A DNA stretch of 64,000 nt from Hyphomicrobium album (GTDB lineage: Bacteria > Pseudomonadota > Alphaproteobacteria > Rhizobiales > Hyphomicrobiaceae): assembly GCF_009708035.1 (NCBI RefSeq), contig NZ_WMBQ01000002.1, positions 124,001-188,000 of the forward strand, in the 5' to 3' direction. Of this stretch, positions 1 to 64,000 are shown piece after piece. The position numbers and the translations under genes are program-made. Under the pieces are notes generated by a model. That model did no database searches. It was given only the letters and a program-made list of their open reading frames with translations, and had not been told where the DNA came from. Position 1 is the first letter of the stretch, and each line of letters starts with the position of its first letter.

Positions 1-1405
1 TGAGGCCCGACTCGAAGCGCGCATAGCCGCGCGCGTCCGTTTTCGCCGTGCCCAGCACCTCGTTGTTGCGAGCGATCAGCTTGACGTTGACATCGGCCGA
101 CGGGTTCGTGTCGGCGAGCGAGCGAACGAAGGCATGCACGCCGTCATCGCCGGAGAAGGCGGTGAGGCCGAGGTCGGAGACAATGAACCACTGCGTCGCC
201 TCGCTGCCGTAGTCGTTCTTCGACTTTTGCGTCGGCTTGGCGATCATCACGTAGACGCCGGGCTTCAGTTTGCCGACCGCGTCGGTGACGGGGAGCGCCG
301 TGGTGATCTCCTCGTTGAGCTTCTGCGGTACGTCCATCGAGCCACTGAAGATCTTCTCGCCGGTACGGGCGCGGATCTGCTCGAGCTCATAGCCCTGCAG
401 CTGCCTCTGGAAGTCGCCGTTCTCGAGGGCACCGACGAGGTTGCGGTCGCCGATACGGTAGACCTCGACCTCGACCTTGGCTGTGTTGATGGAGACGAGC
501 GGAATACCCTGCTGGCCGCGGCTCGGCAGCACGTACGACTTGCCGGAGAAGCGCACGAACGGCTTGCGGTCGGGCACATAGACGGCGATGTCGATGGTCT
601 TTGTCAGCTCCTCCTCGACGGCGGAGGGAAGGCCTTCGCGCACCTGCACCTTGTAGCGCTGGCCGTGGCTTAACCCGTCGATGCACAGCTGCTCGTTCTC
701 GGGGGTGACGCTCTGCGGGTCCTTGCCGTCGACAGAGACGAACTTGGCGAAGTCGACCTGGCCGCGCGCGAGGCCCTCGGAGAACTGCAGGCACAGACGC
801 GGCGACGCCGTTTCGGCTTCTGCCTTGTAGTCGGTCATGCGGAAGCCGTGCTCGGTGCGCAGCTTGTCGTAGGACTCGCGTACCGCGCCGTTGTCGGCGA
901 GCGCCAGGCTGATCTTCAGGGCGTCGAGTGCCGGTCGCCAGTAGGAGCGGCGCACCAACGCGTCGCCGAGGACGGCGAGGGCGCGCGCCTTCTGCGGATC
1001 GTCCTTGGCGCGCTCGTAGGCGATGTAGGCAGCGCCGGAAGCGTTCACCGGCAAGTCGTAGCGCTCGCTATCCTTGTTCGGATCGGCGGGAATGGCGAGC
1101 AGCGAGCGAGCGAGGCCGATCCATGCGTCGGCATCGCGTCCGTCGGCAACCGCGGCACCGGCGAAAGCGCGTGACGCCGCGCGCGCGTCGCTGCGCAACG
1201 CCCGGTCGCCTTCACGCCGCAGATCGGCGGCGCTCTTGCCCGACAGTTTCCAGTTGGATTTGAGGTACGCCTCGTAGCGCTGCGAGTCCTCCTTCACGCC
1301 CTGGTGGGCGAAGGGATGCACCGCTTGGGAGGTCTGGGCCATGACGGGCGCCAGCGGGGGGAGGAGAAGCGTGAGGGCGAGTATGAGGCGCGCGAGCAAA
1401 GGCAT
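1..1405 (-). CDS. Alpha-2-macroglobulin family protein, N-terminal part (cut by window edge)
   Basis: The first 468 residues of a large secreted protein; the 3' end lies beyond base 1. The ATG at 1405 is followed by a hydrophobic Sec-type signal peptide (MPLLARLILALTLLLPP..., likely cleaved after VMA-Q). No lipobox cysteine is seen, unlike the E. coli lipoprotein YfhM. The chain then reads as a TPR-like helical segment (residues 30-150) and beta-rich MG-type domains with patterns such as YVLPSRGQQGIPLVSIN, which I recognise from bacterial alpha-2-macroglobulins. Those family members trap or inhibit proteases in the periplasm and are often paired with PBP1C-type enzymes; a bifunctional penicillin-binding protein lies 3.8 kb upstream on the same strand with two genes between. 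The thioester region would lie outside the window, so it cannot be judged. Confidence 0.75.
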   Translation of the reverse strand, partial: MPLLARLILALTLLLPPLAPVMAQTSQAVHPFAHQGVKEDSQRYEAYLKSNWKLSGKSAADLRREGDRALRSDARAASRAFAGAAVADGRDADAWIGLARSLLAIPADPNKDSERYDLPVNASGAAYIAYERAKDDPQKARALAVLGDALVRRSYWRPALDALKISLALADNGAVRESYDKLRTEHGFRMTDYKAEAETASPRLCLQFSEGLARGQVDFAKFVSVDGKDPQSVTPENEQLCIDGLSHGQRYKVQVREGLPSAVEEELTKTIDIAVYVPDRKPFVRFSGKSYVLPSRGQQGIPLVSINTAKVEVEVYRIGDRNLVGALENGDFQRQLQGYELEQIRARTGEKIFSGSMDVPQKLNEEITTALPVTDAVGKLKPGVYVMIAKPTQKSKNDYGSEATQWFIVSDLGLTAFSGDDGVHAFVRSLADTNPSADVNVKLIARNNEVLGTAKTDARGYARFESGL

Positions 1406-1568
1406 GGTGGCCACCCTGAAGGTCTGAGCCGGAACGATCCAAGTGCATTATCGAGAAGGCGGATGTCCCGGTGAAGGCGATCAGGGTCCAATGTCCATGC
1501 GGTGGGGATAATGGTTTTCTTATCGCCTTTTCCTGGCAGTTGCGCCCGCTTGTACCCGGCCCAAAACG

Positions 1569-1602
1569 CAGCGGGGCCAATGCTTGCGCACCGGCCCCGC
1601 TG
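1569..1602 (-). terminator. Rho-independent terminator after the 1633-2214 gene
   Basis: A perfect 10-bp inverted repeat (CAGCGGGGCC / GGCCCCGCTG) with a 14-nt loop, followed on the minus strand by GCGTTTTGGG. It lies 30 bp past the stop of the minus-strand gene at 1633-2214. Confidence 0.6.
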
Positions 1603-1632
1603 TCGTCGGGAGACGAAAGGTGTTTGAGGCCG

Positions 1633-2214
1633 TTACTGGCGGCGCATGCCGTACGGCAGGCCCTCGGCGGCGAGCATGTCCGGCATCTGCGCCAGGGCGG
1701 CGGTGATGGGCGGCATGGAGTGGAGGGGAGCGGTGGCGCGCCAGAGGCTCTCGAAGGAACGAGAGGCATGCGCCCCGGTCTGGGCGCAGTCCGGGGCATA
1801 GCGCTCGAGCGCATCGCGCTTGCCCGGCTCGCGGCGCATGCAGTCTCCGACCCAGGTGCAGGTGGGGGTCAGGGTCAGCTGCTCATGCGCGGCCAGCAGG
1901 CGCGGGTCGCGGGTGAGGCGGCACTCGCTCGGCATAGAGAACGGCGCCATCAGCTGAGCCGGCTTGGAGATATCCACCTCGCTGAAGATGGCGCGAACGT
2001 GGATGCCCATCGCTGACAGGCGAGCGGCGTGCGCGCGCAGGGCTTGGGCGACGGGACTGTCGGGCGAGCGGGCCACCAGCAGGTAGCAACCGCCGGTGAC
2101 TTGCATGCCGTGGGCCGAGCGCGCGTCGAGATCTTCGCCGATGAAAGCAGTCAGCTTGGACACTTTGTCGGCAATGGACAGGCCATGGAGATATGAAGGC
2201 GTTTCAATTGTCAT
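1633..2214 (-). CDS. Unknown cytoplasmic protein, 193 aa
   Basis: I do not recognise this protein. The start is placed at the ATG at 2214 (MTIETPSYLHGLSIADKV) rather than the upstream frame start at 2259, because GGGGGAC sits 8-11 bases before it. The N-terminal half (residues 20-85) reads as an alpha/beta unit with VTGGCYLLVARSPDSPVA and MGIHVRAIFSEVDI strands. The C-terminal half is helical and contains CTWVGDCMRREPGKRD, a pair of cysteines five residues apart, plus two more cysteines. No signal peptide or membrane segment is visible. It is followed by its own terminator and is probably transcribed alone. Strong third-position GC supports coding on this strand. Confidence 0.6.
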   Translation of the reverse strand: MTIETPSYLHGLSIADKVSKLTAFIGEDLDARSAHGMQVTGGCYLLVARSPDSPVAQALRAHAARLSAMGIHVRAIFSEVDISKPAQLMAPFSMPSECRLTRDPRLLAAHEQLTLTPTCTWVGDCMRREPGKRDALERYAPDCAQTGAHASRSFESLWRATAPLHSMPPITAALAQMPDMLAAEGLPYGMRRQ

Positions 2215-2365
2215 GACCGTAGTCCCCCATGTTGCCCGGTTTCGTAGCGCGCCACACATCGCACCCGGGATTGTTGCTGTTGCCGGCCATTAAGATGTCA
2301 TTTGGGTTAAACAAGTGTTGCGGAGCGCCCTGCGCGCGCTCCCTTCTCGATGTTCCGCCAACGGC

Positions 2366-4969
2366 TTAATCCACCATCTTGCGTAAGACCCGTGGCGGCT
2401 CGAAGTCAGCCGATTCGAAATCCTGTGGAGTGGATTCGTCCTGCAGCGCGATCGCCTCGGCTTCTTCGATCAACTGGGCGGCCACCGGAGCGGCAGGTGA
2501 CATCTCGAGCTGCGGCAATGCGGCCTCGGCCTCGAGCCGGTAGGCACCGCCGCTCAGCTTCATCAGGGCTTCCGGCAGCGACGCCTCGCTCACCGGCACG
2601 TGGAAGGTGGCGGTTTCACGCCGCAGCTCCACCCCGATGGTCGGGCGTCCGTCGACAGCTTCCGTCAATGGCTCGGCCGCCAGCGCCGTGGCGATGCGCT
2701 CGGCGAACGAGGTGGCGGGGCGCGGAGGGGCAACCGCTGCCTGCGCAGGTGCCGGGAAAGGCACGACGACTGCCGCTTCATCGGATTCGGGGCGCTCGGT
2801 ATTGCTGTTGGCGTGCTCGGGAGCGTCGTCGACATCGCGATACGTCGTCAACTCCGCCTCGGCGAGGCCCGCATAGCTGCCAAACCGCTGGCGGAACGCC
2901 TTGTCGCCGGCTGCCGGCGTTGGGCGCAGCCCCGGTTCGCGCCGCCGCTCCTCGGGTGCCGGTCCAATCGACAACGTATGCCGTGGCTCGGGCGCCGCGC
3001 CCGGCCGATGCTTGAAGATATTCGGACGCTTGCGCGTGCGGCGGCGGACCATGAGCTCGCTGTCGAGCCCGCTAGTGTCGATACCGGCGCGGCGCGGCTT
3101 GGCGGCAGCCGATACCTCGCGCTCGAACTCGGCGCGCACCTCGGCGACCTCCTCGACCGTCGGCTTCACGTGCTCTTGGCGGCGGCGCTCCGCCTCGATG
3201 CTCCCCGCCGCGCCCATGACGGCGCCGAGGATCAACTCCGGCCACGCCCCGCTCTTGAAGGCGTAGATGCGAAAGGCAGGGCGGTCGTCGGCCAGGCGGT
3301 CGGCAATGAAGAGGGACTTGAGCGCCCGGGCGGCGCGCGGCACCGGCGCGACGTGGTTGTCGCGGTAGCACTCGATGAACTTCGAACCCTGGCGGCGCAG
3401 CTTGCGGGTGGCGACGAGCCCAGGCGCGATCTTCCACGGGCGGGCGAGCACGCCCTGGCCCTCGAGCGCATAGCAGAGGTTGGCGAGGGCCTGCGCATCG
3501 CGGCGGAGCTGCTCGCGCTGGGGGTGGCCAAGCGGGGCATTGAGCGGCACGGCGACGTAGTAGGTGCCGCCCGATTCGAAGATCACCTCACGGAACACGT
3601 CGAACGTGCGCCGCAGCTCGTCGTGGTTATGGATCTCGGAAAAGCGCGACAGGATGGGAAACACCGGTCCGCGCTCGGCTTCGATCATGCTCTGGCGCGT
3701 GGCGACGAAGCGGTTCATCGGCCGCCCGATCGAGACGAGCAACAGGCAGAGGTCGACGAATACGGCGACGCCGAGAGGGATGTAATCCCGCTTCGAAAGC
3801 CCGACCGCCTCATGGTTGAGGGCGTGGAGAGAACCCGGATTCTCGATCGACTGCACCGCCCTCTGCTGGAGTTCGCGCAGTTCGTCCGCCGAGGGCGGAA
3901 GCTCGAACGACAGGAGGCCGAAAAACGTGGCGGTCAGACGCCGGAACGCCTCGATGGTCGCTTCCGAGCCCTCGACCGCGGCGATCTCCGGCTTCTCGAG
4001 CGTCGGGAGCTGATCGATCGCGCGCACCACGCCGCGCACTGCGACCTGCAACTGCGCGTCGGGACAGACGATGTGCTTGCCGTTGCCGCCGTCGATGGTG
4101 GTGCGCTCGGCGCGGTCGGCCAGGTCGGTGCGGATCTGGCGCAATTGGGGATCGGTGCGGAAGGCGTTGAATCCGGTCACGGTCATGTCGAGGCGCCGGC
4201 CGAGGGTGCGCATGAACTCGTTGCGCGTACCGTGCGCATCGATGATCGAGGTGTCGTTGGAGACGATCTTGGCGAGTTCGGCATCGAGGGCGCCCATGTC
4301 GCCCTTGATGGCGCCGACGCGGCCCTTCACGAACTCGGAGGCGAAGTTGAAGCGGGCGGCGTCCTCGTCGCGCATCTTGCGCCGCGGGCCGTCGCCCGGG
4401 GACGAGTTGGGACAGGAGGTGCCTTTGTCGCGCTCCAGCGTCGCCTTGTCGGTCGACATGGTGGAGAGCTGCACCAGCGTCGCCTGTAGTTGCTCGAGGC
4501 GCGTTGCCGCGGCGTGCAGCGACGATTGCACCTGGCCGACGGCGCTTTCCGCCGAACGGCCGGCCTCGGCGCGGCTTTCCAGGACTTTCCAGTAGAAACC
4601 GAAGCCGAAGCCGATCGAAATGATGGTCAGGAACACGTAGCCGAAGATGTAGGCGAGCCGCGTGAACCAGTCGACCGGCGAGAACATCTGGTCGAGCAGC
4701 CAGACGACCATGGTCATCAGCATGGCGACCGAGAAGCCGATGATCAGCTTATGGACCAGCGGCAGCGAGCCCATGTTGCTCTCGATGAGCTCGAGCATGC
4801 CGACATAGGTCGCGACCCACGACAGGCCGGCGAGCCCGACGATCAATACGAGCTTCTTCCAGTCGCGCTTGGGTGCATCTGGATCGGCCCAATCGGAAGG
4901 GGCCTCGTGGCCGAAGCCGCCGGTGGTAGTCCTCGTGCGCGACCATGGCGCGCCCGTCCGCAACGACAT
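2366..4969 (-). CDS. Four-TM coiled-coil membrane protein with long cytoplasmic tail (family unknown)
   Basis: About 867 residues from the ATG at 4969; a TTG 48 bases upstream would extend it and the start is uncertain. TM helices: about 40-60, 74-96, 104-127 (ending in the motif SIGFGFGFYW) and 396-415. The 270-residue segment between TM3 and TM4 starts with a predicted coiled coil (132-180) and holds two cysteines, C186 in SCPNSSPGDGPR and C302 in IVCPDAQ, that could pair outside the cytoplasm. After TM4 a soluble domain holds ESGGTYYVAVP (467-477), followed by a long charged, probably disordered tail to VLRKMVD. The gene at 59057-60907 repeats the same plan, including the GFGxGFxW motif, the cysteine spacing and the GG(T/S)Y strand, so the two are paralogues. 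Function unknown; an envelope sensor or scaffold is only an inference. Confidence 0.8.
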   Translation of the reverse strand: MSLRTGAPWSRTRTTTGGFGHEAPSDWADPDAPKRDWKKLVLIVGLAGLSWVATYVGMLELIESNMGSLPLVHKLIIGFSVAMLMTMVVWLLDQMFSPVDWFTRLAYIFGYVFLTIISIGFGFGFYWKVLESRAEAGRSAESAVGQVQSSLHAAATRLEQLQATLVQLSTMSTDKATLERDKGTSCPNSSPGDGPRRKMRDEDAARFNFASEFVKGRVGAIKGDMGALDAELAKIVSNDTSIIDAHGTRNEFMRTLGRRLDMTVTGFNAFRTDPQLRQIRTDLADRAERTTIDGGNGKHIVCPDAQLQVAVRGVVRAIDQLPTLEKPEIAAVEGSEATIEAFRRLTATFFGLLSFELPPSADELRELQQRAVQSIENPGSLHALNHEAVGLSKRDYIPLGVAVFVDLCLLLVSIGRPMNRFVATRQSMIEAERGPVFPILSRFSEIHNHDELRRTFDVFREVIFESGGTYYVAVPLNAPLGHPQREQLRRDAQALANLCYALEGQGVLARPWKIAPGLVATRKLRRQGSKFIECYRDNHVAPVPRAARALKSLFIADRLADDRPAFRIYAFKSGAWPELILGAVMGAAGSIEAERRRQEHVKPTVEEVAEVRAEFEREVSAAAKPRRAGIDTSGLDSELMVRRRTRKRPNIFKHRPGAAPEPRHTLSIGPAPEERRREPGLRPTPAAGDKAFRQRFGSYAGLAEAELTTYRDVDDAPEHANSNTERPESDEAAVVVPFPAPAQAAVAPPRPATSFAERIATALAAEPLTEAVDGRPTIGVELRRETATFHVPVSEASLPEALMKLSGGAYRLEAEAALPQLEMSPAAPVAAQLIEEAEAIALQDESTPQDFESADFEPPRVLRKMVD

Positions 4970-5186
4970 TGGTGACCTGCTCAACCGATCGGCGCACAGA
5001 TGGTCGTCGACCCGCAACGCCGTTAGCGCGCGGGACCGCCCACCACCGAATGCGCGAAACGCCTCTTTCGCTGTTCAGTGTCTTCCGTCGTGCCGGTAAG
5101 TGATCCAACGCCTTGGTAGGCGCGGTTTTTGTCGCCAGTACGGCGCGCCGATGGCGGAACGCGGCTGGTGCGGAACTTCGCACAGC

Positions 5187-7664
5187 TCAGTTCGATGTGA
5201 GGCGCGCCGGCTTCTTCGCTCCGGATACTGAAGCGGCCGGCGCCTTCTTTGCGGGCACAATCGGCGCCCGCTTCTTGCCCGACGCTTCCGCCTCCAAATC
5301 CGCCAGCAGTGCGTCGACGAGCGGTACGGCAACCTGCGCGGCGTGCAGGTTCCGCGCCCACGGCTCGCGCGCCGACCCGGTGCCGACGACGACGACGTAG
5401 GAGTAAGCGGCACCGCTGGCGAACTGCAGTCCGCCTGCGACCCAAGCGTCCACGGTGGCGTCGGAATCCTCCGTCACCTGCGTACCGGTCTTGGCGAAGT
5501 GCAGGTTGAGCCCGGGGCGTCGGGCCGCACACCAGGCCGAAAGATCCTTCAACGTGCCCGTCGGCTTGCCGGCCGCTTCATAGCAGAGCGGGGCTTGCAG
5601 GAGCGCCCGCACGAGGCTTCGCCCGCCGGCGCGGATGATCGAGTTGGGTACGATCTTGCGCGCCCGGTCGGGCTCCGGCTCGTTGGTGTTGGTGAAATCG
5701 TACTGCTTGACCAGCGTCGGCGCCGGAAGCGGCGTGCCGCCCCGGCCGATGAGACTGGCCAGAACGACGCCGGCCAGGTGGTGCACCCTCCGCGGCGCCG
5801 CTGCAACCTGGCCCAGCACCACGGCGGTCGACGGCGGGGTGCCGCTGCCGTCGGCGTTCACCGGCGGCATGTTGAAGCCGAGCTGATCGATCAGGCGTTG
5901 CACGCGCCCCTGTCCCACCTGCGCGGTGCGGTTCATGAGCGGGTCGTTGAGCGAGCAGGCGAAGGCAACGACGGCGCGCCGCCCCTGCCGCTGTTCGCCG
6001 CGCGCACAAGTCTCCAGCCCCTGCGCCGGTGCGTGCGCATCGAGATAGAGCGACTGCGGCGTGTCGCGCATGGTGTTGGCGATGGCGATGGCGGCGATGA
6101 TTTTGCCGGTCGATGCGACCATGCGGCTCTCGCGACCGCTGTCGTAGTAGCCGGTGCCCGTCTCGCGCGCGAATGGTGAGCCGAAATAAGCGGCGTTCTC
6201 GCCCTGCTCGTAGTAGCGGACGATCTCCCCGTCGGCGTTGGCAGCCGCCACGATGACGCCGGGGCTGTGGCGCTCGTCCGATATTTTGGCCGGGTCGAGG
6301 GTGAAACCGGCGTCTATCTTGTCGGCATACTTGCCGTCGACGTTGGCCAGCTTGCCGCGGATAACTCCACCGAGAGCGAGGTTCTTCACGACGTCGAAAG
6401 TGGTGGTGATGCCGCGCACGTGGTCGCGCCAGGCGAAACCGTAGCGCTGCTTCATCTCCTCGCGCACGCCGTAGCGCGCCGCCGGCATCAGTGCATTGGC
6501 GCGGATCACGGGGTTGGCCAGCGCCGCCAGCGCCTGACCGGGCGCGTACTCGTCCAGCGCGTGCTGCAGGCGCGGCTTGATCTTCGGGTCGGGCGGCCCG
6601 GCAGCCATGGCGACGAGATCGAACAGCACCTCCTTCTGCAGCGCCTCGTCCTTGATGAGCTTCTCGGCACAGGTACGCGCCCGCACCTCGACGATGTAGC
6701 GCCAGCGGTCGAGCCGCACGGCATTGAGCCGTTCGCTGCCCTCCATGAGAATGATCGGCCGGTTGACGGCGGAGGCGAGCACGAACTGCTCGGCGATCGT
6801 CAAGTCGGGAGATTCCTTGCCGAACACGATGCGGCTCGTGAGCTCGATGCCGTGCAGGGGCGCGCCGCCCGTCCGCTGCGCCAGCCAGAGGTGGTTCGCG
6901 GCCCATTGCTTCAACGCCGTCTGGCTGCCGTTTCCGGTCAGCTCGCGGTAGATGACCGGCGCCAGCCACCATTCGCCGAACTTGCGCTTCAGCTTCACCA
7001 GCGCGCCTTCGCTGGCGTGCGGCGGGGTCTTGTAGATGACGCGGACGAGCTGCATCGAAAGCGTCGATCCGCCCACGCCCAGCACCAGCCGCTTGGCGGC
7101 GATCGAGCGGCGCACGGTCGAGAACGGGATCTTCAAGACGCCTGGCAGGTCGATGCCAAACGGGTTCAGCACGCCACCGAGATTGCGGTCCTCGTGATAG
7201 ACGAGGCACTGCCAATATTGCTCCGGGACTTCGCGCACCGGGATCGACTTGTGATCGGGGTTGGCGACGTAGTCGCCGACGTCGATCGCCTCGCTCGTGT
7301 AGTTTACATCGCGCAGGCTATCGAGGCGCGGATCGAACGTTCCAACGAAGCTGCCGCGCGCATCGTAGATCGCGGTCGCCAGCCAGCGCTCGGCGTCATA
7401 ATGCAGCTTTGGCCCGAGCGTGTAGTGGCCGACCGCGCCGCGGATCGGAGCCAGCACATAGACGAGGATGAGTGCGCTGCAGACGTAGAAGATGCCGGCC
7501 GCAGCGACGTGGCGCAGCGGGCCGAGGCGGGGGTTGAACGCCACCCGATCGAGCAGAAGATGCAAAATGCGGAACGGCAGCAGCGCCAGGAGCTCTAGCG
7601 CTCGCACGAGCACGCGGAATACGACGAGCATTGGCCTGCCGGCTCGCACGAGGGATGAGCGCAA
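5187..7664 (-). CDS. Bifunctional penicillin-binding protein (atypical GT51 glycosyltransferase plus transpeptidase)
   Basis: 825 residues. One N-terminal TM helix (about 52-72) anchors a periplasmic protein. A GT51 glycosyltransferase region follows, with the glutamate motif HEDRN (E158) and GGSTLSMQLVR (198-208). The transpeptidase region has all three serine-enzyme motifs: STGK (S518, K521), SLN (571-573) and KTGT (725-728). It should polymerise lipid II glycan chains and crosslink stem peptides. The GT51 part is odd: the usual EDRxFxxHxGxD reads EDRNLGGVLNPFGID, without the phenylalanine and histidine, and the canonical RKxxE...YLN stretch is poorly kept. The Lys/Ala-rich tail (KKRAPIVPAKKAPAA) is low complexity. 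Upstream of the four-TM protein on the same strand with a gap of about 217 bp, so cotranscription is possible. Could be PbpC-like given the alpha-2-macroglobulin nearby. Confidence 0.85.
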   Translation of the reverse strand: MRSSLVRAGRPMLVVFRVLVRALELLALLPFRILHLLLDRVAFNPRLGPLRHVAAAGIFYVCSALILVYVLAPIRGAVGHYTLGPKLHYDAERWLATAIYDARGSFVGTFDPRLDSLRDVNYTSEAIDVGDYVANPDHKSIPVREVPEQYWQCLVYHEDRNLGGVLNPFGIDLPGVLKIPFSTVRRSIAAKRLVLGVGGSTLSMQLVRVIYKTPPHASEGALVKLKRKFGEWWLAPVIYRELTGNGSQTALKQWAANHLWLAQRTGGAPLHGIELTSRIVFGKESPDLTIAEQFVLASAVNRPIILMEGSERLNAVRLDRWRYIVEVRARTCAEKLIKDEALQKEVLFDLVAMAAGPPDPKIKPRLQHALDEYAPGQALAALANPVIRANALMPAARYGVREEMKQRYGFAWRDHVRGITTTFDVVKNLALGGVIRGKLANVDGKYADKIDAGFTLDPAKISDERHSPGVIVAAANADGEIVRYYEQGENAAYFGSPFARETGTGYYDSGRESRMVASTGKIIAAIAIANTMRDTPQSLYLDAHAPAQGLETCARGEQRQGRRAVVAFACSLNDPLMNRTAQVGQGRVQRLIDQLGFNMPPVNADGSGTPPSTAVVLGQVAAAPRRVHHLAGVVLASLIGRGGTPLPAPTLVKQYDFTNTNEPEPDRARKIVPNSIIRAGGRSLVRALLQAPLCYEAAGKPTGTLKDLSAWCAARRPGLNLHFAKTGTQVTEDSDATVDAWVAGGLQFASGAAYSYVVVVGTGSAREPWARNLHAAQVAVPLVDALLADLEAEASGKKRAPIVPAKKAPAASVSGAKKPARLTSN

Positions 7665-7747
7665 CGGCGCTCTGAACCCGCGAGAGCTAGCGAGGGTTTA
7701 TGGCGATATTGGCCCCGCCCGATGGCGCAATGCTGAAATGCCGCTCG

Positions 7748-7840
7748 TCAGAATGTATGCAGCAGCACGAACAAGCCGACGCCCACGGCTGGTCCTAATA
7801 CTGTCGCAACGACAAGCATCATGAATGACTTCGCAACCAT
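7748..7840 (-). CDS. Putative 30-aa single-TM small protein
   Basis: An ATG at 7840 opens a 30-codon frame ending in TGA at 7748: MVAKSFMMLVVATVLGPA, then a glycine/valine/leucine-rich run to LLHTF. Almost the whole chain after the lysine is one hydrophobic helix, so it would be a small inner-membrane protein. A weak purine stretch (GGGGTAG) precedes the ATG. It lies 83 bp upstream of the penicillin-binding protein on the same strand. Similar one-helix peptides exist in many alphaproteobacteria but are rarely annotated. Support is the hydrophobicity pattern and context only. Confidence 0.35.
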   Translation of the reverse strand: MVAKSFMMLVVATVLGPAVGVGLFVLLHTF

Positions 7841-8180
7841 AACACTACCCCGCACAACCCGCCGTCGAAGACACGCGACGACGTCCGCTTTCACTGCCGC
7901 ATTGTCACTGGAGACCCCCTTAAAATTTCCAGTGACTTATAGAAATTACATCAACAGAAAGAAGTTGACACGCCCTGTTTGCGGGGGAAGTAGCGTTCAG
8001 GTTCGCACTTGCGAAGCGTACGCCGTTTGCATGCGCATCGAGCCCTGTGGACCAATGGCGAAAACGCGAATTTTCAAAGCCATTTAGCAGATGCTCTAGT
8101 GGAGTTTGGTTGAACTCCACGTGGTGCTCACGCCGCCAACTGCTTGTTGAAGCAACCTGTGGACGCGTGGCGAAAGCGCA
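7841..8180. other. Intergenic region with two inverted repeats, AT-richer than surroundings
   Basis: No convincing gene. Two perfect inverted repeats are present: GTCACTGGA/TCCAGTGAC at 7904-7912 and 7928-7936 (15-nt spacer), which could be an operator or hairpin ahead of the 7748-7840 and PBP genes; and GTGGAGTT/AACTCCAC at 8099-8106 and 8113-8120 (6-nt loop), about 60 bp past the stop of the 8181-11561 ATPase gene and a possible terminator. A short minus-strand frame spanning 7920-8120 has a GTG start and unlike-gene codon use, so I did not call it. Confidence 0.5.
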
Positions 8181-11100
8181 TCAGCCGCGCTTGCTATTTT
8201 GCATGGCCGCCCTGCGTGCGGGCGCATCGAACAAGCGCAGCTGGCGCTCGTCCTGGCCCTTCGTTTCGCGGGCCAATTGCTCGATGCGATCGAACGGCAC
8301 CTGCTCGGCCATGATGAGCGAACGCTGGGCCTTCATCGGCCGCACAAGCCCCTCCTGCACGAGGTGGAACTCGCCGACCGTCTGGCCTGGCAGCACCGCC
8401 GCCGGCTCGAGTCCCGACTCGCTCTGGAACGCCGCCTTGAGCTTGCGCAGCGCCGTGTCCTCACGCACGCGGCCGATGAACCAGCTCGTGATCTGATCGC
8501 GGCTCTTGTAGTCGAGGTCGCCCGGCGACTGCGTCGCCAGCATCATGCCGAGACCGGCCGACCGGGCGCGCTTGAGCAAGCTCTGCAGCGGCTCGGCGGT
8601 AGCCGGCTTGGCATTGGCCGGAATGTAAAGATCGGCTTCGTCGAACATGACGACCGCCTGTAGTTCGTCGTTCGGGTTGCGCTGGCAGAAGCGCAGCGCC
8701 TCGGCCAAGAACTGCGAGACCCAGAAGAGGATGTTCTCGTTGTCGCCGAGGAAGCCCGTATAGATGATCGACAGGCGCGTGCGCCCGTCGCGGGCATAGG
8801 GGCCGAGCCCCAGCAGCGATTCCATGCGCAGCGATTCACCGCCCGCCTCGAACAGCGAGGAGTTGCGGTGGCGGAGGCTGTCGAGCTGGGCGACCAGGTC
8901 GCGGCGCAGCTTGCCGGAGGGATCCATGCGCTGCGTCAGGTCGGCAAGCTCCGGGTCATCGTCCTCGAGGAGGTGGATGAGGTCGTTGAGCGTCACCTCG
9001 CGGCTGTGGCGCGAGCCGAGGATGCGCAGGGCAACCGACAGCGTGCCGGACTGCTTCTGGTGGGTCGCTGAGTTCTTCAGGTGCAGCATCTCGCCGATCG
9101 CGGCAGATGACAGGTTGGCCAGCAGCTGCTGCTCGTGCTCGGGCAGCTCGTTGATGCCGTTGGGCAGCAGCGTGATGGAGATCGGGCGTCCCGAGGAGCG
9201 CCCCGGCGTGAACACCGCGACGTCGATCGCGTCGGCCAGCTTCTCGCGCTCGCCGCGGCGCTCGGAGAATTCCTCGTCGTTCTCGCGCCAGACATCCGGA
9301 TTGGCATAGCTGCACAGGTCGCCCTTGCGGTCGATGAGCACGGCCGGGATGCCGCGCAGCAGGAGCTGCTCGATGATGGTCAAAGCGAGCGTGGTCTTAC
9401 CGGAGCCGGAGCCGCCGAGCACCGCCGCGTGGCGCTTCAAGACGTTCTTGTTGAGCGTGATCGACTTGGCGCCAGGGCGCAGCTCGCGGCCGGCAACGAT
9501 GCTCGAGCCGCCGCCGTTCTCATCGAGGATGACCGACAGGGGCAACTGCTCCTCCTCGTCACCAATCACCGGCTCGGAGGGCTGCACTTCATGGAGCGCG
9601 CTGACGAGGCTGCGCCCGCCGTTCGCCTTGGTCCCGTTGACTGCTGCCTCGGCTTCCGCCGCGGCGGACTTCGGCAGCGCCCGGCCGAGCAAGTCGAGGC
9701 GCAAGAGCTGGATGATGAGCGGCAGGTTCGACAACAGCTTGGCATTGCCGAGCCAGCCGGCGAAACCCGGATCCTGGCGATGGTGCGTGTGGAACTCGCG
9801 CACCATCATCATGCGCTCCCACTCGGCGATCGGCACGGTGGCCGTGCGACCGCCGTTCTCGCGGAACTTGCGCACCGCCTGCGCCGTCTGGTTCTTGCGG
9901 TTGGGCGGGAAGTCGGAAGCCCGCAGCATGAAGCACTGCTTGGCGCCCATGTTCGGCAGCACGCGGTCGAGCTGGCGCTTCAGGCCGCCGCCCTGGGTCG
10001 GCTTGTTGCACACGAACACGCGGCCGTCGGTGGCGTAGCCGGCCTTGTGCTTCAGCGTGAAGTCGATGGCCGAGATGTCGTCGCCGAAGTCGAGGCGCTC
10101 GACGTTGAGCTGGATGGTGCCGGCCCACTCCTCCTTGGAGAGCGCCAAGGCGCCGGCAAGAATATCGAGAAGCTCGCGTTCGTCGGACGGGATCTCCGCC
10201 TCCGACGCGTTCTGGAACCGCTCCCACGTGTCGCGGTAGTCGACGCTGGCATCGGACGCGGCCGCGCCGTCGCCTTCAGCCGCGAAGCCGAGCCCGAGGG
10301 CTGCGGCGAGGCGGGAGATGAAGCCACCGCCGGTTTCGGGTACCGCGGCGCCCTCCTCGGGCTCGTCCGCGTCGGGCGCTGTCTTGGTACGCAACCGATT
10401 GTGGGCGTGCTCGAGCAGCCGCCGCGTCGATAGTCCGGCGAACTCCTCGTAGAACTGTGGACCGAAGTAGGCGGACGGGTCGGGATAGCTGGCGCTGATG
10501 TCGCCCGTAGCGGACAGGTGGGCGAGGCGCTTGGCGATAATCAGCCTCGCCTCTTCCGGCGTCCGGCTCTCCAGCAGCGCCACCGGGCCGGCCTTCTCGA
10601 TGCGATCGATGTAGGACTGGGCGAGCACGCCGCGCACCTGTCCGTAGAAGTCTTCCAGGCAGGAGATGATGAGAATGGCGTTGGGGACGCGGTTGGCGAT
10701 CTGGATCAAGTCGCGCACGGCGCGCTGGAAGCGCTCCTCGGCGTCGGAGAAGAAGCGCAGATCCTCGACCTGATCGACGCAAAAGACGAGCGCGGCACGG
10801 TCGACCGTCCACATCAGCGCGCCGAGCGCGGCGATGATCTCGAAGGCGCGGTCCTCGCCGCCGTTGGGATCGAGCGCGGCGACGGCCTGATGCGCGAGAT
10901 CGGTCAGCGGGCGGCCGTGCAGATACTGGCGGATGCGCTGGTCGACGCGCGGGTCGCGGCGTTCCAGATAGAGCAGCGCGCGCACGACGTTGATGTCGAG
11001 CTCCTGCGCGGAATACTTGGGCGAGGCGACGATATCGTCGGCGATCTTGAGGACGAGCTTGGCAAGCTTCGCCTCATCCAGGCTCGCCTCGCGCAGGTTC

Positions 11101-11561
11101 TGCAGGTCCTTGGCGTCGATCGCGGCTTTCGCGACAATGCGGTCGGTCAGGCGGGTCAGCGCGCTCTCGCCGGAAGAATCCGGGTCGTAGGTCTTCTCGA
11201 GCGAATGGACGAGGCGGCGCAGATAGTAGTCAGCGTAGTTCGCCACGTCGGGCGTCATCTGTGCATAGCCGAAGTAGGCGCTACCCGCGCGGTGCGCGTT
11301 GGTGCGCAGCGCGCGCAACAGGTGCGTCTTGCCGGCGCCCGACTGACCGTGGAACAGCAGGATGCGATCCTGCGTGCCGGGGCCCTTGCCGGCGATGATG
11401 CCGGACAGAAGATCGTTGAACTTGCGCCGAGCCTTGGCGTGCACCTCCGCGACGTCGACCGGGTCGGCGCGCCAGATATCGTCTTCCCAGGTGATCGACT
11501 GCTCGAACGCCGAGAACAGGCGATCAGGTGCTGGCTGCGGAGAAGCTTCTTTGAGCTGCAT
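8181..11561 (-). CDS. Double P-loop ATPase: AAA/STAND-like module fused to a HerA/DUF87-like translocase module
   Basis: 1126 residues with two complete NTPase sites. Module 1 (about 1-395): Walker A GQSGAGKT (72-79), Walker B-like ALVFCVDQVEDL (D263), sensor-like LIISCLED (298-304) and a helical lid to about 390. A Gly/Ala/Glu-rich linker leads to an unassigned alpha/beta domain (about 460-625). Module 2 (about 675-1095): Walker A GGSGSGKT (716-723), VLIDRKGDL (741-749), Walker B VVMFDEADLYIP (D974, E975) and ATQSPGDLD (1009-1017), the pattern of HerA/VirB4-type hexameric translocases. Downstream of the 11583-12716 gene with only 21 bp between, so one operon. Role unknown: DNA or protein translocation in defence or chromosome maintenance is inferred from the module types. 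No TM segment or nuclease motif was recognised. Confidence 0.8.
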   Translation of the reverse strand: MQLKEASPQPAPDRLFSAFEQSITWEDDIWRADPVDVAEVHAKARRKFNDLLSGIIAGKGPGTQDRILLFHGQSGAGKTHLLRALRTNAHRAGSAYFGYAQMTPDVANYADYYLRRLVHSLEKTYDPDSSGESALTRLTDRIVAKAAIDAKDLQNLREASLDEAKLAKLVLKIADDIVASPKYSAQELDINVVRALLYLERRDPRVDQRIRQYLHGRPLTDLAHQAVAALDPNGGEDRAFEIIAALGALMWTVDRAALVFCVDQVEDLRFFSDAEERFQRAVRDLIQIANRVPNAILIISCLEDFYGQVRGVLAQSYIDRIEKAGPVALLESRTPEEARLIIAKRLAHLSATGDISASYPDPSAYFGPQFYEEFAGLSTRRLLEHAHNRLRTKTAPDADEPEEGAAVPETGGGFISRLAAALGLGFAAEGDGAAASDASVDYRDTWERFQNASEAEIPSDERELLDILAGALALSKEEWAGTIQLNVERLDFGDDISAIDFTLKHKAGYATDGRVFVCNKPTQGGGLKRQLDRVLPNMGAKQCFMLRASDFPPNRKNQTAQAVRKFRENGGRTATVPIAEWERMMMVREFHTHHRQDPGFAGWLGNAKLLSNLPLIIQLLRLDLLGRALPKSAAAEAEAAVNGTKANGGRSLVSALHEVQPSEPVIGDEEEQLPLSVILDENGGGSSIVAGRELRPGAKSITLNKNVLKRHAAVLGGSGSGKTTLALTIIEQLLLRGIPAVLIDRKGDLCSYANPDVWRENDEEFSERRGEREKLADAIDVAVFTPGRSSGRPISITLLPNGINELPEHEQQLLANLSSAAIGEMLHLKNSATHQKQSGTLSVALRILGSRHSREVTLNDLIHLLEDDDPELADLTQRMDPSGKLRRDLVAQLDSLRHRNSSLFEAGGESLRMESLLGLGPYARDGRTRLSIIYTGFLGDNENILFWVSQFLAEALRFCQRNPNDELQAVVMFDEADLYIPANAKPATAEPLQSLLKRARSAGLGMMLATQSPGDLDYKSRDQITSWFIGRVREDTALRKLKAAFQSESGLEPAAVLPGQTVGEFHLVQEGLVRPMKAQRSLIMAEQVPFDRIEQLARETKGQDERQLRLFDAPARRAAMQNSKRG

Positions 11562-11582
11562 CAGTTGACGGCCCTCTACGTC

Positions 11583-12716
11583 TCAGTCTTCAACGCGCAC
11601 GTAGTGCCAAACGGTATTTTTGTAGAGGATCGCGGAATCCTCGAACTCCTTGATGTGTTGTTTGTTCTTGAGGTCCGCGCCGGCGAGAACCAGCTGACCC
11701 GCCCGGTGGGCGCCGGACAGCATGTCCTTGAACTCGATCTCGGAGAGGCCCCATTCGGGGTGCGAGGTGCGAATCGCGTCCCACACCTTCGAGATAAACG
11801 CCTTACGGGCCCCTGGCCAGCCCTCGGCGCAGGTGCGTGCCGTGTTGAGCACACCGGCGGAAAATTGCGCCAGTCCAGGGCGCTGCGGCGTCGCATCGGC
11901 TTGTGGTGTGAACTTGGGCGCCGCCGGCGGTGGCGAATCGCCAACGGCTCGCAACGCCGATTTGGGCGTGACGGGCGCGGCGCTCGGTGCATCGGCAAGT
12001 ACGAGCTTGCGCAGCACGGCGAGGCGCAGCGCGTCGATGTCGAAGCGTGGGCTCGCGGCATAGTCGGCGCACAGCGCGGCGACGAGGCGTGTATCGGTCG
12101 GCAACTCGCGCGGCTTCTGCAACAATTGCCCGGCCAGCACGCGCCCGGCCTTGGCCGACAGTGCCGTTCCCTTGGCGAGGCCTTCCTTGACGTTGCCGCC
12201 GAACGCCCGCTCGAGCGCCACCAGCGCCAGGGCGGCGCGCAGCTTCGACGGTGACAGCGCTTGGCGCACGGCGAGCCCGAAGGCGTGCTGAACCACGAGG
12301 GCACTCAAGCCGTCGGGACGCGATAAAGCCGCACGCAGCGCCGGTTTTCCGGGATCGACGCCGAGCGACTTGGCGACGAGCCAAATATCGCGCTGGTCGT
12401 TCCAGGTGCGGGCGTGCACCTCTTTCTCGCCGAAATATGCGGCGACGGCCGCTTCGCCTCCGTCGGTCAGGCGCAGACGTCCGCGTACATCGCGCATCTG
12501 ACCGTTCATCATCAGGCGGGCGAGGGCCGTGTCGGCGGCCGTCTTCCACTGGGCGGTCGACAGGTTGCCACTCATCAGCGGACCCAGGTCGCGCACGATC
12601 TGGGCGCGCGTGGCGCCGCCCGAGCAGGCGATGCGGGTCAGGACGAGATTATCGACAGCGGAAGGCGCGGCTCCGCCTGCAGGCGCTGGCTGCGCTTTGG
12701 CGCTCAGGGCCGACAT
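11583..12716 (-). CDS. Unknown partner protein of the double ATPase, 377 aa
   Basis: First gene of the two-gene operon, with AGGAGA 8 bases before the ATG at 12716. Residues 20-95 read as a winged-helix-like fold (TRAQIVRDLGPLM, ALARLMMNGQMRDV, GRLRLTDGGEAAV), including a wing-like strand pair. Residues 105-225 are helical, an Ala/Pro-rich linker spans 230-285, and a compact C-terminal domain (about 295-377) carries WGLSEIEFKDMLSGAHRAG and QLVLAGADLKNKQ. I recall similar C-terminal domains in proteins placed beside large ATPases, but cannot name the family. Likely a DNA-binding adaptor or regulator that works with the ATPase. Cytoplasmic; no signal or TM segments. Confidence 0.75.
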   Translation of the reverse strand: MSALSAKAQPAPAGGAAPSAVDNLVLTRIACSGGATRAQIVRDLGPLMSGNLSTAQWKTAADTALARLMMNGQMRDVRGRLRLTDGGEAAVAAYFGEKEVHARTWNDQRDIWLVAKSLGVDPGKPALRAALSRPDGLSALVVQHAFGLAVRQALSPSKLRAALALVALERAFGGNVKEGLAKGTALSAKAGRVLAGQLLQKPRELPTDTRLVAALCADYAASPRFDIDALRLAVLRKLVLADAPSAAPVTPKSALRAVGDSPPPAAPKFTPQADATPQRPGLAQFSAGVLNTARTCAEGWPGARKAFISKVWDAIRTSHPEWGLSEIEFKDMLSGAHRAGQLVLAGADLKNKQHIKEFEDSAILYKNTVWHYVRVED

Positions 12717-13106
12717 ACAACGCGTCTCCTCATGCCGTTGGCATGGCCGTACGCGCGAATCACCGGCCGCTAGCGAGGAATTGTGTGAGAGATCGCCGTG
12801 GCTTCAAGAGGGCACGGCAAATGGGACGTGGATGGTTGCATGGGCGCCCGTCACTTTTCGCTGCTTCGCCCGCCTTTCGCCGCAAGCGGGTCAAATTGGC
12901 GACACCATAATGAAGCGAGATCGGACAAGGCGTTCGCGGGGCCGCCGACGCAAACAGGGGGAAAAGACCACACGAATTCAAAGATATGCGGCAGTGAGCC
13001 CCGTATCCGGACGTGCGGTTGCAACTCCTTAGCATTAACGGCGAGTTAACGGGTTTACGCGATGATCAATCGTTGTACCGCAATCGTCCACGCGGGAGTG
13101 GCTCGT
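12717..13106. other. Divergent intergenic region, no gene seen
   Basis: About 390 bp between the divergent ATPase operon and the CAP lipoprotein gene; it must hold both promoters. Short frames on either strand show no gene-like codon use. An in-frame ATG at 13062 could extend the lipoprotein gene by 15 codons. No clear hairpin, sigma-54 site or repeat was found. Confidence 0.4.
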
Positions 13107-13778
13107 ATGTATCGCGTCGCGCTATGCGCAACTGCTGCTGTTGCCTTAGGGGCCTGCAGCCTGGGTTCCGGATCCATCTCCTCCGGCTTCAATGAATCGG
13201 ACACGACGGCTTCGATCACGTCCTCACCGCAGGCCGAGAGTGTCGCGCTGGGCGGTGAGCCGAAGGCGCCGCGCGCCCCGGCCGTCGCCGGCCAGCAGTA
13301 CGCCAAGCTCGACGATCAGGCGCCGAACGGCTCCTACGAGAAGGCGCCGACCGGCGCGCTCGCCGATCGCGACTATTCGCACACCGCGCTGGACGCCGAG
13401 AGGGCGCGCGACATCATCAATCAGTACCGCAAGGACAAGGGCCTGAAGCCGCTCAAGCTCAACGCCGAGCTCTCCGAAGCGGCGAAGGCGCACTCGCGCG
13501 ATCTGGCCAAGTGGGATCGCATCTCGCACTACGGCTCCGACGGCTCCAATCCGTGGGACCGCGTGAAGCGCGTCGGCTTCAAGGCACGGCTCGCCGCCGA
13601 GAATGTTGGCACCGGCCAGGTAGACTTCAACGAAGTGATGCGCGGCTGGAAGGAAAGCCCCGGTCACAACAAGAACCTGCTGCTCGGTGACGCGACCCAC
13701 ATGGGTATTGCGCTGGTGCAGGATCCGCGCACCGAGTTCAAGTCGTTCTGGACGCTGGTGATCGGCACGCCGATGTAG
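13107..13778 (+). CDS. CAP/SCP-domain lipoprotein
   Basis: From the ATG at 13107 (GGGAGTGG lies 7-14 bases upstream; an in-frame ATG at 13062 is the alternative) the chain has a short signal peptide with lipobox LGAC, so an acylated outer- or inner-membrane lipoprotein of 223 aa. After a Ser/Ala-rich linker the C-terminal domain (about 95-223) is a CAP (SCP/PR-1/YkwD) fold: INQYRKDKGLKPL, LSEAAKAHSRDLAKWDRISH, RLAAENVGTG, WKESPGHNKNLL. The histidine and glutamate positions of the CAP cavity are present. Biochemical role in bacteria is not settled. Single gene, convergent with the flippase gene. Confidence 0.85.
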   Translation: MYRVALCATAAVALGACSLGSGSISSGFNESDTTASITSSPQAESVALGGEPKAPRAPAVAGQQYAKLDDQAPNGSYEKAPTGALADRDYSHTALDAERARDIINQYRKDKGLKPLKLNAELSEAAKAHSRDLAKWDRISHYGSDGSNPWDRVKRVGFKARLAAENVGTGQVDFNEVMRGWKESPGHNKNLLLGDATHMGIALVQDPRTEFKSFWTLVIGTPM

Positions 13779-13792
13779 GGCGGCTGTTGCAG

Positions 13793-13812
13793 GGCGGGCG
13801 CCTCAGCCCGCC
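13793..13812. terminator. Bidirectional hairpin between convergent genes
   Basis: GGCGGGC/GCCCGCC with a 6-nt loop, lying between the stop of the CAP gene (13778) and overlapping the stop codon of the flippase gene (13803). No T-tract, so the hairpin alone is the evidence. Confidence 0.4.
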
Positions 13813-15206
13813 TGCTTTCCCTTGAACAGGTTGCTCCACACCGCCACCTCGATGCCGAGCGTGCGGCTTACCGCGTAGTTGTTCATGAGCGCGCCCACTA
13901 CCAGCACGCTCGACGAAGCCACCGCGGCGCCGATCAATCCGTAGTACGGCACCAAGAGGAAATTGAGCGCCACCGCCGCCAGCGCCATGGTGACCTGCAC
14001 CGCGGCGCTGATCCGCTGCTTGCCCATCATGTTGAGCAGGAACTCAGTCGGCCCCATCGAGGCGCGGAACAGGAAGCCGACGACGAGGATCAGCATCACC
14101 GGGTAGCCCGAGGTGAACTGTGGTCCGAACAGCCACAGCAGCGGCAGTCCGAGCGCCAGGAGCGCGCATCCAGCGGCGAGCGACGGCCAGAACGTCCAAT
14201 GAGCGGCGTCGCGGGCGAACTTGTCGAGTTCAACCCTATCGCCGCGTGCGGCAAGAGCCGCGAAGTGGTTGGCTACCGAGCTGCCGACCGCATAGTGCAC
14301 GAACAGAATGAGCGACATCGTTTTTGCCGCGGCAAAGTAGATCGCCACGTCGGTCGGCGTCATGTAGTGCGAGATGATGAGCACGTCGGCGCTCTGCAGC
14401 GCGAACTCGCTGGCATTGGTGGCGAGCAGCGGCCAGCTCGCCTTGAGCCACACCGGGAATTCGTAGCGGTACGTGCCGCTGCCGATGGCCTCCTTGAGGC
14501 GCACGTCCATCAGCACGGTTTGCAACACGCCCGTGACCCAGGTCGCGATGATGGCCGCGGCTGCGGCGGTTTTCGCCTCCATGGGAAGGCCGATGGCGTG
14601 GGCCACGATCATGGCGATGAGCAACAGCGCCGGGCGCACGATATATCCCGGCACCAGCGACAGCCCCATCCACGCGAAGGCCTTGCCGATGCCGTCCTGC
14701 ACCCAGGTGAGCGCGTAGAGCGGGACGCAGACCAGCGCCAGGTAGGCCGGCAGCATGAACGGTCCGTCCAGCGGCTCGAAGGCGTAGAGCAGCGCGACGC
14801 CGCCGAAGGCGATCAGCGTGCCGACGCCGAGCGAGAGCCAACGCGAGCCGCGCACGATGCCGCGCACGAGCGCCGGATCTCCAGACTCACGGTAGTGCGG
14901 CACGAAGCGAATGGTCGCGACACCCAGGCCCAAATCGGCGAGGCCACCGAGGATCATCACCCAGGTCCAGACGAAGACGTAGATGCCGTACTCGTAGCTT
15001 CCCATCCAGCGGGCGAGCGCGATCTGCGAAAGATAGAGAAGCGCTGCACTGGCGCAGCGGACTGAAAAGGCGGTGACGGCGTCGCGCTGCGCACGATGCC
15101 GATCGTTCTTCCCCTCGAGCACGGCGAGTATCTGGGACGGCAGCTCCCTCACCGCCAGCCAGAGCATCGCCGGCGTTGAAATTCCGAGAACTGTCGCGTG
15201 GCTCAT
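13803..15206 (-). CDS. Polysaccharide/oligosaccharide flippase (MATE/MOP superfamily)
   Basis: 467 residues from the ATG at 15206 (MSHATVLGISTPAML); longer frame starts overlap the preceding small gene and are unlikely. About 12-14 hydrophobic helices are visible. The RCASAALLYLSQIALARWMG and YEYGIYVFVWTWV segments match the start of Wzx-type membrane proteins. These move lipid-linked sugar repeat units or other polyprenyl-linked glycans across the inner membrane. No glycosyltransferase genes lie beside it, so the substrate cannot be told. It follows the 15223-15438 small gene by 16 bp and is probably cotranscribed with it. Confidence 0.8.
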   Translation of the reverse strand: MSHATVLGISTPAMLWLAVRELPSQILAVLEGKNDRHRAQRDAVTAFSVRCASAALLYLSQIALARWMGSYEYGIYVFVWTWVMILGGLADLGLGVATIRFVPHYRESGDPALVRGIVRGSRWLSLGVGTLIAFGGVALLYAFEPLDGPFMLPAYLALVCVPLYALTWVQDGIGKAFAWMGLSLVPGYIVRPALLLIAMIVAHAIGLPMEAKTAAAAAIIATWVTGVLQTVLMDVRLKEAIGSGTYRYEFPVWLKASWPLLATNASEFALQSADVLIISHYMTPTDVAIYFAAAKTMSLILFVHYAVGSSVANHFAALAARGDRVELDKFARDAAHWTFWPSLAAGCALLALGLPLLWLFGPQFTSGYPVMLILVVGFLFRASMGPTEFLLNMMGKQRISAAVQVTMALAAVALNFLLVPYYGLIGAAVASSSVLVVGALMNNYAVSRTLGIEVAVWSNLFKGKQAG

Positions 15207-15222
15207 GGCTTCGGCTTCAGCT

Positions 15223-15438
15223 TCAGGAGAGCAGCCGGTCGCGCTGGCGCTCGCGCACGCGCTCGGCGACGTCGGCCCATGCGCTGGATCGCTCGGCATC
15301 GCCGTTCTTATAGTGCACGGCCGCGAAGAAGTCGGCCACTTCCGCTGCGTGAAGACCATGCTTTGCCTCAAGGACGCTCGCCATCGCGTCGAACTCGGGC
15401 TCGTCTATGGACATCTTGTGTTGCCAGAGGTTTGTCAT
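15223..15438 (-). CDS. Small unknown cytoplasmic protein, about 71 aa
   Basis: Frame MTNLWQHKMSIDEPEFDAMA to ERVRERQRDRLLS, amphipathic and helical, no signal or TM segment. The start could be the ATG at 15438 or, eight codons on, MSIDEPEF; neither has a strong Shine-Dalgarno. It lies 16 bp before the flippase ATG on the same strand, and its codon use matches genes of the window. I do not recognise the family. Confidence 0.5.
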   Translation of the reverse strand: MTNLWQHKMSIDEPEFDAMASVLEAKHGLHAAEVADFFAAVHYKNGDAERSSAWADVAERVRERQRDRLLS

Positions 15439-15577
15439 TGCCGTGAAATCCCGTGTGCTTCCTCTCCTGCCTGGGGAGCAAAAAGCGCGCCATAAGGTGC
15501 GTGCTCCAAAATGAAACTGCGCGGCAAGGGGCGGCATCGTGCTAGGCTCGGCGCAAAGTTGCGCAGGAGGATGCGAG

Positions 15578-15811
15578 ATGCCCTCACAATTGCGGTTAAC
15601 GCTTCTTTGCGCTGCGTGCGTAGCGATGCTCGGAACGGCGTCGGCAGCGCTGGCCCAGGCGGGGTCGTCGGTCGGCGCGGCGAGGCCCCAGCCGCAGCAG
15701 CAGTCGGATGATACGACTAGGAAGGCCGTCGAGCCGCCGACCGCCCCGCAGCAGGGCGGTACGCCGTCCGGCTGCCCATATCGAGACGGCAAGCTCGAGC
15801 TGATCGTTTAG
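15578..15811 (+). CDS. Small secreted protein, 77 aa
   Basis: The ATG at 15578 has a strong AGGAGG 8 bases upstream, which fixes the start downstream of the longer frame's ATG at 15539. The first 27 residues are a clear Sec signal peptide (MPSQLRLTLLCAACVAMLG..., cleaved near ALA-Q). The mature part of about 50 residues is Pro/Gln/Ser-rich and disordered, ending in GCPYRDGKLELIV, with a single cysteine in the mature chain. Function unknown. Transcribed alone, convergent with the carboxypeptidase gene. Confidence 0.65.
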   Translation: MPSQLRLTLLCAACVAMLGTASAALAQAGSSVGAARPQPQQQSDDTTRKAVEPPTAPQQGGTPSGCPYRDGKLELIV

Positions 15812-15828
15812 AGACGTTCGGAGCGACT

Positions 15829-15847
15829 GCCCGACGATCGGTCGGGC
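15829..15847. terminator. Bidirectional terminator hairpin
   Basis: Perfect 7-bp stem GCCCGAC/GTCGGGC with a GATCG loop between the convergent stops at 15811 and 15858. Confidence 0.45.
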
Positions 15848-15857
15848 CGGTAGGCCT

Positions 15858-16955
15858 CTATTGCTGCTGGAACGAGGCAGCGGCGGGCGGAGGCATCGTC
15901 CCACGAAGCTCCACGGTCGCCGGCTCACCGCCCGCATCGGGAACGACGTCGAGGGTGACGGGCGCCGGCTTCTCCGCGGCCTCCGTGGCCAGCTTCTTCT
16001 TCGCAGCCTTGGCGGCCGTGCGCTTCTTGCCGGCGCCGGCCTTGGCCGTGCGAGCCTTGCGCTCGTTGCAGCCCCAGGACGTCACGCCGGTGCGCACGCT
16101 CTTCACCGGCGAGGCGCTGGCGAGGGGCATATTGTCGATGGTCGTGGAATTGAAGAGCTGTTTCCAGCCGTGCTGCTGGAAGCCGTACTCGAGCAGGCTC
16201 GCGGCGCGCACGTTGCGCTCGCCGCTGGAATGGTCGCCAAGGACGACGGCGATGATGCGCCGGTTGTCGCGGGTGGCGGTGGCGACAACGTTGAAGCCGG
16301 AATCGCAGGTGAAGCCGGTTTTCATGCCGTCAGCGCCTTCGAACGAGCGCAGCAGGCCATTGTGGGTCACGAGGCGCTGTTTGCCGAGCCGCATCTCCGG
16401 CTTCATCCAGTAATGCGCGTATTCGGGGTAGTCGTTGATGATGGCGCGGGCGAGCTTGGCGAGATCGCGTGCCGTGGTTACCTGTTGCGGCGACGGCAGG
16501 CCGTTGGGATTGACGAACGAGGTGCGCTCCATGCCGAGCCGCTTCGCCGTCGCGTTCATCTGCGCGACGAACGCCGGTTCGCTACCGGCGACCGCTTCGG
16601 CGAGCATCACCGCGACGTCGTTGGCCGATTTGATGATCAGCGCCTGCAGACCGTGGTCGACCGACATCTGCCCGCCCACCGGCAGGCCGATTTTGCTCGG
16701 CGGCTGCCCGTTGGCGGTCGCCGAGCAGGATATCTTCGTCTTGAGATCGAGCTTGCCGCCTTTGAGCGCCTCGAACACGAGGTAGGCCGTCATCATCTTG
16801 GTGAGCGATGCGGGATACCACGTGCTATCGGCTTCCTCGGCGTAGAGCACCTTGTTGTTCGAAAGCTCGATGACCAAGGCTGGTCCAGCCGCGACGGCAC
16901 GCGGCACGAGGGCTGCGAGCAGCAGTAGGGTGACGTATGCGGTGCCGCGGCGCAT
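15858..16955 (-). CDS. D-alanyl-D-alanine carboxypeptidase, PBP5/6 type
   Basis: 365 residues from the ATG at 16955, preceded by GGGGGAA. A signal peptide (to about residue 23, AVAA-G) exports it to the periplasm. The serine-peptidase motifs are SLTK (S50, K53), SAN in IIKSANDVAVML and KTG in DGMKTGFTCDSG. It removes the terminal D-alanine of peptidoglycan stem peptides. The usual C-terminal amphipathic membrane anchor is not obvious; instead the tail is Lys/Ala-rich (KKRTAAKAAKKKL) and ends in Ala/Gln. That tail may bind wall polymers or membrane charge. Single gene flanked by hairpins. Confidence 0.85.
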   Translation of the reverse strand: MRRGTAYVTLLLLAALVPRAVAAGPALVIELSNNKVLYAEEADSTWYPASLTKMMTAYLVFEALKGGKLDLKTKISCSATANGQPPSKIGLPVGGQMSVDHGLQALIIKSANDVAVMLAEAVAGSEPAFVAQMNATAKRLGMERTSFVNPNGLPSPQQVTTARDLAKLARAIINDYPEYAHYWMKPEMRLGKQRLVTHNGLLRSFEGADGMKTGFTCDSGFNVVATATRDNRRIIAVVLGDHSSGERNVRAASLLEYGFQQHGWKQLFNSTTIDNMPLASASPVKSVRTGVTSWGCNERKARTAKAGAGKKRTAAKAAKKKLATEAAEKPAPVTLDVVPDAGGEPATVELRGTMPPPAAASFQQQ

Positions 16956-17062
16956 GCAATTCCCCCGACAGTCTCTGATCTTGCCGGATAACATATTCAT
17001 CGCCGCTGCTGCAACGCAGCGCGGGGGCCTTTCCCAGGCTGTGTGACTGTTGGCGCACAGTG

Positions 17063-17091
17063 CGCGGACGGCCTTATTTCGGCCGTCCGCG
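17063..17091 (-). terminator. Terminator hairpin after the 17112-17747 gene
   Basis: Perfect 11-bp stem CGCGGACGGCC/GGCCGTCCGCG with a 7-nt loop, starting 20 bp beyond the stop at 17112. No T-run follows. Confidence 0.5.
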
Positions 17092-17111
17092 TGTTGCTGG
17101 CCGCGCAAAGA

Positions 17112-17747
17112 CTAGGATGTCAGCGTGCGGTAGGCATGGGCGGCCGCCAGCATCGTTACCGGCACACTCACGAAGAGGCCGACGACGAGGGCGATGGCGC
17201 CAAGGATGTTCAGTCCGATCAACGCCAGGAACAGCAGGAACAGCTGCCACTTATGACCCTTGGTGACCCGCCAGCTCTCCTTCATGGCCTCGATCGGCCC
17301 CGATCCGCGATCGATGACGAGATAGGGCACGAACATCAGTCCCATGGCGAGGATGACGCCGGGGACGATCAAAGCAATAAAACCGAGCGCGATGGCGATC
17401 ACGGTCAAGATGTGCGCGCCGAGGAAGCGCCAGAAGGGACCCGGGTTCCAAAGATCGGTGATCTGCACGGCCTGGATATTGTCGTGGGCGCGCAGCGAGA
17501 ACGTCGTCAGGCCGAGGCTGACACCGATCGACACGAATAGGCTGACGAGAGAGACGATCGTGCCCCACGTTGAAACCGGTGCCGGGATGATCTGTCCATC
17601 CGGTCCGACTGTCGGGTAAGGCGCGAAGACCTGCGGCAGACCGGCGATGATCATCGACAGCAGCAGTGCGCCGATGAGGATCCACGGGCGCTGCTTAAAA
17701 GTATCCCAGGCGAAGCGAAGGCAGTCGCCGACAGACAAAGTGTGCAT
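17112..17747 (-). CDS. Multi-pass membrane protein (DUF975/GDPD-membrane-domain-like)
   Basis: 211 residues with about five TM helices: 23-40, 63-84, 107-128, 129-147 and 170-203. The cytoplasmic motif PIEAMKESWRVTKGHKWQLF before the last helices is typical of a broad family of bacterial membrane proteins with a duplicated helix pair. No catalytic residues are evident and the biochemical role is unknown. The start MHTLSVGDCLRFAWDTFKQRP is the usual amphipathic opening of this family. Flanked by hairpins on both sides, so probably monocistronic. Confidence 0.7.
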   Translation of the reverse strand: MHTLSVGDCLRFAWDTFKQRPWILIGALLLSMIIAGLPQVFAPYPTVGPDGQIIPAPVSTWGTIVSLVSLFVSIGVSLGLTTFSLRAHDNIQAVQITDLWNPGPFWRFLGAHILTVIAIALGFIALIVPGVILAMGLMFVPYLVIDRGSGPIEAMKESWRVTKGHKWQLFLLFLALIGLNILGAIALVVGLFVSVPVTMLAAAHAYRTLTS

Positions 17748-17816
17748 GCTGCACCCCCCATTGAAATGAGCTGCTGATATACGCTGGTGCTCAAGCGAAC
17801 CGACGCATCAAGCCTA

Positions 17817-17855
17817 CAACGAAGCCCCCGGGCTGTGGAGAGCCCAGGGGCGTTG
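17817..17855 (-). terminator. Terminator hairpin after the porin gene
   Basis: CAACG...CCCCGGGCT / AGCCCAGGGG CGTTG, an interrupted long stem with a 6-nt GTGGAG loop, 38 bp past the porin stop. No T-run. Confidence 0.45.
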
Positions 17856-17892
17856 TGGCATGGGACTGATGACCGGAGCCTTTCCGGGGCGC

Positions 17893-19167
17893 CTAGAAGT
17901 TGATCAAGGCGCCAGTCGAGACATAGCGGAAGTCGTCGATACCGGCCGGCGCGAAGCCTGTCACTTCGGCCGTATGCTCCCGATACTTCAACCAGATAGA
18001 CATTGAAGCCGCATCGATTTCCTGCACGGCGCCCACGCCCCAGCGAGTGAACTCCGAGGATGTCGCGCCGGCGCTGAGGGCGATGGGCCCCATCTGGTCG
18101 ATGTACGTGCCGGCTTCGCCGTAGAGCACCGTATGCCCCAGAGACATCCACTGCCGGCGGATACCGCCCTTCACGTACCACTGGTTCGAGTCGGGCTCGG
18201 TGAAGCCGGCGAGCGTCTTCTTGTTGTTGTTGTCCTCCTCGCCATAGGCCGCGTGCAGGAACAGGCCCGTGGCAAGATGCTGAGCATAGCCGCCGACCTG
18301 AAAGACGGCCGATTCCTTGCTAAAGGAGATGGGCGGCGGCTGCGTCAGCTGGTCCGTATTGACCGAGTAGCCGATGCCGAAGGCAAGCTTGAAGCCGGAT
18401 ACGGTCCCGGTGTAGCGGCCAGCCACCTCCCAATCGTCGTCCTCGCCGTAGCTGGCGGAGATGGAGAAGCCGGCCATCACCGGACTATCGTAGCGCACTC
18501 CGTTCATCACGATGCCGTCGCAGTCACCGCCCCACGGACGCTGCTGCGCGTAGCAATAGCCGAGGTCACCCCACTTCACCGGCAGCAGCACGCCGTTACT
18601 ACGCATGAAGAAGGCGCCGCCATCGAACAGCACGTAGTTGGCGATCACCTGCGTGCCGGAGAGGTCGGTGAACATAGCAGCGCTCTTCGCCGCGAGCGCG
18701 TTTCTGCCGACGGCGAGTTTGCCGTAGTCCTTGCTGGCAATGTACCAGTGCGCCATCTGCACGTTGAGGCCCTGGTCGATGCTCGACACGTTCTGGTCTG
18801 CTCCCATGGGATTGTCGGTCAGATCCTGGATGCGCATCATGTAGCCGGCCTTCCATCCAGGGGCGATGGTCGCCTCGCCGGTAATGCGGAAGTTCGTCGC
18901 CTGCGTCGGGCCGATGTCGTTGATGTAGGCGTTGTGCTCGACGCCATCATCCCAGAACATGATCTGCTTCGTCACGTAGCCGGTGATGGTGACCGAGACC
19001 TTGCGGTTGCCCTTGCGCGCCGTCGTCATCTCCAACTCGGCGATGCGCTCCTCGAGATCGGCACAACAGCCCCCCCCGAGATCAGCTGCCTGAGCGAGGG
19101 TGTTACCGCTGGCCGACAGGACAGCGAAGGTTAGAGTGAAGGCGAAAGCCGAACTGAATTTGCGCAT
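17893..19167 (-). CDS. Outer-membrane porin (rhizobial porin type)
   Basis: 424 residues from the ATG at 19167 with AGGA upstream. A signal peptide (about 1-27) is followed by a short coiled coil, CCADLEERIAELEM, which trimerises porins of this class, then the SVTITGYVTKQIMFWDDG first strand and a beta-strand-rich barrel ending in a terminal phenylalanine (YVSTGALINF), the outer-membrane assembly signal. It allows passive entry of small hydrophilic solutes. Several acidic and glycine-rich loops (DPNxx, GEEDNNNKK) are visible. The two cysteines before the coiled coil are unusual. Monocistronic. Confidence 0.85.
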   Translation of the reverse strand: MRKFSSAFAFTLTFAVLSASGNTLAQAADLGGGCCADLEERIAELEMTTARKGNRKVSVTITGYVTKQIMFWDDGVEHNAYINDIGPTQATNFRITGEATIAPGWKAGYMMRIQDLTDNPMGADQNVSSIDQGLNVQMAHWYIASKDYGKLAVGRNALAAKSAAMFTDLSGTQVIANYVLFDGGAFFMRSNGVLLPVKWGDLGYCYAQQRPWGGDCDGIVMNGVRYDSPVMAGFSISASYGEDDDWEVAGRYTGTVSGFKLAFGIGYSVNTDQLTQPPPISFSKESAVFQVGGYAQHLATGLFLHAAYGEEDNNNKKTLAGFTEPDSNQWYVKGGIRRQWMSLGHTVLYGEAGTYIDQMGPIALSAGATSSEFTRWGVGAVQEIDAASMSIWLKYREHTAEVTGFAPAGIDDFRYVSTGALINF

Positions 19168-19784
19168 GGGCCGTCCTACAGGTGCGATTTTCGATGTCGC
19201 CGCGAACAAACAACCTTGCCCGATGAGGGCCGAAGGGAGGTCGCGGCGTGGGAATGTCCGGGCCGGCGCTGGCCCTGTTCGCAGCCTTGCAGAACGGCAC
19301 CAAAATAGACCACGTCCGCGAGCTGTCACCGTTCTTCATGCTCTTAACCCTGGCAAAGATGCAGCCGATAGCAAGAACATCACAGCTTGCTCGGCCGGCA
19401 GGCAATCTAGTGTGAGTTGCCCGATTTGCAGCCACACAGGCACTGAAATTCTGCACACGGAGCATTGGCGTAGCAACCAGATGGGTCGGACGACGAAGCG
19501 CCCAAACGGCTGGCGGCCTCGGCGAAAAGGTTGTGCAAACGCTATCCTGCGCGCAGACCGATACGGTGAGCCGGAGTGACCCCCAGAGCCGTCTTAGGCG
19601 GTCCTCCACGCGGCGGGGACCCTCGGCGCACATCGGCGAGGTTGGAGGTCTCGCGCGGGTGAGAGCGTCGAGCGCCGAACGGCTCGTCGAGCAGGGGAAC
19701 ACTCCGCTTCATCACGCGCGCGCCGGCAACGCCGACGCGCTGCTTGCAGGTGAATTCCCGAACCTACGCTACAACTAACCTGTC
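19168..19784. other. 617-bp region without a recognised gene
   Basis: Lies between the porin start and the stop of cobA. Several open frames exist on both strands (for example plus 19533-19778) but have irregular composition, no Shine-Dalgarno and no recognisable motif. It must hold the porin promoter; the operon end for cobA is also here. I see no tRNA, repeat or strong hairpin. Confidence 0.4.
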
Positions 19785-20714
19785 CTAAGCTTCACTACCG
19801 GCGTGCGCGCGGGCGGAGCTAGCAAGGCACGCTGCACGCCGCGTGGCCGCGACGCCGATAAGAATGATGCATGGACCTTGCGATGGTGCCGCGGCGATGC
19901 GCTGCGGTAGCGTCGCAAGATCGGCGGACATCATCACTTCATCCGCGCGCGTGGCGTTGAACACTGCCGCCGCCGGATGCGGGCCCGGCAGGCCGCGCGC
20001 CATCAGCTCGCTGCAGAGGTCGGCGATGGTTGCCTTCGGCATGTAGACGGCGGTGGTCGCTTTCGGATCGGCGAGGCCGGCCCAATCGAAATCTTCCGGC
20101 AGCCGGCCGTGGTCGGCATGCCCGGTGATCGCCTGGAAGCGGCGCGCGCCGCGGCGGCGGGTGAGCGACACGCCGAGCGATGCCGCCGCGCCCTGCGCCG
20201 CCGATATGCCGGGGACCACGTCGAACGAGATTGCGGCCGTCTCCAGCGCGACGATCTCTTCCTCGAGCCGTCCGAACACCAATGGATCGCCGGCCTTCAG
20301 CCGCACGACGCGGCGCCCCGCCTTGGCGAATGCCACCATCAGGTCGTTGATGTCGCTCTGTTTGCAGGCGCGTCCGTATCCCTTCTTGCCGACGTCGATG
20401 CGCTGCGCGTGCTGCGGCACCAGCGCCAGAACCTCAGGCGAAACGAGCTGGTCATGCAGCACGACGTCGGCGGCGGCGAGCGCCTTCAAAGCCTTGAGCG
20501 TGATGAGATCCGGATCGCCTGGTCCGGCGCCGACGAGGCTGACGTGACCGACGCCGCGCTCCTGCGGCTCCGCGTTCGAGATGTCCGTGTCGGTCGGGCG
20601 CGAACGCAACAGCGCGCGCCCAATGTCGGTGACGCGTCGCACGATGGTGCCCGCCAAGTTGGCGAGCGTAGGCGGCATCAGGGGCTGCAGGTATTCGTGC
20701 ATCGGTGCCTTCAT
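19785..20714 (-). CDS. cobA: Uroporphyrinogen-III C-methyltransferase
   Basis: 309 residues. After a 55-residue N-terminal extension the SUMT fold begins at HVSLVGAGPGDPDLITLKAL, with the SAM-binding loop and RLKAGDPLVFGR. It methylates uroporphyrinogen III twice to precorrin-2, the branch point to sirohaem and cobalamin. Its place as last gene of the nitrate operon points to sirohaem supply for NirB. The ATG overlaps the nasA stop (ATGA, 20711-20714), so the two are translationally coupled. No CysG-type dehydrogenase/ferrochelatase domain is fused, so those steps must be coded elsewhere. The extension is unusual for the family and may reflect a start further in. Confidence 0.9.
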   Translation of the reverse strand: MKAPMHEYLQPLMPPTLANLAGTIVRRVTDIGRALLRSRPTDTDISNAEPQERGVGHVSLVGAGPGDPDLITLKALKALAAADVVLHDQLVSPEVLALVPQHAQRIDVGKKGYGRACKQSDINDLMVAFAKAGRRVVRLKAGDPLVFGRLEEEIVALETAAISFDVVPGISAAQGAAASLGVSLTRRRGARRFQAITGHADHGRLPEDFDWAGLADPKATTAVYMPKATIADLCSELMARGLPGPHPAAAVFNATRADEVMMSADLATLPQRIAAAPSQGPCIILIGVAATRRAACLASSARAHAGSEA

Positions 20715-23395
20715 GCCGGTACTACGACACGTGGCGCCGCTGCAGGGGCGGCAAGTTGCGCGTCGAGGATGCTGCGGATTTCAGCGCGGCAGGAGCCGCA
20801 ATTCGTGCCGGCCTGGGTTGCGGCGCCCACGGCGGCGACGCTGGTGCAGCCGCGCGCGACCGCCCCGGCGATCTCGTTGGCACCGATCCCGAAGCAGGCG
20901 CAGACGATGGCGCCGCGATCGATGCCACCGGCGCCTGGACGTCCGGCGAGAACGGCGCTGCGCGTGCGCGGACTGGAGTTGCCCTCGACGAGCTGCGAGA
21001 CCGCCCATTCGCGCGACACGGCTACAGGCTCGCGCGCTAGAAAAACCGTACCGGCGAGATGGCCGTCCTCGTAGCATGCAAAGCGCATGCGTCCGGTCTC
21101 ACTGTCGCTATAGGCGGCGGGCTCGCCGTCGCTACCGACGAGGTCGCGAACGAACGCCGGCCAGTCGTCGGAATTGGCGGCGAACGCCAATTCGACGCGC
21201 CATCCACCCTCACACTTGGCGATGGCCCAGTATTCCGCTGCGATCTGCGTGGGCTTGCGGCGCAGCACCGCAAACCCGTACGTGGCGGCGACGAAGCGCT
21301 CGATGCGCGCCGGCACGTTCTTCAAGGCTGGCTGGCCGGAGGTGGGATCGGTGACCGAGGCGGCCAGCACGTCGACGCGGGCGCGCGAGGCGAACTGGTC
21401 GTTCCAGTGCATTGGGACAAAGATCGAGCCCGGTTGCTGGCGCGGAGTGATGAGGGCGCGCACGAGTATGGCGCCAAGCCCCGTCGAGACGCGCACCAGA
21501 TCCGCCTCGCCGATACGATGGCGCGCCGCGTCCTCGGGATGAATCTCGACGAACGGCTCGGCATAGTGCCGCGACAGGCGGGCGCTCTTTCCCGTGCGCG
21601 TCATGGTGTGCCAATGGTCGCGCACGCGGCCGGTGTTGAGCGTCAGTGGGAAGCCTGGCTCGGTTGCCGCGAGGGCGGGTGCTTGCACGTTGACGAAGCG
21701 AGCCTTGCCGTCGGGTGTGAAGAAGCGCCCGTCGGTGAACATGCGCTCGACAGAGCTGCCCTGTTTGGTGCGCGGCCATTGGAAGGGTTCGAGATCTTCA
21801 AAGCCAGCGGCGTCTATCGTCCCGTGCGCGCCGATGTCGAAATCGCGCGCCCCATCGTTCTCGAACGCCGACAGTGCCGCGTGCTCGGCGAAGATTTCCG
21901 CCGGCTCCGAAAATGTGAAGGCGGCGCCGTGTCCCATACGGCTCGCCACTTCGCTGATGATCCACCAGTCGGGGCGCGCGTCGCCCGGTGGCGTGAGGAA
22001 GGTCCGCTGGCGCGAGATACGCCGCTCGGTATTGGTCACCGTGCCGCTCTTCTCGCCCCAACCGGCGGCCGGCAGCAGCACGTGCGCCAGGCGCGCCGTG
22101 TCGGTTGCCGCAGTCACGTCGGACACGACGACGAACGGGCAGTTGCGGATGGCGGCCTCGACGTTGCCGGCGTCCGGCATCGACACGACCGGATTGGTCG
22201 CCATGACCCATAGCGCCTTGATGCGCCCATCGGCGACGGCGCGGAACATGTCGACGGCCTTTAGCCCCGGCTTCGCTGCGATGGTCGGCGCCTGCCAGAA
22301 GCGCTGCACGCGCTCGCGATGCACCGCGTCCTCGATGTTCATATGCGCGGCGAGCATGTTGGCCATCCCGCCGACCTCGCGTCCGCCCATGGCATTGGGC
22401 TGCCCCGTCACCGACAGCGGTCCCATGCCCGGCTTGCCGATGCGGCCGGTGGCGAGGTGGCAATTAATGATGGCGTTGACCTTGTCGGTACCCGACGCCG
22501 ACTGGTTGACGCCCTGGCTGTAGACGGTGACGACTTTCTCGGTGGCCGCGAACAGCGCGAAGAACTGCTCCAACGTCGCCCCGGCAACGCCGGTGCGGCG
22601 CACGAGGTCGTAGAGATCGAGCAATTCCGCCGACTGCAACGCTTCCTTGAAGCCGGTCGTGTGCCCGTTGATGTAGCGGCGCTTGAGCGCGCCGCTGCGC
22701 GCCAGATAGCGCAGCAGCCCGAGGAACAGCGCGACGTCGCTGTCCGGCTTGATGGCAAGATGCAGGTCGGCGATGTCGGAGGTCGCCGTGCGCCGCGGAT
22801 CGATCAGCACGATCTTCATCCGCGGCCGCTTTTCCTTAGCCGCCACGATGCGCTGATAGAGCACCGGATGGCACCAGGCGAGGTTGGAGCCGGTGAGCAC
22901 GATGAGGTCGGCGACCTCCAGGTCCTCGTAGCACCCGGGCACCGTGTCGGCGCCGAAGGCGCGCCGGTGCCCGGCAACCGACGAGGCCATGCACAGGCGC
23001 GAGTTGGTGTCGATATTTGCCGAGCCGATGAAGCCCTTCATCAGCTTATTGGCGACGTAGTAGTCCTCGGTGAGGAGCTGGCCCGACACGTAGAAGGCAA
23101 CCGAGTCGGGACCGTGGTCGCGGATCGCGGCGCCAAACTTATCGGCGACGAGATCGAGCGCCGAACCCCAGTCGGTGTGCGCGCCGTTCACCTGCGGGTA
23201 GAGCAGGCGGTCGTCCAGACCGATCGTCTCGGCGAGCGCCGCGCCCTTGGAGCATAGGCGCCCAAAATTTGCCGGATGGCTTTCGTCGCCGCGCACGCTG
23301 ACGTCGCCCGTGCCGCTGACCTCGGCGATAACGCCGCAGCCGACACCGCAGTACGGGCAGGTCGTCTTGATATGGCGCGGCGCGGCCATGTCCAT
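20711..23395 (-). CDS. nasA: Assimilatory nitrate reductase, molybdopterin catalytic subunit with BFD-like 2Fe-2S tail
   Basis: 894 residues from the ATG at 23395, two bases past the nirD stop. The 4Fe-4S site is C13-x2-C16-x3-C20-x27-C48. The molybdopterin guanine dinucleotide domains follow with SRLCMASSVAGHRRAFGAD, VTGQPNAMGGREVGG and a C-terminal MGD-binding region (TGRVRDHWHTMTRTGKS). It reduces nitrate to nitrite in the cytoplasm. The last 70 residues carry C832-x-C834...C866-x2-C869, a BFD-type 2Fe-2S domain also found in Klebsiella NasA, which likely receives electrons. No separate NasC electron-transfer gene is seen in the operon, so the donor is not identified. Confidence 0.95.
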   Translation of the reverse strand: MDMAAPRHIKTTCPYCGVGCGVIAEVSGTGDVSVRGDESHPANFGRLCSKGAALAETIGLDDRLLYPQVNGAHTDWGSALDLVADKFGAAIRDHGPDSVAFYVSGQLLTEDYYVANKLMKGFIGSANIDTNSRLCMASSVAGHRRAFGADTVPGCYEDLEVADLIVLTGSNLAWCHPVLYQRIVAAKEKRPRMKIVLIDPRRTATSDIADLHLAIKPDSDVALFLGLLRYLARSGALKRRYINGHTTGFKEALQSAELLDLYDLVRRTGVAGATLEQFFALFAATEKVVTVYSQGVNQSASGTDKVNAIINCHLATGRIGKPGMGPLSVTGQPNAMGGREVGGMANMLAAHMNIEDAVHRERVQRFWQAPTIAAKPGLKAVDMFRAVADGRIKALWVMATNPVVSMPDAGNVEAAIRNCPFVVVSDVTAATDTARLAHVLLPAAGWGEKSGTVTNTERRISRQRTFLTPPGDARPDWWIISEVASRMGHGAAFTFSEPAEIFAEHAALSAFENDGARDFDIGAHGTIDAAGFEDLEPFQWPRTKQGSSVERMFTDGRFFTPDGKARFVNVQAPALAATEPGFPLTLNTGRVRDHWHTMTRTGKSARLSRHYAEPFVEIHPEDAARHRIGEADLVRVSTGLGAILVRALITPRQQPGSIFVPMHWNDQFASRARVDVLAASVTDPTSGQPALKNVPARIERFVAATYGFAVLRRKPTQIAAEYWAIAKCEGGWRVELAFAANSDDWPAFVRDLVGSDGEPAAYSDSETGRMRFACYEDGHLAGTVFLAREPVAVSREWAVSQLVEGNSSPRTRSAVLAGRPGAGGIDRGAIVCACFGIGANEIAGAVARGCTSVAAVGAATQAGTNCGSCRAEIRSILDAQLAAPAAAPRVVVPA

Positions 23396-23397
23396 GC

Positions 23398-23727
23398 TCA
23401 GGCCGCCTTGTGCGCGTGCGCTTCGAGGGCGATGAACAGCAGGTCGCCTTCGACCTTCACCGGAATTGTGCGCACGCAGCCTTCGTCCGCACCGAGCGCC
23501 TTGCCGGTCTCCAGCGAAATCACCCAGTTGTGCAGCGGGCACGTCACTGCAGCACCGTGCACGATGCCCTGGCTCAGCGGGCCGCCCTTGTGCGGGCAGT
23601 GGTCATCGATGGCGAACACGCGATCCTCTGCCGTGCGGAACACGGCGACCTTGCCGCTCGGGGTGTCGACGCAGCGCGCCCCGCGCTGCGGGATGTCCGA
23701 AAGGGTACCGATGGCGATCCAGTTCAT
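23398..23727 (-). CDS. nirD: Assimilatory nitrite reductase small subunit, Rieske type
   Basis: 109 residues from the ATG at 23727 (MNWIAIGTLSDIPQRG), only 5 bp past the nirB stop. The Rieske ligands are intact: CPHKGG and CPLHNW. Some NirD proteins have lost these, so a functional cluster is likely here. It partners NirB in NADH-dependent reduction of nitrite to ammonium. Confidence 0.92.
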   Translation of the reverse strand: MNWIAIGTLSDIPQRGARCVDTPSGKVAVFRTAEDRVFAIDDHCPHKGGPLSQGIVHGAAVTCPLHNWVISLETGKALGADEGCVRTIPVKVEGDLLFIALEAHAHKAA

Positions 23728-23732
23728 TGTCG

Positions 23733-26192
23733 TCACTCCGCCGCCTGTGCCACGCCGACCGCGGCCAGCGGACGGAACTCGTGCTTGTGCAAGCCGGAGA
23801 CGCGCTCCGACCACGGGTCGACCTGGGCAAACTTTTGCGAGTAGACGAAGCGCTCGTAGAAGGCGCGGCGGCGCTCCACATCGTCGAGCACCTGGCGGCG
23901 GACTTCCGCAACGCCGACGCGTTTCGTCCATTTGTAGATGCGCTCCAGATAGCGCCCCTGCTCGCGGTACATCTGGACGAGCGCGACGATCACCTCGAGC
24001 GCTTCGTCCTCGGTCTTCACCAGGCCGAGCACCTCGGTGCCCTTGATGTCGAGCCCGGCGGCACCGGCGAAGTGGATCTCATAGCCGCTGTCGACGCAGA
24101 CGACGCCGACGTCCTTGCAGGTCGCTTCGGCGCAGTTACGCGGGCAGCCGGACACGGCCATCTTCACCTTCGCCGGCGTCCACGAGCCCCACATGAACTT
24201 CTCGATGCGCACGCCGAGGCCGGTGGAATCCTGGGTGCCGAAGCGGCACCAGTCGGTGCCGACACAGGTCTTCACCGTGCGCAGCCCCTTGGCGTAGGCG
24301 TGCCCCGAGACGAACCCGGCCTTGCCGAGATCGGCCCAAACCGCCGGCAGGTCCTCCTTCTTGATGCCGAGCATGTCGATGCGCTGTCCGCCGGTCACCT
24401 TAACCGTCGGGATGGCGAACTTGTCGACCACGTCGGCGATGGCACGCAGCTCCTTCGAGTTCGTCACGCCGCCCCACATGCGCGGCACCACCGAGTAGGT
24501 GCCGTCCTTCTGGATGTTGGCGTGGGCGCGCTCGTTGATGAAGCGCGACTGGTAGTCGTCGGCGTATTCACCCGGCCAGTCGCATACGAGGTAGTAGTTG
24601 AGCGCCGGCCGGCACTTGGCGCAGCCGCACGAGGTCTTCCACTCGAGCTCCTGCATCACCGCGTGGATGGTCTTGAGGCCCTTGGCCTTGATCAAGCGGC
24701 GCACGTCGTCGTGGCCGAGCGACGTGCAGGCGCACATCGGCTGCACGGCAGCGGGGTTGTAATTGTCGCCGAGCGTCAGCGTCATCAGCTGCTCGACGAG
24801 CCCCGTGCACGAGCCGCACGATGCGGACGCCTTGGTATGGGCGCGCACATCGTCGAGCGATGCGAGACCTTTCTCCTTTATGGTGCCGACGATCTTGCCC
24901 TTGCATACGCCGTTGCAGCCGCAGATTTCTGCGTCATCGGGCAACGCTGCAACGGCCGCCATAGGGTCCAGCGGCGAGCCGCCCTGGTACGCCTGGCCGA
25001 AGATCAGCGTGTCGCGCATATCGGAGATGTCGACCTGCTTTTTCTTCAGGTCGTTGAACCAGGCGCCGTCCGTTGTCTCGCCGTAGAGCACGGTGCCGAT
25101 GATGCGATTTTCCTTGAGGACGAGCCGCTTGTAGACACCGGCGGTAGCGTCGCGCAGCACGATTTCCTGGCGGTCGTCGCCGTCGGCAAAGTCGCCGAGC
25201 GAGAAGAGGTCGATGCCGGTGACCTTCAGCTTGGTCGGCGTGTCGTTGTGGACGAACGTTGCGCTGTCGTCGCCGGTGAGGCGCGCGGCGGCGACGCGCG
25301 CCATTTCGTAGAGCGGGGCGACGAGGCCGTAGACCTCGCCGCCGATCTCGGCGCACTCACCCACAGCGAAGATGTCGGGGTCGGACGTGCGCATCCCCTC
25401 GTCGACCAGGATGCCGCGTTTGGTCTCGAGGGCGGCGTCCTTGGCGATCGACGCGTTCGGCCGAATGCCGGCGGCCATGATGACCAGTGTCGCCGGGATC
25501 ACGCGCCCGTCGGCGAGCATGACGCCCTCGGTGCGGTGCTGGCCGATGATCGCCTGGGTCGTGGCCTTGGTGACGACCTTGATGCCGCGCGCTTCCAGCT
25601 CCCGCTGCAACATGTACCCCGCCGCCGGATCGAGCTGACGCTCCATCAGGGTCGGCATCAGATGCACGACGGTCACGTCCATGTCGCGCGCCTTGAGGCC
25701 CGCAGCGGCTTCGAGGCCGAGCAGGCCGCCGCCAATGACCACCGCCTTGGCCCGCGACTGCGCGGCGACGAGCATCGCATTCACGTCGTCGAGGTCGCGA
25801 TAGGAGAGCACGCCCGGCAGGTTGTTGCCGGGTACGGGCAGAATGAACGGCACCGAGCCGGTGGCGATGACCAGCTTGTCAAAACTCTCGGTCACACCGT
25901 GCTCCGACGTTACCGTCTTCGCCGTGCGATCGATCTTGGTAATCTTGTGCCCCTTGTAGAGGGTGATGCCGTGCTTGATGTACCAGCCGTCGCCGTGGAT
26001 GATGATCTGCTCGTAGTCCTTCTCGCCCGACAGAACCGGCGAGAGCATGATGCGGTCGTAGTTGACCCGCGGCTCGGCATTGAAGATCGTGACCTCGTAG
26101 CGCTCCGGTGAGCGCTCGAGCAGGTGCTCGAGCATGCGTCCCGGAGCCATGCCGTTGCCGATGATGACGAGTTTTTCGCGCATGCTGTTCAT
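23733..26192 (-). CDS. nirB: NADH-dependent assimilatory nitrite reductase large subunit
   Basis: 819 residues. The N-terminal FAD/NAD module starts with [15 protein letters not shown] and has a second dinucleotide fold ([20 protein letters not shown]). A BFD-like iron-sulfur section follows ([11 protein letters not shown] ... CGSCTG, about 420-470), then a second CxC/CxxC group (CACTS ... CGCAKC). The sirohaem/4Fe-4S half holds [18 protein letters not shown] and [14 protein letters not shown]. It converts nitrite to ammonium with six electrons. The ATG overlaps the nrtCD stop by 4 bp (ATGA), so the two are coupled. Confidence 0.95.
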
Positions 26193-27949
26193 TCCGCTGC
26201 TTGGATGCGCAGGCGCGGGCCGGCAGCCAGACGTTCGGCTCGCTTGCGCTTGATGTCTTCGAGAAGGGCAGGCGGCGGGTTGGCGCCGCCTTCATACGCT
26301 TCGAGGAAGTCGAGGAGCTCCTCGCGGTACGCGTAGTAGTCGGGGTGTGACAGAAGCATCTTGCGCGAACGCGGACGCGGGAGGTTCACCTCCATGATGT
26401 TGCCGATCGTCGCGTTCGGTCCGTTCGACATCATCACCACGCGATCGGCGAGCAGGATCGCCTCATCGACGTCATGGGTGACGCAGACGGCGGTGACCTT
26501 GGTACGCGCCCAGACGTCCATCAGCACGTCCTGCAGCTCCCAGCGAGTAAGGCTGTCGAGCATGCCGAACGGCTCGTCGAGCAGCAGCAGCTTGGGCGAC
26601 AGGGCGAAGGCGCGGGCGATGCCGACACGTTGCTTCATGCCGTTGGACAGCTCGGCGGCGCGCCGGTGCATGGTGTCACCGAGGCCGACGCGGTGCAGAT
26701 AGTATTCGACGATGTCGCGCCGCTCGGCGGGGCTGGCCTTCGGATAGACGCGGTCGACTCCGAGCGCGACGTTCTCGCGCGCCGTAAGCCAGGGCATGAG
26801 CGAAGGGGACTGGAAGACGACGGCCCGATCGGGGCCGGCGCCGGCAATCTCGCGACCGTCGAGGACGATGCCGCCGCTCGACAGCTTGTTGAGCCCCGCC
26901 GCCATCGACAACACCGTCGACTTGCCGCAGCCGGAATGGCCGATGAGGGTGACGAACTCACCCTTCTTCATTTTCAGGTTGAAGCCGTCGACGACAGTGA
27001 GCGGGCCCTTCGGGGTGGGGTACGTCTTGCGCACCTCGTAGAACTCGACGTAACGCTCCTCGATGGGCGAATGGGCCGCCTTCTGATAGGCGAGCGGCAG
27101 TTCGTTCTTGGGCGCCTTCGCCGTGATCGGCGTAACGTTCGGCAGCACGGGTTCGGCCTGCGTGCTGGCGGCGCGTGACGCGCCAAGCTCCATGAGGCAG
27201 GCGGTCACCTCGCCGCGGATACGGATGAACTCGGGGTCCGAGTTCATAGCCGCGCGGTCGCGCGGGCGCGGCAGATCGACCTTGAAGGACGGTCCAAGCG
27301 TCGCCTTCGGCCCGGGCGTCAGTGGAATGATGCGGTCAGCGAGGAGGATGGCCTCGTCGACGTCGTTGGTGATGAGGATGATGGTCTTGCGCTCGCGCGA
27401 GGAGATCTCCGCGAACTCGTCCTGCAGCTTGGCGCGCGTCAGCGCGTCGAGCGCGGAAAGTGGCTCATCGAGCAGGATGATCTCGGGTTGGATGGCGAGT
27501 GCGCGCGCAACCGCCACGCGCTGGCGCATGCCGCCAGACAGCTCCGCCGGGCGCCGGTCGAGCGCGTGCGAGAGGCCGACCATATCGATATACTTGTGCG
27601 CGATGGCGCCGCGCTCGGTGGCGGACTTGCCCTTGTGGACGGCGTCGACAGCGAGCGACACGTTGCCGTAGACGCTCAGCCAGGGCATCAGCGAATACGA
27701 CTGGAAGACGATGCCGCGCTCAGGTCCCGGGCCGGAGATATCCTTGTCGCGAACCTTGATGCTGCCGCTGTCCGGCTTGGTCAGCCCGGCGATGGCGGAG
27801 ATCAGCGTCGTCTTGCCCGATCCTGAGAAGCCGACGATGGCGATGAACTCACCCTCGGCGACGGAGAGGTTGATGTCGGCCAGCACATCGGTGCGCGCCG
27901 CGCCCTCGCCGTAGCCTTTCGAAAGTCCGGTGATTTCGAGGAAGCTCAT
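26189..27949 (-). CDS. Nitrate ABC transporter, fused double ATP-binding protein
   Basis: 586 residues holding two complete ABC ATPase domains. Domain 1 (1-245): Walker [10 protein letters not shown] (about 40-48), signature LSGGMRQR, Walker [13 protein letters not shown]. Domain 2 (about 300-560): Walker [10 protein letters not shown], signature LSNGMKQR (second G of the usual LSGG replaced by N), Walker [13 protein letters not shown]. The separate NrtC and NrtD ATPases of cyanobacteria are here joined, though NrtC's substrate-binding-like C-terminal domain is absent. The linker is about 50 residues and Ala/Pro-rich. It lies 7 bp after nrtB and powers nitrate/nitrite import. Confidence 0.9.
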
Positions 27950-27956
27950 CTGTGTC

Positions 27957-29048
27957 TCACCGGTTCGTCTGGAAGGTGAAGGCCGACTGCAGCGCGTACA
28001 TCACGCGGTCCAGCATGAAGCCGATGATGCCGATGGTGAGCACCGCCACCATGATGCGTGCCAGCGAGAACGACGAGCCGTTCTGGAACTCGTCCCACAC
28101 GAACTTTCCGAGCCCAGGGTTCTGCGCCAGCATCTCGGCGGCGATCAGCACCATCCAGCCCACGCCGAGCGACAGGCGCATGCCGGTGAAGATCAGTGGC
28201 AAGGCGGACGGCAACACCAGCTTGCGAATGGTCGTCAGCGTCGAGAGCTGCAGCACCTTGCCGACGTTGACGAGATCCTTGTCGATCGAGGCGACACCGA
28301 GTGCGGTATTGATGAGTGTCGGCCAGAGCGAGCAGAGCGTTACGGTGATCGCTGAGATCAGCAGCGCCTTCGGCAGCGCATCGCTCGGGTTCACGTAGAG
28401 CGCCGAGACGATCATGGTGACGATCGGCAGCCAGGCGAGAGGTGACACCGGCTTGAAGAGCTGGATGAGCGGGTTGATCGCGCCGTTCAGCGTCCTCGAC
28501 AGACCGCAGGCGATGCCGAGCGGCACTGCGAGTATTGTCGCGATAATGAAGCCGAGGCCGACGGTCTTCAGCGACGTCAGGATCTGGTCGAAGAAGGTCG
28601 GCTTGCCCGTATAGGCACGCCACTTAACCTCTTCCGGCTTGCCCGCTGCGGCGAGGGCGGTATTGCGCTCCTCTTGGCGGGCGTAGAACGCGGCTTCCTT
28701 GGCGCGCTCGGCGTGGTGATCGGCGAACAGGTTCAGCGCCTGCTCCCACACTTGCGCCGGCCCGGGTAGAGCCCCGAGGGAGGTGTCGACGCGCGGGGCG
28801 AGCATGCCCCAAGCAAGGACAAACATGCCGATCCCGAGCAAGGGGATGATGAGCACGCGCTTCAACTCGCCGAGCTGCTCGCCGACGTTGTCGCCGGCCG
28901 CGATCTTCAGCAGGGGCGTCACCCAGGCAAAACCGAGGGCATCGAGCCAGCCGGCAGCCTTGTTGATGCGAGCAAAGCGCCTTTCCTTGCGGAGGAGGCG
29001 CCCCGCGTCGGCGGCGGCAATCGTGTCGGATGCGGTGGTCATGCTCAT
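27957..29048 (-). CDS. nrtB: Nitrate ABC transporter permease
   Basis: 363 residues. A first TM helix (about 65-88) and a long periplasmic-like insertion (about 90-165) precede the conserved binding-protein-dependent permease core of about five helices, with the EAA-type loop [22 protein letters not shown] contacting the ATPase. The 29-residue cytoplasmic N-terminus starts at ATG 29048. The N-terminal segment before the core is longer than that of cyanobacterial NrtB (about 275 aa). The nrtA-nrtB gap of 73 bp holds a strong hairpin; the next gene follows 7 bp later. Confidence 0.9.
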
Positions 29049-29081
29049 TCAGCCCTGCGTCAAGTCAAGCGGTTGAGAGTG

Positions 29082-29111
29082 GCGACGGCCGCCGTGGGCA
29101 GCGGCCGTCGC
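29082..29111 (-). promoter_or_regulatory. Intercistronic hairpin between nrtA and nrtB
   Basis: A perfect 11-bp stem, GCGACGGCCGC/GCGGCCGTCGC, with an 8-nt loop, 10 bp after the nrtA stop. No T-run follows. Such elements commonly stabilise the upstream binding-protein mRNA or cause partial termination, raising NrtA over the permease. Confidence 0.5.
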
Positions 29112-29121
29112 GGGGCAGCTG

Positions 29122-30549
29122 TCATCCCCCGACGACTTCGCTGCCGTCGACCTTCTGCTGGCCCTTCAATCCGATGGGCAGCGCGTCGATGTAGGCGTTC
29201 GGCTTGCGCCCGTCGTAGGTGATGCCGTCGATGAACTCGGCCGTCGGTGCGCGATAGCCGTCGGCAGTCCAGGGGAAGTCGGCTTCCTTCGCCTTGCCTT
29301 CGGCGACGAGGAGCTTTGCCGCCTGCAGATAGATCTCGGGGCGATAGACGCTCTTGGCGACGGTTGCGTACCAGTCGTCCGGCTTGCCTTCGGGGATCTG
29401 GCCCCAGCGGCGCATCTGCGTGAGGTACCAGACGGCGTCCGAGTAGTAGGGGTAGGTCGCGAAGTGGCGGAAGAAGACGTTGAAGTCCGGCACCGCGCGC
29501 TTGTCGCCCTTCTCGTACTCAAAGGTGCCGGTCATCGAATTGGCGATGACTTTGGCGTCGGCGCCAACGTATTCCGACTTCGACAAGATCTCGACCGCCT
29601 TCATGCGGTTGGCGTTGTTGTTCTCGTCGAGCCACATGGCGGCGCGAATGAGCGCCTTGGTCAGCGCGAGCGTCGTCTTGGGATTCTTCTCGGCGAACGC
29701 CTTGGTGATGCCGAACACCTTCTCGGGGTTGTTCTTCCAGATCTCGTAGTCGGTGACGATGGGTACGCCGATGCCCTTGAATACGGCGGCTTGGTTCCAC
29801 GGCTCGCCGACGCAGTAGCCATGGATGGTGCCGGCTTCGAGCGTTGCCGGCATCTGCGGCGGCGGCGTCACCGACAGGAGCACGTCGGCTTTGATCTGGC
29901 CTGAGACGTCGTTCGAGGAATAGAGGCCGGGATGGATCTTGCCGGCGGCGAGCCAGTAGCGCAGCTCGTAGTTGTGCGTGGACACGGGGAAGACCATGCC
30001 CATGTTGAAGGTCTTGCCGTCGCCGCGGAACTTGTCGACCACCGGCTTCAAGGCATCGGCCTTGATCGGGTGCGCGGGTTTGCCGTCGGCCACAGGGATG
30101 CTCGGCTTCATCATCGCCCACACGTCGTTGGAGACGGTGACGGCGTTGCCGTTGAGGTCCATCGAGAACGGCGTGACGATTTCAGCCTTGGTGCCAAAGC
30201 CGATGGTGGCGGCGATCGGCTGGCCGGCGAGCATATGAGCGCCGTCGAGCTCGCCGCTGATGACGCGGTCGAGCAGCACCTTCCAGTTCGCCTGCGGCTC
30301 GAGCGTGACGTAGAGGCCCTCTTCCTCGAAGAAGCCGAGCTCCTTGGCGATCGCCAGCGGCGCCATGTCGGTGAGCTTGATGAAGCCGAGCTTGAGCTCG
30401 TCCTTCTCGGGTACCAGCGGCTCGGCCCGAGCGGAGAGCATCGAGACGAGCATCATGGCCGCGAAGCAGGCCATGAAGGCGAGCGTGGCTATGGAGAAGC
30501 GGTTTGGCTCGCTGGCGGTGGTGCTGGCTGCAATACCTTCGGTGCGCAT
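29122..30549 (-). CDS. nrtA: Periplasmic nitrate-binding protein of the ABC transporter
   Basis: 475 residues from the ATG at 30549, with GAGGGG 8-9 bases upstream; the longer frame from 30579 would run into the leader. A signal peptide with a hydrophobic core (about 21-43) ends at ARA-E; no lipobox cysteine. The mature fold follows the NrtA/CmpA type: [53 protein letters not shown], and [14 protein letters not shown]. It delivers nitrate to NrtB. NasS at 30836-32059 is a cytoplasmic relative of the same fold used for sensing. First structural gene behind the sigma-54/ANTAR leader. Confidence 0.93.
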
Positions 30550-30577
30550 CAATCGTCCCCTCACGTGGTCCCAAAAC

Positions 30578-30634
30578 AAAAAAGCTGCCGGTCAAGACCG
30601 TGCGCACGCGCGCAAGGGCTTGATCGGCAGCTTT
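30578..30634 (-). terminator. Leader terminator of the nitrate operon
   Basis: On the mRNA strand a 16-bp stem (15 of 16 matched), AAAGCTGCCGATCAAG with CTTGACCGGCAGCTTT, closes a 22-nt loop and is followed by a run of six T (plus 30578-30583). It lies between the sigma-54 promoter and the nrtA ribosome-binding site, so it would stop transcription before nrtA unless prevented. Its 5' arm shares sequence with the second ANTAR hairpin, so the two structures exclude each other. Confidence 0.85.
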
Positions 30635-30661
30635 GCCTGATGAGCGCCCGCCATTGGGCGC
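30623..30661 (-). ncRNA. ANTAR-type two-hairpin antiterminator motif (NasT target)
   Basis: Hairpin P1 at 30644-30661 has a 6-bp GCGCCC/GGGCGC stem and hexaloop AAUGGC; hairpin P2 at 30623-30641 has ATC-A-GGC/GCC-GAT with hexaloop AAAGCU. Both loops have A at position 1 and G at position 4, the defining feature of ANTAR-protein target RNAs. P2 could also close as a 4-bp GGCA/TGCC stem. P2 overlaps the 5' arm of the terminator at 30619-30634. NasT, coded upstream, has an ANTAR domain. The motif begins about 5 nt after the start predicted from the sigma-54 promoter. Confidence 0.8.
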
Positions 30662-30676
30662 TGTCGGTTACTTAAG

Positions 30677-30693
30677 AGCAGAAACCGTGCCAA
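30677..30693 (-). promoter_or_regulatory. Sigma-54 promoter of the nitrate assimilation operon
   Basis: TTGGCACGGTTTCTGCT on the minus strand matches YTGGCACGrNNNTTGCW at all but one position (C for T in the -12 box), with GG and GC in the correct spacing. Predicted start near 30666. Sigma-54 control implies an NtrC-type activator and so nitrogen limitation as the first signal; nitrate acts second through the leader. Confidence 0.8.
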
Positions 30694-30835
30694 CTGGCAG
30701 CATTCTGAAAAATCAATATTTATCAGATGCTTAGAAATTCATAGTCGGTTCGAAGGATTCGGCGCAAGACCAAATAATAGTCACTGGCGGCACCAACCGG
30801 CATAAAGTTTGTGCAGTGCGGCATGTTGGCATGCA

Positions 30836-32059
30836 CTAGCCACTTTGCGAGTTGATGTACGCCTCAAGCCGGTCCGGATCGAACAGCGTGCCGTCGAAAA
30901 ACCCGTCCGGCCCGAGTGTCAAGCTGGCCCCCGCCGAGCCGACCGGCGTCGGCGCCTTGAGCGCTCCTTCCACCTTGGCGTTGGCAGTGGGCAGCGCCAC
31001 GCCGAGCGGCTTCAATGCGGCGCGATAGAGGTCGGGCCGATAGGTCTCGCGGGCGATCGCGGCGTTCTCCGCCGAATGCGCGATCTGCCCCCAGCGGACC
31101 ATCTGCGAATAGAACCACAGCGCGTGGCTCTTCCAGGGGAAGGTCGCCGCCTTGGCGAAGGGCACGAAGAACTCGGCGAGGCGCCGGACCTCCCCGCCGC
31201 CGACGTCGAGCTCGCCCGACAGACCGTGCAGCATCCACGCGGCCGGGCGCCCCAGATAGGCGGTGCCGGCGAGGATGCCGGCAAGCTCACTGTGGTTGCC
31301 GGGGTCGGCGCACCACTGCGCCGACCGGCACAGCGCGCGCAACAGCGCCGCCAGCGCCTCCGGGTTATCCGCCGCCCATTTGGCGCCGGCGCCCAGCACT
31401 TTCTCCGGGCTCGAACGCCAGATGGCCGCCTTCACCGTGGCGATGCGTCCGTGTCCGGCGATGGCCGCCGCGGTGCTCCACGGCTCGCCGACGCAGTAGC
31501 CGTCGATGCCGCCACTCGCCAGGGCGTCGGCCATCAGCGGCGGCGGGACGATGACGATCTCCACGTCGCGCCGCGGATCGACACCGCAGGCGGCGAGCCA
31601 ATAGCGCAGCTCGTAGTTATGGCCGGAGAACGGGTGCACGACCGCAAAGCGCAGCACCGGCTCCCCGCGCGCCGCCCGCTCGGCGCACACCGCCTTGATG
31701 CCGCGGCCCGTCGATGCGGGGTCGAGGTCCGGCGTGGCGCCGTGTCCGAGCATGCTTGCCCAAAGTGCGTTCGAGACGGTGACCGCGTTACCGCCGAGCC
31801 CGAGTGCCATCGGGGCAATCGTCGGGACGGCGAGCGGCGTAAGGCCGAGATTGGCGGCTATCGGCATGGGCGCCAGCATGTGGGCGACCTGGAAATGGCC
31901 GACGGCCATGCGGTCGCGAATGCTCGCCCACGAGGTCTCCCGCATCAGCACGAGGTCGATGCCCTCGGAGGCGGCGAACCCCTTTTCCTTGGCGGCGATG
32001 AGGAGAGAACTGTCCAGCAGCGGCATGAAGCCGGCGAAGATCTGGTGCCCCGAGCTCAT
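30836..32059 (-). CDS. nasS: Nitrate sensor that holds NasT (cytoplasmic NrtA-like protein)
   Basis: 407 residues with the NrtA/CmpA fold but no signal peptide (starts MSSGHQIFAGFMPLLDSS). Shared patterns with nrtA of this window include [30 protein letters not shown] and [14 protein letters not shown]. In characterised systems NasS binds NasT and releases it when nitrate or nitrite binds. The start is two bases after the nasT stop (TGACCATG), so the pair is translated together. The upstream promoter is not identified. Confidence 0.92.
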   Translation of the reverse strand: MSSGHQIFAGFMPLLDSSLLIAAKEKGFAASEGIDLVLMRETSWASIRDRMAVGHFQVAHMLAPMPIAANLGLTPLAVPTIAPMALGLGGNAVTVSNALWASMLGHGATPDLDPASTGRGIKAVCAERAARGEPVLRFAVVHPFSGHNYELRYWLAACGVDPRRDVEIVIVPPPLMADALASGGIDGYCVGEPWSTAAAIAGHGRIATVKAAIWRSSPEKVLGAGAKWAADNPEALAALLRALCRSAQWCADPGNHSELAGILAGTAYLGRPAAWMLHGLSGELDVGGGEVRRLAEFFVPFAKAATFPWKSHALWFYSQMVRWGQIAHSAENAAIARETYRPDLYRAALKPLGVALPTANAKVEGALKAPTPVGSAGASLTLGPDGFFDGTLFDPDRLEAYINSQSG

Positions 32060-32061
32060 GG

Positions 32062-32670
32062 TCAGGAATCCTCCGGCGGAGCGAGCAAGCCAGCGGCCGT
32101 GATCAGGCTCTCGGCGATCTCGGAAATCTTGCGGTTCTGGTTCATGGCGGTCTTGCGCAGCAGCGCGTAGGCATCGGCCTCCGACAGTCCGCGCGTCGTC
32201 ATCAGGATGCCCTTGGCGCGGTCGATGAGCTTGCGGCTTTCCAGCTCTGTGCGCGCCTCCTGCAGCTCGTGCGCCATGCGGGCGAACGCGTTGAAGCGGC
32301 TGATGGCCATGTCGAGGATCGGTTTCACGCGCTCGCGCTTCAGCCCGTCGACCACGTAGGCGGAGACGCCCGCGTCCACCGCCGCCTCGATTGCCGCCTG
32401 GTCGGAGCGGTCGACAAACATGGCGATGGGCCGCTTCACCGCTTTGGATAGCTGGAACATGTTCTCCAGCATGTCGCGGTTGGGGTTTTCGAGGTCGATG
32501 ACGATGACGTCGGGGTTAACGTCGGCGATGCGCCGGGCGATGCCGGCGACATCGTGCACGATGGTGAGATTGTCGTAGCCCGCATCGCGCAAGCCCTCCT
32601 CGATAACCGCCGCACGCAGCCGGTTTTCGTCGATGACGAGGATCGAAAGCGTGGTCGGCGCTGCCGGCAT
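32062..32670 (-). CDS. nasT: ANTAR-domain antiterminator of nitrate assimilation genes
   Basis: 202 residues. Residues 8-125 form a response-regulator receiver fold (ILVIDENRLRAAVIEEGL, VIVIDLENPNRDML, MFVDRSD, VSAYVVDGLKRERV), where the phospho-acceptor aspartate position is D58 in VIDLEN. The ANTAR domain follows (about 140-190): LESRKLIDRAKGILMTTRG, LSEADAYALLRKTAMNQNR, KISEIAESLI. It binds the two-hairpin RNA in the nrtA leader and lets RNA polymerase read through the terminator. The partner NasS is coded immediately after. Confidence 0.93.
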   Translation of the reverse strand: MPAAPTTLSILVIDENRLRAAVIEEGLRDAGYDNLTIVHDVAGIARRIADVNPDVIVIDLENPNRDMLENMFQLSKAVKRPIAMFVDRSDQAAIEAAVDAGVSAYVVDGLKRERVKPILDMAISRFNAFARMAHELQEARTELESRKLIDRAKGILMTTRGLSEADAYALLRKTAMNQNRKISEIAESLITAAGLLAPPEDS

Positions 32671-32820
32671 GCGGTCGCTCTTGGAGGACGCAGCGTGCGA
32701 GCTGCTGCGACGCGCGCCTTAGCACGCGGCCCTCCCCGCAGGCAAACGGTCTGCTTGCCTGCGGCCTCCCAACCAAGCGCGGAGAGCGGCAGATTTTCTG
32801 CTCGTCCGCAGTCCCCAAAC

Positions 32821-35052
32821 CTAGAAGCCGACTTTGAGCGAAGTTCCAAACGTCCGCGGCGGCAGAAGCGTGGCGCCGGCCTCATACACCGTCGCCTGCG
32901 CCACCTCGTCGGTCACGTTGTTGATGAAGGCGCGCGCCACGATCGGCCCTAAGGTGTAGCTGGCGCCGATATCGAGCAACGTATAGTCGCCTGCCTTATA
33001 GGCCGGCGCGTTGACGTAGCTGTAGTAGCTGCTGACGTACATGGCCTTGCCAGTCAGCTCGACGCCTTCAACCGGGCGCCAAGCGAGCATCAGCGACGGC
33101 GTCACCGCAGGGTCCAAGCCGAAATTGTCGCCCTTCACTATCTGCAGAGTTGCGGCCGTGACGTCGATCAGCTCGGTCTGCAGAAGTCCCACGCCTGCCG
33201 TCACGTCGAGGTCCTTGGTGACGGCCGCTTTTGCTTCCAACTCGAGACCGTAGGAGCGCGCCTTAGGCTCGTTGATGATGGTGTAGTCGAGAACCGACTT
33301 CGAGATGAAGAGCTGCTTGTCCTTGTAGTCGTTGTAGAAGGCGGTGACGCCGACCGATAGCTGGTCTTGCAGCAGACGATTGCGGTAGGCGACCTCGTAG
33401 GTCCACATCGTCTCGTCTTGGAATTCGAAATAGACCCCGGTGTAGATGTTGGCGAAAGCGCCGCCGGGGTTGTAACCCTTGCGCACCGTGGCGGCGATCG
33501 TCTCGTCGACGTCGAGATGGTACTGCAGTCCAATCTTTGGCAGCAGATAAGTTTCCTCGTTGCTGTACAGACGCGTCGTCGGCGGTGCGAACAAGGCGTC
33601 GACGTACGTGAACCGGTCGTCACGCCGGTGATCCACGCGTCCGCCGAACAGTAGGTCGAAGCGCGGGGCGAAGTTCCACGCGACGTCCGCGTAGACAGCT
33701 TGGTTCTCGATGTCGAAGTCTTGTTGCAACTTGATTGGCACGGTGATGCCGTAGTAGCGGTCATCCTGCGTGACGGACACGCCCACGACGCCAGTCATGT
33801 TGCTCACGCCGCGAAAGCCATACTGCAAGTCTTGGGCGAAGCGCGTTTCCGTCACGTCGTCGATCTTGGTTCCAAGGCTCTGCGGCGCGCTGCTGAAATG
33901 GTCGGAGAGGTAGCTCGTGACGGATTTCAGCTCTTCCCGGGACGACAGCGCGTACGTGGCGGTCAAGCCGCCGACCCACGCTTCCGTATCGAAGATGCGA
34001 ATGTCGTTGCTATAGAGGGCGACCCGATCGCGGTACCGGTGCGTGCTTTTCGACGGCAAATCGACAAAAGAGTTGAAGGCATTGTCGAGGCCCGACTGGT
34101 ATTCCGCCGTCGCCAGCACGGTCAGACCCGGGATGCTGTCGGGCTCGACCAGGAACTTGCCGCGTAGGTTGAGCGTGCGAAAGTCGTTGAGTTCTTCGAG
34201 ATCCTTACCTGCCGGCGGGATGGCGTCCTTGACGAGCACGTCGTACGGGTCGTCGCCTTCCTCGTATTGGATTACGAGCCGCATCGCCGCCTCCGATGAA
34301 AGCGGCGCATTGGCGACGCCGGCAACGCGGTAGTTGAGGCCCGAAAACTCGTTCCACGTGATCTCAGAGAACGATTCGCCATACCACTTGAACTCGGGAT
34401 CGTTGGTCTTCACCACGAAGGCGCCGGCAAACGCATTTGTGCCGACCACTGCCGGTTGCGGGCCCTTCAGCACGTCTACCCAGCTCACATCGTACAGATT
34501 CTGGAAGGACGAGTTGGCGTAGGACGACACGCGCGCGACGTGGTCGACGATCAGCACCGATTGGGGCGAGGTGCCATAGAGCAATGTGCCGCCGAGATCC
34601 GACGGTCCGGCGCCTTCGCCGCGGATGGCGGGTAGCGTCGCGCCGCCGGCGGCCGGCGTCAGGTTGGGTGTGGATTTGATGACGTCATAGACGCCCGTAT
34701 CGCCCGATCGTTGGACGTCGGCAGCGGTGAAGGTCGTCACGCCGCTCGTATTTTGCTGCGACGCGCGCAGCAGTTCGCCGGAGAGCCCTTGGCTGGGTGC
34801 GGGAGGCGTAGTTGTGGGTGTCGGTGCAGCGCTGACGACAGGCGCCGCGCTCTTCTGCTTCGCCTTGGCGGTCTTCTTCTTCGGCGCGGCCTTTTTCTGG
34901 GCGGGCGCGTCGACGACGACCGGCGGCAGCTGCGTCGAGCCGGCGGCGGGAGGCGCGGGTGTCGGAGGTTCGGGCGCCTGCGCATTGGCGCTGGACGCAA
35001 GCAACAAGAAGCCGCCCGCCGCAATGGCGGCGGTGTACGCACACAAACGCAT
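32821..35052 (-). CDS. TonB-dependent outer-membrane receptor (siderophore/iron type)
   Basis: 743 residues from ATG 35052 with GGGGGA upstream. Signal peptide (1-24, ANA-Q), then an unusual Pro/Lys/Ala-rich linker (about 25-90, AQKKAAPKKKTAKAKQKS) before the plug domain (about 100-215: VIKSTPNLTPAAGG, LPAIRGEGAGPSDLGG, DVSWVDVLKGPQ). The 22-strand barrel ends in the C-terminal phenylalanine KVGF. It should import ferric-siderophore or a similar complex powered by TonB. Divergent from the 35338-37448 pair, which looks like a ferric reductase module, supporting an iron role. A conventional TonB box is not obvious because of the linker. Confidence 0.88.
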   Translation of the reverse strand: MRLCAYTAAIAAGGFLLLASSANAQAPEPPTPAPPAAGSTQLPPVVVDAPAQKKAAPKKKTAKAKQKSAAPVVSAAPTPTTTPPAPSQGLSGELLRASQQNTSGVTTFTAADVQRSGDTGVYDVIKSTPNLTPAAGGATLPAIRGEGAGPSDLGGTLLYGTSPQSVLIVDHVARVSSYANSSFQNLYDVSWVDVLKGPQPAVVGTNAFAGAFVVKTNDPEFKWYGESFSEITWNEFSGLNYRVAGVANAPLSSEAAMRLVIQYEEGDDPYDVLVKDAIPPAGKDLEELNDFRTLNLRGKFLVEPDSIPGLTVLATAEYQSGLDNAFNSFVDLPSKSTHRYRDRVALYSNDIRIFDTEAWVGGLTATYALSSREELKSVTSYLSDHFSSAPQSLGTKIDDVTETRFAQDLQYGFRGVSNMTGVVGVSVTQDDRYYGITVPIKLQQDFDIENQAVYADVAWNFAPRFDLLFGGRVDHRRDDRFTYVDALFAPPTTRLYSNEETYLLPKIGLQYHLDVDETIAATVRKGYNPGGAFANIYTGVYFEFQDETMWTYEVAYRNRLLQDQLSVGVTAFYNDYKDKQLFISKSVLDYTIINEPKARSYGLELEAKAAVTKDLDVTAGVGLLQTELIDVTAATLQIVKGDNFGLDPAVTPSLMLAWRPVEGVELTGKAMYVSSYYSYVNAPAYKAGDYTLLDIGASYTLGPIVARAFINNVTDEVAQATVYEAGATLLPPRTFGTSLKVGF

Positions 35053-35230
35053 TCGAGTCCCCCGAGGCCCCGTACACTACAGATACACGCGAGCGCTCGG
35101 CGCCGACCGGGAGCTCATGCCAAGCAGTGTTCAGGCATGAGCGCGTATTGTCTACCAAAATTGTATTGAATCCGTGCGCGTGTGGCATTTTGCGCGCGAA
35201 ATCTGCGCAGCTATTGTTTACGTGCAACGT

Positions 35231-35247
35231 CGACAATCAAATTGTCG
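35231..35247. promoter_or_regulatory. Palindrome in the divergent iron-module promoter
   Basis: CGACAAT-CAA-ATTGTCG, a perfect 7-bp inverted repeat with a 3-nt centre, between the TonB receptor and the 35338 gene. It could be an operator for an iron regulator (Fur, Irr or RirA class), but it does not match their textbook boxes. Confidence 0.35.
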
Positions 35248-35337
35248 CGTGCAAATCTCGTCATGAGGTGGCGTGTCGGTGCATCCACCTGACAGGGGCC
35301 GCGTGCGATTGCGTGCGCACATGCCGGGGATGCGCGG

Positions 35338-35919
35338 ATGCGCGAGCTACTATCGATCGAGCTGCTGGGGACGCTTGCGTCGACGCTGCTTTTCTTCGCC
35401 GGGCTGGCGCTGCTGCGCTGGCGCTGGCTGCAGCGGTCCTCGCGCTTGCTGACTCTTGCCGGCTGGCTGCTCGTTGGCGCCGGCATCTACGGATACGTCT
35501 ATAGCTGGGGTGGCGAGGCTGGCACTGCCTACGCCCTGCTGGCGCTCTCGGCCGTCGCCTTCCTCGTCGTTTGGTACGGGCTGGAACGGCGCGTGGCGCG
35601 CGTGCGGCCGGGCCGCGAGGTGGCGCTGGAGCCTGAGGACCGGCCGACGAATTGGCCGCGCGCCATCGCCAAAAGCTTCCTCGCCTTCGTGCTTGCCGGC
35701 GTCGCTGCGGTCGGCATCGGTGTTGCCTTCGCCATCCACATGCCGCTCGTGCCGACGGACCGCATCGTCATTGGCGGCTTGCTCGTGCCTACGTTATGGG
35801 GTGCGGGCATGGCGTGGACGCTGAGCGATGCAAAGCTCGTGCGCGCCACGCTGCTCCTCGCTCTCATCTCCGCCGCAGCCTATGCCGCCGCCTTCCTTCC
35901 CAAGATGTTGAGCGCCTGA
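35338..35919 (+). CDS. Multi-pass membrane protein paired with a PepSY protein
   Basis: 193 residues with about six hydrophobic helices (9-26, 37-54, 62-80, 110-132, 142-160, 167-185) and little loop. The start MRELLSIELLGTLASTLLFF lacks a signal peptide cleavage site. The stop overlaps the next start by one base (TGATG, 35917-35921), so it is translationally coupled to the PepSY gene. Small membrane proteins of this kind commonly accompany PepSY iron-uptake proteins beside TonB receptors; the exact function is unknown. Confidence 0.7.
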   Translation: MRELLSIELLGTLASTLLFFAGLALLRWRWLQRSSRLLTLAGWLLVGAGIYGYVYSWGGEAGTAYALLALSAVAFLVVWYGLERRVARVRPGREVALEPEDRPTNWPRAIAKSFLAFVLAGVAAVGIGVAFAIHMPLVPTDRIVIGGLLVPTLWGAGMAWTLSDAKLVRATLLLALISAAAYAAAFLPKMLSA

Positions 35920-37448
35920 TGCACGACAAGGTTCAAGTGAAACCGCCGAAGCGGCAGTTCCTCTCGCCCGACTTCGTGCGCGCGATGCTCGCCGGACACT
36001 CGGCCCTAGGACTGGCATTCGCGGCGCTCATCTACATCGTCTGCCTCACCGGCACCGTCTCCGTGTTCCTCATGGAGCTGCAGCGCTGGGAGCAGCCGGA
36101 CGGCCCGCGGGTGACGGAGACGCCGTCGCCGGAGGTTATCGCCGCCGCCGTGCGTGCCGGGTACGAGCAGGCGCGGGCCGACAACGCCGCGCACGATCTG
36201 TTCGTCAGCGCCCCGCCCCGCACGCCGCAACGGATCATGGTCACCTATCACGATCATGAATCCGGCGTTGAAGGCGATTGGCTTGCCGATGCCGACGGCC
36301 GCCTGGTGACGCGGGTTTCGGCGGCGTGGTCGGAGTTCATCAGCTTCCTGCACATGCACCTGCACCTGCCGCGCACTTGGGGCAAATATCTCGTTGGTCT
36401 GACGGGCGTGGCGCTGCTGTCGTCGCTCATCTCCGGGATCCTCTCGCATCCGCGTATCTTCAAGGATGCGTTCTACCTGCGCTGGGGCGGCTCGCGGCGT
36501 CTGCAGGAGGCGGACCTGCACAATCGGCTCGGCGTATGGGGCTTGCCGTTCCACGTCGTGGTGACGCTCTCGGGCGCGCTGCTCGGCCTGTCGACGCTGA
36601 TCGTCGGCGTGCTGGCGCTCGCCGCCTACGACGGCGATCGGGAGAAGGCGTTCGGCACGCTGTTCGGTCCGCGCGCCACGGACAGCAAGACGGCGGCGCC
36701 GGTGCCGGATCTGGCTCCCATGATCCGCCAAGTGCAGGAGCGCGAGCCGAAGGCCGAGGTGGCGAGCGTCTTCGTCGAGCACGTCGGCACCGCCGGCCAG
36801 GTGGTGCAACTCGGCATGCACATGCCAGGCAAGATCGCCTTCTCGGAGACGTTCCACTTCCGCGGCGACGGCAAGCTGCTTCCCGACCCGACCAAAGCCG
36901 AGGCTGGACCGGGCCGGTGGATCCTCGGCGCCATCCAACCGCTGCACTTCGGCTGGTTCGGCGGCCTGCCGGTGAAGGTCCTCTATGGCGTGCTCGGCCT
37001 CGCGCTGACCATCGTCACCCACAGCGGCGTCGTCATCTGGCTGGCGCGGCGGCGCGACAAGGGACGCCCGGCGCCGGGCTGGGAGAAGGTTTGGGCGGTG
37101 GTCGGCTGGAGTCAGCCGCTCGCCTTCGGCGTAACGGCGATCGTCGCGCTGCTCATCGGCGAAGGGCGTTTGGTCGCGATCTACCTCGCGACGATTGCCG
37201 CGGCGCTCGTGCTGGCCTTGGTGATGCGCGACGGGACGTCGACGGCGCGGGCGTTGCGCGTGCTGAGCGGGCTGGCACTGCTCGGCGCCGTGGCGACGCA
37301 CGCCTACCTCTGGTGGGGGCGCATCGCCGATCCGATGGCGTGGTGGGTCGACGCGGCGATCGTCGCGGCTGCGCTGCTCATCGCTCTGCCGGCGCTGAAG
37401 CGCCGGGCGCGGTCGGCTTCGCTGCAGCAATTCCCCGTCGCGGCGTAA
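35919..37448 (+). CDS. PepSY-associated TM protein (putative ferric-siderophore reductase)
   Basis: 509 residues from the ATG at 35919. The pattern is TM (about 31-51), periplasmic PepSY region with HMHLHLPRTWGKYLVGLTG, a TM hairpin, a second PepSY-like region (VPDLAPMIRQVQEREPKAEV) and further TM helices. Histidines such as H144-x-H146 and HNRLGVWGLPFHVVV are typical haem ligands of the PiuB/FoxB group, which reduces ferric-siderophores at the inner membrane. Context: the divergent TonB receptor and a coupled small membrane protein. Likely role is iron release from a siderophore. Confidence 0.8.
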   Translation: MHDKVQVKPPKRQFLSPDFVRAMLAGHSALGLAFAALIYIVCLTGTVSVFLMELQRWEQPDGPRVTETPSPEVIAAAVRAGYEQARADNAAHDLFVSAPPRTPQRIMVTYHDHESGVEGDWLADADGRLVTRVSAAWSEFISFLHMHLHLPRTWGKYLVGLTGVALLSSLISGILSHPRIFKDAFYLRWGGSRRLQEADLHNRLGVWGLPFHVVVTLSGALLGLSTLIVGVLALAAYDGDREKAFGTLFGPRATDSKTAAPVPDLAPMIRQVQEREPKAEVASVFVEHVGTAGQVVQLGMHMPGKIAFSETFHFRGDGKLLPDPTKAEAGPGRWILGAIQPLHFGWFGGLPVKVLYGVLGLALTIVTHSGVVIWLARRRDKGRPAPGWEKVWAVVGWSQPLAFGVTAIVALLIGEGRLVAIYLATIAAALVLALVMRDGTSTARALRVLSGLALLGAVATHAYLWWGRIADPMAWWVDAAIVAAALLIALPALKRRARSASLQQFPVAA

Positions 37449-37469
37449 TGCAAGCTCAACTTGAGCCAG

Positions 37470-37503
37470 AGCCGGCCTGGATCTAGGGGTTCCTCGGCTT
37501 TTT
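37470..37503 (+). terminator. Terminator after the PepSY gene
   Basis: AGCCG/CGGCT arms with a 20-nt loop and a TTTTT run, 22 bp past the stop at 37448. The stem is short, so this is a weak case. Confidence 0.4.
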
Positions 37504-37577
37504 ACCCGTTGCGCTAAAGCGAAACAAAGACGTCGTCTGACAATATGTCTGGATCGCAAAAACCTAGGTTGCATCCG

Positions 37578-38618
37578 ATGACGAACCGCCTGTCTCGCCG
37601 CCAAGCCCTTGCCGCGCTCGCCGGCGCGGGAGCCGTCGCCGCGATGCCCTCATCGGCGCGTGCCTGCAGCCGCGTCTTCTGGAACGACAACAAGGTCAAG
37701 CTCGTCGGCCGCACGCTCGACTGGAGCCGCCACTTCAACGAGGAGATGTGGGCGTTACCCGCGGGCATGGAGCGGTCCGGGCGCGTGCCCGACAATGCCG
37801 CCACCTGGTCGTCGCGCTATGCGAGCCTGATCATCGCCGGCCTCGGCATCTGCACCGAGGAAGGCATCAACGAGAAGGGCCTCGTCGTCAGCCTGCTCTT
37901 CCTCGACGGTACGCAATACGAGACGCGCAACTCCAAGCGGCCCGGCATCGCCTTCTACCAGTGGCCGCAGTTCTACCTCGACAACTATTCGACGGTGAAC
38001 GAAGTGATCGCCAACCTCGACCAGGTGCAGATCGTCAACACCGGCCTCGGCGACGAATATCCGAACGGCCTGCCGCTGCACGTGGCGCTCGCCGACCGCG
38101 ACGGCCAGTCGGCGATCATCGAGTTCATCAAGGGCGAGCCGACGATCCACTTCGGCCGCCAGTATCAGGTGATGACCAACGAGCCGGCCTACGACCAGCA
38201 GGTCGCCAATCTGCTGCGCTACAAGTGGTTCGGCGGCACGATCGACCAGCTGCCCGGCGGCATCCAGGCCGACGAGCGCTTCGTGCGCGCTGCCTATACG
38301 CTCAAGTATCTGCCGAAGACGGACGACCCCGCGCAGGCCGCCGCCAGCATGATGAGCCTCATGAACAACGTGTCGGTGCCCTTTGGCAGCCCCTACTCGG
38401 GCGTCTCGGGCACCTACCCGACGTGGTACCGCTCGATCATCGACCCGGACAGCCGCCGCTACTACGTGCAGACGGCGATCACCCCGGGCACCTTCTGGGT
38501 GGACATGGACAAGCTCGACCTGAAGCCCGGCGCCGCGGCGCGCAAGCTCCCCATCTTCGATCCGGATCTGGTGGGTGAGGTCGGCGCCGCCTTCAAGGAC
38601 GGCAAGCCGTCGGTGTGA
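37578..38618 (+). CDS. Tat-exported choloylglycine hydrolase/penicillin V acylase family protein (Ntn hydrolase)
   Basis: 346 residues from the ATG at 37578. Twin-arginine signal MTNRLSRRQALAALAGAG cleaves after ARA, exposing the mature N-terminus Cys (C30, ACSRVFWNDN), the autocatalytic nucleophile of this family. Further conserved pieces: VGRTLDWSRHFNEEMW, GLGICTEEGINEKGLVVSLLFL, ADRDGQSAIIEFIKG, VMTNEPAYDQQ. Members hydrolyse linear amide bonds in bile salts, penicillin V or acyl-homoserine lactones. In an environmental alphaproteobacterium an amide or AHL substrate is more likely than bile salts. Transcribed alone, downstream of the PepSY gene. Confidence 0.85.
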   Translation: MTNRLSRRQALAALAGAGAVAAMPSSARACSRVFWNDNKVKLVGRTLDWSRHFNEEMWALPAGMERSGRVPDNAATWSSRYASLIIAGLGICTEEGINEKGLVVSLLFLDGTQYETRNSKRPGIAFYQWPQFYLDNYSTVNEVIANLDQVQIVNTGLGDEYPNGLPLHVALADRDGQSAIIEFIKGEPTIHFGRQYQVMTNEPAYDQQVANLLRYKWFGGTIDQLPGGIQADERFVRAAYTLKYLPKTDDPAQAAASMMSLMNNVSVPFGSPYSGVSGTYPTWYRSIIDPDSRRYYVQTAITPGTFWVDMDKLDLKPGAAARKLPIFDPDLVGEVGAAFKDGKPSV

Positions 38619-38655
38619 TGTCCTGAATCGCCGAACGCGGCCGCTCAGAAGTAGG

Positions 38656-38742
38656 TGGTGCCCCAGGCCCGACTCGAACGGGCACATCCTTGCGGACAAC
38701 AGATTTTGAGTCTGTCGCGTCTACCGGTTCCGCCACTGGGGC
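38656..38742 (-). tRNA. tRNA-Leu (anticodon CAA)
   Basis: Reads GCCCCAG ... CTGGGGC as a 7-bp acceptor stem followed by A and an encoded CCA. The anticodon stem ACAGA/TCTGT surrounds loop CTCAAAA, giving anticodon CAA. The long variable arm (TGTCCGCAAGGATGTG region) is typical of leucine tRNAs, and the T arm contains GTTCGAGTC. Length 87 nt with CCA. Confidence 0.95.
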
Positions 38743-38901
38743 AAGCCCGTCTGAGAAGCGCGCCTTGGCCTTCGCGCTGCCGACCGGGGCCCCTTCCCTA
38801 CACATGAAGCGACCGTCACGCAACGGCGCTGTCGCCACATTTGACGCGTGCATGAACGTGAAAATAGGTACAAAATACCGCTTTGCTGGCTCCATATTGC
38901 A

Positions 38902-39663
38902 ATGTCGTTTTCTCAGCTTCGCAGCGTCAGGCGCGCTCCGTCTCCCGAGGCCGATAGCTCGGCGCCGAGCGGCTGGAAACGCTTTCGGGCGGTTCTCGGC
39001 GCCTACCTTCTCAACGGCGGGCTCGCGGCCCACGTGCAGGCTGCTGCGGCGGTCGTCGCGGTAGGTTTGGCGATCTACACGCTCAACACGTGGAAGACCC
39101 AGGAGCGCGCCAAGAAGCGGAGCGAGCTGGCATTCGAGATCCTATCCCGCACGATGTACGCAGCCGGCGAGGTTCGTGAGTTGCTCGGCTGGGGCGACAT
39201 TGACCTCCAGTCAAACGATGCCGAAGCGTTTCTCAAACGCGTCATTGCGAGCGATGACCGCGCGCGCTTCAAACAGCTCTCCGGAAAGATGAGCGAGCTC
39301 GACCTTTACAGAACCGTGGCCGGGTTCACGGTCCGCAACGGTCCGCTCGATGCAGACCTGCTCTTCATCAGCAGCAGCATCAAGCGGCTCGATGGCTGCT
39401 ACGACGAACTCGACAGAATGAGCCGTACCGATGTCGGGGCTCGACCCGAGGTGTGGCAGACTATGGTCATTTCCCAGGCCAGAGACCTCGGTCACGCTTG
39501 GTCGAAGGCCCTCGATACGGCGTTTCTCAAGACCAACTGCACGCTCGACCAAGACGGCTTCCACGCCAGGGTCGACCTCGTCTACAAGCAACTCGTTCCA
39601 GAGCTGGAGTTCAACGCCCCCGCCGAACTGAGGCATCCCGTCGACAGTTCAGCGAAACAGTAG
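38902..39663 (+). CDS. Unknown single-TM protein, 253 aa
   Basis: From the ATG at 38902 the chain has a basic N-terminus (MSFSQLRSVRRAPSPEAD), one TM helix (about 46-62, HVQAAAAVVAVGLAIYTL), then a helical cytoplasmic or periplasmic domain of about 185 residues with two cysteines (GCYDELD and KTNCTLDQD). No catalytic motif is evident. Codon use is somewhat less GC-biased than neighbours, which may point to a later acquisition. The start could be the ATG at 38848 but that one has no ribosome-binding site. Confidence 0.55.
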   Translation: MSFSQLRSVRRAPSPEADSSAPSGWKRFRAVLGAYLLNGGLAAHVQAAAAVVAVGLAIYTLNTWKTQERAKKRSELAFEILSRTMYAAGEVRELLGWGDIDLQSNDAEAFLKRVIASDDRARFKQLSGKMSELDLYRTVAGFTVRNGPLDADLLFISSSIKRLDGCYDELDRMSRTDVGARPEVWQTMVISQARDLGHAWSKALDTAFLKTNCTLDQDGFHARVDLVYKQLVPELEFNAPAELRHPVDSSAKQ

Positions 39664-39793
39664 CCGGACGCTGCCGGACGACCGGAATCGCGGCCAGCTG
39701 AACGACCCCAACTGAAAATGCTCAGGGCGGTGGGAACCCACGTGCCACAGCCGCCGTTGCCGGGATGCCCGCCGTCCGCAGAGGGACCCCAGC

Positions 39794-40852
39794 ATGGCCG
39801 CCGCTTCCGCCCCAACTTCATCCGCGCTCTCCGAGGCCCAGTTCATACGGCGCGTGTTCATCGTCGTCGGCATCCTCGCCCTCGTCGCGGCGCTGTACCT
39901 GCTCTCCGACCTGCTGCTCCTGGTCTTCGGCGCGGTGCTGGTTGCGGTGACCTTGCGCGCCATCGCGGCCCCGATCGCGCGCGAGACGTCGCTCGGCCAG
40001 CGCTTCTCGCTGCTCGCTGCGGGACTGGGCGTGGTCGCGCTGCTGGGCGGCATCGCCTACTGGTTCGGCGCGCAGATCAGCGATCAGCTCGTTGCTCTGT
40101 TCGACAAGCTGCCCGCCGCCGCCGAGGCGGCTTCGCAGCGCGTGCCGTTCCTGGCGATGCCGGTGTCGGATCTCGTGAAGGGCTCCTCCATCGGAGGCCT
40201 GCTGGCGGGCGCCTTCACGTGGGGCAAGGCGGTCGCCGGCTCGGTCGCAACGGTGGTGCTCATGGTGATCGCCGGCATCTACATCGCCATCAATCCCGGC
40301 ATCTACCGGCGCGGGTTCGTGATGCTGTTTCCCAAGCGCGTGCAGCCGCAGGTGTCCGACACGCTGACCCAGGCCGGCGCGGCGCTGCGCCTGTGGCTCG
40401 GCGCGCAGCTTCTCGCCATGATCATGGTCGGCGTGATGATCGGTGGCGGACTCGCGTTGATCGGTGTGCCGTCGGCGCTGGGTTTGGGCTTCGTCGCGGG
40501 CGTGCTCGAGTTTATCCCCTATCTCGGGCCGATACTGAGCGCCGTACCGGCGCTGCTCATCGCCTCGACGCAGAGCTGGGAGATGGTCGGGTGGACGCTG
40601 CTCTTGTTCATCGTCGTGCAGCAGGTGGAGAACAACATCATCCTGCCGCTGGTCACCGGCCGCGCGGTCGATCTGCCGCCGGCCGTCGGCCTGCTCGCCG
40701 TCGTCGCCATCGGCATCCTGTTCGGGCCGCTCGGGCTGTTGCTCGCCTACCCGCTCGCCATCGTCATCGACGTGGCCGTGCGCCGGCTCTACGTGCGCGA
40801 GATGCTGGGCGAGAAGGTTGCCATCGCCGGCGAAAAGTCAAAAGGCGCTTAG
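39794..40852 (+). CDS. AI-2E family transporter (PerM/TqsA-like)
   Basis: 352 residues with about seven to eight TM helices. The ATG at 39794 follows GAGGGACC. The N-terminal pair FIVVGILALVAALYLLSDLLLLVFGAVLVAV, the loop region with LPAAAEAASQRVPF, and the C-terminal block GFVAGVLEFIPYLGPILSAVPALL and QQVENNIILPLVTGRAV are the family hallmarks. Substrates vary (AI-2, antiporter ions), so none is assigned. Converges on the 40854-41213 gene with only one base between stops. Confidence 0.88.
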   Translation: MAAASAPTSSALSEAQFIRRVFIVVGILALVAALYLLSDLLLLVFGAVLVAVTLRAIAAPIARETSLGQRFSLLAAGLGVVALLGGIAYWFGAQISDQLVALFDKLPAAAEAASQRVPFLAMPVSDLVKGSSIGGLLAGAFTWGKAVAGSVATVVLMVIAGIYIAINPGIYRRGFVMLFPKRVQPQVSDTLTQAGAALRLWLGAQLLAMIMVGVMIGGGLALIGVPSALGLGFVAGVLEFIPYLGPILSAVPALLIASTQSWEMVGWTLLLFIVVQQVENNIILPLVTGRAVDLPPAVGLLAVVAIGILFGPLGLLLAYPLAIVIDVAVRRLYVREMLGEKVAIAGEKSKGA

Positions 40853-40853
40853 G

Positions 40854-41213
40854 CTACTTCCAGGAGTAGGTGATGCGGCCGGTGTGGTGGCGGTGCTCGG
40901 TGATCTCGATGTGATCGCCGACGTGCGGATCGGTCGTCTTCATCGCCATGACGTTGATGCGGCGGCCGCCGTTATCGAGCGCCACCTCGACCGACAGCCC
41001 TTCCTCGATCAGGCGCGTGTTCTTGATGTTGAGCGGGCCGACGTTGGTCACCGTCGCCGGCACGCGCACGTTCTCGACGCGCGCGTCGTAGTCCTCGTAG
41101 ACGAAATAGGCGCCGATCAGGACCAGCGCCGCGGCGCCGATGCCGATTTTCTTGAAGCGCTCGCGCCACAGGGCGCGCTCGAGCTTGCGCCGGGTTTCTT
41201 CACGCATCGTCAT
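40854..41213 (-). CDS. Small single-TM protein downstream of ecm
   Basis: 119 residues with one TM helix (about 24-40, IGIGAAALVLIGAYFVY) and a beta-rich domain of about 75 residues behind it (VRVPATVTNVGPLNIKNTRL, VEVALDNGGRRINVMAMKTTD). GGAAG precedes the ATG at 41213; a second ATG two codons on is possible. It follows ecm by 25 bp on the same strand and is probably cotranscribed. No known domain was recognised. Confidence 0.65.
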   Translation of the reverse strand: MTMREETRRKLERALWRERFKKIGIGAAALVLIGAYFVYEDYDARVENVRVPATVTNVGPLNIKNTRLIEEGLSVEVALDNGGRRINVMAMKTTDPHVGDHIEITEHRHHTGRITYSWK

Positions 41214-41238
41214 TTCTTCCTTGTTGGTTTGCCCCGTC

Positions 41239-43233
41239 TTAGGCGGCCATCGCCTGGCTGCCGACGAGACGCACGATGTCGCTCATGATGTCGTTGAGTT
41301 GGAAGTTCTTCGGCGTGTACACGGCGGCGACGCCGAATGCTTTCAGCTTCACCTCGTCCTCCGGCGGAATGATGCCGCCGACGACGACGGGCACGTCCGT
41401 GAGGCCCTCCTTGCGCAGACGCTCCATGACTTCCTGCACGAGCGGCACGTGGCTGCCAGAAAGGATGGAAAGCCCGATGACGTGGGTGCTCTCGTCCACG
41501 GCGGCGCGCACGATCTGCGCCGGCGTCAGGCGGATGCCCTCGTAGACGACGTCCATGCCGACGTCGCGGGCGCGCACGGCGATCTGCTCGGCGCCGTTCG
41601 AATGACCGTCGAGGCCCGGTTTGCCGACGAGGAACTTCACGCGGCGGCCGAGCTTGGCGGAGAGCTCGTCGACGGCGGCGCGCACGCTGTCGAGCGCGGC
41701 GCTGTCACGCGCGACGGCGGACTGGGCAACGCCGGTCGGGGCGCGATACTCGCCGAACACGCGGCGTAGCGTGCCGCCCCACTCGCCGGTCGTCACGCCG
41801 ACGCGCGCGGCGACAATCGACGGCTCCATGATGTTGCGGCCTTCCTTGGCAGCACGCTCCAGATCGGCGAGCGCGGCACTCACTGCCTTATTGTCGCGTT
41901 CAGCACGCCAGGCTTTAAGGCGCTCGACCTGCAGCGCTTCCATTGCCGGGTCGACCACCATGATGGCGCCTTCACCGGCGGTGAGCGGCGAGGGCTCGGT
42001 CTCGGTCCACTTGTTGACACCGACGACGGTAAGGTCGCCGCTCTCGATACCGGACAGGCGCCCCGTGTTGCTTTCGACCAGACGCCGTTTCATGTAGTCG
42101 ATTGCAGCGACGGCGCCGCCCATCGCATCGATGGTCGCGAGCTCGGCCTTCGCCTGCTCCTTCAGCTCTTCGACCTTGCGCGCGATTACGGTCGAGCCGT
42201 CGAAGATGTCGCCGTATTCGAGCAGGTCGGTCTCGTAGGCGAGGATCTGCTGCATGCGTAGCGACCACTGCTGGTCCCACGGACGCGGGAGGCCGAGCGC
42301 CTCGTTCCAGGCCGGGAGCTGCACGGCGCGGGCGCGCGCCTTCTTCGACAGCGTTACGGCCAGCATCTCGATCAGGATGCGGTAGACGTTGTTCTCAGGC
42401 TGCGGCTCGGTGAGGCCGAGGCTGTTCACCTGCACGCCGTAGCGGAACATCCGGTCCTTCGGATTGGTAACGCCGTAGCGCTCGCGCGTGATCTCGTCCC
42501 ACAGCTCGTTGAACGCCCGCATCTTGCAGATCTCGGTGATGAACCGCAGGCCCGCATTGACGAAGAACGACACACGCCCGACGACCTGGCCGAACTGGTC
42601 GGCCGGCACCTCGCCCGAGGCCTTCACCGTGTCGAGCACGGCGATGGCCGTTGCCAGCGCATACGCCAGCTCCTGCACCGGCGTCGCCCCCGCCTCCTGT
42701 AGATGATAGGAGCAGACGTTCGTCGGGTTCCACTTAGGAACCTCTTTGTAGGAGAAGACGATCGTGTCCTTGATGAGCCGCAGCGACGGCTCTGGGGGGA
42801 ACACGTAGGTCCCGCGCGACAGGTATTCCTTGATGATGTCGTTCTGGATGGTGCCGGTGAGCTTGTCGCGCGAGGCGCCCTGCTCGTCGGCGAAGGCGAC
42901 GTAGAGCGACAACAACCACGCGGCCGTGGCGTTGATCGTCATCGACGTGTTCATCTGGTCGAGCGGGATGCCGTCGAGCAGGGTGCGCATGTCACCCAGG
43001 TGGGACACGGGCACGCCGACCTTGCCGACCTCGCCCTTGGCTAGCTCGTTGTCGCTGTCGTAGCCGGTCTGAGTCGGCAGATCGAAGGCGATCGAAAGGC
43101 CCGTCTGACCCTTGGCGAGGTTCTTCCGGTAGAGCTCGTTCGACTTGGCGGCCGTCGAGTGGCCGGCGTAGGTGCGAAATAACCACGGGCGGTCGGGCGT
43201 CCGACTTCCGGCCCCGCTCTTGCCTTCGGGCAT
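41239..43233 (-). CDS. ecm: Ethylmalonyl-CoA mutase, B12-dependent
   Basis: 664 residues: a TIM-barrel catalytic domain (about 20-520; SIAFDLPTQTGYDSDNEL, MTINATAAWLLSLYVA, VCSYHLQEAGATPVQELAYALATA) and a C-terminal cobalamin-binding domain (about 535-664) with D-x-H-x2-G (LDGHSNG), SILSGSH and GGIIPPED. It converts (2R)-ethylmalonyl-CoA into (2S)-methylsuccinyl-CoA. This type is often misnamed MeaA or methylmalonyl-CoA mutase. The presence of ccr and mcd within 6 kb supports ethylmalonyl-CoA as substrate. The GAGG before ATG 43233 supports the start. Needs adenosylcobalamin. Confidence 0.92.
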   Translation of the reverse strand: MPEGKSGAGSRTPDRPWLFRTYAGHSTAAKSNELYRKNLAKGQTGLSIAFDLPTQTGYDSDNELAKGEVGKVGVPVSHLGDMRTLLDGIPLDQMNTSMTINATAAWLLSLYVAFADEQGASRDKLTGTIQNDIIKEYLSRGTYVFPPEPSLRLIKDTIVFSYKEVPKWNPTNVCSYHLQEAGATPVQELAYALATAIAVLDTVKASGEVPADQFGQVVGRVSFFVNAGLRFITEICKMRAFNELWDEITRERYGVTNPKDRMFRYGVQVNSLGLTEPQPENNVYRILIEMLAVTLSKKARARAVQLPAWNEALGLPRPWDQQWSLRMQQILAYETDLLEYGDIFDGSTVIARKVEELKEQAKAELATIDAMGGAVAAIDYMKRRLVESNTGRLSGIESGDLTVVGVNKWTETEPSPLTAGEGAIMVVDPAMEALQVERLKAWRAERDNKAVSAALADLERAAKEGRNIMEPSIVAARVGVTTGEWGGTLRRVFGEYRAPTGVAQSAVARDSAALDSVRAAVDELSAKLGRRVKFLVGKPGLDGHSNGAEQIAVRARDVGMDVVYEGIRLTPAQIVRAAVDESTHVIGLSILSGSHVPLVQEVMERLRKEGLTDVPVVVGGIIPPEDEVKLKAFGVAAVYTPKNFQLNDIMSDIVRLVGSQAMAA

Positions 43234-43334
43234 GCATCAACCTCGGTTGGGTTCGGCTGTTGCCGTAAAGTACCCATAACCGCCAGTGCAATGCAAAATG
43301 ATCTTTGCCGCAACGCCCGTGCGTCGGCAGACGC

Positions 43335-43715
43335 CTAGATGCGGCGCAGCTCGCGGCGGTAGGGCAGGTCGCGATCGGCCATGTCGCGCTTGAACTGGTG
43401 TCGCTCGAGACGGAAGAACGCCATGATCGCCGCGATGCGCATGAACAGCAGCAGCGCGAGCAGGGCCATGACGATGCCCGCCGTGCAGGCGATGACGACG
43501 TTGGTCTCGCGGTCGGGGGTGGGATAGAACCCGGTCAGCTCGAAAACGTAGTTCGTCACGAGCGCCCCGAGGGTGAATCCGGGGACGAAGACCAGCGCCA
43601 GGACCGTCCGCGACAGGACGTGCAGGGTGAGCACCCCGGCCCATCCGGAAAGCATGGCCACGACAACCAGGGTGTAGGTGTCGACGGTGACGGCTCTGTT
43701 CAGAAAATCAAGCAT
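43335..43715 (-). CDS. Small three-TM protein, 126 aa
   Basis: Starts MLDFLNRAVTVDTYTLVV. TM helices at about 13-33, 34-60 and 75-97; the C-terminus is basic (FFRLERHQFKRDMADRDLPYRREL). Divergent from ccr and 101 bp upstream of ecm on the same strand. No recognised family; likely a membrane partner unrelated to the pathway. Confidence 0.6.
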   Translation of the reverse strand: MLDFLNRAVTVDTYTLVVVAMLSGWAGVLTLHVLSRTVLALVFVPGFTLGALVTNYVFELTGFYPTPDRETNVVIACTAGIVMALLALLLFMRIAAIMAFFRLERHQFKRDMADRDLPYRRELRRI

Positions 43716-43953
43716 GTGCAGTTTATCCAGGACTGCTCTGCCGGCCTGCCGCCCACAAAGAACTCAAGTCGAACCGGCGTTTTAGGCGCCCGGGGCTTAA
43801 TGCTCCGTTGACACGATCGCATAGCGGCGCCAGAGCCTCTTCATTGCAGCGCGGAAACGTGCTTGAAACGGCTCCAGGCACGTGCGGCTGTGGGGCCGCG
43901 ATCAAATGCGCCGCCGACCAGCGGGTCCGGCGGATTCATCACGGGAGCCAAGA

Positions 43954-45270
43954 ATGACGAGCCAAAGCGCCGCCAGGACGGAAATCGCCATGGGCGCGCC
44001 GGCAAGCGGCGAGAAGAAGGATCTCTACGAAATTGGGGAGATTCCGCCGCTCGGGTACGTTCCCAAGAACATGTATGCCTGGGCCATCCGTAAGGAGCGC
44101 CACGGCGACCCGGACACGGCCATGCAGATGGAGGTCCTCCCCACCTGGGAGCTCGACAGCCATGACGTGCTCGTGCTCGTCATGGCCGCCGGCGTTAACT
44201 ACAACGGCATTTGGGCTTCGCTAGGCAAGCCGATCTCGCCGCTGGACGGCCACAAGAACCCCTACCACATCGCCGGCTCGGATGCCTCGGGCATCGTCTG
44301 GGCGGTCGGCTCCAAGGTGAAGCGCTGGAAGGTCGGCGACGAGGTCGTCATCCATTGCAACCAGGACGACGGCGACGACGAGGAGTGTAACGGCGGCGAC
44401 CCGATGTTCTCCCCGAGCCAGCGCATCTGGGGCTACGAAACCCCGGACGGCTCGTTCGCCCAGTTCTGCCGCGTGCAGGACCGCCAGCTTCTCGAGCGCC
44501 CGCGCCACCTCACCTGGGAGGAGAGCGCCTGCTACACGCTCGTCCTCGCCACGGCCTACCGAATGCTGTTCGGCCATCGTCCGCACGTGCTGCGCCCCGG
44601 CCATAACGTGCTCGTCTGGGGCGCCTCGGGCGGCCTCGGCTCCATGGCCGTGCAGCTCTGCGCCACCTCCGGCGCCAACGCCATCGGCGTCGTCTCCGAG
44701 GAGGATAAACGCGACTTCGTCATGCAGCTGGGCGCGCGCGGCGTGATCAACCGCAAGAACTTCGATTGCTGGGGCGAGCTACCGAAGGTCGGCACGCCCG
44801 AGTACGACGCCTGGTTCAAGAGCGCGCGCAAGTTCGGCGCCGCGATCTGGGAGACCACCGGCAAGGGCAACAACGTCGATTCCGTGTTCGAGCATCCCGG
44901 CCAGTCGACGTTCCCGGTGTCGGTGTTCATCGTCAAGCGCGGCGGCATGGTGGTCATCTGCGCCGGCACCACCGGCTACAACCTGACCATGGATGCCCGC
45001 TATCTCTGGATGCACCAGAAGCGCGTGCAGGGCTCGCACTTCGCCAACCTGTTGCAGGCGGCGCAGGCCAACAAGCTCGTCGTCGAGCGGCGCATCGATC
45101 CGTGCATGTCGGAAGTCTTCCCGTGGGAGCAGATCCCCAAGGCCCACATGCGCATGTTCCGCAACGAGCATAAGCCGGGCAACATGGCGGTGCTCGTCTC
45201 CGCTCCGACGACCGGCCTCAGAACCTACGAAGACGTGATCGAGGCCAGCCAGCGCCTGCGCGGCGGCTAG
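43954..45270 (+). CDS. ccr: Crotonyl-CoA carboxylase/reductase
   Basis: 438 residues from the ATG at 43954 (GGGAG 7 bases upstream); upstream in-frame ATGs lack a ribosome-binding site. A medium-chain dehydrogenase/reductase fold with NADPH-binding VLVWGASGGLGSMAVQLCA (about residue 226), and typical Ccr stretches MYAWAIRKERHGDPDTAM, GSDASGIVWAVGSKVKRWKVG and HCNQDDGDDEECNGGDPMFS. It carries out reductive carboxylation of crotonyl-CoA to ethylmalonyl-CoA, the committed step of the ethylmalonyl-CoA pathway. A strong terminator follows the gene. Confidence 0.95.
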   Translation: MTSQSAARTEIAMGAPASGEKKDLYEIGEIPPLGYVPKNMYAWAIRKERHGDPDTAMQMEVLPTWELDSHDVLVLVMAAGVNYNGIWASLGKPISPLDGHKNPYHIAGSDASGIVWAVGSKVKRWKVGDEVVIHCNQDDGDDEECNGGDPMFSPSQRIWGYETPDGSFAQFCRVQDRQLLERPRHLTWEESACYTLVLATAYRMLFGHRPHVLRPGHNVLVWGASGGLGSMAVQLCATSGANAIGVVSEEDKRDFVMQLGARGVINRKNFDCWGELPKVGTPEYDAWFKSARKFGAAIWETTGKGNNVDSVFEHPGQSTFPVSVFIVKRGGMVVICAGTTGYNLTMDARYLWMHQKRVQGSHFANLLQAAQANKLVVERRIDPCMSEVFPWEQIPKAHMRMFRNEHKPGNMAVLVSAPTTGLRTYEDVIEASQRLRGG

Positions 45271-45288
45271 ACTGTTTGGAGTTCGGCA

Positions 45289-45325
45289 GCCGAAGGCTCG
45301 ATACAGGGCCTTCGGCGCACTTTTT
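45289..45325 (+). terminator. Rho-independent terminator of ccr
   Basis: GCCGAAGGC/GCCTTCGGC, a 9-bp stem with a 10-nt loop, then GCAC and TTTTT. It starts 18 bp past the ccr stop. Confidence 0.8.
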
Positions 45326-45342
45326 CTGATGAAGACTTGCCG

Positions 45343-46221
45343 CTAGCGCCCGCGCACGGGCGATAAGGCGGCGACCGCGTCGAGCCCCGTGCCGCTCATG
45401 CGCTTGAACTCGAAGATGCCGCGGTTGAGCTCGGCCCCGAGAATGACGATCACCGCCGTCATCTGGAAGAAGATCATCGCTACCATCAGCTGCGACAGGC
45501 CCGCATAGAAGCGCGAGTAGTCGCTGAGGTTGAGGTAGTACGAGTAGAGGCTCGCGGCGAGCAGCCACAGCACCGTCGACAGCAGCACGCCCGGCCAGAC
45601 GTCCTTGATGCGCCGCTTCCCCGCTGCCAGCCACAGGTGGAAGGCGAGCAGCTGCGTGGAGATGACCGCTGCCGCCGACGCGTAGCGCAGGATCGCGCCG
45701 AGCCACGTCGAGCGCATCAGCGTGAACGACTGGGTGAGCGATGGATCGAAGCGCGCCGCGAGCGCGGGGCCTACCACCACGACCCACGTCAGCACCAGCA
45801 TCGAAACCGCACTGGCGAAGACGAACACCATGCTGCGGCCGAGACAGTAGAAGTACGGCCGCTTCTCGACGACTCGGTAGGCGCCGTTGAGTGCCGTGCG
45901 CAGGGTCTCGATCGCATTGGTGGCGAAGAACAGCGACAGCCCCGCGCTGACCGTCAGCAGGTCGATGCGGGTGCGTCCCATGATCGCCTCGACCTGCGGG
46001 GCGAGCGCCCCGGCGACGCTGGGCGGCAGGATCTGGAACAGCTGCTCGACGGCCTGGGCGGCCAGTTCGCGGCCGCCGAAAATGCCGGCGAGCGCGCCGA
46101 GAAAGATGCAGAAGGGAAAGAGCGAGACGACGAACGAGAAGGCCACCGCGCCGGCCATGGCGAAGCCGCTGTGCTCATAGAGGCGATAGATCGCCTCGAG
46201 CAAGGTGCGGTAGCGCTGCAT
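45343..46221 (-). CDS. YihY/virulence factor BrkB family membrane protein
   Basis: 292 residues, about six TM helices. The signature opening YEHSGFAMAGAVAFSFVVSLFPFCIFLGAL and the central LSLFFATNAIETLRTALNGAYRV identify the YihY (BrkB, formerly 'RNase BN') family. Function remains unsettled (possibly serum resistance or transport). The stop is 18 bp from the ccr terminator and the start diverges from the 46279 gene. Confidence 0.88.
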   Translation of the reverse strand: MQRYRTLLEAIYRLYEHSGFAMAGAVAFSFVVSLFPFCIFLGALAGIFGGRELAAQAVEQLFQILPPSVAGALAPQVEAIMGRTRIDLLTVSAGLSLFFATNAIETLRTALNGAYRVVEKRPYFYCLGRSMVFVFASAVSMLVLTWVVVVGPALAARFDPSLTQSFTLMRSTWLGAILRYASAAAVISTQLLAFHLWLAAGKRRIKDVWPGVLLSTVLWLLAASLYSYYLNLSDYSRFYAGLSQLMVAMIFFQMTAVIVILGAELNRGIFEFKRMSGTGLDAVAALSPVRGR

Positions 46222-46278
46222 TCTACTCTCCCGGAACTCTGGTGGGGCGGAACCTAGCGGCGCGCCCGGGGTAGGTCT

Positions 46279-46926
46279 ATGCCGCGATTGCCGCGCGGTC
46301 CCGAATTGCGTAGGCGGCCAGCGTGGACGCGGCGCGTCCTATTCCATAAAGTGGAGCCGAAACCGGGAAAGCGGGCCGACGTGGCAACCAGGAGCGATGA
46401 TCGGGCGGGTGAAAGCCGGGTTGCGGGCTACGAGCCGACGCGGCCGTCGAAGCTGCGCGCCGACGCGCCCCCGCCCCTCCCGCCCCCGGCCGAGCGCCAT
46501 TCCGACGGCTTCGGCACGGCCGATGAGGATGGCCTGCGCATGCTGGCGGCGCTGGAAACCCTCAGCAGTCTCGAGCCCGACTACTCCGACGACCTCGCCG
46601 CCGAGGCGTCCGTGACGATCATCGAGTCCTTTGGCGACGACGTGGTCGCCGAGGCGCTGACGTCTGACATGCCCAATCGGCCGCTGCGGGCGTTGCTGCA
46701 CGAGGACAAGGGCCCCGAGCTGCTGCTCAACGGCTATGAGACGTTCTTGGGGCCCGGCGACGAGGCGACCGTCGAGATCGTCGAAATCGGCGCGGCCTTC
46801 GCCGAGGACACCGCCGGAACCGAGCAGCCGGCGATCCAATCTACCTCGCTTGCCGAGCGCATCGCCGCGGTGGCCGGCCGGGGCGCCACCGGCAGCCGCT
46901 TCTTCAAGGCCTTGTCCGGCGGTTGA
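46279..46926 (+). CDS. Unknown acidic protein, up to 215 aa
   Basis: The frame runs from ATG 46279 but the basic first 35 residues look unlike the rest; a GTG at 46381 with GGGAAAGCGGG just upstream may be the true start. The remaining chain is Pro-rich then acidic (DEDGLRMLAALETLSS, SDDLAAEASVTIIESFGDDV), ending in TSLAERIAAVAGRGATGSRF. A TSFAERIA segment also appears in the tail of the four-TM protein at 2366-4969, possibly a shared short motif or chance. Third-position GC supports this strand. Precedes mcd by 109 bp. No function inferred. Confidence 0.5.
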   Translation: MPRLPRGPELRRRPAWTRRVLFHKVEPKPGKRADVATRSDDRAGESRVAGYEPTRPSKLRADAPPPLPPPAERHSDGFGTADEDGLRMLAALETLSSLEPDYSDDLAAEASVTIIESFGDDVVAEALTSDMPNRPLRALLHEDKGPELLLNGYETFLGPGDEATVEIVEIGAAFAEDTAGTEQPAIQSTSLAERIAAVAGRGATGSRFFKALSGG

Positions 46927-47035
46927 ACGGCCCTGCGGCACTGATTGCCTTGACGACCGGGCCAGTTATTCTGCAACGCAACTCTTACAGCGGCGCCGAC
47001 GCGGCGCCACTCATGCGATTCCCAGGAGGATGACG

Positions 47036-48715
47036 ATGTCGACTGCGGTGAAGACGGCCGAGCACGATTTCCTCGCGGCCGGCCCCGATGCGCTGCTCGA
47101 GCGCGCCGGACGCGCGGTCGCTTCCGCCGACAAGGTGCTGCAGGCGGCGAAGTCCGGCGTGCGCGCCAAGGTCGCCGAAGCCGGCGGCATCGACAACGCC
47201 CAGCACGCGGCGCATGGGCTCGCCTGGCTCGCTACCGCGGTCGAGGGGCTGCGGCAAATGCACGTTTGGGGCACGCGGCTGTCTAGCGAAGGCCGCTTCG
47301 GCGAGTTCGAGCAGCTGCTCGTCGCCGCCGCCTTCGCCGAATATCTCGCCCAGATCTCCGGCGGCATTCCGATGGGCCAGCTGGAAATCGTCCGTCCCGA
47401 GCAGCTCGGCGTATCGCGCGCCGACGTGCGCCGCTTCGAGGACGAGGTCGCCGACATGATCGCCGCGGGCGGCACGCAGGACGTCAAGAAGCGGCTCGCC
47501 GATTTCATTGCCGCGCAGCCCAACGCCGTCAGCTTCGGCGATCCGGGGCTCGACGACACGCACGCGGCCATCCTCGACCAGATGCACACCTTCTCGGTAG
47601 AGGAGGTCATTCCCCACGCTCACGAATGGCACCTCGCCAACGCCTACATTCCGCTCGAGGTGATCCAGAAGGTGGCGGAGCTCGGCGTGTTCGGCCTGAC
47701 GCTGCCGGAAGAGTTCGGCGGCATGGGGCTCGGCAAGGAGAGCATGTGTATCGTCTCCGAGGAGCTGTCGCGCGGCTACATCGGCGTCGGCTCGCTCGGC
47801 ACCCGCTCGGAGATTGCCGGCGAACTAATCCTCAACAATGGCACCGACGAGCAGAAGGCGAAGTACCTGCCAAAGCTCGCCTCGGGCGAGCTGCTTCCAA
47901 CCGCAGTTTTCACTGAACCCAACACCGGCTCGGACCTAGCCTCGCTGAAGACGCGCGCGGTGAAGGAGGGCGACACCTACAAGGTCACCGGCCAGAAGAC
48001 GTGGATCACGCATCCGGTGCGCGCCGACCTGATGACGCTGCTCGTGCGCACCAACCCCGCCGAGGCTGGTTACAAGGGTCTCTCCATGCTGCTCGCGGAA
48101 AAGCCACGCGGCTCGGATGAGAACCCGTTCCCGGCGCAGGGGATGACCGGCGGCGAGATCGAGGTGCTCGGCTACCGCGGCATGAAGGAATACGACATCT
48201 CCTTCGACGGCTTCGAGGTTCCGGCCGCCCAGCTACTTGGGGGCACCGAGGGCCAGGGCTTCAAGCAGCTGATGAACACCTTCGAGGCGGCCCGCATCCA
48301 GACGGCGGCGCGCGCCGTCGGCGTCGCCCAGGCGGCGATGGATCTCGGCCTCAAGTACGCGCTGGAGCGCAACCAATTCGGCAAGCCGATCTACGCGTTC
48401 CCGCGCGTCTACAACAAGATCGTCATGATGGCGGTGGAGACGATGATCGCCCGCCAGCTCACCTACTTCGCGGCGCGCGAGAAAGACCAGGGGCACCGCT
48501 GCGACCTGGAAGCCGGCATGGCGAAGCTGCTCGGCGCGCGCGTCGCCTGGGCCAACGCCGACAACGCCCTGCAGATCCACGGCGGCAACGGCTTCGCGCT
48601 CGAGTATCCGATCAGCCGCGTGCTGTGCGACTCGCGCATCCTGAACATCTTCGAGGGTGCGGCCGAGATCCAGGCGCAGGTGATCGCGCGAAGGCTATTG
48701 GAGGGAGCTAACTAG
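47036..48715 (+). CDS. mcd: (2S)-Methylsuccinyl-CoA dehydrogenase
   Basis: 559 residues from the ATG at 47036, 6 bases after AGGAGG. An N-terminal extension of about 150 residues, longer than in ordinary acyl-CoA dehydrogenases and typical of Mcd, precedes the flavin domains: [62 protein letters not shown] and QIHGGNGFALEYPISRVLCD. It oxidises (2S)-methylsuccinyl-CoA to mesaconyl-CoA, passing electrons to ETF. With ecm and ccr it gives three consecutive reactions of the ethylmalonyl-CoA pathway. Hydratase (mch) and lyase (mcl) genes are not in the window. Confidence 0.93.
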   Translation: MSTAVKTAEHDFLAAGPDALLERAGRAVASADKVLQAAKSGVRAKVAEAGGIDNAQHAAHGLAWLATAVEGLRQMHVWGTRLSSEGRFGEFEQLLVAAAFAEYLAQISGGIPMGQLEIVRPEQLGVSRADVRRFEDEVADMIAAGGTQDVKKRLADFIAAQPNAVSFGDPGLDDTHAAILDQMHTFSVEEVIPHAHEWHLANAYIPLEVIQKVAELGVFGLTLPEEFGGMGLGKESMCIVSEELSRGYIGVGSLGTRSEIAGELILNNGTDEQKAKYLPKLASGELLPTAVFTEPNTGSDLASLKTRAVKEGDTYKVTGQKTWITHPVRADLMTLLVRTNPAEAGYKGLSMLLAEKPRGSDENPFPAQGMTGGEIEVLGYRGMKEYDISFDGFEVPAAQLLGGTEGQGFKQLMNTFEAARIQTAARAVGVAQAAMDLGLKYALERNQFGKPIYAFPRVYNKIVMMAVETMIARQLTYFAAREKDQGHRCDLEAGMAKLLGARVAWANADNALQIHGGNGFALEYPISRVLCDSRILNIFEGAAEIQAQVIARRLLEGAN

Positions 48716-48747
48716 GATGCCTGCCTGCGGCGGACCCGAGCCTGCGA

Positions 48748-49509
48748 TCATTCTTTCGACTTGCGGCGCAGCAGAGCCGCGAAGTGCCCGAGTTCTGATC
48801 CGTTAAGGTCGGAGATTGCCTGATAGGAGAGGCCGCCAGAGACCCATTGGATTACGTTGTATCCATTGTGGACACTGCGCCTTGTGGCGTTGACCCATGT
48901 CTCGTCGGCCGGCGCTTCGAACACGGTGATCTTGTGATTGCGTCGCGTATACTCGAGCGCGGCCTGATAGCGGCCATCCACGTAATCGACTCGGGCGCCG
49001 AGCAGTGGAAATCCGTCCTGCTCAAGATTCACGACCTCAGGTGAGAAATCGAGCTTTCCGGCGAACCAAGGGCGGACCGTGTGTTGGTCGCCCGATGTCA
49101 GGGCGAGGCGCCGTTCATCCAGCAACGAGCGAACGTGTGCGGCGACGACTTCGCGGGTCGCGGAGCCGTGCCGCAGATAGTCACTCGTCGCTACGTAGAC
49201 GATTAAGCCGCCTCCGATAATCATGGCGGCGTGGCTCGCCACGAGGGCACTCAGGGTGCGCCAGCGCCAGCCCCGGGCGAAACCTGCGTCTCGATGCCGT
49301 AGAGTCCTGATGATGCGGGCGCGCAATTCTGCAGGTGTCACGAAACGCCCGGCTTTTGCGATTACGGGGCGCAAGACCTCCAGGTCCCTCAGGGCGCGGG
49401 CGCAGCCGGAGCACCCCTGAACATGCTCGACCACCGCGGCACGGGTTTCCGGCACGAGTTCATTGTCGTGAAGTGCTTCGAGCAGTTCGCGGACTTCTTC
49501 ACACTTCAT
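48748..49509 (-). CDS. Anti-sigma factor with zinc-finger-type N-terminus
   Basis: 253 residues. The N-terminal domain has HVQGCSGCARAL, the H-x3-C-x2-C signature of zinc-binding anti-sigma factors, followed by a TM helix (about 88-108, LVASHAAMIIGGGLIVYVA) and a periplasmic domain of about 145 residues ending in FAALLRRKSKE. In membrane-bound forms this domain senses envelope signals and frees the sigma factor. The ATG at 49509 overlaps the sigma stop by 11 bp. Likely partner of the 49499-50083 ECF factor. Confidence 0.9.
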   Translation of the reverse strand: MKCEEVRELLEALHDNELVPETRAAVVEHVQGCSGCARALRDLEVLRPVIAKAGRFVTPAELRARIIRTLRHRDAGFARGWRWRTLSALVASHAAMIIGGGLIVYVATSDYLRHGSATREVVAAHVRSLLDERRLALTSGDQHTVRPWFAGKLDFSPEVVNLEQDGFPLLGARVDYVDGRYQAALEYTRRNHKITVFEAPADETWVNATRRSVHNGYNVIQWVSGGLSYQAISDLNGSELGHFAALLRRKSKE

Positions 49510-50083
49510 TCTTGTGTTCTCCGCGATCCGCCTCGATCAAGAGCGATCGCATTAGCGAGCGGGCACGCGCGAGTCTCGACATGACCGTACCGATCGGGAC
49601 CCCGACGACGTCGGCGATCTCCTTGTAGGTGAGCTCTTCAAACTCTCGCAGCACCAGAACTTCGCGAAAGCTAGTCGGCAACCGGCCAAGCGCGCGATGC
49701 ACCTCGTTCCGCTCTGCCCTGGCTATGCTCGCAGTCTCGGGGTCAGCGGCTGCCTTAGCGGAAGAACTCTCCGCGACGGCCTGCTCGACCTGGCCCAAAA
49801 CATCCTCGATCATCACCACATTGGCGGATTGCCGGCTGCGCCTGAGACGCATGAGGCAGACATTGCGTACGATGGTCAGCAACCAGGCTTTCTCACCCCT
49901 ACCTTGATAGGTGTCGAAATGCTCGAGGGCGCGGACATAGGCGTCTTGCACGGCGTCCTCGGCCTCGTGGGGGTGGCGAAGCATCCAACGGGCGAGTCCA
50001 TAGGCTGAATCGAGGTGAGGTAGCATTAGCTCCTCGAATCGAGCGTGCCGGTTCTCCTCCCCAAATGCAGGCAACTCATCCAC
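49499..50083 (-). CDS. ECF RNA polymerase sigma factor
   Basis: 194 residues from a GTG at 50083. An upstream TTG (50146) would lie upstream of the predicted transcription start; a TTG at 50074 with GGAG 8 bases upstream is another candidate. Region 2 (about 15-80): FEELMLPHLDSAYGLARWML, HEAEDAVQDAYVRALEHFDTYQG, WLLTIVRNVCL. Region 4 (about 130-185): LGRLPTSFREVLVLREFEELTYKEIADVVGVPIGTVMSRL. It recruits polymerase to -35/-10 elements recognised by the sigma. Autoregulation through the mirrored GGGAATA elements is proposed. Coupled to its anti-sigma. Confidence 0.9.
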   Translation of the reverse strand: MDELPAFGEENRHARFEELMLPHLDSAYGLARWMLRHPHEAEDAVQDAYVRALEHFDTYQGRGEKAWLLTIVRNVCLMRLRRSRQSANVVMIEDVLGQVEQAVAESSSAKAAADPETASIARAERNEVHRALGRLPTSFREVLVLREFEELTYKEIADVVGVPIGTVMSRLARARSLMRSLLIEADRGEHKNEV

Positions 50084-50147
50084 TCCGTGCGCGAGCAGCC
50101 CTTCCAAATCCGACGCAGACGTCGAACCGCGATCTCGTCCTGACAAT

Positions 50148-50219
50148 AGGACTCTGCTCGGACCTATTTTATTCCCGTGTCCTGTTTACCGGGAATAATC
50201 CGCGGTTCGCCGGCATCTC
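50148..50219. promoter_or_regulatory. Divergent candidate ECF promoters with inverted GGGAATA elements
   Basis: Minus strand: -35 GGGAATA at 50176-50170, 16-nt spacer, -10 AGTCCT at 50153-50148. Plus strand: -35 GGGAATA at 50191-50197, 16-nt spacer, -10 CATCTC at 50214-50219. The TTATTCCCG/CGGGAATAA arms (50169-50177, 50190-50198) form a perfect 9-bp inverted repeat. This suggests the sigma factor reads its own gene and the divergent cupredoxin gene from identical elements. Confidence 0.6.
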
Positions 50220-50292
50220 TGTTTGCGCAGACCACGTGAATGCGCCGGTCCGCGCAGCCACCTGCCGTCATCGATGGACACGGGAGACAGTC

Positions 50293-50787
50293 ATGCAAGG
50301 TACGAGAGCGTTTTTTGCCAGCCTACTCGCCGCCAGCCTGGTCGGATGGCCGTTGATAGCACCCGTTCAGGCTGAAGAGATGCGGGAATTCTACATCAAG
50401 ACCGTACACGTGGATGGCAAGACATCCACCCACGGCGATGCCGACCACAAGCCAGAGGCCTTCCCCGAGGCCGCTCTGCCCGAAGGCCGAGGTCTTGTGC
50501 TGAAGAGGCCCGACGAGGAGGGGAAATGGAGTGTGCGAGCGTTCGCCTTCGAGCCCTCGCAGATCGTTATCAACGCCGGCGAGCCTGTCCGGCTGCACTT
50601 TATCGGCATACACGGCATGTCGCATTCAATTCATCTGGAAGGCGGAGGCGTCGACGAGCGGTTCACGTTGACGCGGGGGCGGATGCATACCGTCGAACTC
50701 ACCCCCAAGACGCCCGGTGTCATCGAAATCGAATGCTATGACCACCAGCCATCCATGCGCGGTGAGATCGTCGTCTTGTCGCGATGA
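50293..50787 (+). CDS. Secreted cupredoxin-like copper protein
   Basis: 164 residues from the ATG at 50293 with GGGAG upstream. A signal peptide (about 1-26, VQA-E) exports it. The C-terminal cupredoxin fold has GIHGMSHSIHLEGGGV and ECYDHQPSMRG, giving a possible His / C-x2-H-x3-M type 1 copper site. Only one cysteine is in this motif, so not a CuA centre. An N-terminal region of about 65 residues precedes the core. Divergent from the sigma factor and likely its target; the role could be copper handling, electron transfer or oxidative-stress defence. Confidence 0.8.
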   Translation: MQGTRAFFASLLAASLVGWPLIAPVQAEEMREFYIKTVHVDGKTSTHGDADHKPEAFPEAALPEGRGLVLKRPDEEGKWSVRAFAFEPSQIVINAGEPVRLHFIGIHGMSHSIHLEGGGVDERFTLTRGRMHTVELTPKTPGVIEIECYDHQPSMRGEIVVLSR

Positions 50788-51108
50788 TGGGCGAAAATGT
50801 GGGTGATGCGACGGCGAAGTCGAGGTCGACGACAGCGTCCATGGCGATGGCCTGCAGGTAAAAATCCCGTCGGCTCTACTTTGGGAGCAGGTGGGGCTCG
50901 GCTGAGACGCCGAGCTCCAGTGTTTGCGGGGCTCCTGCGAAGACTTCTTCAGTCAATTTTAAGCGAACTCGCCACTCGTTAGATCGATCAGTGGACTGTT
51001 TTAACCCCTGATTGGCTAACTGGTCTTTTCATGTGGCGAGCCGGATGCCCGGAGCGAACAGTCGCGTCGGACGGACCGTTGCTCGCACGAGAGTGCGCGA
51101 GTATCCGA
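50788..51108. other. Intergenic region before the glycan-synthase pair
   Basis: No gene recognised. It contains one hairpin, GCTCGGC/GCCGAGC (50896-50902 and 50909-50915), that could terminate the cupredoxin transcript or lie in the leader of the next operon. Short frames here are not gene-like. Confidence 0.4.
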
Positions 51109-52548
51109 ATGTCCGTTCATCCGACACCGAACCCGACGACGGAGGACGCCGACGCCGTCCATGCCGAGAGTCAAGCTCCCGAGCATGGCGCGGTTGCGCG
51201 CCTGAAGCGGCTCGACGAAGAGCTGCGCGACCGGCTGCGCCATCCCGACGAAAGACCTCACGAGTATCCGCTCAAAGAGCCGCACGCACCGCCGCCGCCG
51301 GTCGCCCCGCCGCGCGAGCCCGGGTTCTTCGACAGGTTCAAGGGCCGGCAGGGTGTTAAATCGCTCATCGCTATCGCGGTCGCGCTGGCGCTCGGCTGGT
51401 TTCCCCTGCAGCGGTTGCTGGCAACGACCAGCGCCGAGGCGACGGTCAACGCCCGCCTCATCAACCTGCGCGCTCCCATCGACGGCAACGTCTCGCTCGT
51501 CGCGCCGACGCTCGCCGTCGGCACCGAGGTCGAGCCCAACGAGGCGCTGCTCTACATCGCCAACACTCGCGCCGACCGCGGCCGCCTCGACGACCTGCGC
51601 CGCACGATCAACGGTTTGACTACAGACATGCACGCGGCGGAGAAGCGCGTCGCGCAGCTCAAGGGCATCGAGGCGAACCTGGTGGCGCAGCGCAACGCTT
51701 TCCAAGAAGGCCGCATCCTCCAGCTCGAGGCGCGCGCCAACGAGCTCAAGGTGCAGATCACCTCGGCCGAAGCGACGCACGAAGATGCTCATCAGGCCAT
51801 GGAGCGGTCGAAGAAGCTGCGCGCGACGGGTTCGCAGACGATCGCCACGCTGCTGCACGCCGAACGCGATTTCAAAACTTCCGGGCTGGCCATCCAGGCC
51901 GCCAAGATCCGCCTCGAAGGCAACAAGATCGAACTCGATGCGGCGAAGAAGGGCCTGTTCGTCGGCGACAGCTACAACGACCTGCCGCGCTCGGCGCAGC
52001 GCCTCGACGAGGTTCGCCAGCAGCTTCTCGACGGCAGCGCCCGCGTCGAGGAGAACAAGGGACGCATCGCCTACCTCGAGAACGAGCTAGCCGCCGAGAA
52101 GCAGCAGCTCGCCGTGCACTCGCATGCCGACATCAAGGCCACGGTGCGCGGTCGCATCTGGGAGGTCTTGACGGCCAACGGCGAGGAAGTGCGCGTCGGG
52201 CAGAGCCTGCTGCGCGTCCTCGACTGCGCCGGCGCGGTGGTGACGGCCACGGTTAGCGAGAGCGTGTACAACAAGCTGTTCATCGGCCAGCCGACACACT
52301 TCCGCCTGCGCGGCGAAAGCACCGAGTATGCCGGCACCGTCGTCGGCCTCACGGGTCTCGCCGCAGCTGGCTCCAACTTGGCCATCGAGCAGACGGCGCT
52401 GACGCGCGAACCCTACCATGTGACGATTGCCGTGCCCGGGCTCGCCGAGCGGCGCGAATGCAACGTCGGGCGCACGGGGCAGGTCACTTTCGATACATCG
52501 ACGGCCGCGTCGCCGGAAACGGTCAAGACCGCCGACGCACTGAACTAG
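51109..52548 (+). CDS. HlyD-type membrane-fusion protein of a glycan synthase operon
   Basis: 479 residues from the ATG at 51109 (the longer in-frame start at 51031 is less gene-like). Cytoplasmic N-terminus of about 80 residues with a Pro-rich stretch, one TM helix (about 84-104), a beta-barrel/lipoyl-like half (AEATVNARLINLRAPIDGNVS), a long coiled-coil hairpin (about 150-330) and a second barrel half (ATVRGRIWEVLTANGEEVRVGQSLLRVLD). HlyD family proteins span the periplasm. It is 10 bp upstream of a GT2 synthase, the arrangement described for the BgsB/BgsA mixed-linkage beta-glucan synthase of Sinorhizobium meliloti. Confidence 0.8.
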   Translation: MSVHPTPNPTTEDADAVHAESQAPEHGAVARLKRLDEELRDRLRHPDERPHEYPLKEPHAPPPPVAPPREPGFFDRFKGRQGVKSLIAIAVALALGWFPLQRLLATTSAEATVNARLINLRAPIDGNVSLVAPTLAVGTEVEPNEALLYIANTRADRGRLDDLRRTINGLTTDMHAAEKRVAQLKGIEANLVAQRNAFQEGRILQLEARANELKVQITSAEATHEDAHQAMERSKKLRATGSQTIATLLHAERDFKTSGLAIQAAKIRLEGNKIELDAAKKGLFVGDSYNDLPRSAQRLDEVRQQLLDGSARVEENKGRIAYLENELAAEKQQLAVHSHADIKATVRGRIWEVLTANGEEVRVGQSLLRVLDCAGAVVTATVSESVYNKLFIGQPTHFRLRGESTEYAGTVVGLTGLAAAGSNLAIEQTALTREPYHVTIAVPGLAERRECNVGRTGQVTFDTSTAASPETVKTADALN

Positions 52549-52558
52549 GGCGACCGCA

Positions 52559-54529
52559 ATGTACGTTGCCTCGGGTATCAGCTACTGGGATGCCATCGCA
52601 CCCGGCCTCGTCATGGGGCTCCTCGCGATCGGCATTCTGCCGTGGCTCGACCGTAACAATACGCTCGCGCGCACCATTGCCATCGGCGTCTGCCTATTTC
52701 TCGGCTGGCGCTATATGCTGTGGCGCATCACCGACACGCTGCCGCCGCTCTCCGAACCCGTCGACTTCGCGATAGGCGCGGTCTTCACGTTCGTCGAGAT
52801 GCTGTCGATGCTGGGTACGACCGTGGCGCTGTTCTTCCTGACGCGCACCAAGGATCGGACACCCGAAGCGGACGCCGACGTCAAATGGCTCAAGGCGCTC
52901 CCCGCGCAGCCGCTCGTCGATGTGCTGGTCTGCACCTATAACGAGGAAGAGGCGATCCTGGAGCGCACCATCATCGGCGCGCTCGGCATCAACTATCCGC
53001 GCTACCGCCTGTGGGTCTGCGACGACGGCAAGCGCCCGTGGTTGAAGGCGATGTGCGAGCGGCACAGCTGCGGCTACATCACCCGGCCCGACAACCGCCA
53101 TGCCAAGGCCGGCAACATCAACAACGCGCTGAAGCATCTGGCGGCCCTGACCGAGCAGCCCGAGTTCGTCTCCATCCTCGATGCCGATTTCGTTGCCAAG
53201 TCCGAGTTCCTGACGCGAACCGTGGCGCTGATGCGCGAGCCCGACGTCGGCGTCGTGCAGACACCGCAGCACTTCTTCAATCCCGACCCGATCCAGATCA
53301 ACCTCAACTTGGTGCGCGTCTGGCCGGACGAGCAGCGCTTCTTCTTCGACGTGGTGATGCCGGCGAAGGACGCCTGGGGCGGCGCCTTCTGCTGCGGCAC
53401 GTCATCCGTGCTGCGCTATGCCCCGCTCATGCGTATCGGCGGCTTCCCGACGGATTCGGTGACGGAAGACTATCTCGCGTCGCTGCGTTTGAAGGAGATC
53501 GGCTACCGCACGATCTATCTCAACGAGGCGCTGTCGCTCGGCCTCGCGCCGGAAGGGCTGAAGGAATACGTGTCGCAGCGGGCACGGTGGGCGCTCGGCT
53601 TCATGCAGATCTGCCGCGGCCCGAACGGGCCGCTGTCGGACCAGGTGGCGATGTCGCTGCTCGATCGCGTCATGCTCAGCGAGACGTTCCTGCACTGGTC
53701 GGCGACGCACATCTTTCGTCTCATGGCGCTCGTCGTGCCGCCGCTCTACCTGCTCTTCAATATTCAGGCGGTGTACGCCGGGGTACCCGACGCGATCTCG
53801 CATCTCTTGCCGTTCTTCGTCGTCCAGGTGGCGATGATTACCTGGCTGACGCGCGGCCGCGTGCTGCCCCTCATGGCCGATCTCAGCCAGCTGCTCGGGG
53901 CCACCGACATCGCGCGCTCGGTGTTCATCGGCCTCTTCCGGCCGCAGGGCCACAAGTTCGACGTTACGGCGAAGGGCGGCGACCGTACCAAGGGCTTCAT
54001 ACAATGGCGGATGCTGCGCATCTTCATCGCCTACCTGGCATTCAACGTGGCCGGCATCCTCTGGGCGTTCGTGCTCGACGACTCTCGCTCGCTCGCCGAC
54101 GCCAGCATCATCGCCTACATCTGGACTTGGTATAACATCGTCATCCTGACGATGGCCTGCTTCGTTTGCGTCGAAGCCTCGCAGGCGCGCCGCGGCGACC
54201 GGTTCCACGCGAGCGGCATGGCGACCATCACCATCGGCGGCGCGAACCAAAGCAGGCCAATCGACAACATCTCGGTGAGCGGCATGCGTCTGCGCGGGGC
54301 GGCGCCGGGTCCGGTCGGCACGGAAGTCCGCGTCCAGTTCGACGCCATCGACGTCATGGCGACGATCATGCGTGCCGATCCAGCCAGCTTCGCCGTGCAG
54401 TTCGCGCCGTCACAGGAAATGCACGCGAGCCTGGTGCGCCACGTCTACGGCGGCAACTATGGCGGTACCCTTCCCGACATCAGCGCGGGCAAGGTCGCGG
54501 GCGCCATTGTTGAGCGGGTGTTCCGCTAG
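52559..54529 (+). CDS. Cellulose/curdlan/mixed-linkage-glucan synthase-like GT2 glycosyltransferase
   Basis: 656 residues. TM helices at about 16-34, 38-56 and 66-95, then the GT2 catalytic domain with D motifs CDDGK, DADF, TEDYL and the QRARW product-binding motif, and C-terminal TM helices from about 380 to 560. The tail carries a PilZ-like sequence (NQSRPIDNISVSGMRLRGAA), which may bind cyclic di-GMP. Length is close to CrdS and BgsA. It would extrude a beta-glucan across the inner membrane from UDP-glucose. Linkage cannot be read from sequence alone. Operon with the upstream HlyD protein. Confidence 0.85.
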   Translation: MYVASGISYWDAIAPGLVMGLLAIGILPWLDRNNTLARTIAIGVCLFLGWRYMLWRITDTLPPLSEPVDFAIGAVFTFVEMLSMLGTTVALFFLTRTKDRTPEADADVKWLKALPAQPLVDVLVCTYNEEEAILERTIIGALGINYPRYRLWVCDDGKRPWLKAMCERHSCGYITRPDNRHAKAGNINNALKHLAALTEQPEFVSILDADFVAKSEFLTRTVALMREPDVGVVQTPQHFFNPDPIQINLNLVRVWPDEQRFFFDVVMPAKDAWGGAFCCGTSSVLRYAPLMRIGGFPTDSVTEDYLASLRLKEIGYRTIYLNEALSLGLAPEGLKEYVSQRARWALGFMQICRGPNGPLSDQVAMSLLDRVMLSETFLHWSATHIFRLMALVVPPLYLLFNIQAVYAGVPDAISHLLPFFVVQVAMITWLTRGRVLPLMADLSQLLGATDIARSVFIGLFRPQGHKFDVTAKGGDRTKGFIQWRMLRIFIAYLAFNVAGILWAFVLDDSRSLADASIIAYIWTWYNIVILTMACFVCVEASQARRGDRFHASGMATITIGGANQSRPIDNISVSGMRLRGAAPGPVGTEVRVQFDAIDVMATIMRADPASFAVQFAPSQEMHASLVRHVYGGNYGGTLPDISAGKVAGAIVERVFR

Positions 54530-55374
54530 ATCCGGCTGAGCGTTTCGTCCGGCTCGCGCGCGACCTTCAGCGTCGCCAGCACGACTATGAACATCATGGC
54601 CAGCAGCGCGACGAGCGCCGACGTCTCATAGACGTCGCCGCTGCGCCAAGTCATGCCCGTGGCGTCGGTCACCTGCTCGCTGCCTTTTACGAGATAGCTC
54701 GCGACGAAGTCGAGGGCGACGACGGCGTACATGGCGATCGCCTGCAGATAGTAGCCCTTCGGCTGCGGCGCGGTCTCTTCGGGGCCGTACCTGCGTAGGT
54801 AGATCGCGAAGATCAGCATGAAAGCGAAGACCGTGAGGTACCAGCCGAGGAAGTTCTGCAGCGGCACACCGAAGTAACCGCCCCCCTGGTGCCAGATCCA
54901 CCACTGGGCGAGCGTCGAGGCCATGGGGTCCATGGCAAAGTCCCACATCACCATGATGAAGGCGCCGATGACCGGCGTGGCGAGGACCTGCCAGCCGTCG
55001 GAGCGGCGGCTCACGTCGCCGATGAGGACGCCGGCCAGCACCCACGACAGGTATCCTACCCCGAGGTAGGCGGGGCCGATCATCAGCGGCACGTAGCCGA
55101 GCTTCGGGCCTAGGGCGTCCGTGTAATGGTAGGGACCGAACGGAAAGCCGGTGGCGACGCCTAGGTTCTCGAGGAGATTGCTGACCACGAGGCAAATGAC
55201 GGCAAAGGCGATGATGCCGCGGGTCCCGTAGCGCAGGGCGCCGTGCACGAAGGCGAACGACAGGAGTATCGTAAGGTGCAGGACCGTGAGCGGAACGGTA
55301 CGGTAGAACTCGCCGATCAGGCTCTCGATGGCGAGGAGCAGGACGAGCAGCCAGAGGAGATTGCGTGCCTGCAT
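54526..55374 (-). CDS. Carotenoid biosynthesis-type membrane protein (DUF422/CruF-like)
   Basis: 282 residues with about seven to eight TM helices. Conserved polar pieces LLENLGVATGFPFGPYHYTDALGPKLGYVPL and MVMWDFAMDPMASTLAQWWIWHQGGGYFGVPLQNFLGW match the CruF/DUF422 family, which hydrates carotenoid ends. No carotenoid genes lie nearby in this window. The stop overlaps the convergent GT2 stop by four bases. Function beyond the family is unknown. Confidence 0.8.
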   Translation of the reverse strand: MQARNLLWLLVLLLAIESLIGEFYRTVPLTVLHLTILLSFAFVHGALRYGTRGIIAFAVICLVVSNLLENLGVATGFPFGPYHYTDALGPKLGYVPLMIGPAYLGVGYLSWVLAGVLIGDVSRRSDGWQVLATPVIGAFIMVMWDFAMDPMASTLAQWWIWHQGGGYFGVPLQNFLGWYLTVFAFMLIFAIYLRRYGPEETAPQPKGYYLQAIAMYAVVALDFVASYLVKGSEQVTDATGMTWRSGDVYETSALVALLAMMFIVVLATLKVAREPDETLSRI

Positions 55375-55514
55375 GTATTGGCTCGCTGAAAGGCGCGTGA
55401 AACGGGGCTGAACGCCGAATCAACCAATACCCGTGCGAACATAGCACGCGGCTGGGTCCTGGGCCGATCGGACCCCATGTGTTGTTGTCAGTCACAGCGG
55501 ATCTGAGGCGAGAA

Positions 55515-57212
55515 ATGGCGAACCAGACGATTATCGAGACGCGCCGGCATCAGATGTTTCCGGTGCTCGCACCCGAGGAGATCGAGCGCGTCCGCCGTTT
55601 CGGTGAGATTCGCAAGTTCGCCTCCGGCGAAGCGCTGGCCCGCGTCGGCGACATGTCGCCGGGGCTGATGATCGTCCTGTCCGGGCACGTCGACGTTTTT
55701 CAGCAGCAGGCCGGTCACCGATCGTTGATCGTCACGCACGGTCCGGGCGGCTTCATGGGCGAGCTCGCCCAGCTCGGCGGCCGCCCGGCGCTGGTCGACG
55801 CGATCGCGAGCGAGCCCGGCGAGGCGATCGTCATTCCAACGGTGCAGTTGCGCGCCCTGCTCGTCGGCGAGGCGGAGCTGGGCGAGAGCATCATGCGGGC
55901 GCTCATCCTGCGGCGCATGGGGCTGATCGAGTCGGGCGGCGGCGGGCCGGTGATCGTCGGCGGCGTGGGCGATGGCAATGTGTTGCGCCTGGAGGGCTTC
56001 CTGCGCCGCAATGGCCATCCCTATCACCGCCTCGACCCCGAGGCCGATTCTTGCGGCAAGGTGCTAGTCGAGCGGTTCCAGGTCGCGCCGAGCGAACTGC
56101 CCATCGTCGTCTGTCCCAACGGGCAGGTTCTGCGCAATCCGACCGAGGCGGATCTCGCCCGCTGCCTCGGCCTCATTTCGACGCTCGACCCCGACCACCT
56201 CTACGATGTCGCCATCATCGGCGGCGGTCCCGCCGGCTTGGCGACGGCCGTCTACGCCGCTTCCGAGGGCCTTTCGGTCGCCGTCCTCGACTGCCGTGCG
56301 TTCGGCGGCCAGGCGGGCGCCTCGGCGCGCATCGAAAACTACTTGGGCTTCCCGACCGGCATCTCAGGCATGGCCCTGATGGGACGCGCCTACAATCAGG
56401 CGCTGAAGTTCGGCGCCGACATCGTCATCCCCTGCGAGGCGAAACATCTCGAATGTCAGGGTTGGGGATACGTCCTGCATCTCGAAGGCGACCAGCGCAT
56501 CAGGGCGCGCACGGTCGTGCTCGCCTGCGGGGCACGCTACCGGCGCCTCGAGGTCGACAACCTGCACGAGTTCGAGATGACGAGCGTGCACTTCTGGGCG
56601 TCGCCGCTCGAAGGCAACTTGTGCGCCAACCAGGAGGTGGCGCTGGTCGGTGCCGGCAATTCCGCCGGGCAGGCGACGGTCTATCTTGCCAGCCGGGCGA
56701 AGAAGGTATGGCTGCTCGCCCGCGGCGGCAGCATCGAGGCGACGATGTCGCGCTATCTCGTCGACCGCATCAGCAATCTGCCTAACGTCGAGGTTCTGAC
56801 CAACGCCGAGGTGACAGGGCTCGAAGGCAAGGACGGCCGGCTCGAGGCGATCCGCTGGCGGCATCAGGGGCGCGAGCAACACTGCGCCATCCAGCACCTG
56901 TTCCTGTTCATCGGCGCCGACCCGAACACCGCCTGGCTGCGGGACTCGGGCGTGAAGCTCGATGGTAAAGGCTTCGTGCTCACCGGCAGCGACTTGTCCG
57001 GCTCCAACGGCAAGCCTCTGGAAACCAGCCGTCATGGAATCTTCGCCATCGGCGACGTACGCGCGGGCTCGGTGAAGCGCGTCGCCGCCTCGGTGGGTGA
57101 AGGTGCGCAGGTCGTCGCCGCGCTGCATACCTTCCTCGCCGATGCGCTCGCCGCGGCGTCCGATGAGCTCCCGGCGGTCGCGGCAGCGCTTGCATCCGGC
57201 GGCTCACGGTGA
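55515..57212 (+). CDS. Cyclic-nucleotide-binding domain fused to a thioredoxin-reductase-like flavoprotein
   Basis: 565 residues from the ATG at 55515 (GAGGCGAG upstream). Residues 1-135: cyclic nucleotide-binding (Crp-type) domain with SGHVDVFQQQAG and GGFMGELAQLGGRPALVDA. Residues about 140-220: thioredoxin-like fold. Residues about 230-540: FAD/NAD module with VAIIGGGPAGLATAVYAASE, GGQAGASARIENYLGFPTG, NADPH site VALVGAGNSAGQATVYLASR and GDVRAGSVKRVAASVGEG. The CxxC redox pair of true thioredoxin reductases is replaced: the position reads HFWASPLEG. It could be an NADPH-dependent oxidoreductase regulated by cAMP or cGMP. Next gene overlaps or follows closely. Confidence 0.88.
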   Translation: MANQTIIETRRHQMFPVLAPEEIERVRRFGEIRKFASGEALARVGDMSPGLMIVLSGHVDVFQQQAGHRSLIVTHGPGGFMGELAQLGGRPALVDAIASEPGEAIVIPTVQLRALLVGEAELGESIMRALILRRMGLIESGGGGPVIVGGVGDGNVLRLEGFLRRNGHPYHRLDPEADSCGKVLVERFQVAPSELPIVVCPNGQVLRNPTEADLARCLGLISTLDPDHLYDVAIIGGGPAGLATAVYAASEGLSVAVLDCRAFGGQAGASARIENYLGFPTGISGMALMGRAYNQALKFGADIVIPCEAKHLECQGWGYVLHLEGDQRIRARTVVLACGARYRRLEVDNLHEFEMTSVHFWASPLEGNLCANQEVALVGAGNSAGQATVYLASRAKKVWLLARGGSIEATMSRYLVDRISNLPNVEVLTNAEVTGLEGKDGRLEAIRWRHQGREQHCAIQHLFLFIGADPNTAWLRDSGVKLDGKGFVLTGSDLSGSNGKPLETSRHGIFAIGDVRAGSVKRVAASVGEGAQVVAALHTFLADALAAASDELPAVAAALASGGSR

Positions 57213-57223
57213 GATCACGGCCC

Positions 57224-58192
57224 ATGGGAAAAGATCAGAAGCACCCGCGCGTCGTCTCGCTCATTGCCAGCTCCACCGAGATCCTGCACGCGCTGGGCGC
57301 CGGCGATCTACAGGTCGCCCGCTCGCACGAGTGCGACTGGCCGCCGTCGGTCAAGAGCCTGCCGGCGATCACGCGGCCGAAATTCGACGTGCACGGCTCG
57401 AGCGGCGAGATCGACAAGCGCGTCCGATCGCTCGTCGAGAAGGGGCTCTCGGTCTACGAGGTCGACGCCGATGCGCTCGAGGCTTTAAAGCCCGACGTCA
57501 TCCTGACCCAGGACCAGTGCCAGGTGTGCGCCGTGTCGCTCGCCGACGTCGAGCGCGCCGTGTGCCAGACCGTGCACGGCGACCCGCACATTGTCTCGCT
57601 GCACCCGCATTCGCTCACCGACATCTACGCCGACATCGGCAAGGTGGCGGACGCCATCGGCCGGCCGGCCGCCGGCGCCAAGCTCATCGCCTCGATGCAG
57701 GATCGCCTCGCGGCGATCCGCGACAAGGTCGCGGCGCTGCCGAAGAAGCGCTTGGTCTTCATCGAATGGGTCGATCCGCCGATGTCGGGTGGCCACTGGA
57801 TGCCGGAGCTGATCGACATTGCCGGCGGCGTCAGCCCCTTCGGCGTGACGGGTGAGTCCTCGCCGTGGATCACCTGGAAGGAAGTCGCCGCCGCTGATCC
57901 CGACGTGGTCGTGGTCTCGCCGTGCGGATATGACATCGAGACGACGGAGCGCGAGGTGCGACCGCTCGCCCGCTACGCGATCTGGCAACAGCTGCGCGCG
58001 GTGCGGAACCACCAGGTATTCCTCGCCGACGGCAACGCCTACTTCAACCGGCCGGGCCCGCGCCTCGTCGAAAGCGCCGAGATCCTTGCCGAGATCATGC
58101 ACCCGGAGGCCTGCGACTTCGGCATGCGCGGCCAGGGCTACGTCGACTACAAGATGATCCCCGCCGGTATCATCACCAAAACCGCCAGCTAA
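57224..58192 (+). CDS. BtuF-like cobalamin/metal-chelate-binding protein without signal peptide
   Basis: 322 residues from ATG 57224; a GTG at 57209 that overlaps the previous stop (GTGA) is the alternative start. The fold is type III periplasmic binding protein (BtuF/FhuD): RVVSLIASSTEILHALGAGD, PDVILTQDQCQVCAVS, LHPHSLTDIYADIGKVADA, EWVDPPMSGGHWMPELIDIAGG, GPRLVESAEILAEIMHP. No signal peptide is visible, so it may act in the cytoplasm or use a different start. No permease or ATPase lies next to it. A role in B12 handling would suit the B12-dependent ecm but is inferred. Confidence 0.7.
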   Translation: MGKDQKHPRVVSLIASSTEILHALGAGDLQVARSHECDWPPSVKSLPAITRPKFDVHGSSGEIDKRVRSLVEKGLSVYEVDADALEALKPDVILTQDQCQVCAVSLADVERAVCQTVHGDPHIVSLHPHSLTDIYADIGKVADAIGRPAAGAKLIASMQDRLAAIRDKVAALPKKRLVFIEWVDPPMSGGHWMPELIDIAGGVSPFGVTGESSPWITWKEVAAADPDVVVVSPCGYDIETTEREVRPLARYAIWQQLRAVRNHQVFLADGNAYFNRPGPRLVESAEILAEIMHPEACDFGMRGQGYVDYKMIPAGIITKTAS

Positions 58193-58273
58193 ACCGCGGC
58201 CACCACTGTCATCCTCGGGCGACAGCGCAGAGCTGCCTTCGGTCCGACGACGCGGTCGCTCTCTCCCCACCAA

Positions 58274-58435
58274 CGTCATTCCCGCGTCATGGCGCAGCCA
58301 TGCTCCGCATGGACGGCGGGAACCCAGTTCACTTCAAAGCTAGGGGACGTTGGCGATACCGCGCCTCGCCTCGAACCCCACCGCACGTCGCGTCGGCCGA
58401 AACGTGTCTAGGTTCCCGCCTTCGCGGGAATGACG
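58274..58435. repeat. Repeat-like element with 13-bp terminal inverted repeats
   Basis: 162 bp bounded by CGTCATTCCCGCG and CGCGGGAATGACG, perfect 13-bp inverted ends. Inner copies of the same theme (GGCGGGAACCCAG, GGTTCCCGCCTTCGCGGG) make nested palindromes. The pattern resembles dispersed palindromic repeats common in intergenic DNA of Rhizobiales. No target-site duplication or transposase is visible. Confidence 0.5.
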
Positions 58436-58476
58436 GAGAAGGATGGGCGTCGTCGCCGCATTTAGGAGTGGGGGCG

Positions 58477-58848
58477 CTAAAGGCTTTCGTTCATGCGGCG
58501 CAGGCGGCGCGACAGCCGCCGCAGGAGGTCGAGAGCGAAGGCCGGGTTGCGCTCGACCAGGTAGTTAAAAGCGCGCTCGTCGATGACCGCCACCTCGGTC
58601 GGCTCCCGGGCGATAGCGGTGGCGCCGCGCGGCGAGCCGTCGATCAGCGTCAGCTCGCCGAATGTCTCGCCTGGCCCCACCGTCTCGAGCACGGCCCCCG
58701 CCGACACGATCGAGACGGCACCCGAGCGCACCGCGTACATGGCGTTGCCCTCGTCGCCGTCGACAAAAATACGCTCGCCCTCGGCGAACTGCTGCAGCGG
58801 ATAGCCCGCCCGCACTAATCCTTCGAAATCAAATCCTTCGCCTGCCAT
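58477..58848 (-). CDS. Stand-alone cyclic nucleotide-binding domain protein
   Basis: 123 residues of a single Crp-type beta-roll: GERIFVDGDEGNAMYAVRSGAVSIVS, VGPGETFGELTLIDGSPRGATAIA, then the C-helix to RRLRRMNESL. The pocket motif GETFGELTLIDGSPRGATA is close to the cAMP-binding consensus GExxGE...R(T/S)A. No DNA-binding or enzymatic domain. Probably a sensor adaptor; another such domain is fused to the flavoprotein 1.3 kb away. Confidence 0.8.
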   Translation of the reverse strand: MAGEGFDFEGLVRAGYPLQQFAEGERIFVDGDEGNAMYAVRSGAVSIVSAGAVLETVGPGETFGELTLIDGSPRGATAIAREPTEVAVIDERAFNYLVERNPAFALDLLRRLSRRLRRMNESL

Positions 58849-59056
58849 GCTTCACCTCGGAGGGACGCGCTGCAGTGCGAAAAGAGTATGCCCCGCGGAA
58901 AGTCCCGACAACTACCTCGTGTTCGCTGCGTTATGCGTGGCGCCGCCGATACGCTCAGCCGCTCGTGGCACGCCGAGCCCCGGCAAACGGCGCGACAAGC
59001 CGCCGATTTTCCTATATCGGCCTATACAAGGTGGATGACTTGGACGGGGGACTGAC

Positions 59057-60907
59057 ATGGCCGTGACGCAGGATGGGCGCTCGCTCTGGGGCCGCGCGAC
59101 CGATTATCTGCTGGGCCGTAACACGCTGATCGGCATCGCCTCGATCATGCTGCTGCTCATCGCCGGCTTCGCCACCTGGCACGGCATGCGCGACTTCATC
59201 ATCGGCGTATCGACCTCGCCGACGGGCAACTCGCAGGAGCTGCCGGGCGGCTTGTCGTTCTCCAACGATTTCCTCGTCATCATCGTCGTCTTCGCGCTCA
59301 CCTTCTTGATGTGGCTGATGCTGCGCGAGTCCTTCGCGCAGGGGCGCCGGTGGACCGAGCGCCTGGTCACCTTCCCGCTCTATGTATTCCTCGCCATCTG
59401 GTCTATCGGCTTCGGCTACGGCTTCTGGTGGAGCCTCATCGCCGGCGAGGAGGCGACCCGCACCGGGCTTTCCGGGCTGCAGCAGGACGCGGGCGACGCG
59501 GCGAGTGCCGTCGCGGCCCGGCTCGACGCGGTCAAGGTCGGCCTTGACGGCGTCGTCACCTGGTCGGATACGCAGATGGCGCGCGAGGAAACCAGTGGCG
59601 GCTCGTGCGGCACCTCCTCGGGAGCCGGTCGCGGCCCCCTCTATGCCGCCCGCGTCGGTGTGCGCGACCAAGTCACGTCGCTGCGCGATGGCGTGCAGAA
59701 TTCGTGGATCGCGCCGGTGCAGGCCGACATCGCCTCGCTGCAACAGAGCGTCGCCCAGCTGCAAGGCTCCACCGTCGCCGAGCGGCAGCAGAGCTTCAAC
59801 GCGATGGCGACCAACATCCGCTCGCGCGCCCGCGACATCGCCGCCCGGTCCAATGAGCTCGGCAAGTCGACGGCGACCGAGATGCGCGCCATCGCCGCCG
59901 CCGTGTCCGTGGCGCCGGGACAAAGCGGCTTCTCCTGCTACGACCCGACCCTGGCGCAACGCCTGACGCAGGCGGCGGTGCAGGCGGATCAGCCGGCGAC
60001 GCTCAACTTGCGCGAGGCGGCGTTCAACGAGGGTCCGGCCGGCGTCGCCAACGCCATCAAGCGCCTGTGGGAGAACATCGGCGCCTACCTGTCGAGCCTC
60101 ATCGGCTGGCTCGCCGGAGCGACGCCCGACGGCTCAACCAAGACCGGCGAGCCGATCACCGGCCGCGATATGATCGCGCTGCTTGCCACCATCGGCATCG
60201 ACCTCGGCCTGCTGGCGCTGGCGATCCTCAATCCGCCGCCGCCGGAGAGCAAGCGGCCGTCGTCGGCGGTGGTCCGCCAGATCCGCGCGGCGATCAATAC
60301 GGCTGTCCAGCGGGCGCCGGGGGCCAACATCGAATGGGTGCGCCGCCACTTCATCTATCACCGCGGCGGGTCCTATCTCGTCATTCCCAATCTCTACAGT
60401 TGTGACCCGAAGAACGAGGACGAATGCGCCAAGGGACTGGCCATGAACCAGCTCGCCGGTGTGCTCGACGACATGGATCTGGTGCGCTGGCCGCATCGCC
60501 CGCGCTGGTGGAGCTTCCGCAAAGGCGAGCTCGACAAGCTCAAGGCCGAGGAGAGTGCTGCGAGCGATACCGACCTGAGCGACATCCGCAAGAAATGGCT
60601 CAAGGACCATCCGAAGCCCGACGACCAGAAGACCCCGCAGGACGAACTATTCGAGAAGGCGCAGCCGATCCGCAACCACGGCCTGTTCTCCAAGGCGGAA
60701 AGCGCGCTCACGATTGCCGGCTGGAGCGAGCGGGCGCGGCGCGATATCGAGATCTTCCCGCTGGAAGACATCGAGGGCCTGACGCCGATCCTCATGGTGC
60801 TCGCCGACGACGGCAGCCTGGAAAAGGCGGAGGCCCAGGAGGCCGCCGCCAAGAGCAGGAAGGGCTGGTGGCCCTTCGGTCGCGGAGGCGAGGCGAAGAC
60901 CGCTTAG
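59057..60907 (+). CDS. Second member of the four-TM coiled-coil membrane protein family
   Basis: 616 residues from an ATG preceded by GGGGGA. TM helices about 24-44, 71-89, 103-127 (ending in SIGFGYGFWW) and 371-391; the TM3-TM4 segment holds helices with coiled-coil character and cysteines C184 (SGGSCGTSSGAGRGP) and C294 (GFSCYDP), 110 residues apart against 116 in the paralogue at 2366-4969. Behind TM4 comes RGGSYLVIPNLY (about 437-448) then a charged tail with KKWLKDHPKPDDQKTPQDE. Function unknown. No shared neighbours with the other copy, though both lie near envelope genes. Converges with the GlsB-like gene. Confidence 0.8.
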   Translation: MAVTQDGRSLWGRATDYLLGRNTLIGIASIMLLLIAGFATWHGMRDFIIGVSTSPTGNSQELPGGLSFSNDFLVIIVVFALTFLMWLMLRESFAQGRRWTERLVTFPLYVFLAIWSIGFGYGFWWSLIAGEEATRTGLSGLQQDAGDAASAVAARLDAVKVGLDGVVTWSDTQMAREETSGGSCGTSSGAGRGPLYAARVGVRDQVTSLRDGVQNSWIAPVQADIASLQQSVAQLQGSTVAERQQSFNAMATNIRSRARDIAARSNELGKSTATEMRAIAAAVSVAPGQSGFSCYDPTLAQRLTQAAVQADQPATLNLREAAFNEGPAGVANAIKRLWENIGAYLSSLIGWLAGATPDGSTKTGEPITGRDMIALLATIGIDLGLLALAILNPPPPESKRPSSAVVRQIRAAINTAVQRAPGANIEWVRRHFIYHRGGSYLVIPNLYSCDPKNEDECAKGLAMNQLAGVLDDMDLVRWPHRPRWWSFRKGELDKLKAEESAASDTDLSDIRKKWLKDHPKPDDQKTPQDELFEKAQPIRNHGLFSKAESALTIAGWSERARRDIEIFPLEDIEGLTPILMVLADDGSLEKAEAQEAAAKSRKGWWPFGRGGEAKTA

Positions 60908-60908
60908 C

Positions 60909-61175
60909 TCAGCGGCCCTGCCAGAGGTAGATCGTCAGCGCCGCGCCGCCGACGGCGAGGATGTACGCCAGGAGCTCCGAGCCGATCCCGAGAATGCTGG
61001 CGATGTGGTAGCCCATGAACGAGCCGGCGATGCCGACCAGCGCGTAGGTGATCTCGCCGCCGGTCGTGGCGCCGGCCACCTGTCGGCCGATCCAGTTATG
61101 GCCGTAGCGGATCATGGCGAACCCAACCGCAGCACCGAACAAGACGAGCAGAAGAAACGTGCCTAGAGCGCCCAT
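60909..61175 (-). CDS. GlsB/YeaQ/YmgE family small membrane protein
   Basis: 88 residues, three hydrophobic helices (4-24, 40-60, 65-84), with the glycine-rich pattern GAAVGFAMIRYGHNWIGRQ and GIAGSFMGYHIASILGIGSE. Members of this family are stress-linked inner-membrane proteins without a settled function. The stop is one base from the convergent gene's stop. Confidence 0.8.
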   Translation of the reverse strand: MGALGTFLLLVLFGAAVGFAMIRYGHNWIGRQVAGATTGGEITYALVGIAGSFMGYHIASILGIGSELLAYILAVGGAALTIYLWQGR

Positions 61176-61253
61176 TGTCGACCTCGTGGTGTTTGACCCG
61201 AATCACTGCCCGCCATTGTAACGGACTTGCCGTCAATGCGGCGAGCCGCTCCG

Positions 61254-61733
61254 TCAGGCGCGGTGATAGGGGTGGCCGGAGAGGATCGTTGCGGCGCGGT
61301 AAAGCTGCTCGATGAGCACGGCGCGCGCCATCCCGTGCGGCAGCGTCATCGGCCCGAGCGACAGTTTGAGCGCGGCGCCGTCGAGGGCCGCGGGACCGTG
61401 GCCGTCCGGGCCGCCGATCAAAAAGGCGAGGCCCTTAGCGCCGCCATCCCGCCGCTGCGCGATCCACTTGGCGAAGGCTTCGCTCGACAGCGCCTTGCCG
61501 CCCTCGTCGAGCACGACGCGCACGTCGGCAGTGCCAGCCGCCTTCATCAGGCGCGCCGCCTCGTCGGCCTTGCGCGCATCCGCGCCGGCCGCGCGGCTTT
61601 CGCTAAGTTCGGTGATTGTTAGGGGACCGAGGCAGAGGCTGCGCCCCGCCGCATCGAAGCGCTTACTATAGCGCTCGCACAGCTCGCGCTCGGCGTCCTT
61701 CAGGCGGCCGACGGCGGCAACGACGAGGCGCAT
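61254..61733 (-). CDS. rlmH: 23S rRNA pseudouridine1915 N3-methyltransferase
   Basis: 159 residues of SPOUT methyltransferase fold: MRLVVAAVGRLKDAERELCERY, VVLDEGGKALSSEAFAKWI, LAFLIGGPDGHGPA (SAM knot) and HGMARAVLIEQLYRAATILSGHPYH. It methylates pseudouridine 1915 in helix 69 of the 70S ribosome. Sits 55 bp after rsfS in the conserved nadD-rsfS-rlmH order. Confidence 0.93.
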   Translation of the reverse strand: MRLVVAAVGRLKDAERELCERYSKRFDAAGRSLCLGPLTITELSESRAAGADARKADEAARLMKAAGTADVRVVLDEGGKALSSEAFAKWIAQRRDGGAKGLAFLIGGPDGHGPAALDGAALKLSLGPMTLPHGMARAVLIEQLYRAATILSGHPYHRA

Positions 61734-61788
61734 GCAGGCTTCTCCCGCGGAAGCGCGGGACCATTACGTCGGCCGCCGTCGCCCTAGA

Positions 61789-62202
61789 TCAGTGGGCGGT
61801 CGTCGGCTCGACGGGGCGCTCAGCCGACCACATCTTCTCGAGGTTATAGAACTCACGCACCTCGTCGCGGAAGACGTGGACGATGATGTCGCCGGTGTCG
61901 ATCAGGACCCAGTCACAGGCTTCCATGCCCTCGATGCGCACGCGACCGAGGCCCTGGTCCTTGAGCTTGCGTCCGACCTGTTCGGCAATTGCGCCAACGT
62001 GCCGGTCCGACCGGCCGGTGGCGACGACCATGAAGTCACCGATGGAAGACTTACCTGCCAGATCGATCGTCACGATCTCCTCGGCTTTCGCCTCGTCGAG
62101 CCAATGGACGATGTCCTTGAGCAGGGCTGCCGGCTTCTGTCCGTCTGACAAAAGTTCGGCGTGAGGCGCGCCCCTACGGGCACCCTCAAGTGCGGTTCGC
62201 AT
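61789..62202 (-). CDS. rsfS: Ribosome silencing factor RsfS
   Basis: 137 residues. An N-terminal extension of about 26 residues precedes the family domain: LLKDIVHWLDEAKAEEIVTIDL, SIGDFMVVATGRSDRHVGAIAE, VRIEGMEACDWVLIDTGDIIVHVF and REFYNLEKMW. It binds uL14 on the large subunit and blocks subunit joining under starvation. Encoded 215 bp after nadD; the gap has an AT-rich stretch and a T6 run that may terminate nadD. Confidence 0.93.
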   Translation of the reverse strand: MRTALEGARRGAPHAELLSDGQKPAALLKDIVHWLDEAKAEEIVTIDLAGKSSIGDFMVVATGRSDRHVGAIAEQVGRKLKDQGLGRVRIEGMEACDWVLIDTGDIIVHVFRDEVREFYNLEKMWSAERPVEPTTAH

Positions 62203-62417
62203 CGTGTGCTGGTTGTCCCTTCCTCATGCACCCCTTGGGGCCTGCGCCACGGCGCTACGCGCAATTCCACGCCGTCGACGCTCGTCAGCGGACGGCACTC
62301 GCCGGTCCACCGAACCGAAACATAAGGCCTCTCCGGCCCCATCAGCAATAGTTAATGCGTGACAAACCCGTGAAACGGCCATGAGTCCCTGTCAAAAAAC
62401 GTCTATATTTTATAGCT

Positions 62418-63053
62418 TTACCGGTTTGCCGCGCGGCGGAGGGCCGTTGAGGACGCCTCCGACAGCCGGGTGCTGAGCAAGGCCCAAGCCGGTGGGTGCA
62501 TGACCGGTAGGCGCCCGGCCAGGCTCTCGGCGACGCGGTAGCGGGCGAGGCTCGTGGCCGCCGGCGAGGCAAGCGCCCGCAACCTCCAGCCCGGCCGGTC
62601 GACCACGGCGATGGGCACCAGGCGAGCGATGTCGCGCCAATGCTGCCAGCGGTCGAAGCCGGCGAGGTTGTCGGCGCCCATGACCCAGACGAAGTGCACG
62701 CCCGGCAGCCGCCGCATGACAAAGCGGAGGGTGTCGTAGGTGTAGCGGCTACCGAGCGCCGCCTCGAACCCCGTCACCTTGATGCGCGGGTCGGCGGCGA
62801 ACTTGCGGCTCGCCTCGATGCGCTCCGCCAGCGGCGGCAGTCCGTCGCCGCTCTTCAGCGGATTGCCGGGCGTCACCATCCACCAGAGTTGGTCGAGACG
62901 CAGCCGGCGGATGGCGGTCGAGGCGCAGGTCGCGTGTCCCGCGTGCGGCGGGTTGAACGTTCCGCCCATCAGGCCGATGCGCTGCCCGGCGAATGCCAGG
63001 GGCATCGCGGCGCTGAGTTCGGCGGAGCTCGGGCTGGCGGAAGGGCGGGACAT
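62418..63053 (-). CDS. nadD: Nicotinate-nucleotide adenylyltransferase
   Basis: 211 residues. The nucleotidyltransferase motif GGTFNPPHAGH (about 30-40) binds ATP; further NadD features are WWMVTPGNPLKSGDGLPPL, WVMGADNLAGFDRWQHW and the C-terminal SSTALR, the ISSTxIR-type motif. It converts nicotinate mononucleotide to deamido-NAD in NAD biosynthesis. The first 20 residues are a Ser/Ala-rich extension. Divergent from the beta-lactamase-like gene. Confidence 0.93.
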   Translation of the reverse strand: MSRPSASPSSAELSAAMPLAFAGQRIGLMGGTFNPPHAGHATCASTAIRRLRLDQLWWMVTPGNPLKSGDGLPPLAERIEASRKFAADPRIKVTGFEAALGSRYTYDTLRFVMRRLPGVHFVWVMGADNLAGFDRWQHWRDIARLVPIAVVDRPGWRLRALASPAATSLARYRVAESLAGRLPVMHPPAWALLSTRLSEASSTALRRAANR

Positions 63054-63204
63054 GGCTCTTTGCCGGACGACGTTCGTTTCGATTGTAGGCGATAACAGAT
63101 TGAATACGCATACCGTCCAAATCCGACATGCAACCTGAGTAACGCGCCGGTCATTATTGGTCTGTCATTGCTGATGCAGCCGGCCGACTTGGCCAGGAGG
63201 CAAG

Positions 63205-64000
63205 ATGCGCAGACGGCAATTTCTCGCTTCGGCTGCAGTGCTCGCGGGGGTAGCCGCCGTGCGCGCCCCGGCGTTCGCTGCCGACGACGGCGGCAAGTCG
63301 CACGCCATTCCGCATCTCCTCGACGGTTTTTTGAAGTTGCCCGGTCAGAAGGGCGTGCAGGTCGACGTCGACGTGCCGACGAGCCCGTGGCGCGTGACGT
63401 CCAATCCGGACGATGCGCTGTTCTGCGGCAGCTGTTTCAAAACCTTCGTGCTCAGCGCGTACCTGCAGGAGGTTGAGGCCGGGCGTCTTGACGAGCTCGA
63501 GCAGCTTGTCGTCGACGACGGCGTGCGCTCGTTCAGCAGCCTCGTGCTCGAGAACCTCACCGGCAAGACGCCGGCGAAGTGCGCGCTCGAGGCGATGATC
63601 ACGCATAGCGACAACACCGCGACCGACATGGCGTTGAAGCGGGTCACGCCGGCGCGCGTGCGCCAGTTCATCGCCGATGCGGGCCTGAAGAAAGCGCGCA
63701 TCCCGAATTCGACGCGGCAGTTCTTCTCCTACGTCGCCGGCGCCCCACAGGGCACTGATATCGGCTGGAAAGCGATGCGGGCGATCATCGCCGACGATAA
63801 GCCCGACACGTCGAAGTACCGCCCCGCGCTCAACGACGTCGAGACGATGGCCGCGCCGGCTTCCGAGTTCGTCGCCTATTACAAGCGCGCGCTGACGGGC
63901 GGATACTTCCAGAAGCCCGAGACGCTCACCGAATTCAAGCGCATCCAGGCCATGGCGGACGCCATCGCCATGGTCGTACCGGCCGACACCCCCGCCTACA
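63205..64000 (+). CDS. Class A beta-lactamase-like serine hydrolase, N-terminal 265 residues (cut by window edge)
   Basis: Open to the end of the window. AGGAGG lies 5 bases before the ATG at 63205. The opening MRRRQFLASAAVLAGVAAVR is a twin-arginine-like signal, so export is probably Tat. Motifs: SCFK in FCGSCFKTFVLSAYL (SxxK), and HSDN in MITHSDNTATDMALKRV (SDN), as in class A beta-lactamases. The K-T-G box would lie beyond the window. The cysteine next to the catalytic serine (GSCFK) is uncommon. It may be a true beta-lactamase or a related penicillin-recognising hydrolase. Confidence 0.8.
   Translation, partial: MRRRQFLASAAVLAGVAAVRAPAFAADDGGKSHAIPHLLDGFLKLPGQKGVQVDVDVPTSPWRVTSNPDDALFCGSCFKTFVLSAYLQEVEAGRLDELEQLVVDDGVRSFSSLVLENLTGKTPAKCALEAMITHSDNTATDMALKRVTPARVRQFIADAGLKKARIPNSTRQFFSYVAGAPQGTDIGWKAMRAIIADDKPDTSKYRPALNDVETMAAPASEFVAYYKRALTGGYFQKPETLTEFKRIQAMADAIAMVVPADTPAY

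Follow-up and report, generated by a model that had tools for sequence, protein, structure and literature searches.

The window considered here is the whole 64,000-nucleotide stretch of Hyphomicrobium album DNA that was analysed, and its minus strand, on which all the operon features given below lie, carries a two-gene operon at positions 8181-12716; the first-pass annotation had described it as such, and both open reading frames are as it gave them, 21 nt apart. The upstream gene (11583..12716) encodes a 377-aa partner protein, and the second (8181..11561) a 1126-aa double ATPase. The two genes share one strand in 64/64 counted loci, with a median gap of 24 nt (starts set mechanically), and the partner gene was detected at 135 of the 143 loci where the ATPase matched strongly, several of which come from one genome; at the remaining eight, 220 bases at most are available upstream. 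As for the surroundings, the window neighbours of the operon encode cell-envelope and metabolic Pfam domains; a Pfam scan of the operon pair and 12 neighbouring proteins, ten of them at 1633-27949, found neither PglZ nor a methyltransferase, and no nuclease family, NurA included, was recognised among the 12 neighbours, in agreement with the lack of methylase, PglZ and nuclease genes noted previously. Nor was a nuclease family recognised in ten representatives of the ORF clusters lying downstream of the ATPase at other loci, a scan that left out 36 single ORFs and some clusters. Among the titles listed from open-licence PMC articles, none dealt with this operon or reported a clamp motif in a HerA protein.

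Regarding the ATPase, it contains two complete and unlike P-loop modules, with every Walker residue of the original reading in place. The first is an AAA+ module of the Orc/Cdc6-BrxC type (residues 42-395, 10377..11438), which gave AAA_22, AAA_16 and BrxC_BrxD matches at residues 63-314 in the HMM search, a match to NCBIfam BrxD at 6e-10, under the family cut-off, and a top Foldseek match to BrxC (9zll_B, E 2.1e-4), with ORC/Cdc6 chains matching more weakly. Its Walker A is GQSGAGKT (residues 72-79), and its Walker B is D263-Q264 (10770..10775), with a glutamine at the position expected for the catalytic glutamate, a detail that sharpens the "sensor" part assigned to this module in the first-pass annotation. 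D-Q, and not D-E, is invariant in 32/32 homologues of alignment A1 and 60/60 of alignment A2; these alignment counts replace a pattern search (103/133) that missed 30 rows, owing to flanking letters or partial rows. G72, G77, K78, T79 and D263 are identical in 32/32 homologues, down to ~20% identity. The module would bind ATP but, with its D-Q Walker B, probably hydrolyze it poorly; in BrxC, the engineered E269Q substitution is described as lowering the ATPase activity and stabilising the ATP-bound dimer, with DNA binding kept (PMC13326643). A point against ATP-locking is E266, two residues past Q264, which is E or D in 32/32 homologues and might act as the catalytic base.

The two ATPase modules are separated by a middle domain (residues 441-628, 9678..10241), previously placed at residues 460-625 as an alpha/beta domain and predicted as such by AlphaFold2 at ~442-625, with mostly good confidence. 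Its secondary structure order is H-EEE-H-E-H-E, and E478 and W603 are invariant in 32/32 homologues; no D/E-x-K catalytic signature was seen in it, and neither Pfam nor the PDB yielded a convincing match by sequence. Its position after the AAA+ core and the predicted order of its elements make the domain a candidate restriction-endonuclease fold, probably without catalytic activity. A comparison with the DUF559 protein gave no support for a relationship.

As for the second P-loop module, it is a HerA/FtsK-type motor (residues 681-1100, 8262..9521) with a helical insert at ~808-925; the HMM search gave DUF87 (3.4e-11) and HerA_C (6.5e-11) over the region 699-1023, the best PADLOC match was mad8 (3.2e-21), and solved HerA chains match from 1.6e-17. 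Together with those of the AAA+ module, these matches bear out the resemblance to BREX and HerA ATPase cores that had been suspected from the layout. Walker A (GGSGSGKT, residues 716-723) and Walker B (D974-E975) are both intact; G719, G721, K722, T723, D974 and E975 are identical in 32/32 homologues, down to ~20% identity, so that neither P-loop site of the protein is due to chance. Q1011 and R1000 are conserved as well, and the median identity of the module in 59 homologues to that of the 1126-aa protein is 87%. AlphaFold2 confidence is poor over this module, an intact HerA-type motor that would be expected to translocate dsDNA as a hexamer.

The protein ends in a tail that the first-pass annotation did not mention, with QLRLF at residues 1107-1111 (8229..8243), a motif of the sliding-clamp-binding type set in a region with pLDDT <50 and conserved in its alignment columns. 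It agrees with the published consensus, QLxLF, or more broadly Qφx[L/M][F/L] or Qφx[L/M]x[F/L] (PMC4549789, PMC13254535). QLxLF occurs within the last 40 residues of 70/77 unique complete homologues (ATPases chosen by BLAST) versus 0/706 other ORFs taken as controls, and in 79/91 when all close loci are counted; among the seven tails without it, six read QIGFxF and form a single sister group, whose tail thus also contains a Q. Other families have tails reading QLKLF, QLKLEL, QLRLDI, QLLFDF or QIGFxF; the hexapeptide-like ones are weak evidence, because the widened consensus is also found in 9/706 control ORFs. QLxLF-like matches inside Actinobacterial and Methylobacterium relatives fell on a HerA core helix (three) or in the AAA+ part (one) and were not counted. 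The tail thus has the C-terminal QLxLF-type motif of sliding-clamp-binding proteins, and it probably docks the ATPase on the DnaN clamp. A HerA motor with such a motif would also suit a clamp-linked recombination or repair factor, akin to HerA-NurA end resection and served by a nuclease encoded elsewhere, the more so as E. coli RecB is reported to bind the clamp likewise (PMC13254535); however, the operon has no nuclease and AddA occurs in 18/18 genomes tested, and we hold this role improbable. FtsK is likewise present in 18/18 genomes tested; neither protein is therefore missing and replaced, which rules out the operon as a substitute for either.

The partner was modelled with a mean pLDDT of 87.1, and the order of its AlphaFold2 elements reads as a winged-helix-like part at ~19-85, matching the N-terminus proposed earlier, a helical middle, and a winged-helix-like domain at 282-377. 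It has no Pfam, NCBIfam or PADLOC match, and its best Foldseek matches, which include the MukF N-terminus, are not significant (E 0.08). Its evolution is fast, with a median distance of 1.02 versus 0.38 for the ATPase over the same 70 loci; this counts against a chromosomal role, being a possible mark of conflict. Homology with DptG found no support (the partner profile matched Priestia DptG with a probability of 0.3%), nor did homology with an Actinobacterial 235-aa protein; the 353-aa partner of the relatives in family f29, instead, is related to the 377-aa protein. The partner probably adds DNA or protein recognition.

Regarding the distribution, an ATPase orthologue is present in 76/79 genomes of the same family, the three others being assemblies of 420-670 contigs with 90-94% completeness. 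Of the 56 loci with enough room, 48 have a divergent CAP gene no more than 3 kb upstream and eight lack it, the downstream PBP gene is missing in 25/55, and the same neighbours recur, wholly or partly, in five other families (f2, f18, f25, f32, f38), so the gene order is largely kept and not fixed everywhere. The ATPase distances track those of CAP, DAC, PBP and FLIP (Mantel r 0.87-0.91; CAP-DAC control, 0.85). Given this correlation and its near-universal presence, the pair is a vertically inherited locus of its family, and its neighbourhood is not of the mobile kind. The first-pass annotation had offered a minimal undescribed defence system as one possibility, which these data do not support: the locus is near-universal in the family, the gene order is largely kept, the inheritance is vertical, and the domain combination has already been published (PMC10853773). 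The defence-island reading was rejected as the main one on the near-universal presence and the distance correlation. Universally conserved housekeeping genes, named at the time as a refuting outcome, are closely approached by this family-wide inheritance. A link with MreB was uninformative (5/19).

A different form of the anti-invader idea is a core, vertically kept system whose clamp tail would recruit the translocase wherever a plasmid or phage is replicating. The fast-evolving partner would recognise the invader, and the motor would block it, strip it or pass it on to a nuclease encoded elsewhere. The Orc/CDC6-HerA capture systems are proposed to act against invaders (PMC10853773), the HerA module resembles mad8, the partner evolves fast, a DUF559 nuclease gene accompanies two Actinobacterial relatives, and the Xanthobacter plasmid pXAUT01 carries a truncated relative. 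Yet no nuclease is recognised beside the pair, DUF559 is found anywhere in only 7 of 12 genomes from the family and its vicinity and is therefore no fixed partner, and the near-universal, vertical pattern does not favour such a system; moreover, viral contigs gave no matches to the patterns of the 1126-aa ATPase and, with a broad profile, three to the HerA part alone. This alternative, the main rival, is rather unlikely.

Among Hyphomicrobium and Filomicrobium, isolates as well as MAGs have the operon, and in a class-wide sample that may not include Hyphomonas it occurs in 1/288 genomes, the window's own. Hyphomicrobium reproduces by budding from a hypha, and the strongly conserved motor could carry its chromosome along that hypha to the bud; for Hyphomonas, which is stalked and buds, the mechanism of transfer is described as unknown and an FtsK/SpoIIIE-type AAA+ translocase has been suggested (PMC6650430). 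The single class-wide occurrence and the presence of FtsK speak against it, and we rate this budding role as very improbable.

Of the alternatives, the chromosome-maintenance machine, the second suggestion of the first-pass annotation, is the one favoured, and we regard as evenly poised between right and wrong its specific form, a domesticated, nuclease-less DNA translocase tethered to DnaN and serving the host chromosome. A role for the cell's own chromosome is probable because the pair appears to have become an ordinary inherited one, no DNA-cutting gene is recognised alongside, and most of the ATPases carry a tag of the kind that usually binds the clamp. The operon would encode a domesticated relative of the Orc/CDC6-HerA/FtsK capture machines; its tail would dock it on DnaN and bring it to freshly replicated DNA, an ATP-stabilised AAA+ assembly would position the HerA motor, and the latter would move or clear DNA for maintenance or segregation of the chromosome, and not cut invaders. 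Against this reading stand the anti-invader role proposed for the nearest published systems, a conservation that a core immune role could also explain, the presence of FtsK and AddA, the variable gene order and the 7/77 tails without QLxLF. A bolder version is quite unlikely: a machine of conflict systems would have evolved, in this lineage, into a chromosome motor tethered to the clamp, with an ATP-locked Orc-like platform and a HerA pump riding on DnaN, moving newly replicated DNA and perhaps driving the chromosome along the hypha to the bud. If the chromosomal reading were true, a capture machine of the anti-invader type would have been converted to housekeeping work as a motor linked to replication and docked by a defined tail. 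It would offer a natural nuclease-free form of these machines, a naturally ATP-locked and directly testable Orc-like module, and, for bacteria that bud from a hypha, a concrete candidate for their DNA motor.

Compared with known systems, the operon shares with BREX the fold of its AAA+ module and HMM similarity to BrxC/BrxD, but here a HerA motor is fused to it, Q replaces the Walker B glutamate, and the scanned neighbours include no PglZ or methyltransferase. DndFGH/DptFGH also encode a HerA/FtsK motor with a partner having winged-helix-like parts, whereas dptF, dptG and dptH are not beside this operon and its only DptF/DptH similarity is the HerA part, which scores ~31 bits against Priestia DptH versus 237-253 bits for three f29 relatives; HerA and AAA+ trees have long branches and were used only alongside such pairwise scores. 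The similarity to MADS, seen through mad8 in a PADLOC scan of the operon pair, is limited to the HerA part, and the neighbours have cell-envelope and metabolic Pfam domains. HerA-NurA has a motor of the same type, here fused to AAA+ and with no NurA recognised alongside.

The closest likeness is to the Orc/CDC6-HerA/FtsK capture systems (PMC10853773, NAR 2024), with which the operon shares an Orc/CDC6-clade AAA+ (by Pfam, NCBIfam and Foldseek) and a HerA/FtsK motor. Between the two lies a domain with a restriction-fold element order, in which no catalytic signature was seen, and the additional, fast-evolving protein has putative winged-helix parts, as in those systems; related AAA+ modules also pair with different HerA types, the f29 relatives having a DptH-like one. 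It differs in that no active restriction endonuclease is recognised alongside, and in belonging to the core gene set of its family, in a neighbourhood that is not mobile. Finally, it has an invariant D-Q and a clamp-type tail: the word "clamp" does not occur in the main text of PMC10853773, and the relatives fetched have the D-Q and lack the C-terminal motif.

The two open reading frames, their coordinates and the ATPase landmarks proposed in the first-pass annotation were borne out by ORF calling and a sequence check. The genes for the 1126-aa double ATPase P0001 (8181-11561) and its 377-aa partner P0002 (11583-12716) both lie on the minus strand, 21 nt apart, in a genome of 3.9 Mb. Regarding domains, the N-terminal third of P0001 matched AAA_22/AAA_16/BrxC_BrxD and the C-terminal third DUF87/HerA_C in Pfam; its NCBIfam matches, BrxD and HerA, were both under the family cut-offs, and the best PADLOC match was mad8, on the HerA part. 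The AlphaFold2 model, computed from an alignment of 60 close homologues, had a mean pLDDT of 69.5, with good confidence in the AAA+ and middle domains and low confidence in HerA; Foldseek ranked the BrxC AAA+ domain first (E 2.1e-4, the sole match at or below 0.001), with TrwB, HerA, ORC/Cdc6 and unrelated low-probability chains further down. As for the middle domain (441-628), sequence searches, including Pfam and PDB, gave no convincing family match; one PDB sequence match, to a protein named PLZ2.3, had E 3.4e-4 over 33 residues only. Its modelled elements run helix, three strands, helix, strand, helix, strand, an order that we take to be that of the restriction-endonuclease fold, and the domain appears to lack the catalytic D/E-x-K. 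The P0002 model had a pLDDT of 87.1 and is winged-helix-like at both ends; PDB searches returned nothing significant for it.

Both Walker A motifs, D263, R320, R345, R380, D974 and E975 are invariant in 32 homologues, down to ~20% identity, and in the 60 close ones; R1000 and Q1011 occur in 31 of the 32, the remaining row being a gap. Q264 is likewise invariant, and the AAA+ Walker B is D-Q in all rows of both alignments. For BrxC, an engineered E269Q change in the same motif is reported, which decreased ATPase activity, kept ATP-dependent DNA binding and stabilised the ATP dimer; restriction was lost in Acinetobacter BREX, and in E. fergusonii methylation was lost and restriction retained (PMC13326643). 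Q264 is probably the counterpart of the BrxC glutamate, judging from the motif and from where the predicted strand 257-263 ends rather than from a residue-level structural alignment.

P0001 ends in ...QLRLFDAPARRAAMQNSKRG, with QLRLF at 1107-1111; the clamp-binding consensus is given as QLxLF, usually C-terminal (PMC4549789). Of the 77 unique complete ATPases (window and L032-L109), 70 have QLxLF within their last 40 residues, and over all close loci 79/91 do; in control ORFs from the same DNA it was found there in 0/706, and anywhere in two. The seven exceptions carry QPSLF (once) or QIGFxF (six times, the group of L089-L095), and tails in other families read QLKLF (f25), QLKLEL (f18), QLRLDI (f38), QLLFDF (f2) and QIGFxF (f32). 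The consensus is also cited in widened form, Qφx[L/M][F/L] and Qφx[L/M]x[F/L] (PMC13254535), which 9 of the 706 control ORFs satisfy as well. The Q, L, L and F are kept in 55-60 of the 60 rows, with the third position and the residues after the motif varying, a pattern that looks like a docking peptide; the motif is absent from the C-terminus of seven f29, Methylobacterium and actinobacterial relatives. The most economical reading, to which we give an even chance, is a domesticated, nuclease-less translocase that would sit on DnaN, its putative dock, and act for the host's own chromosome.

The pair is a conserved core locus. Of 143 partly redundant loci in which the ATPase match is strong, 135 have a P0002-type partner and the remaining eight have at most 220 bases of upstream sequence. 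Among named loci with room, 48/56 have a divergent CAP gene no more than 3 kb away, and in 30/55 a PBP gene follows the pair. In f18, f25 and f32 the pair is likewise bordered by genes for CAP, a flippase and a D,D-carboxypeptidase; no flippase gene was found at the f38 locus, and the f2 contig stops after CAP. ATPase distances correlate with partner distances and with the distances of four neighbours (Mantel r 0.87-0.91, 25-70 loci); the control, one neighbour against another, reached 0.85 (37 loci). Median identities to P0001 are 87% (HerA), 69% (AAA+) and 64% (middle domain). A repair role for the pair is improbable, and a motor for chromosome transit through the hypha marginally more so; whichever reading holds, FtsK and AddA are also present in the genomes tested.

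In the window, the downstream 825-aa protein (5187-7664, minus strand), whose relatives make up the 30/55, has Transgly (PF00912) followed by ~500 residues, with no Pfam transpeptidase match. The 883-aa protein (2366-5017, minus strand) has hydrophobic stretches close to its N-terminus and no family match in the Pfam scan; it is near the pair in 21 loci. Pfam showed no nuclease in twelve proteins encoded around the pair in the window. Among the named loci, 62 extend 3 kb downstream; their ORFs there form 55 clusters, 36 of them single, and the largest (27 loci, 876-aa representative) is regarded as the PBP family, which occurs at this position. The nuclease scan covered ten further representatives: MoeA, FAA hydrolase, sigma factor, Usp, macroglobulin, DinB-type polymerase, AAA protein and three that matched no family. 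In L073 (13579-14919) and two other loci, the gene for the DinB-type translesion polymerase (IMS family) is found just past the ATPase gene, on the opposite strand. In four f29 loci (L142, L145, L146, L147) the ATPase gene is followed, in the same orientation, by a 243-aa gene for a putative ligase-associated metallophosphoesterase.

In its own family, Hyphomicrobiaceae (f1), the ATPase orthologue occurs in 76/79 genomes: 71 have a single match and five have two pieces, which in one genome (G033) overlap and may represent a second copy. An earlier family sample gave 35/36, own genome counted. Positive genomes numbered 46/397 at order level (23 in f1, 15 in nine other families, carrying close orthologues or fragments, and eight in f29, whose homologues are divergent), 1/288 at class level, the window's own, and 5/348 in a phylum-level profile search, one with the HerA part alone. 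Of 19 genomes examined from the order, five had MreB, namely 5/10 ATPase carriers (G000, G018, G052, G059, G072) and 0/9 non-carriers.

Viral contigs gave no match to P0001 patterns, and a broad profile found three loci with the HerA part alone; the 199-kb viral contig L164 has a gene for a stand-alone HerA-like protein of 453 aa, with 34% identity to the P0001 motor. Phage records gave two matches, both restricted to the HerA part, and plasmid records seven, none reaching 80% query coverage. On Xanthobacter pXAUT01 (L139) a truncated 455-aa relative and a 378-aa partner adjoin insertion-sequence genes, which suggests that divergent versions can be mobile. Records of Nonomuraea, Tsukamurella and Methylobacterium contain full-length relatives (HMM E 3e-56 to 8e-43); in the first two, genes for a DUF559 nuclease and a protein of 223-235 aa come before the relative. 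On the Tsukamurella plasmid record NZ_LR134464 (L157), the three-gene relative and flanking genes lie within a ribosomal-protein cluster, in the rplN/rpsQ interval. The main rival, a core immune device guided by the clamp, is rather unlikely, though well ahead of the repair and hyphal roles.

As for the proposed domesticated translocase and known systems, the f29 relatives match P0001 in their N-terminal part (best 27% over 57-622, E 4.5e-28); for the HerA part, their match is to Priestia DptH (39% over 364 aa, 253 bits), with only ~30 bits to that of P0001, a module pattern that fits the published HerA capture idea. BREX-related HerA systems with other partners are described in PMC12839542. 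Systems that combine, within a single protein or across several, Orc/CDC6 AAA+, inactive and active REase, HerA/FtsK and winged-helix domains are described as having mobile neighbourhoods and a proposed anti-invader role (PMC10853773). The pair shares their layout but neither the active nuclease beside it nor the mobility, and is therefore filed as a derived variant rather than an intact member.
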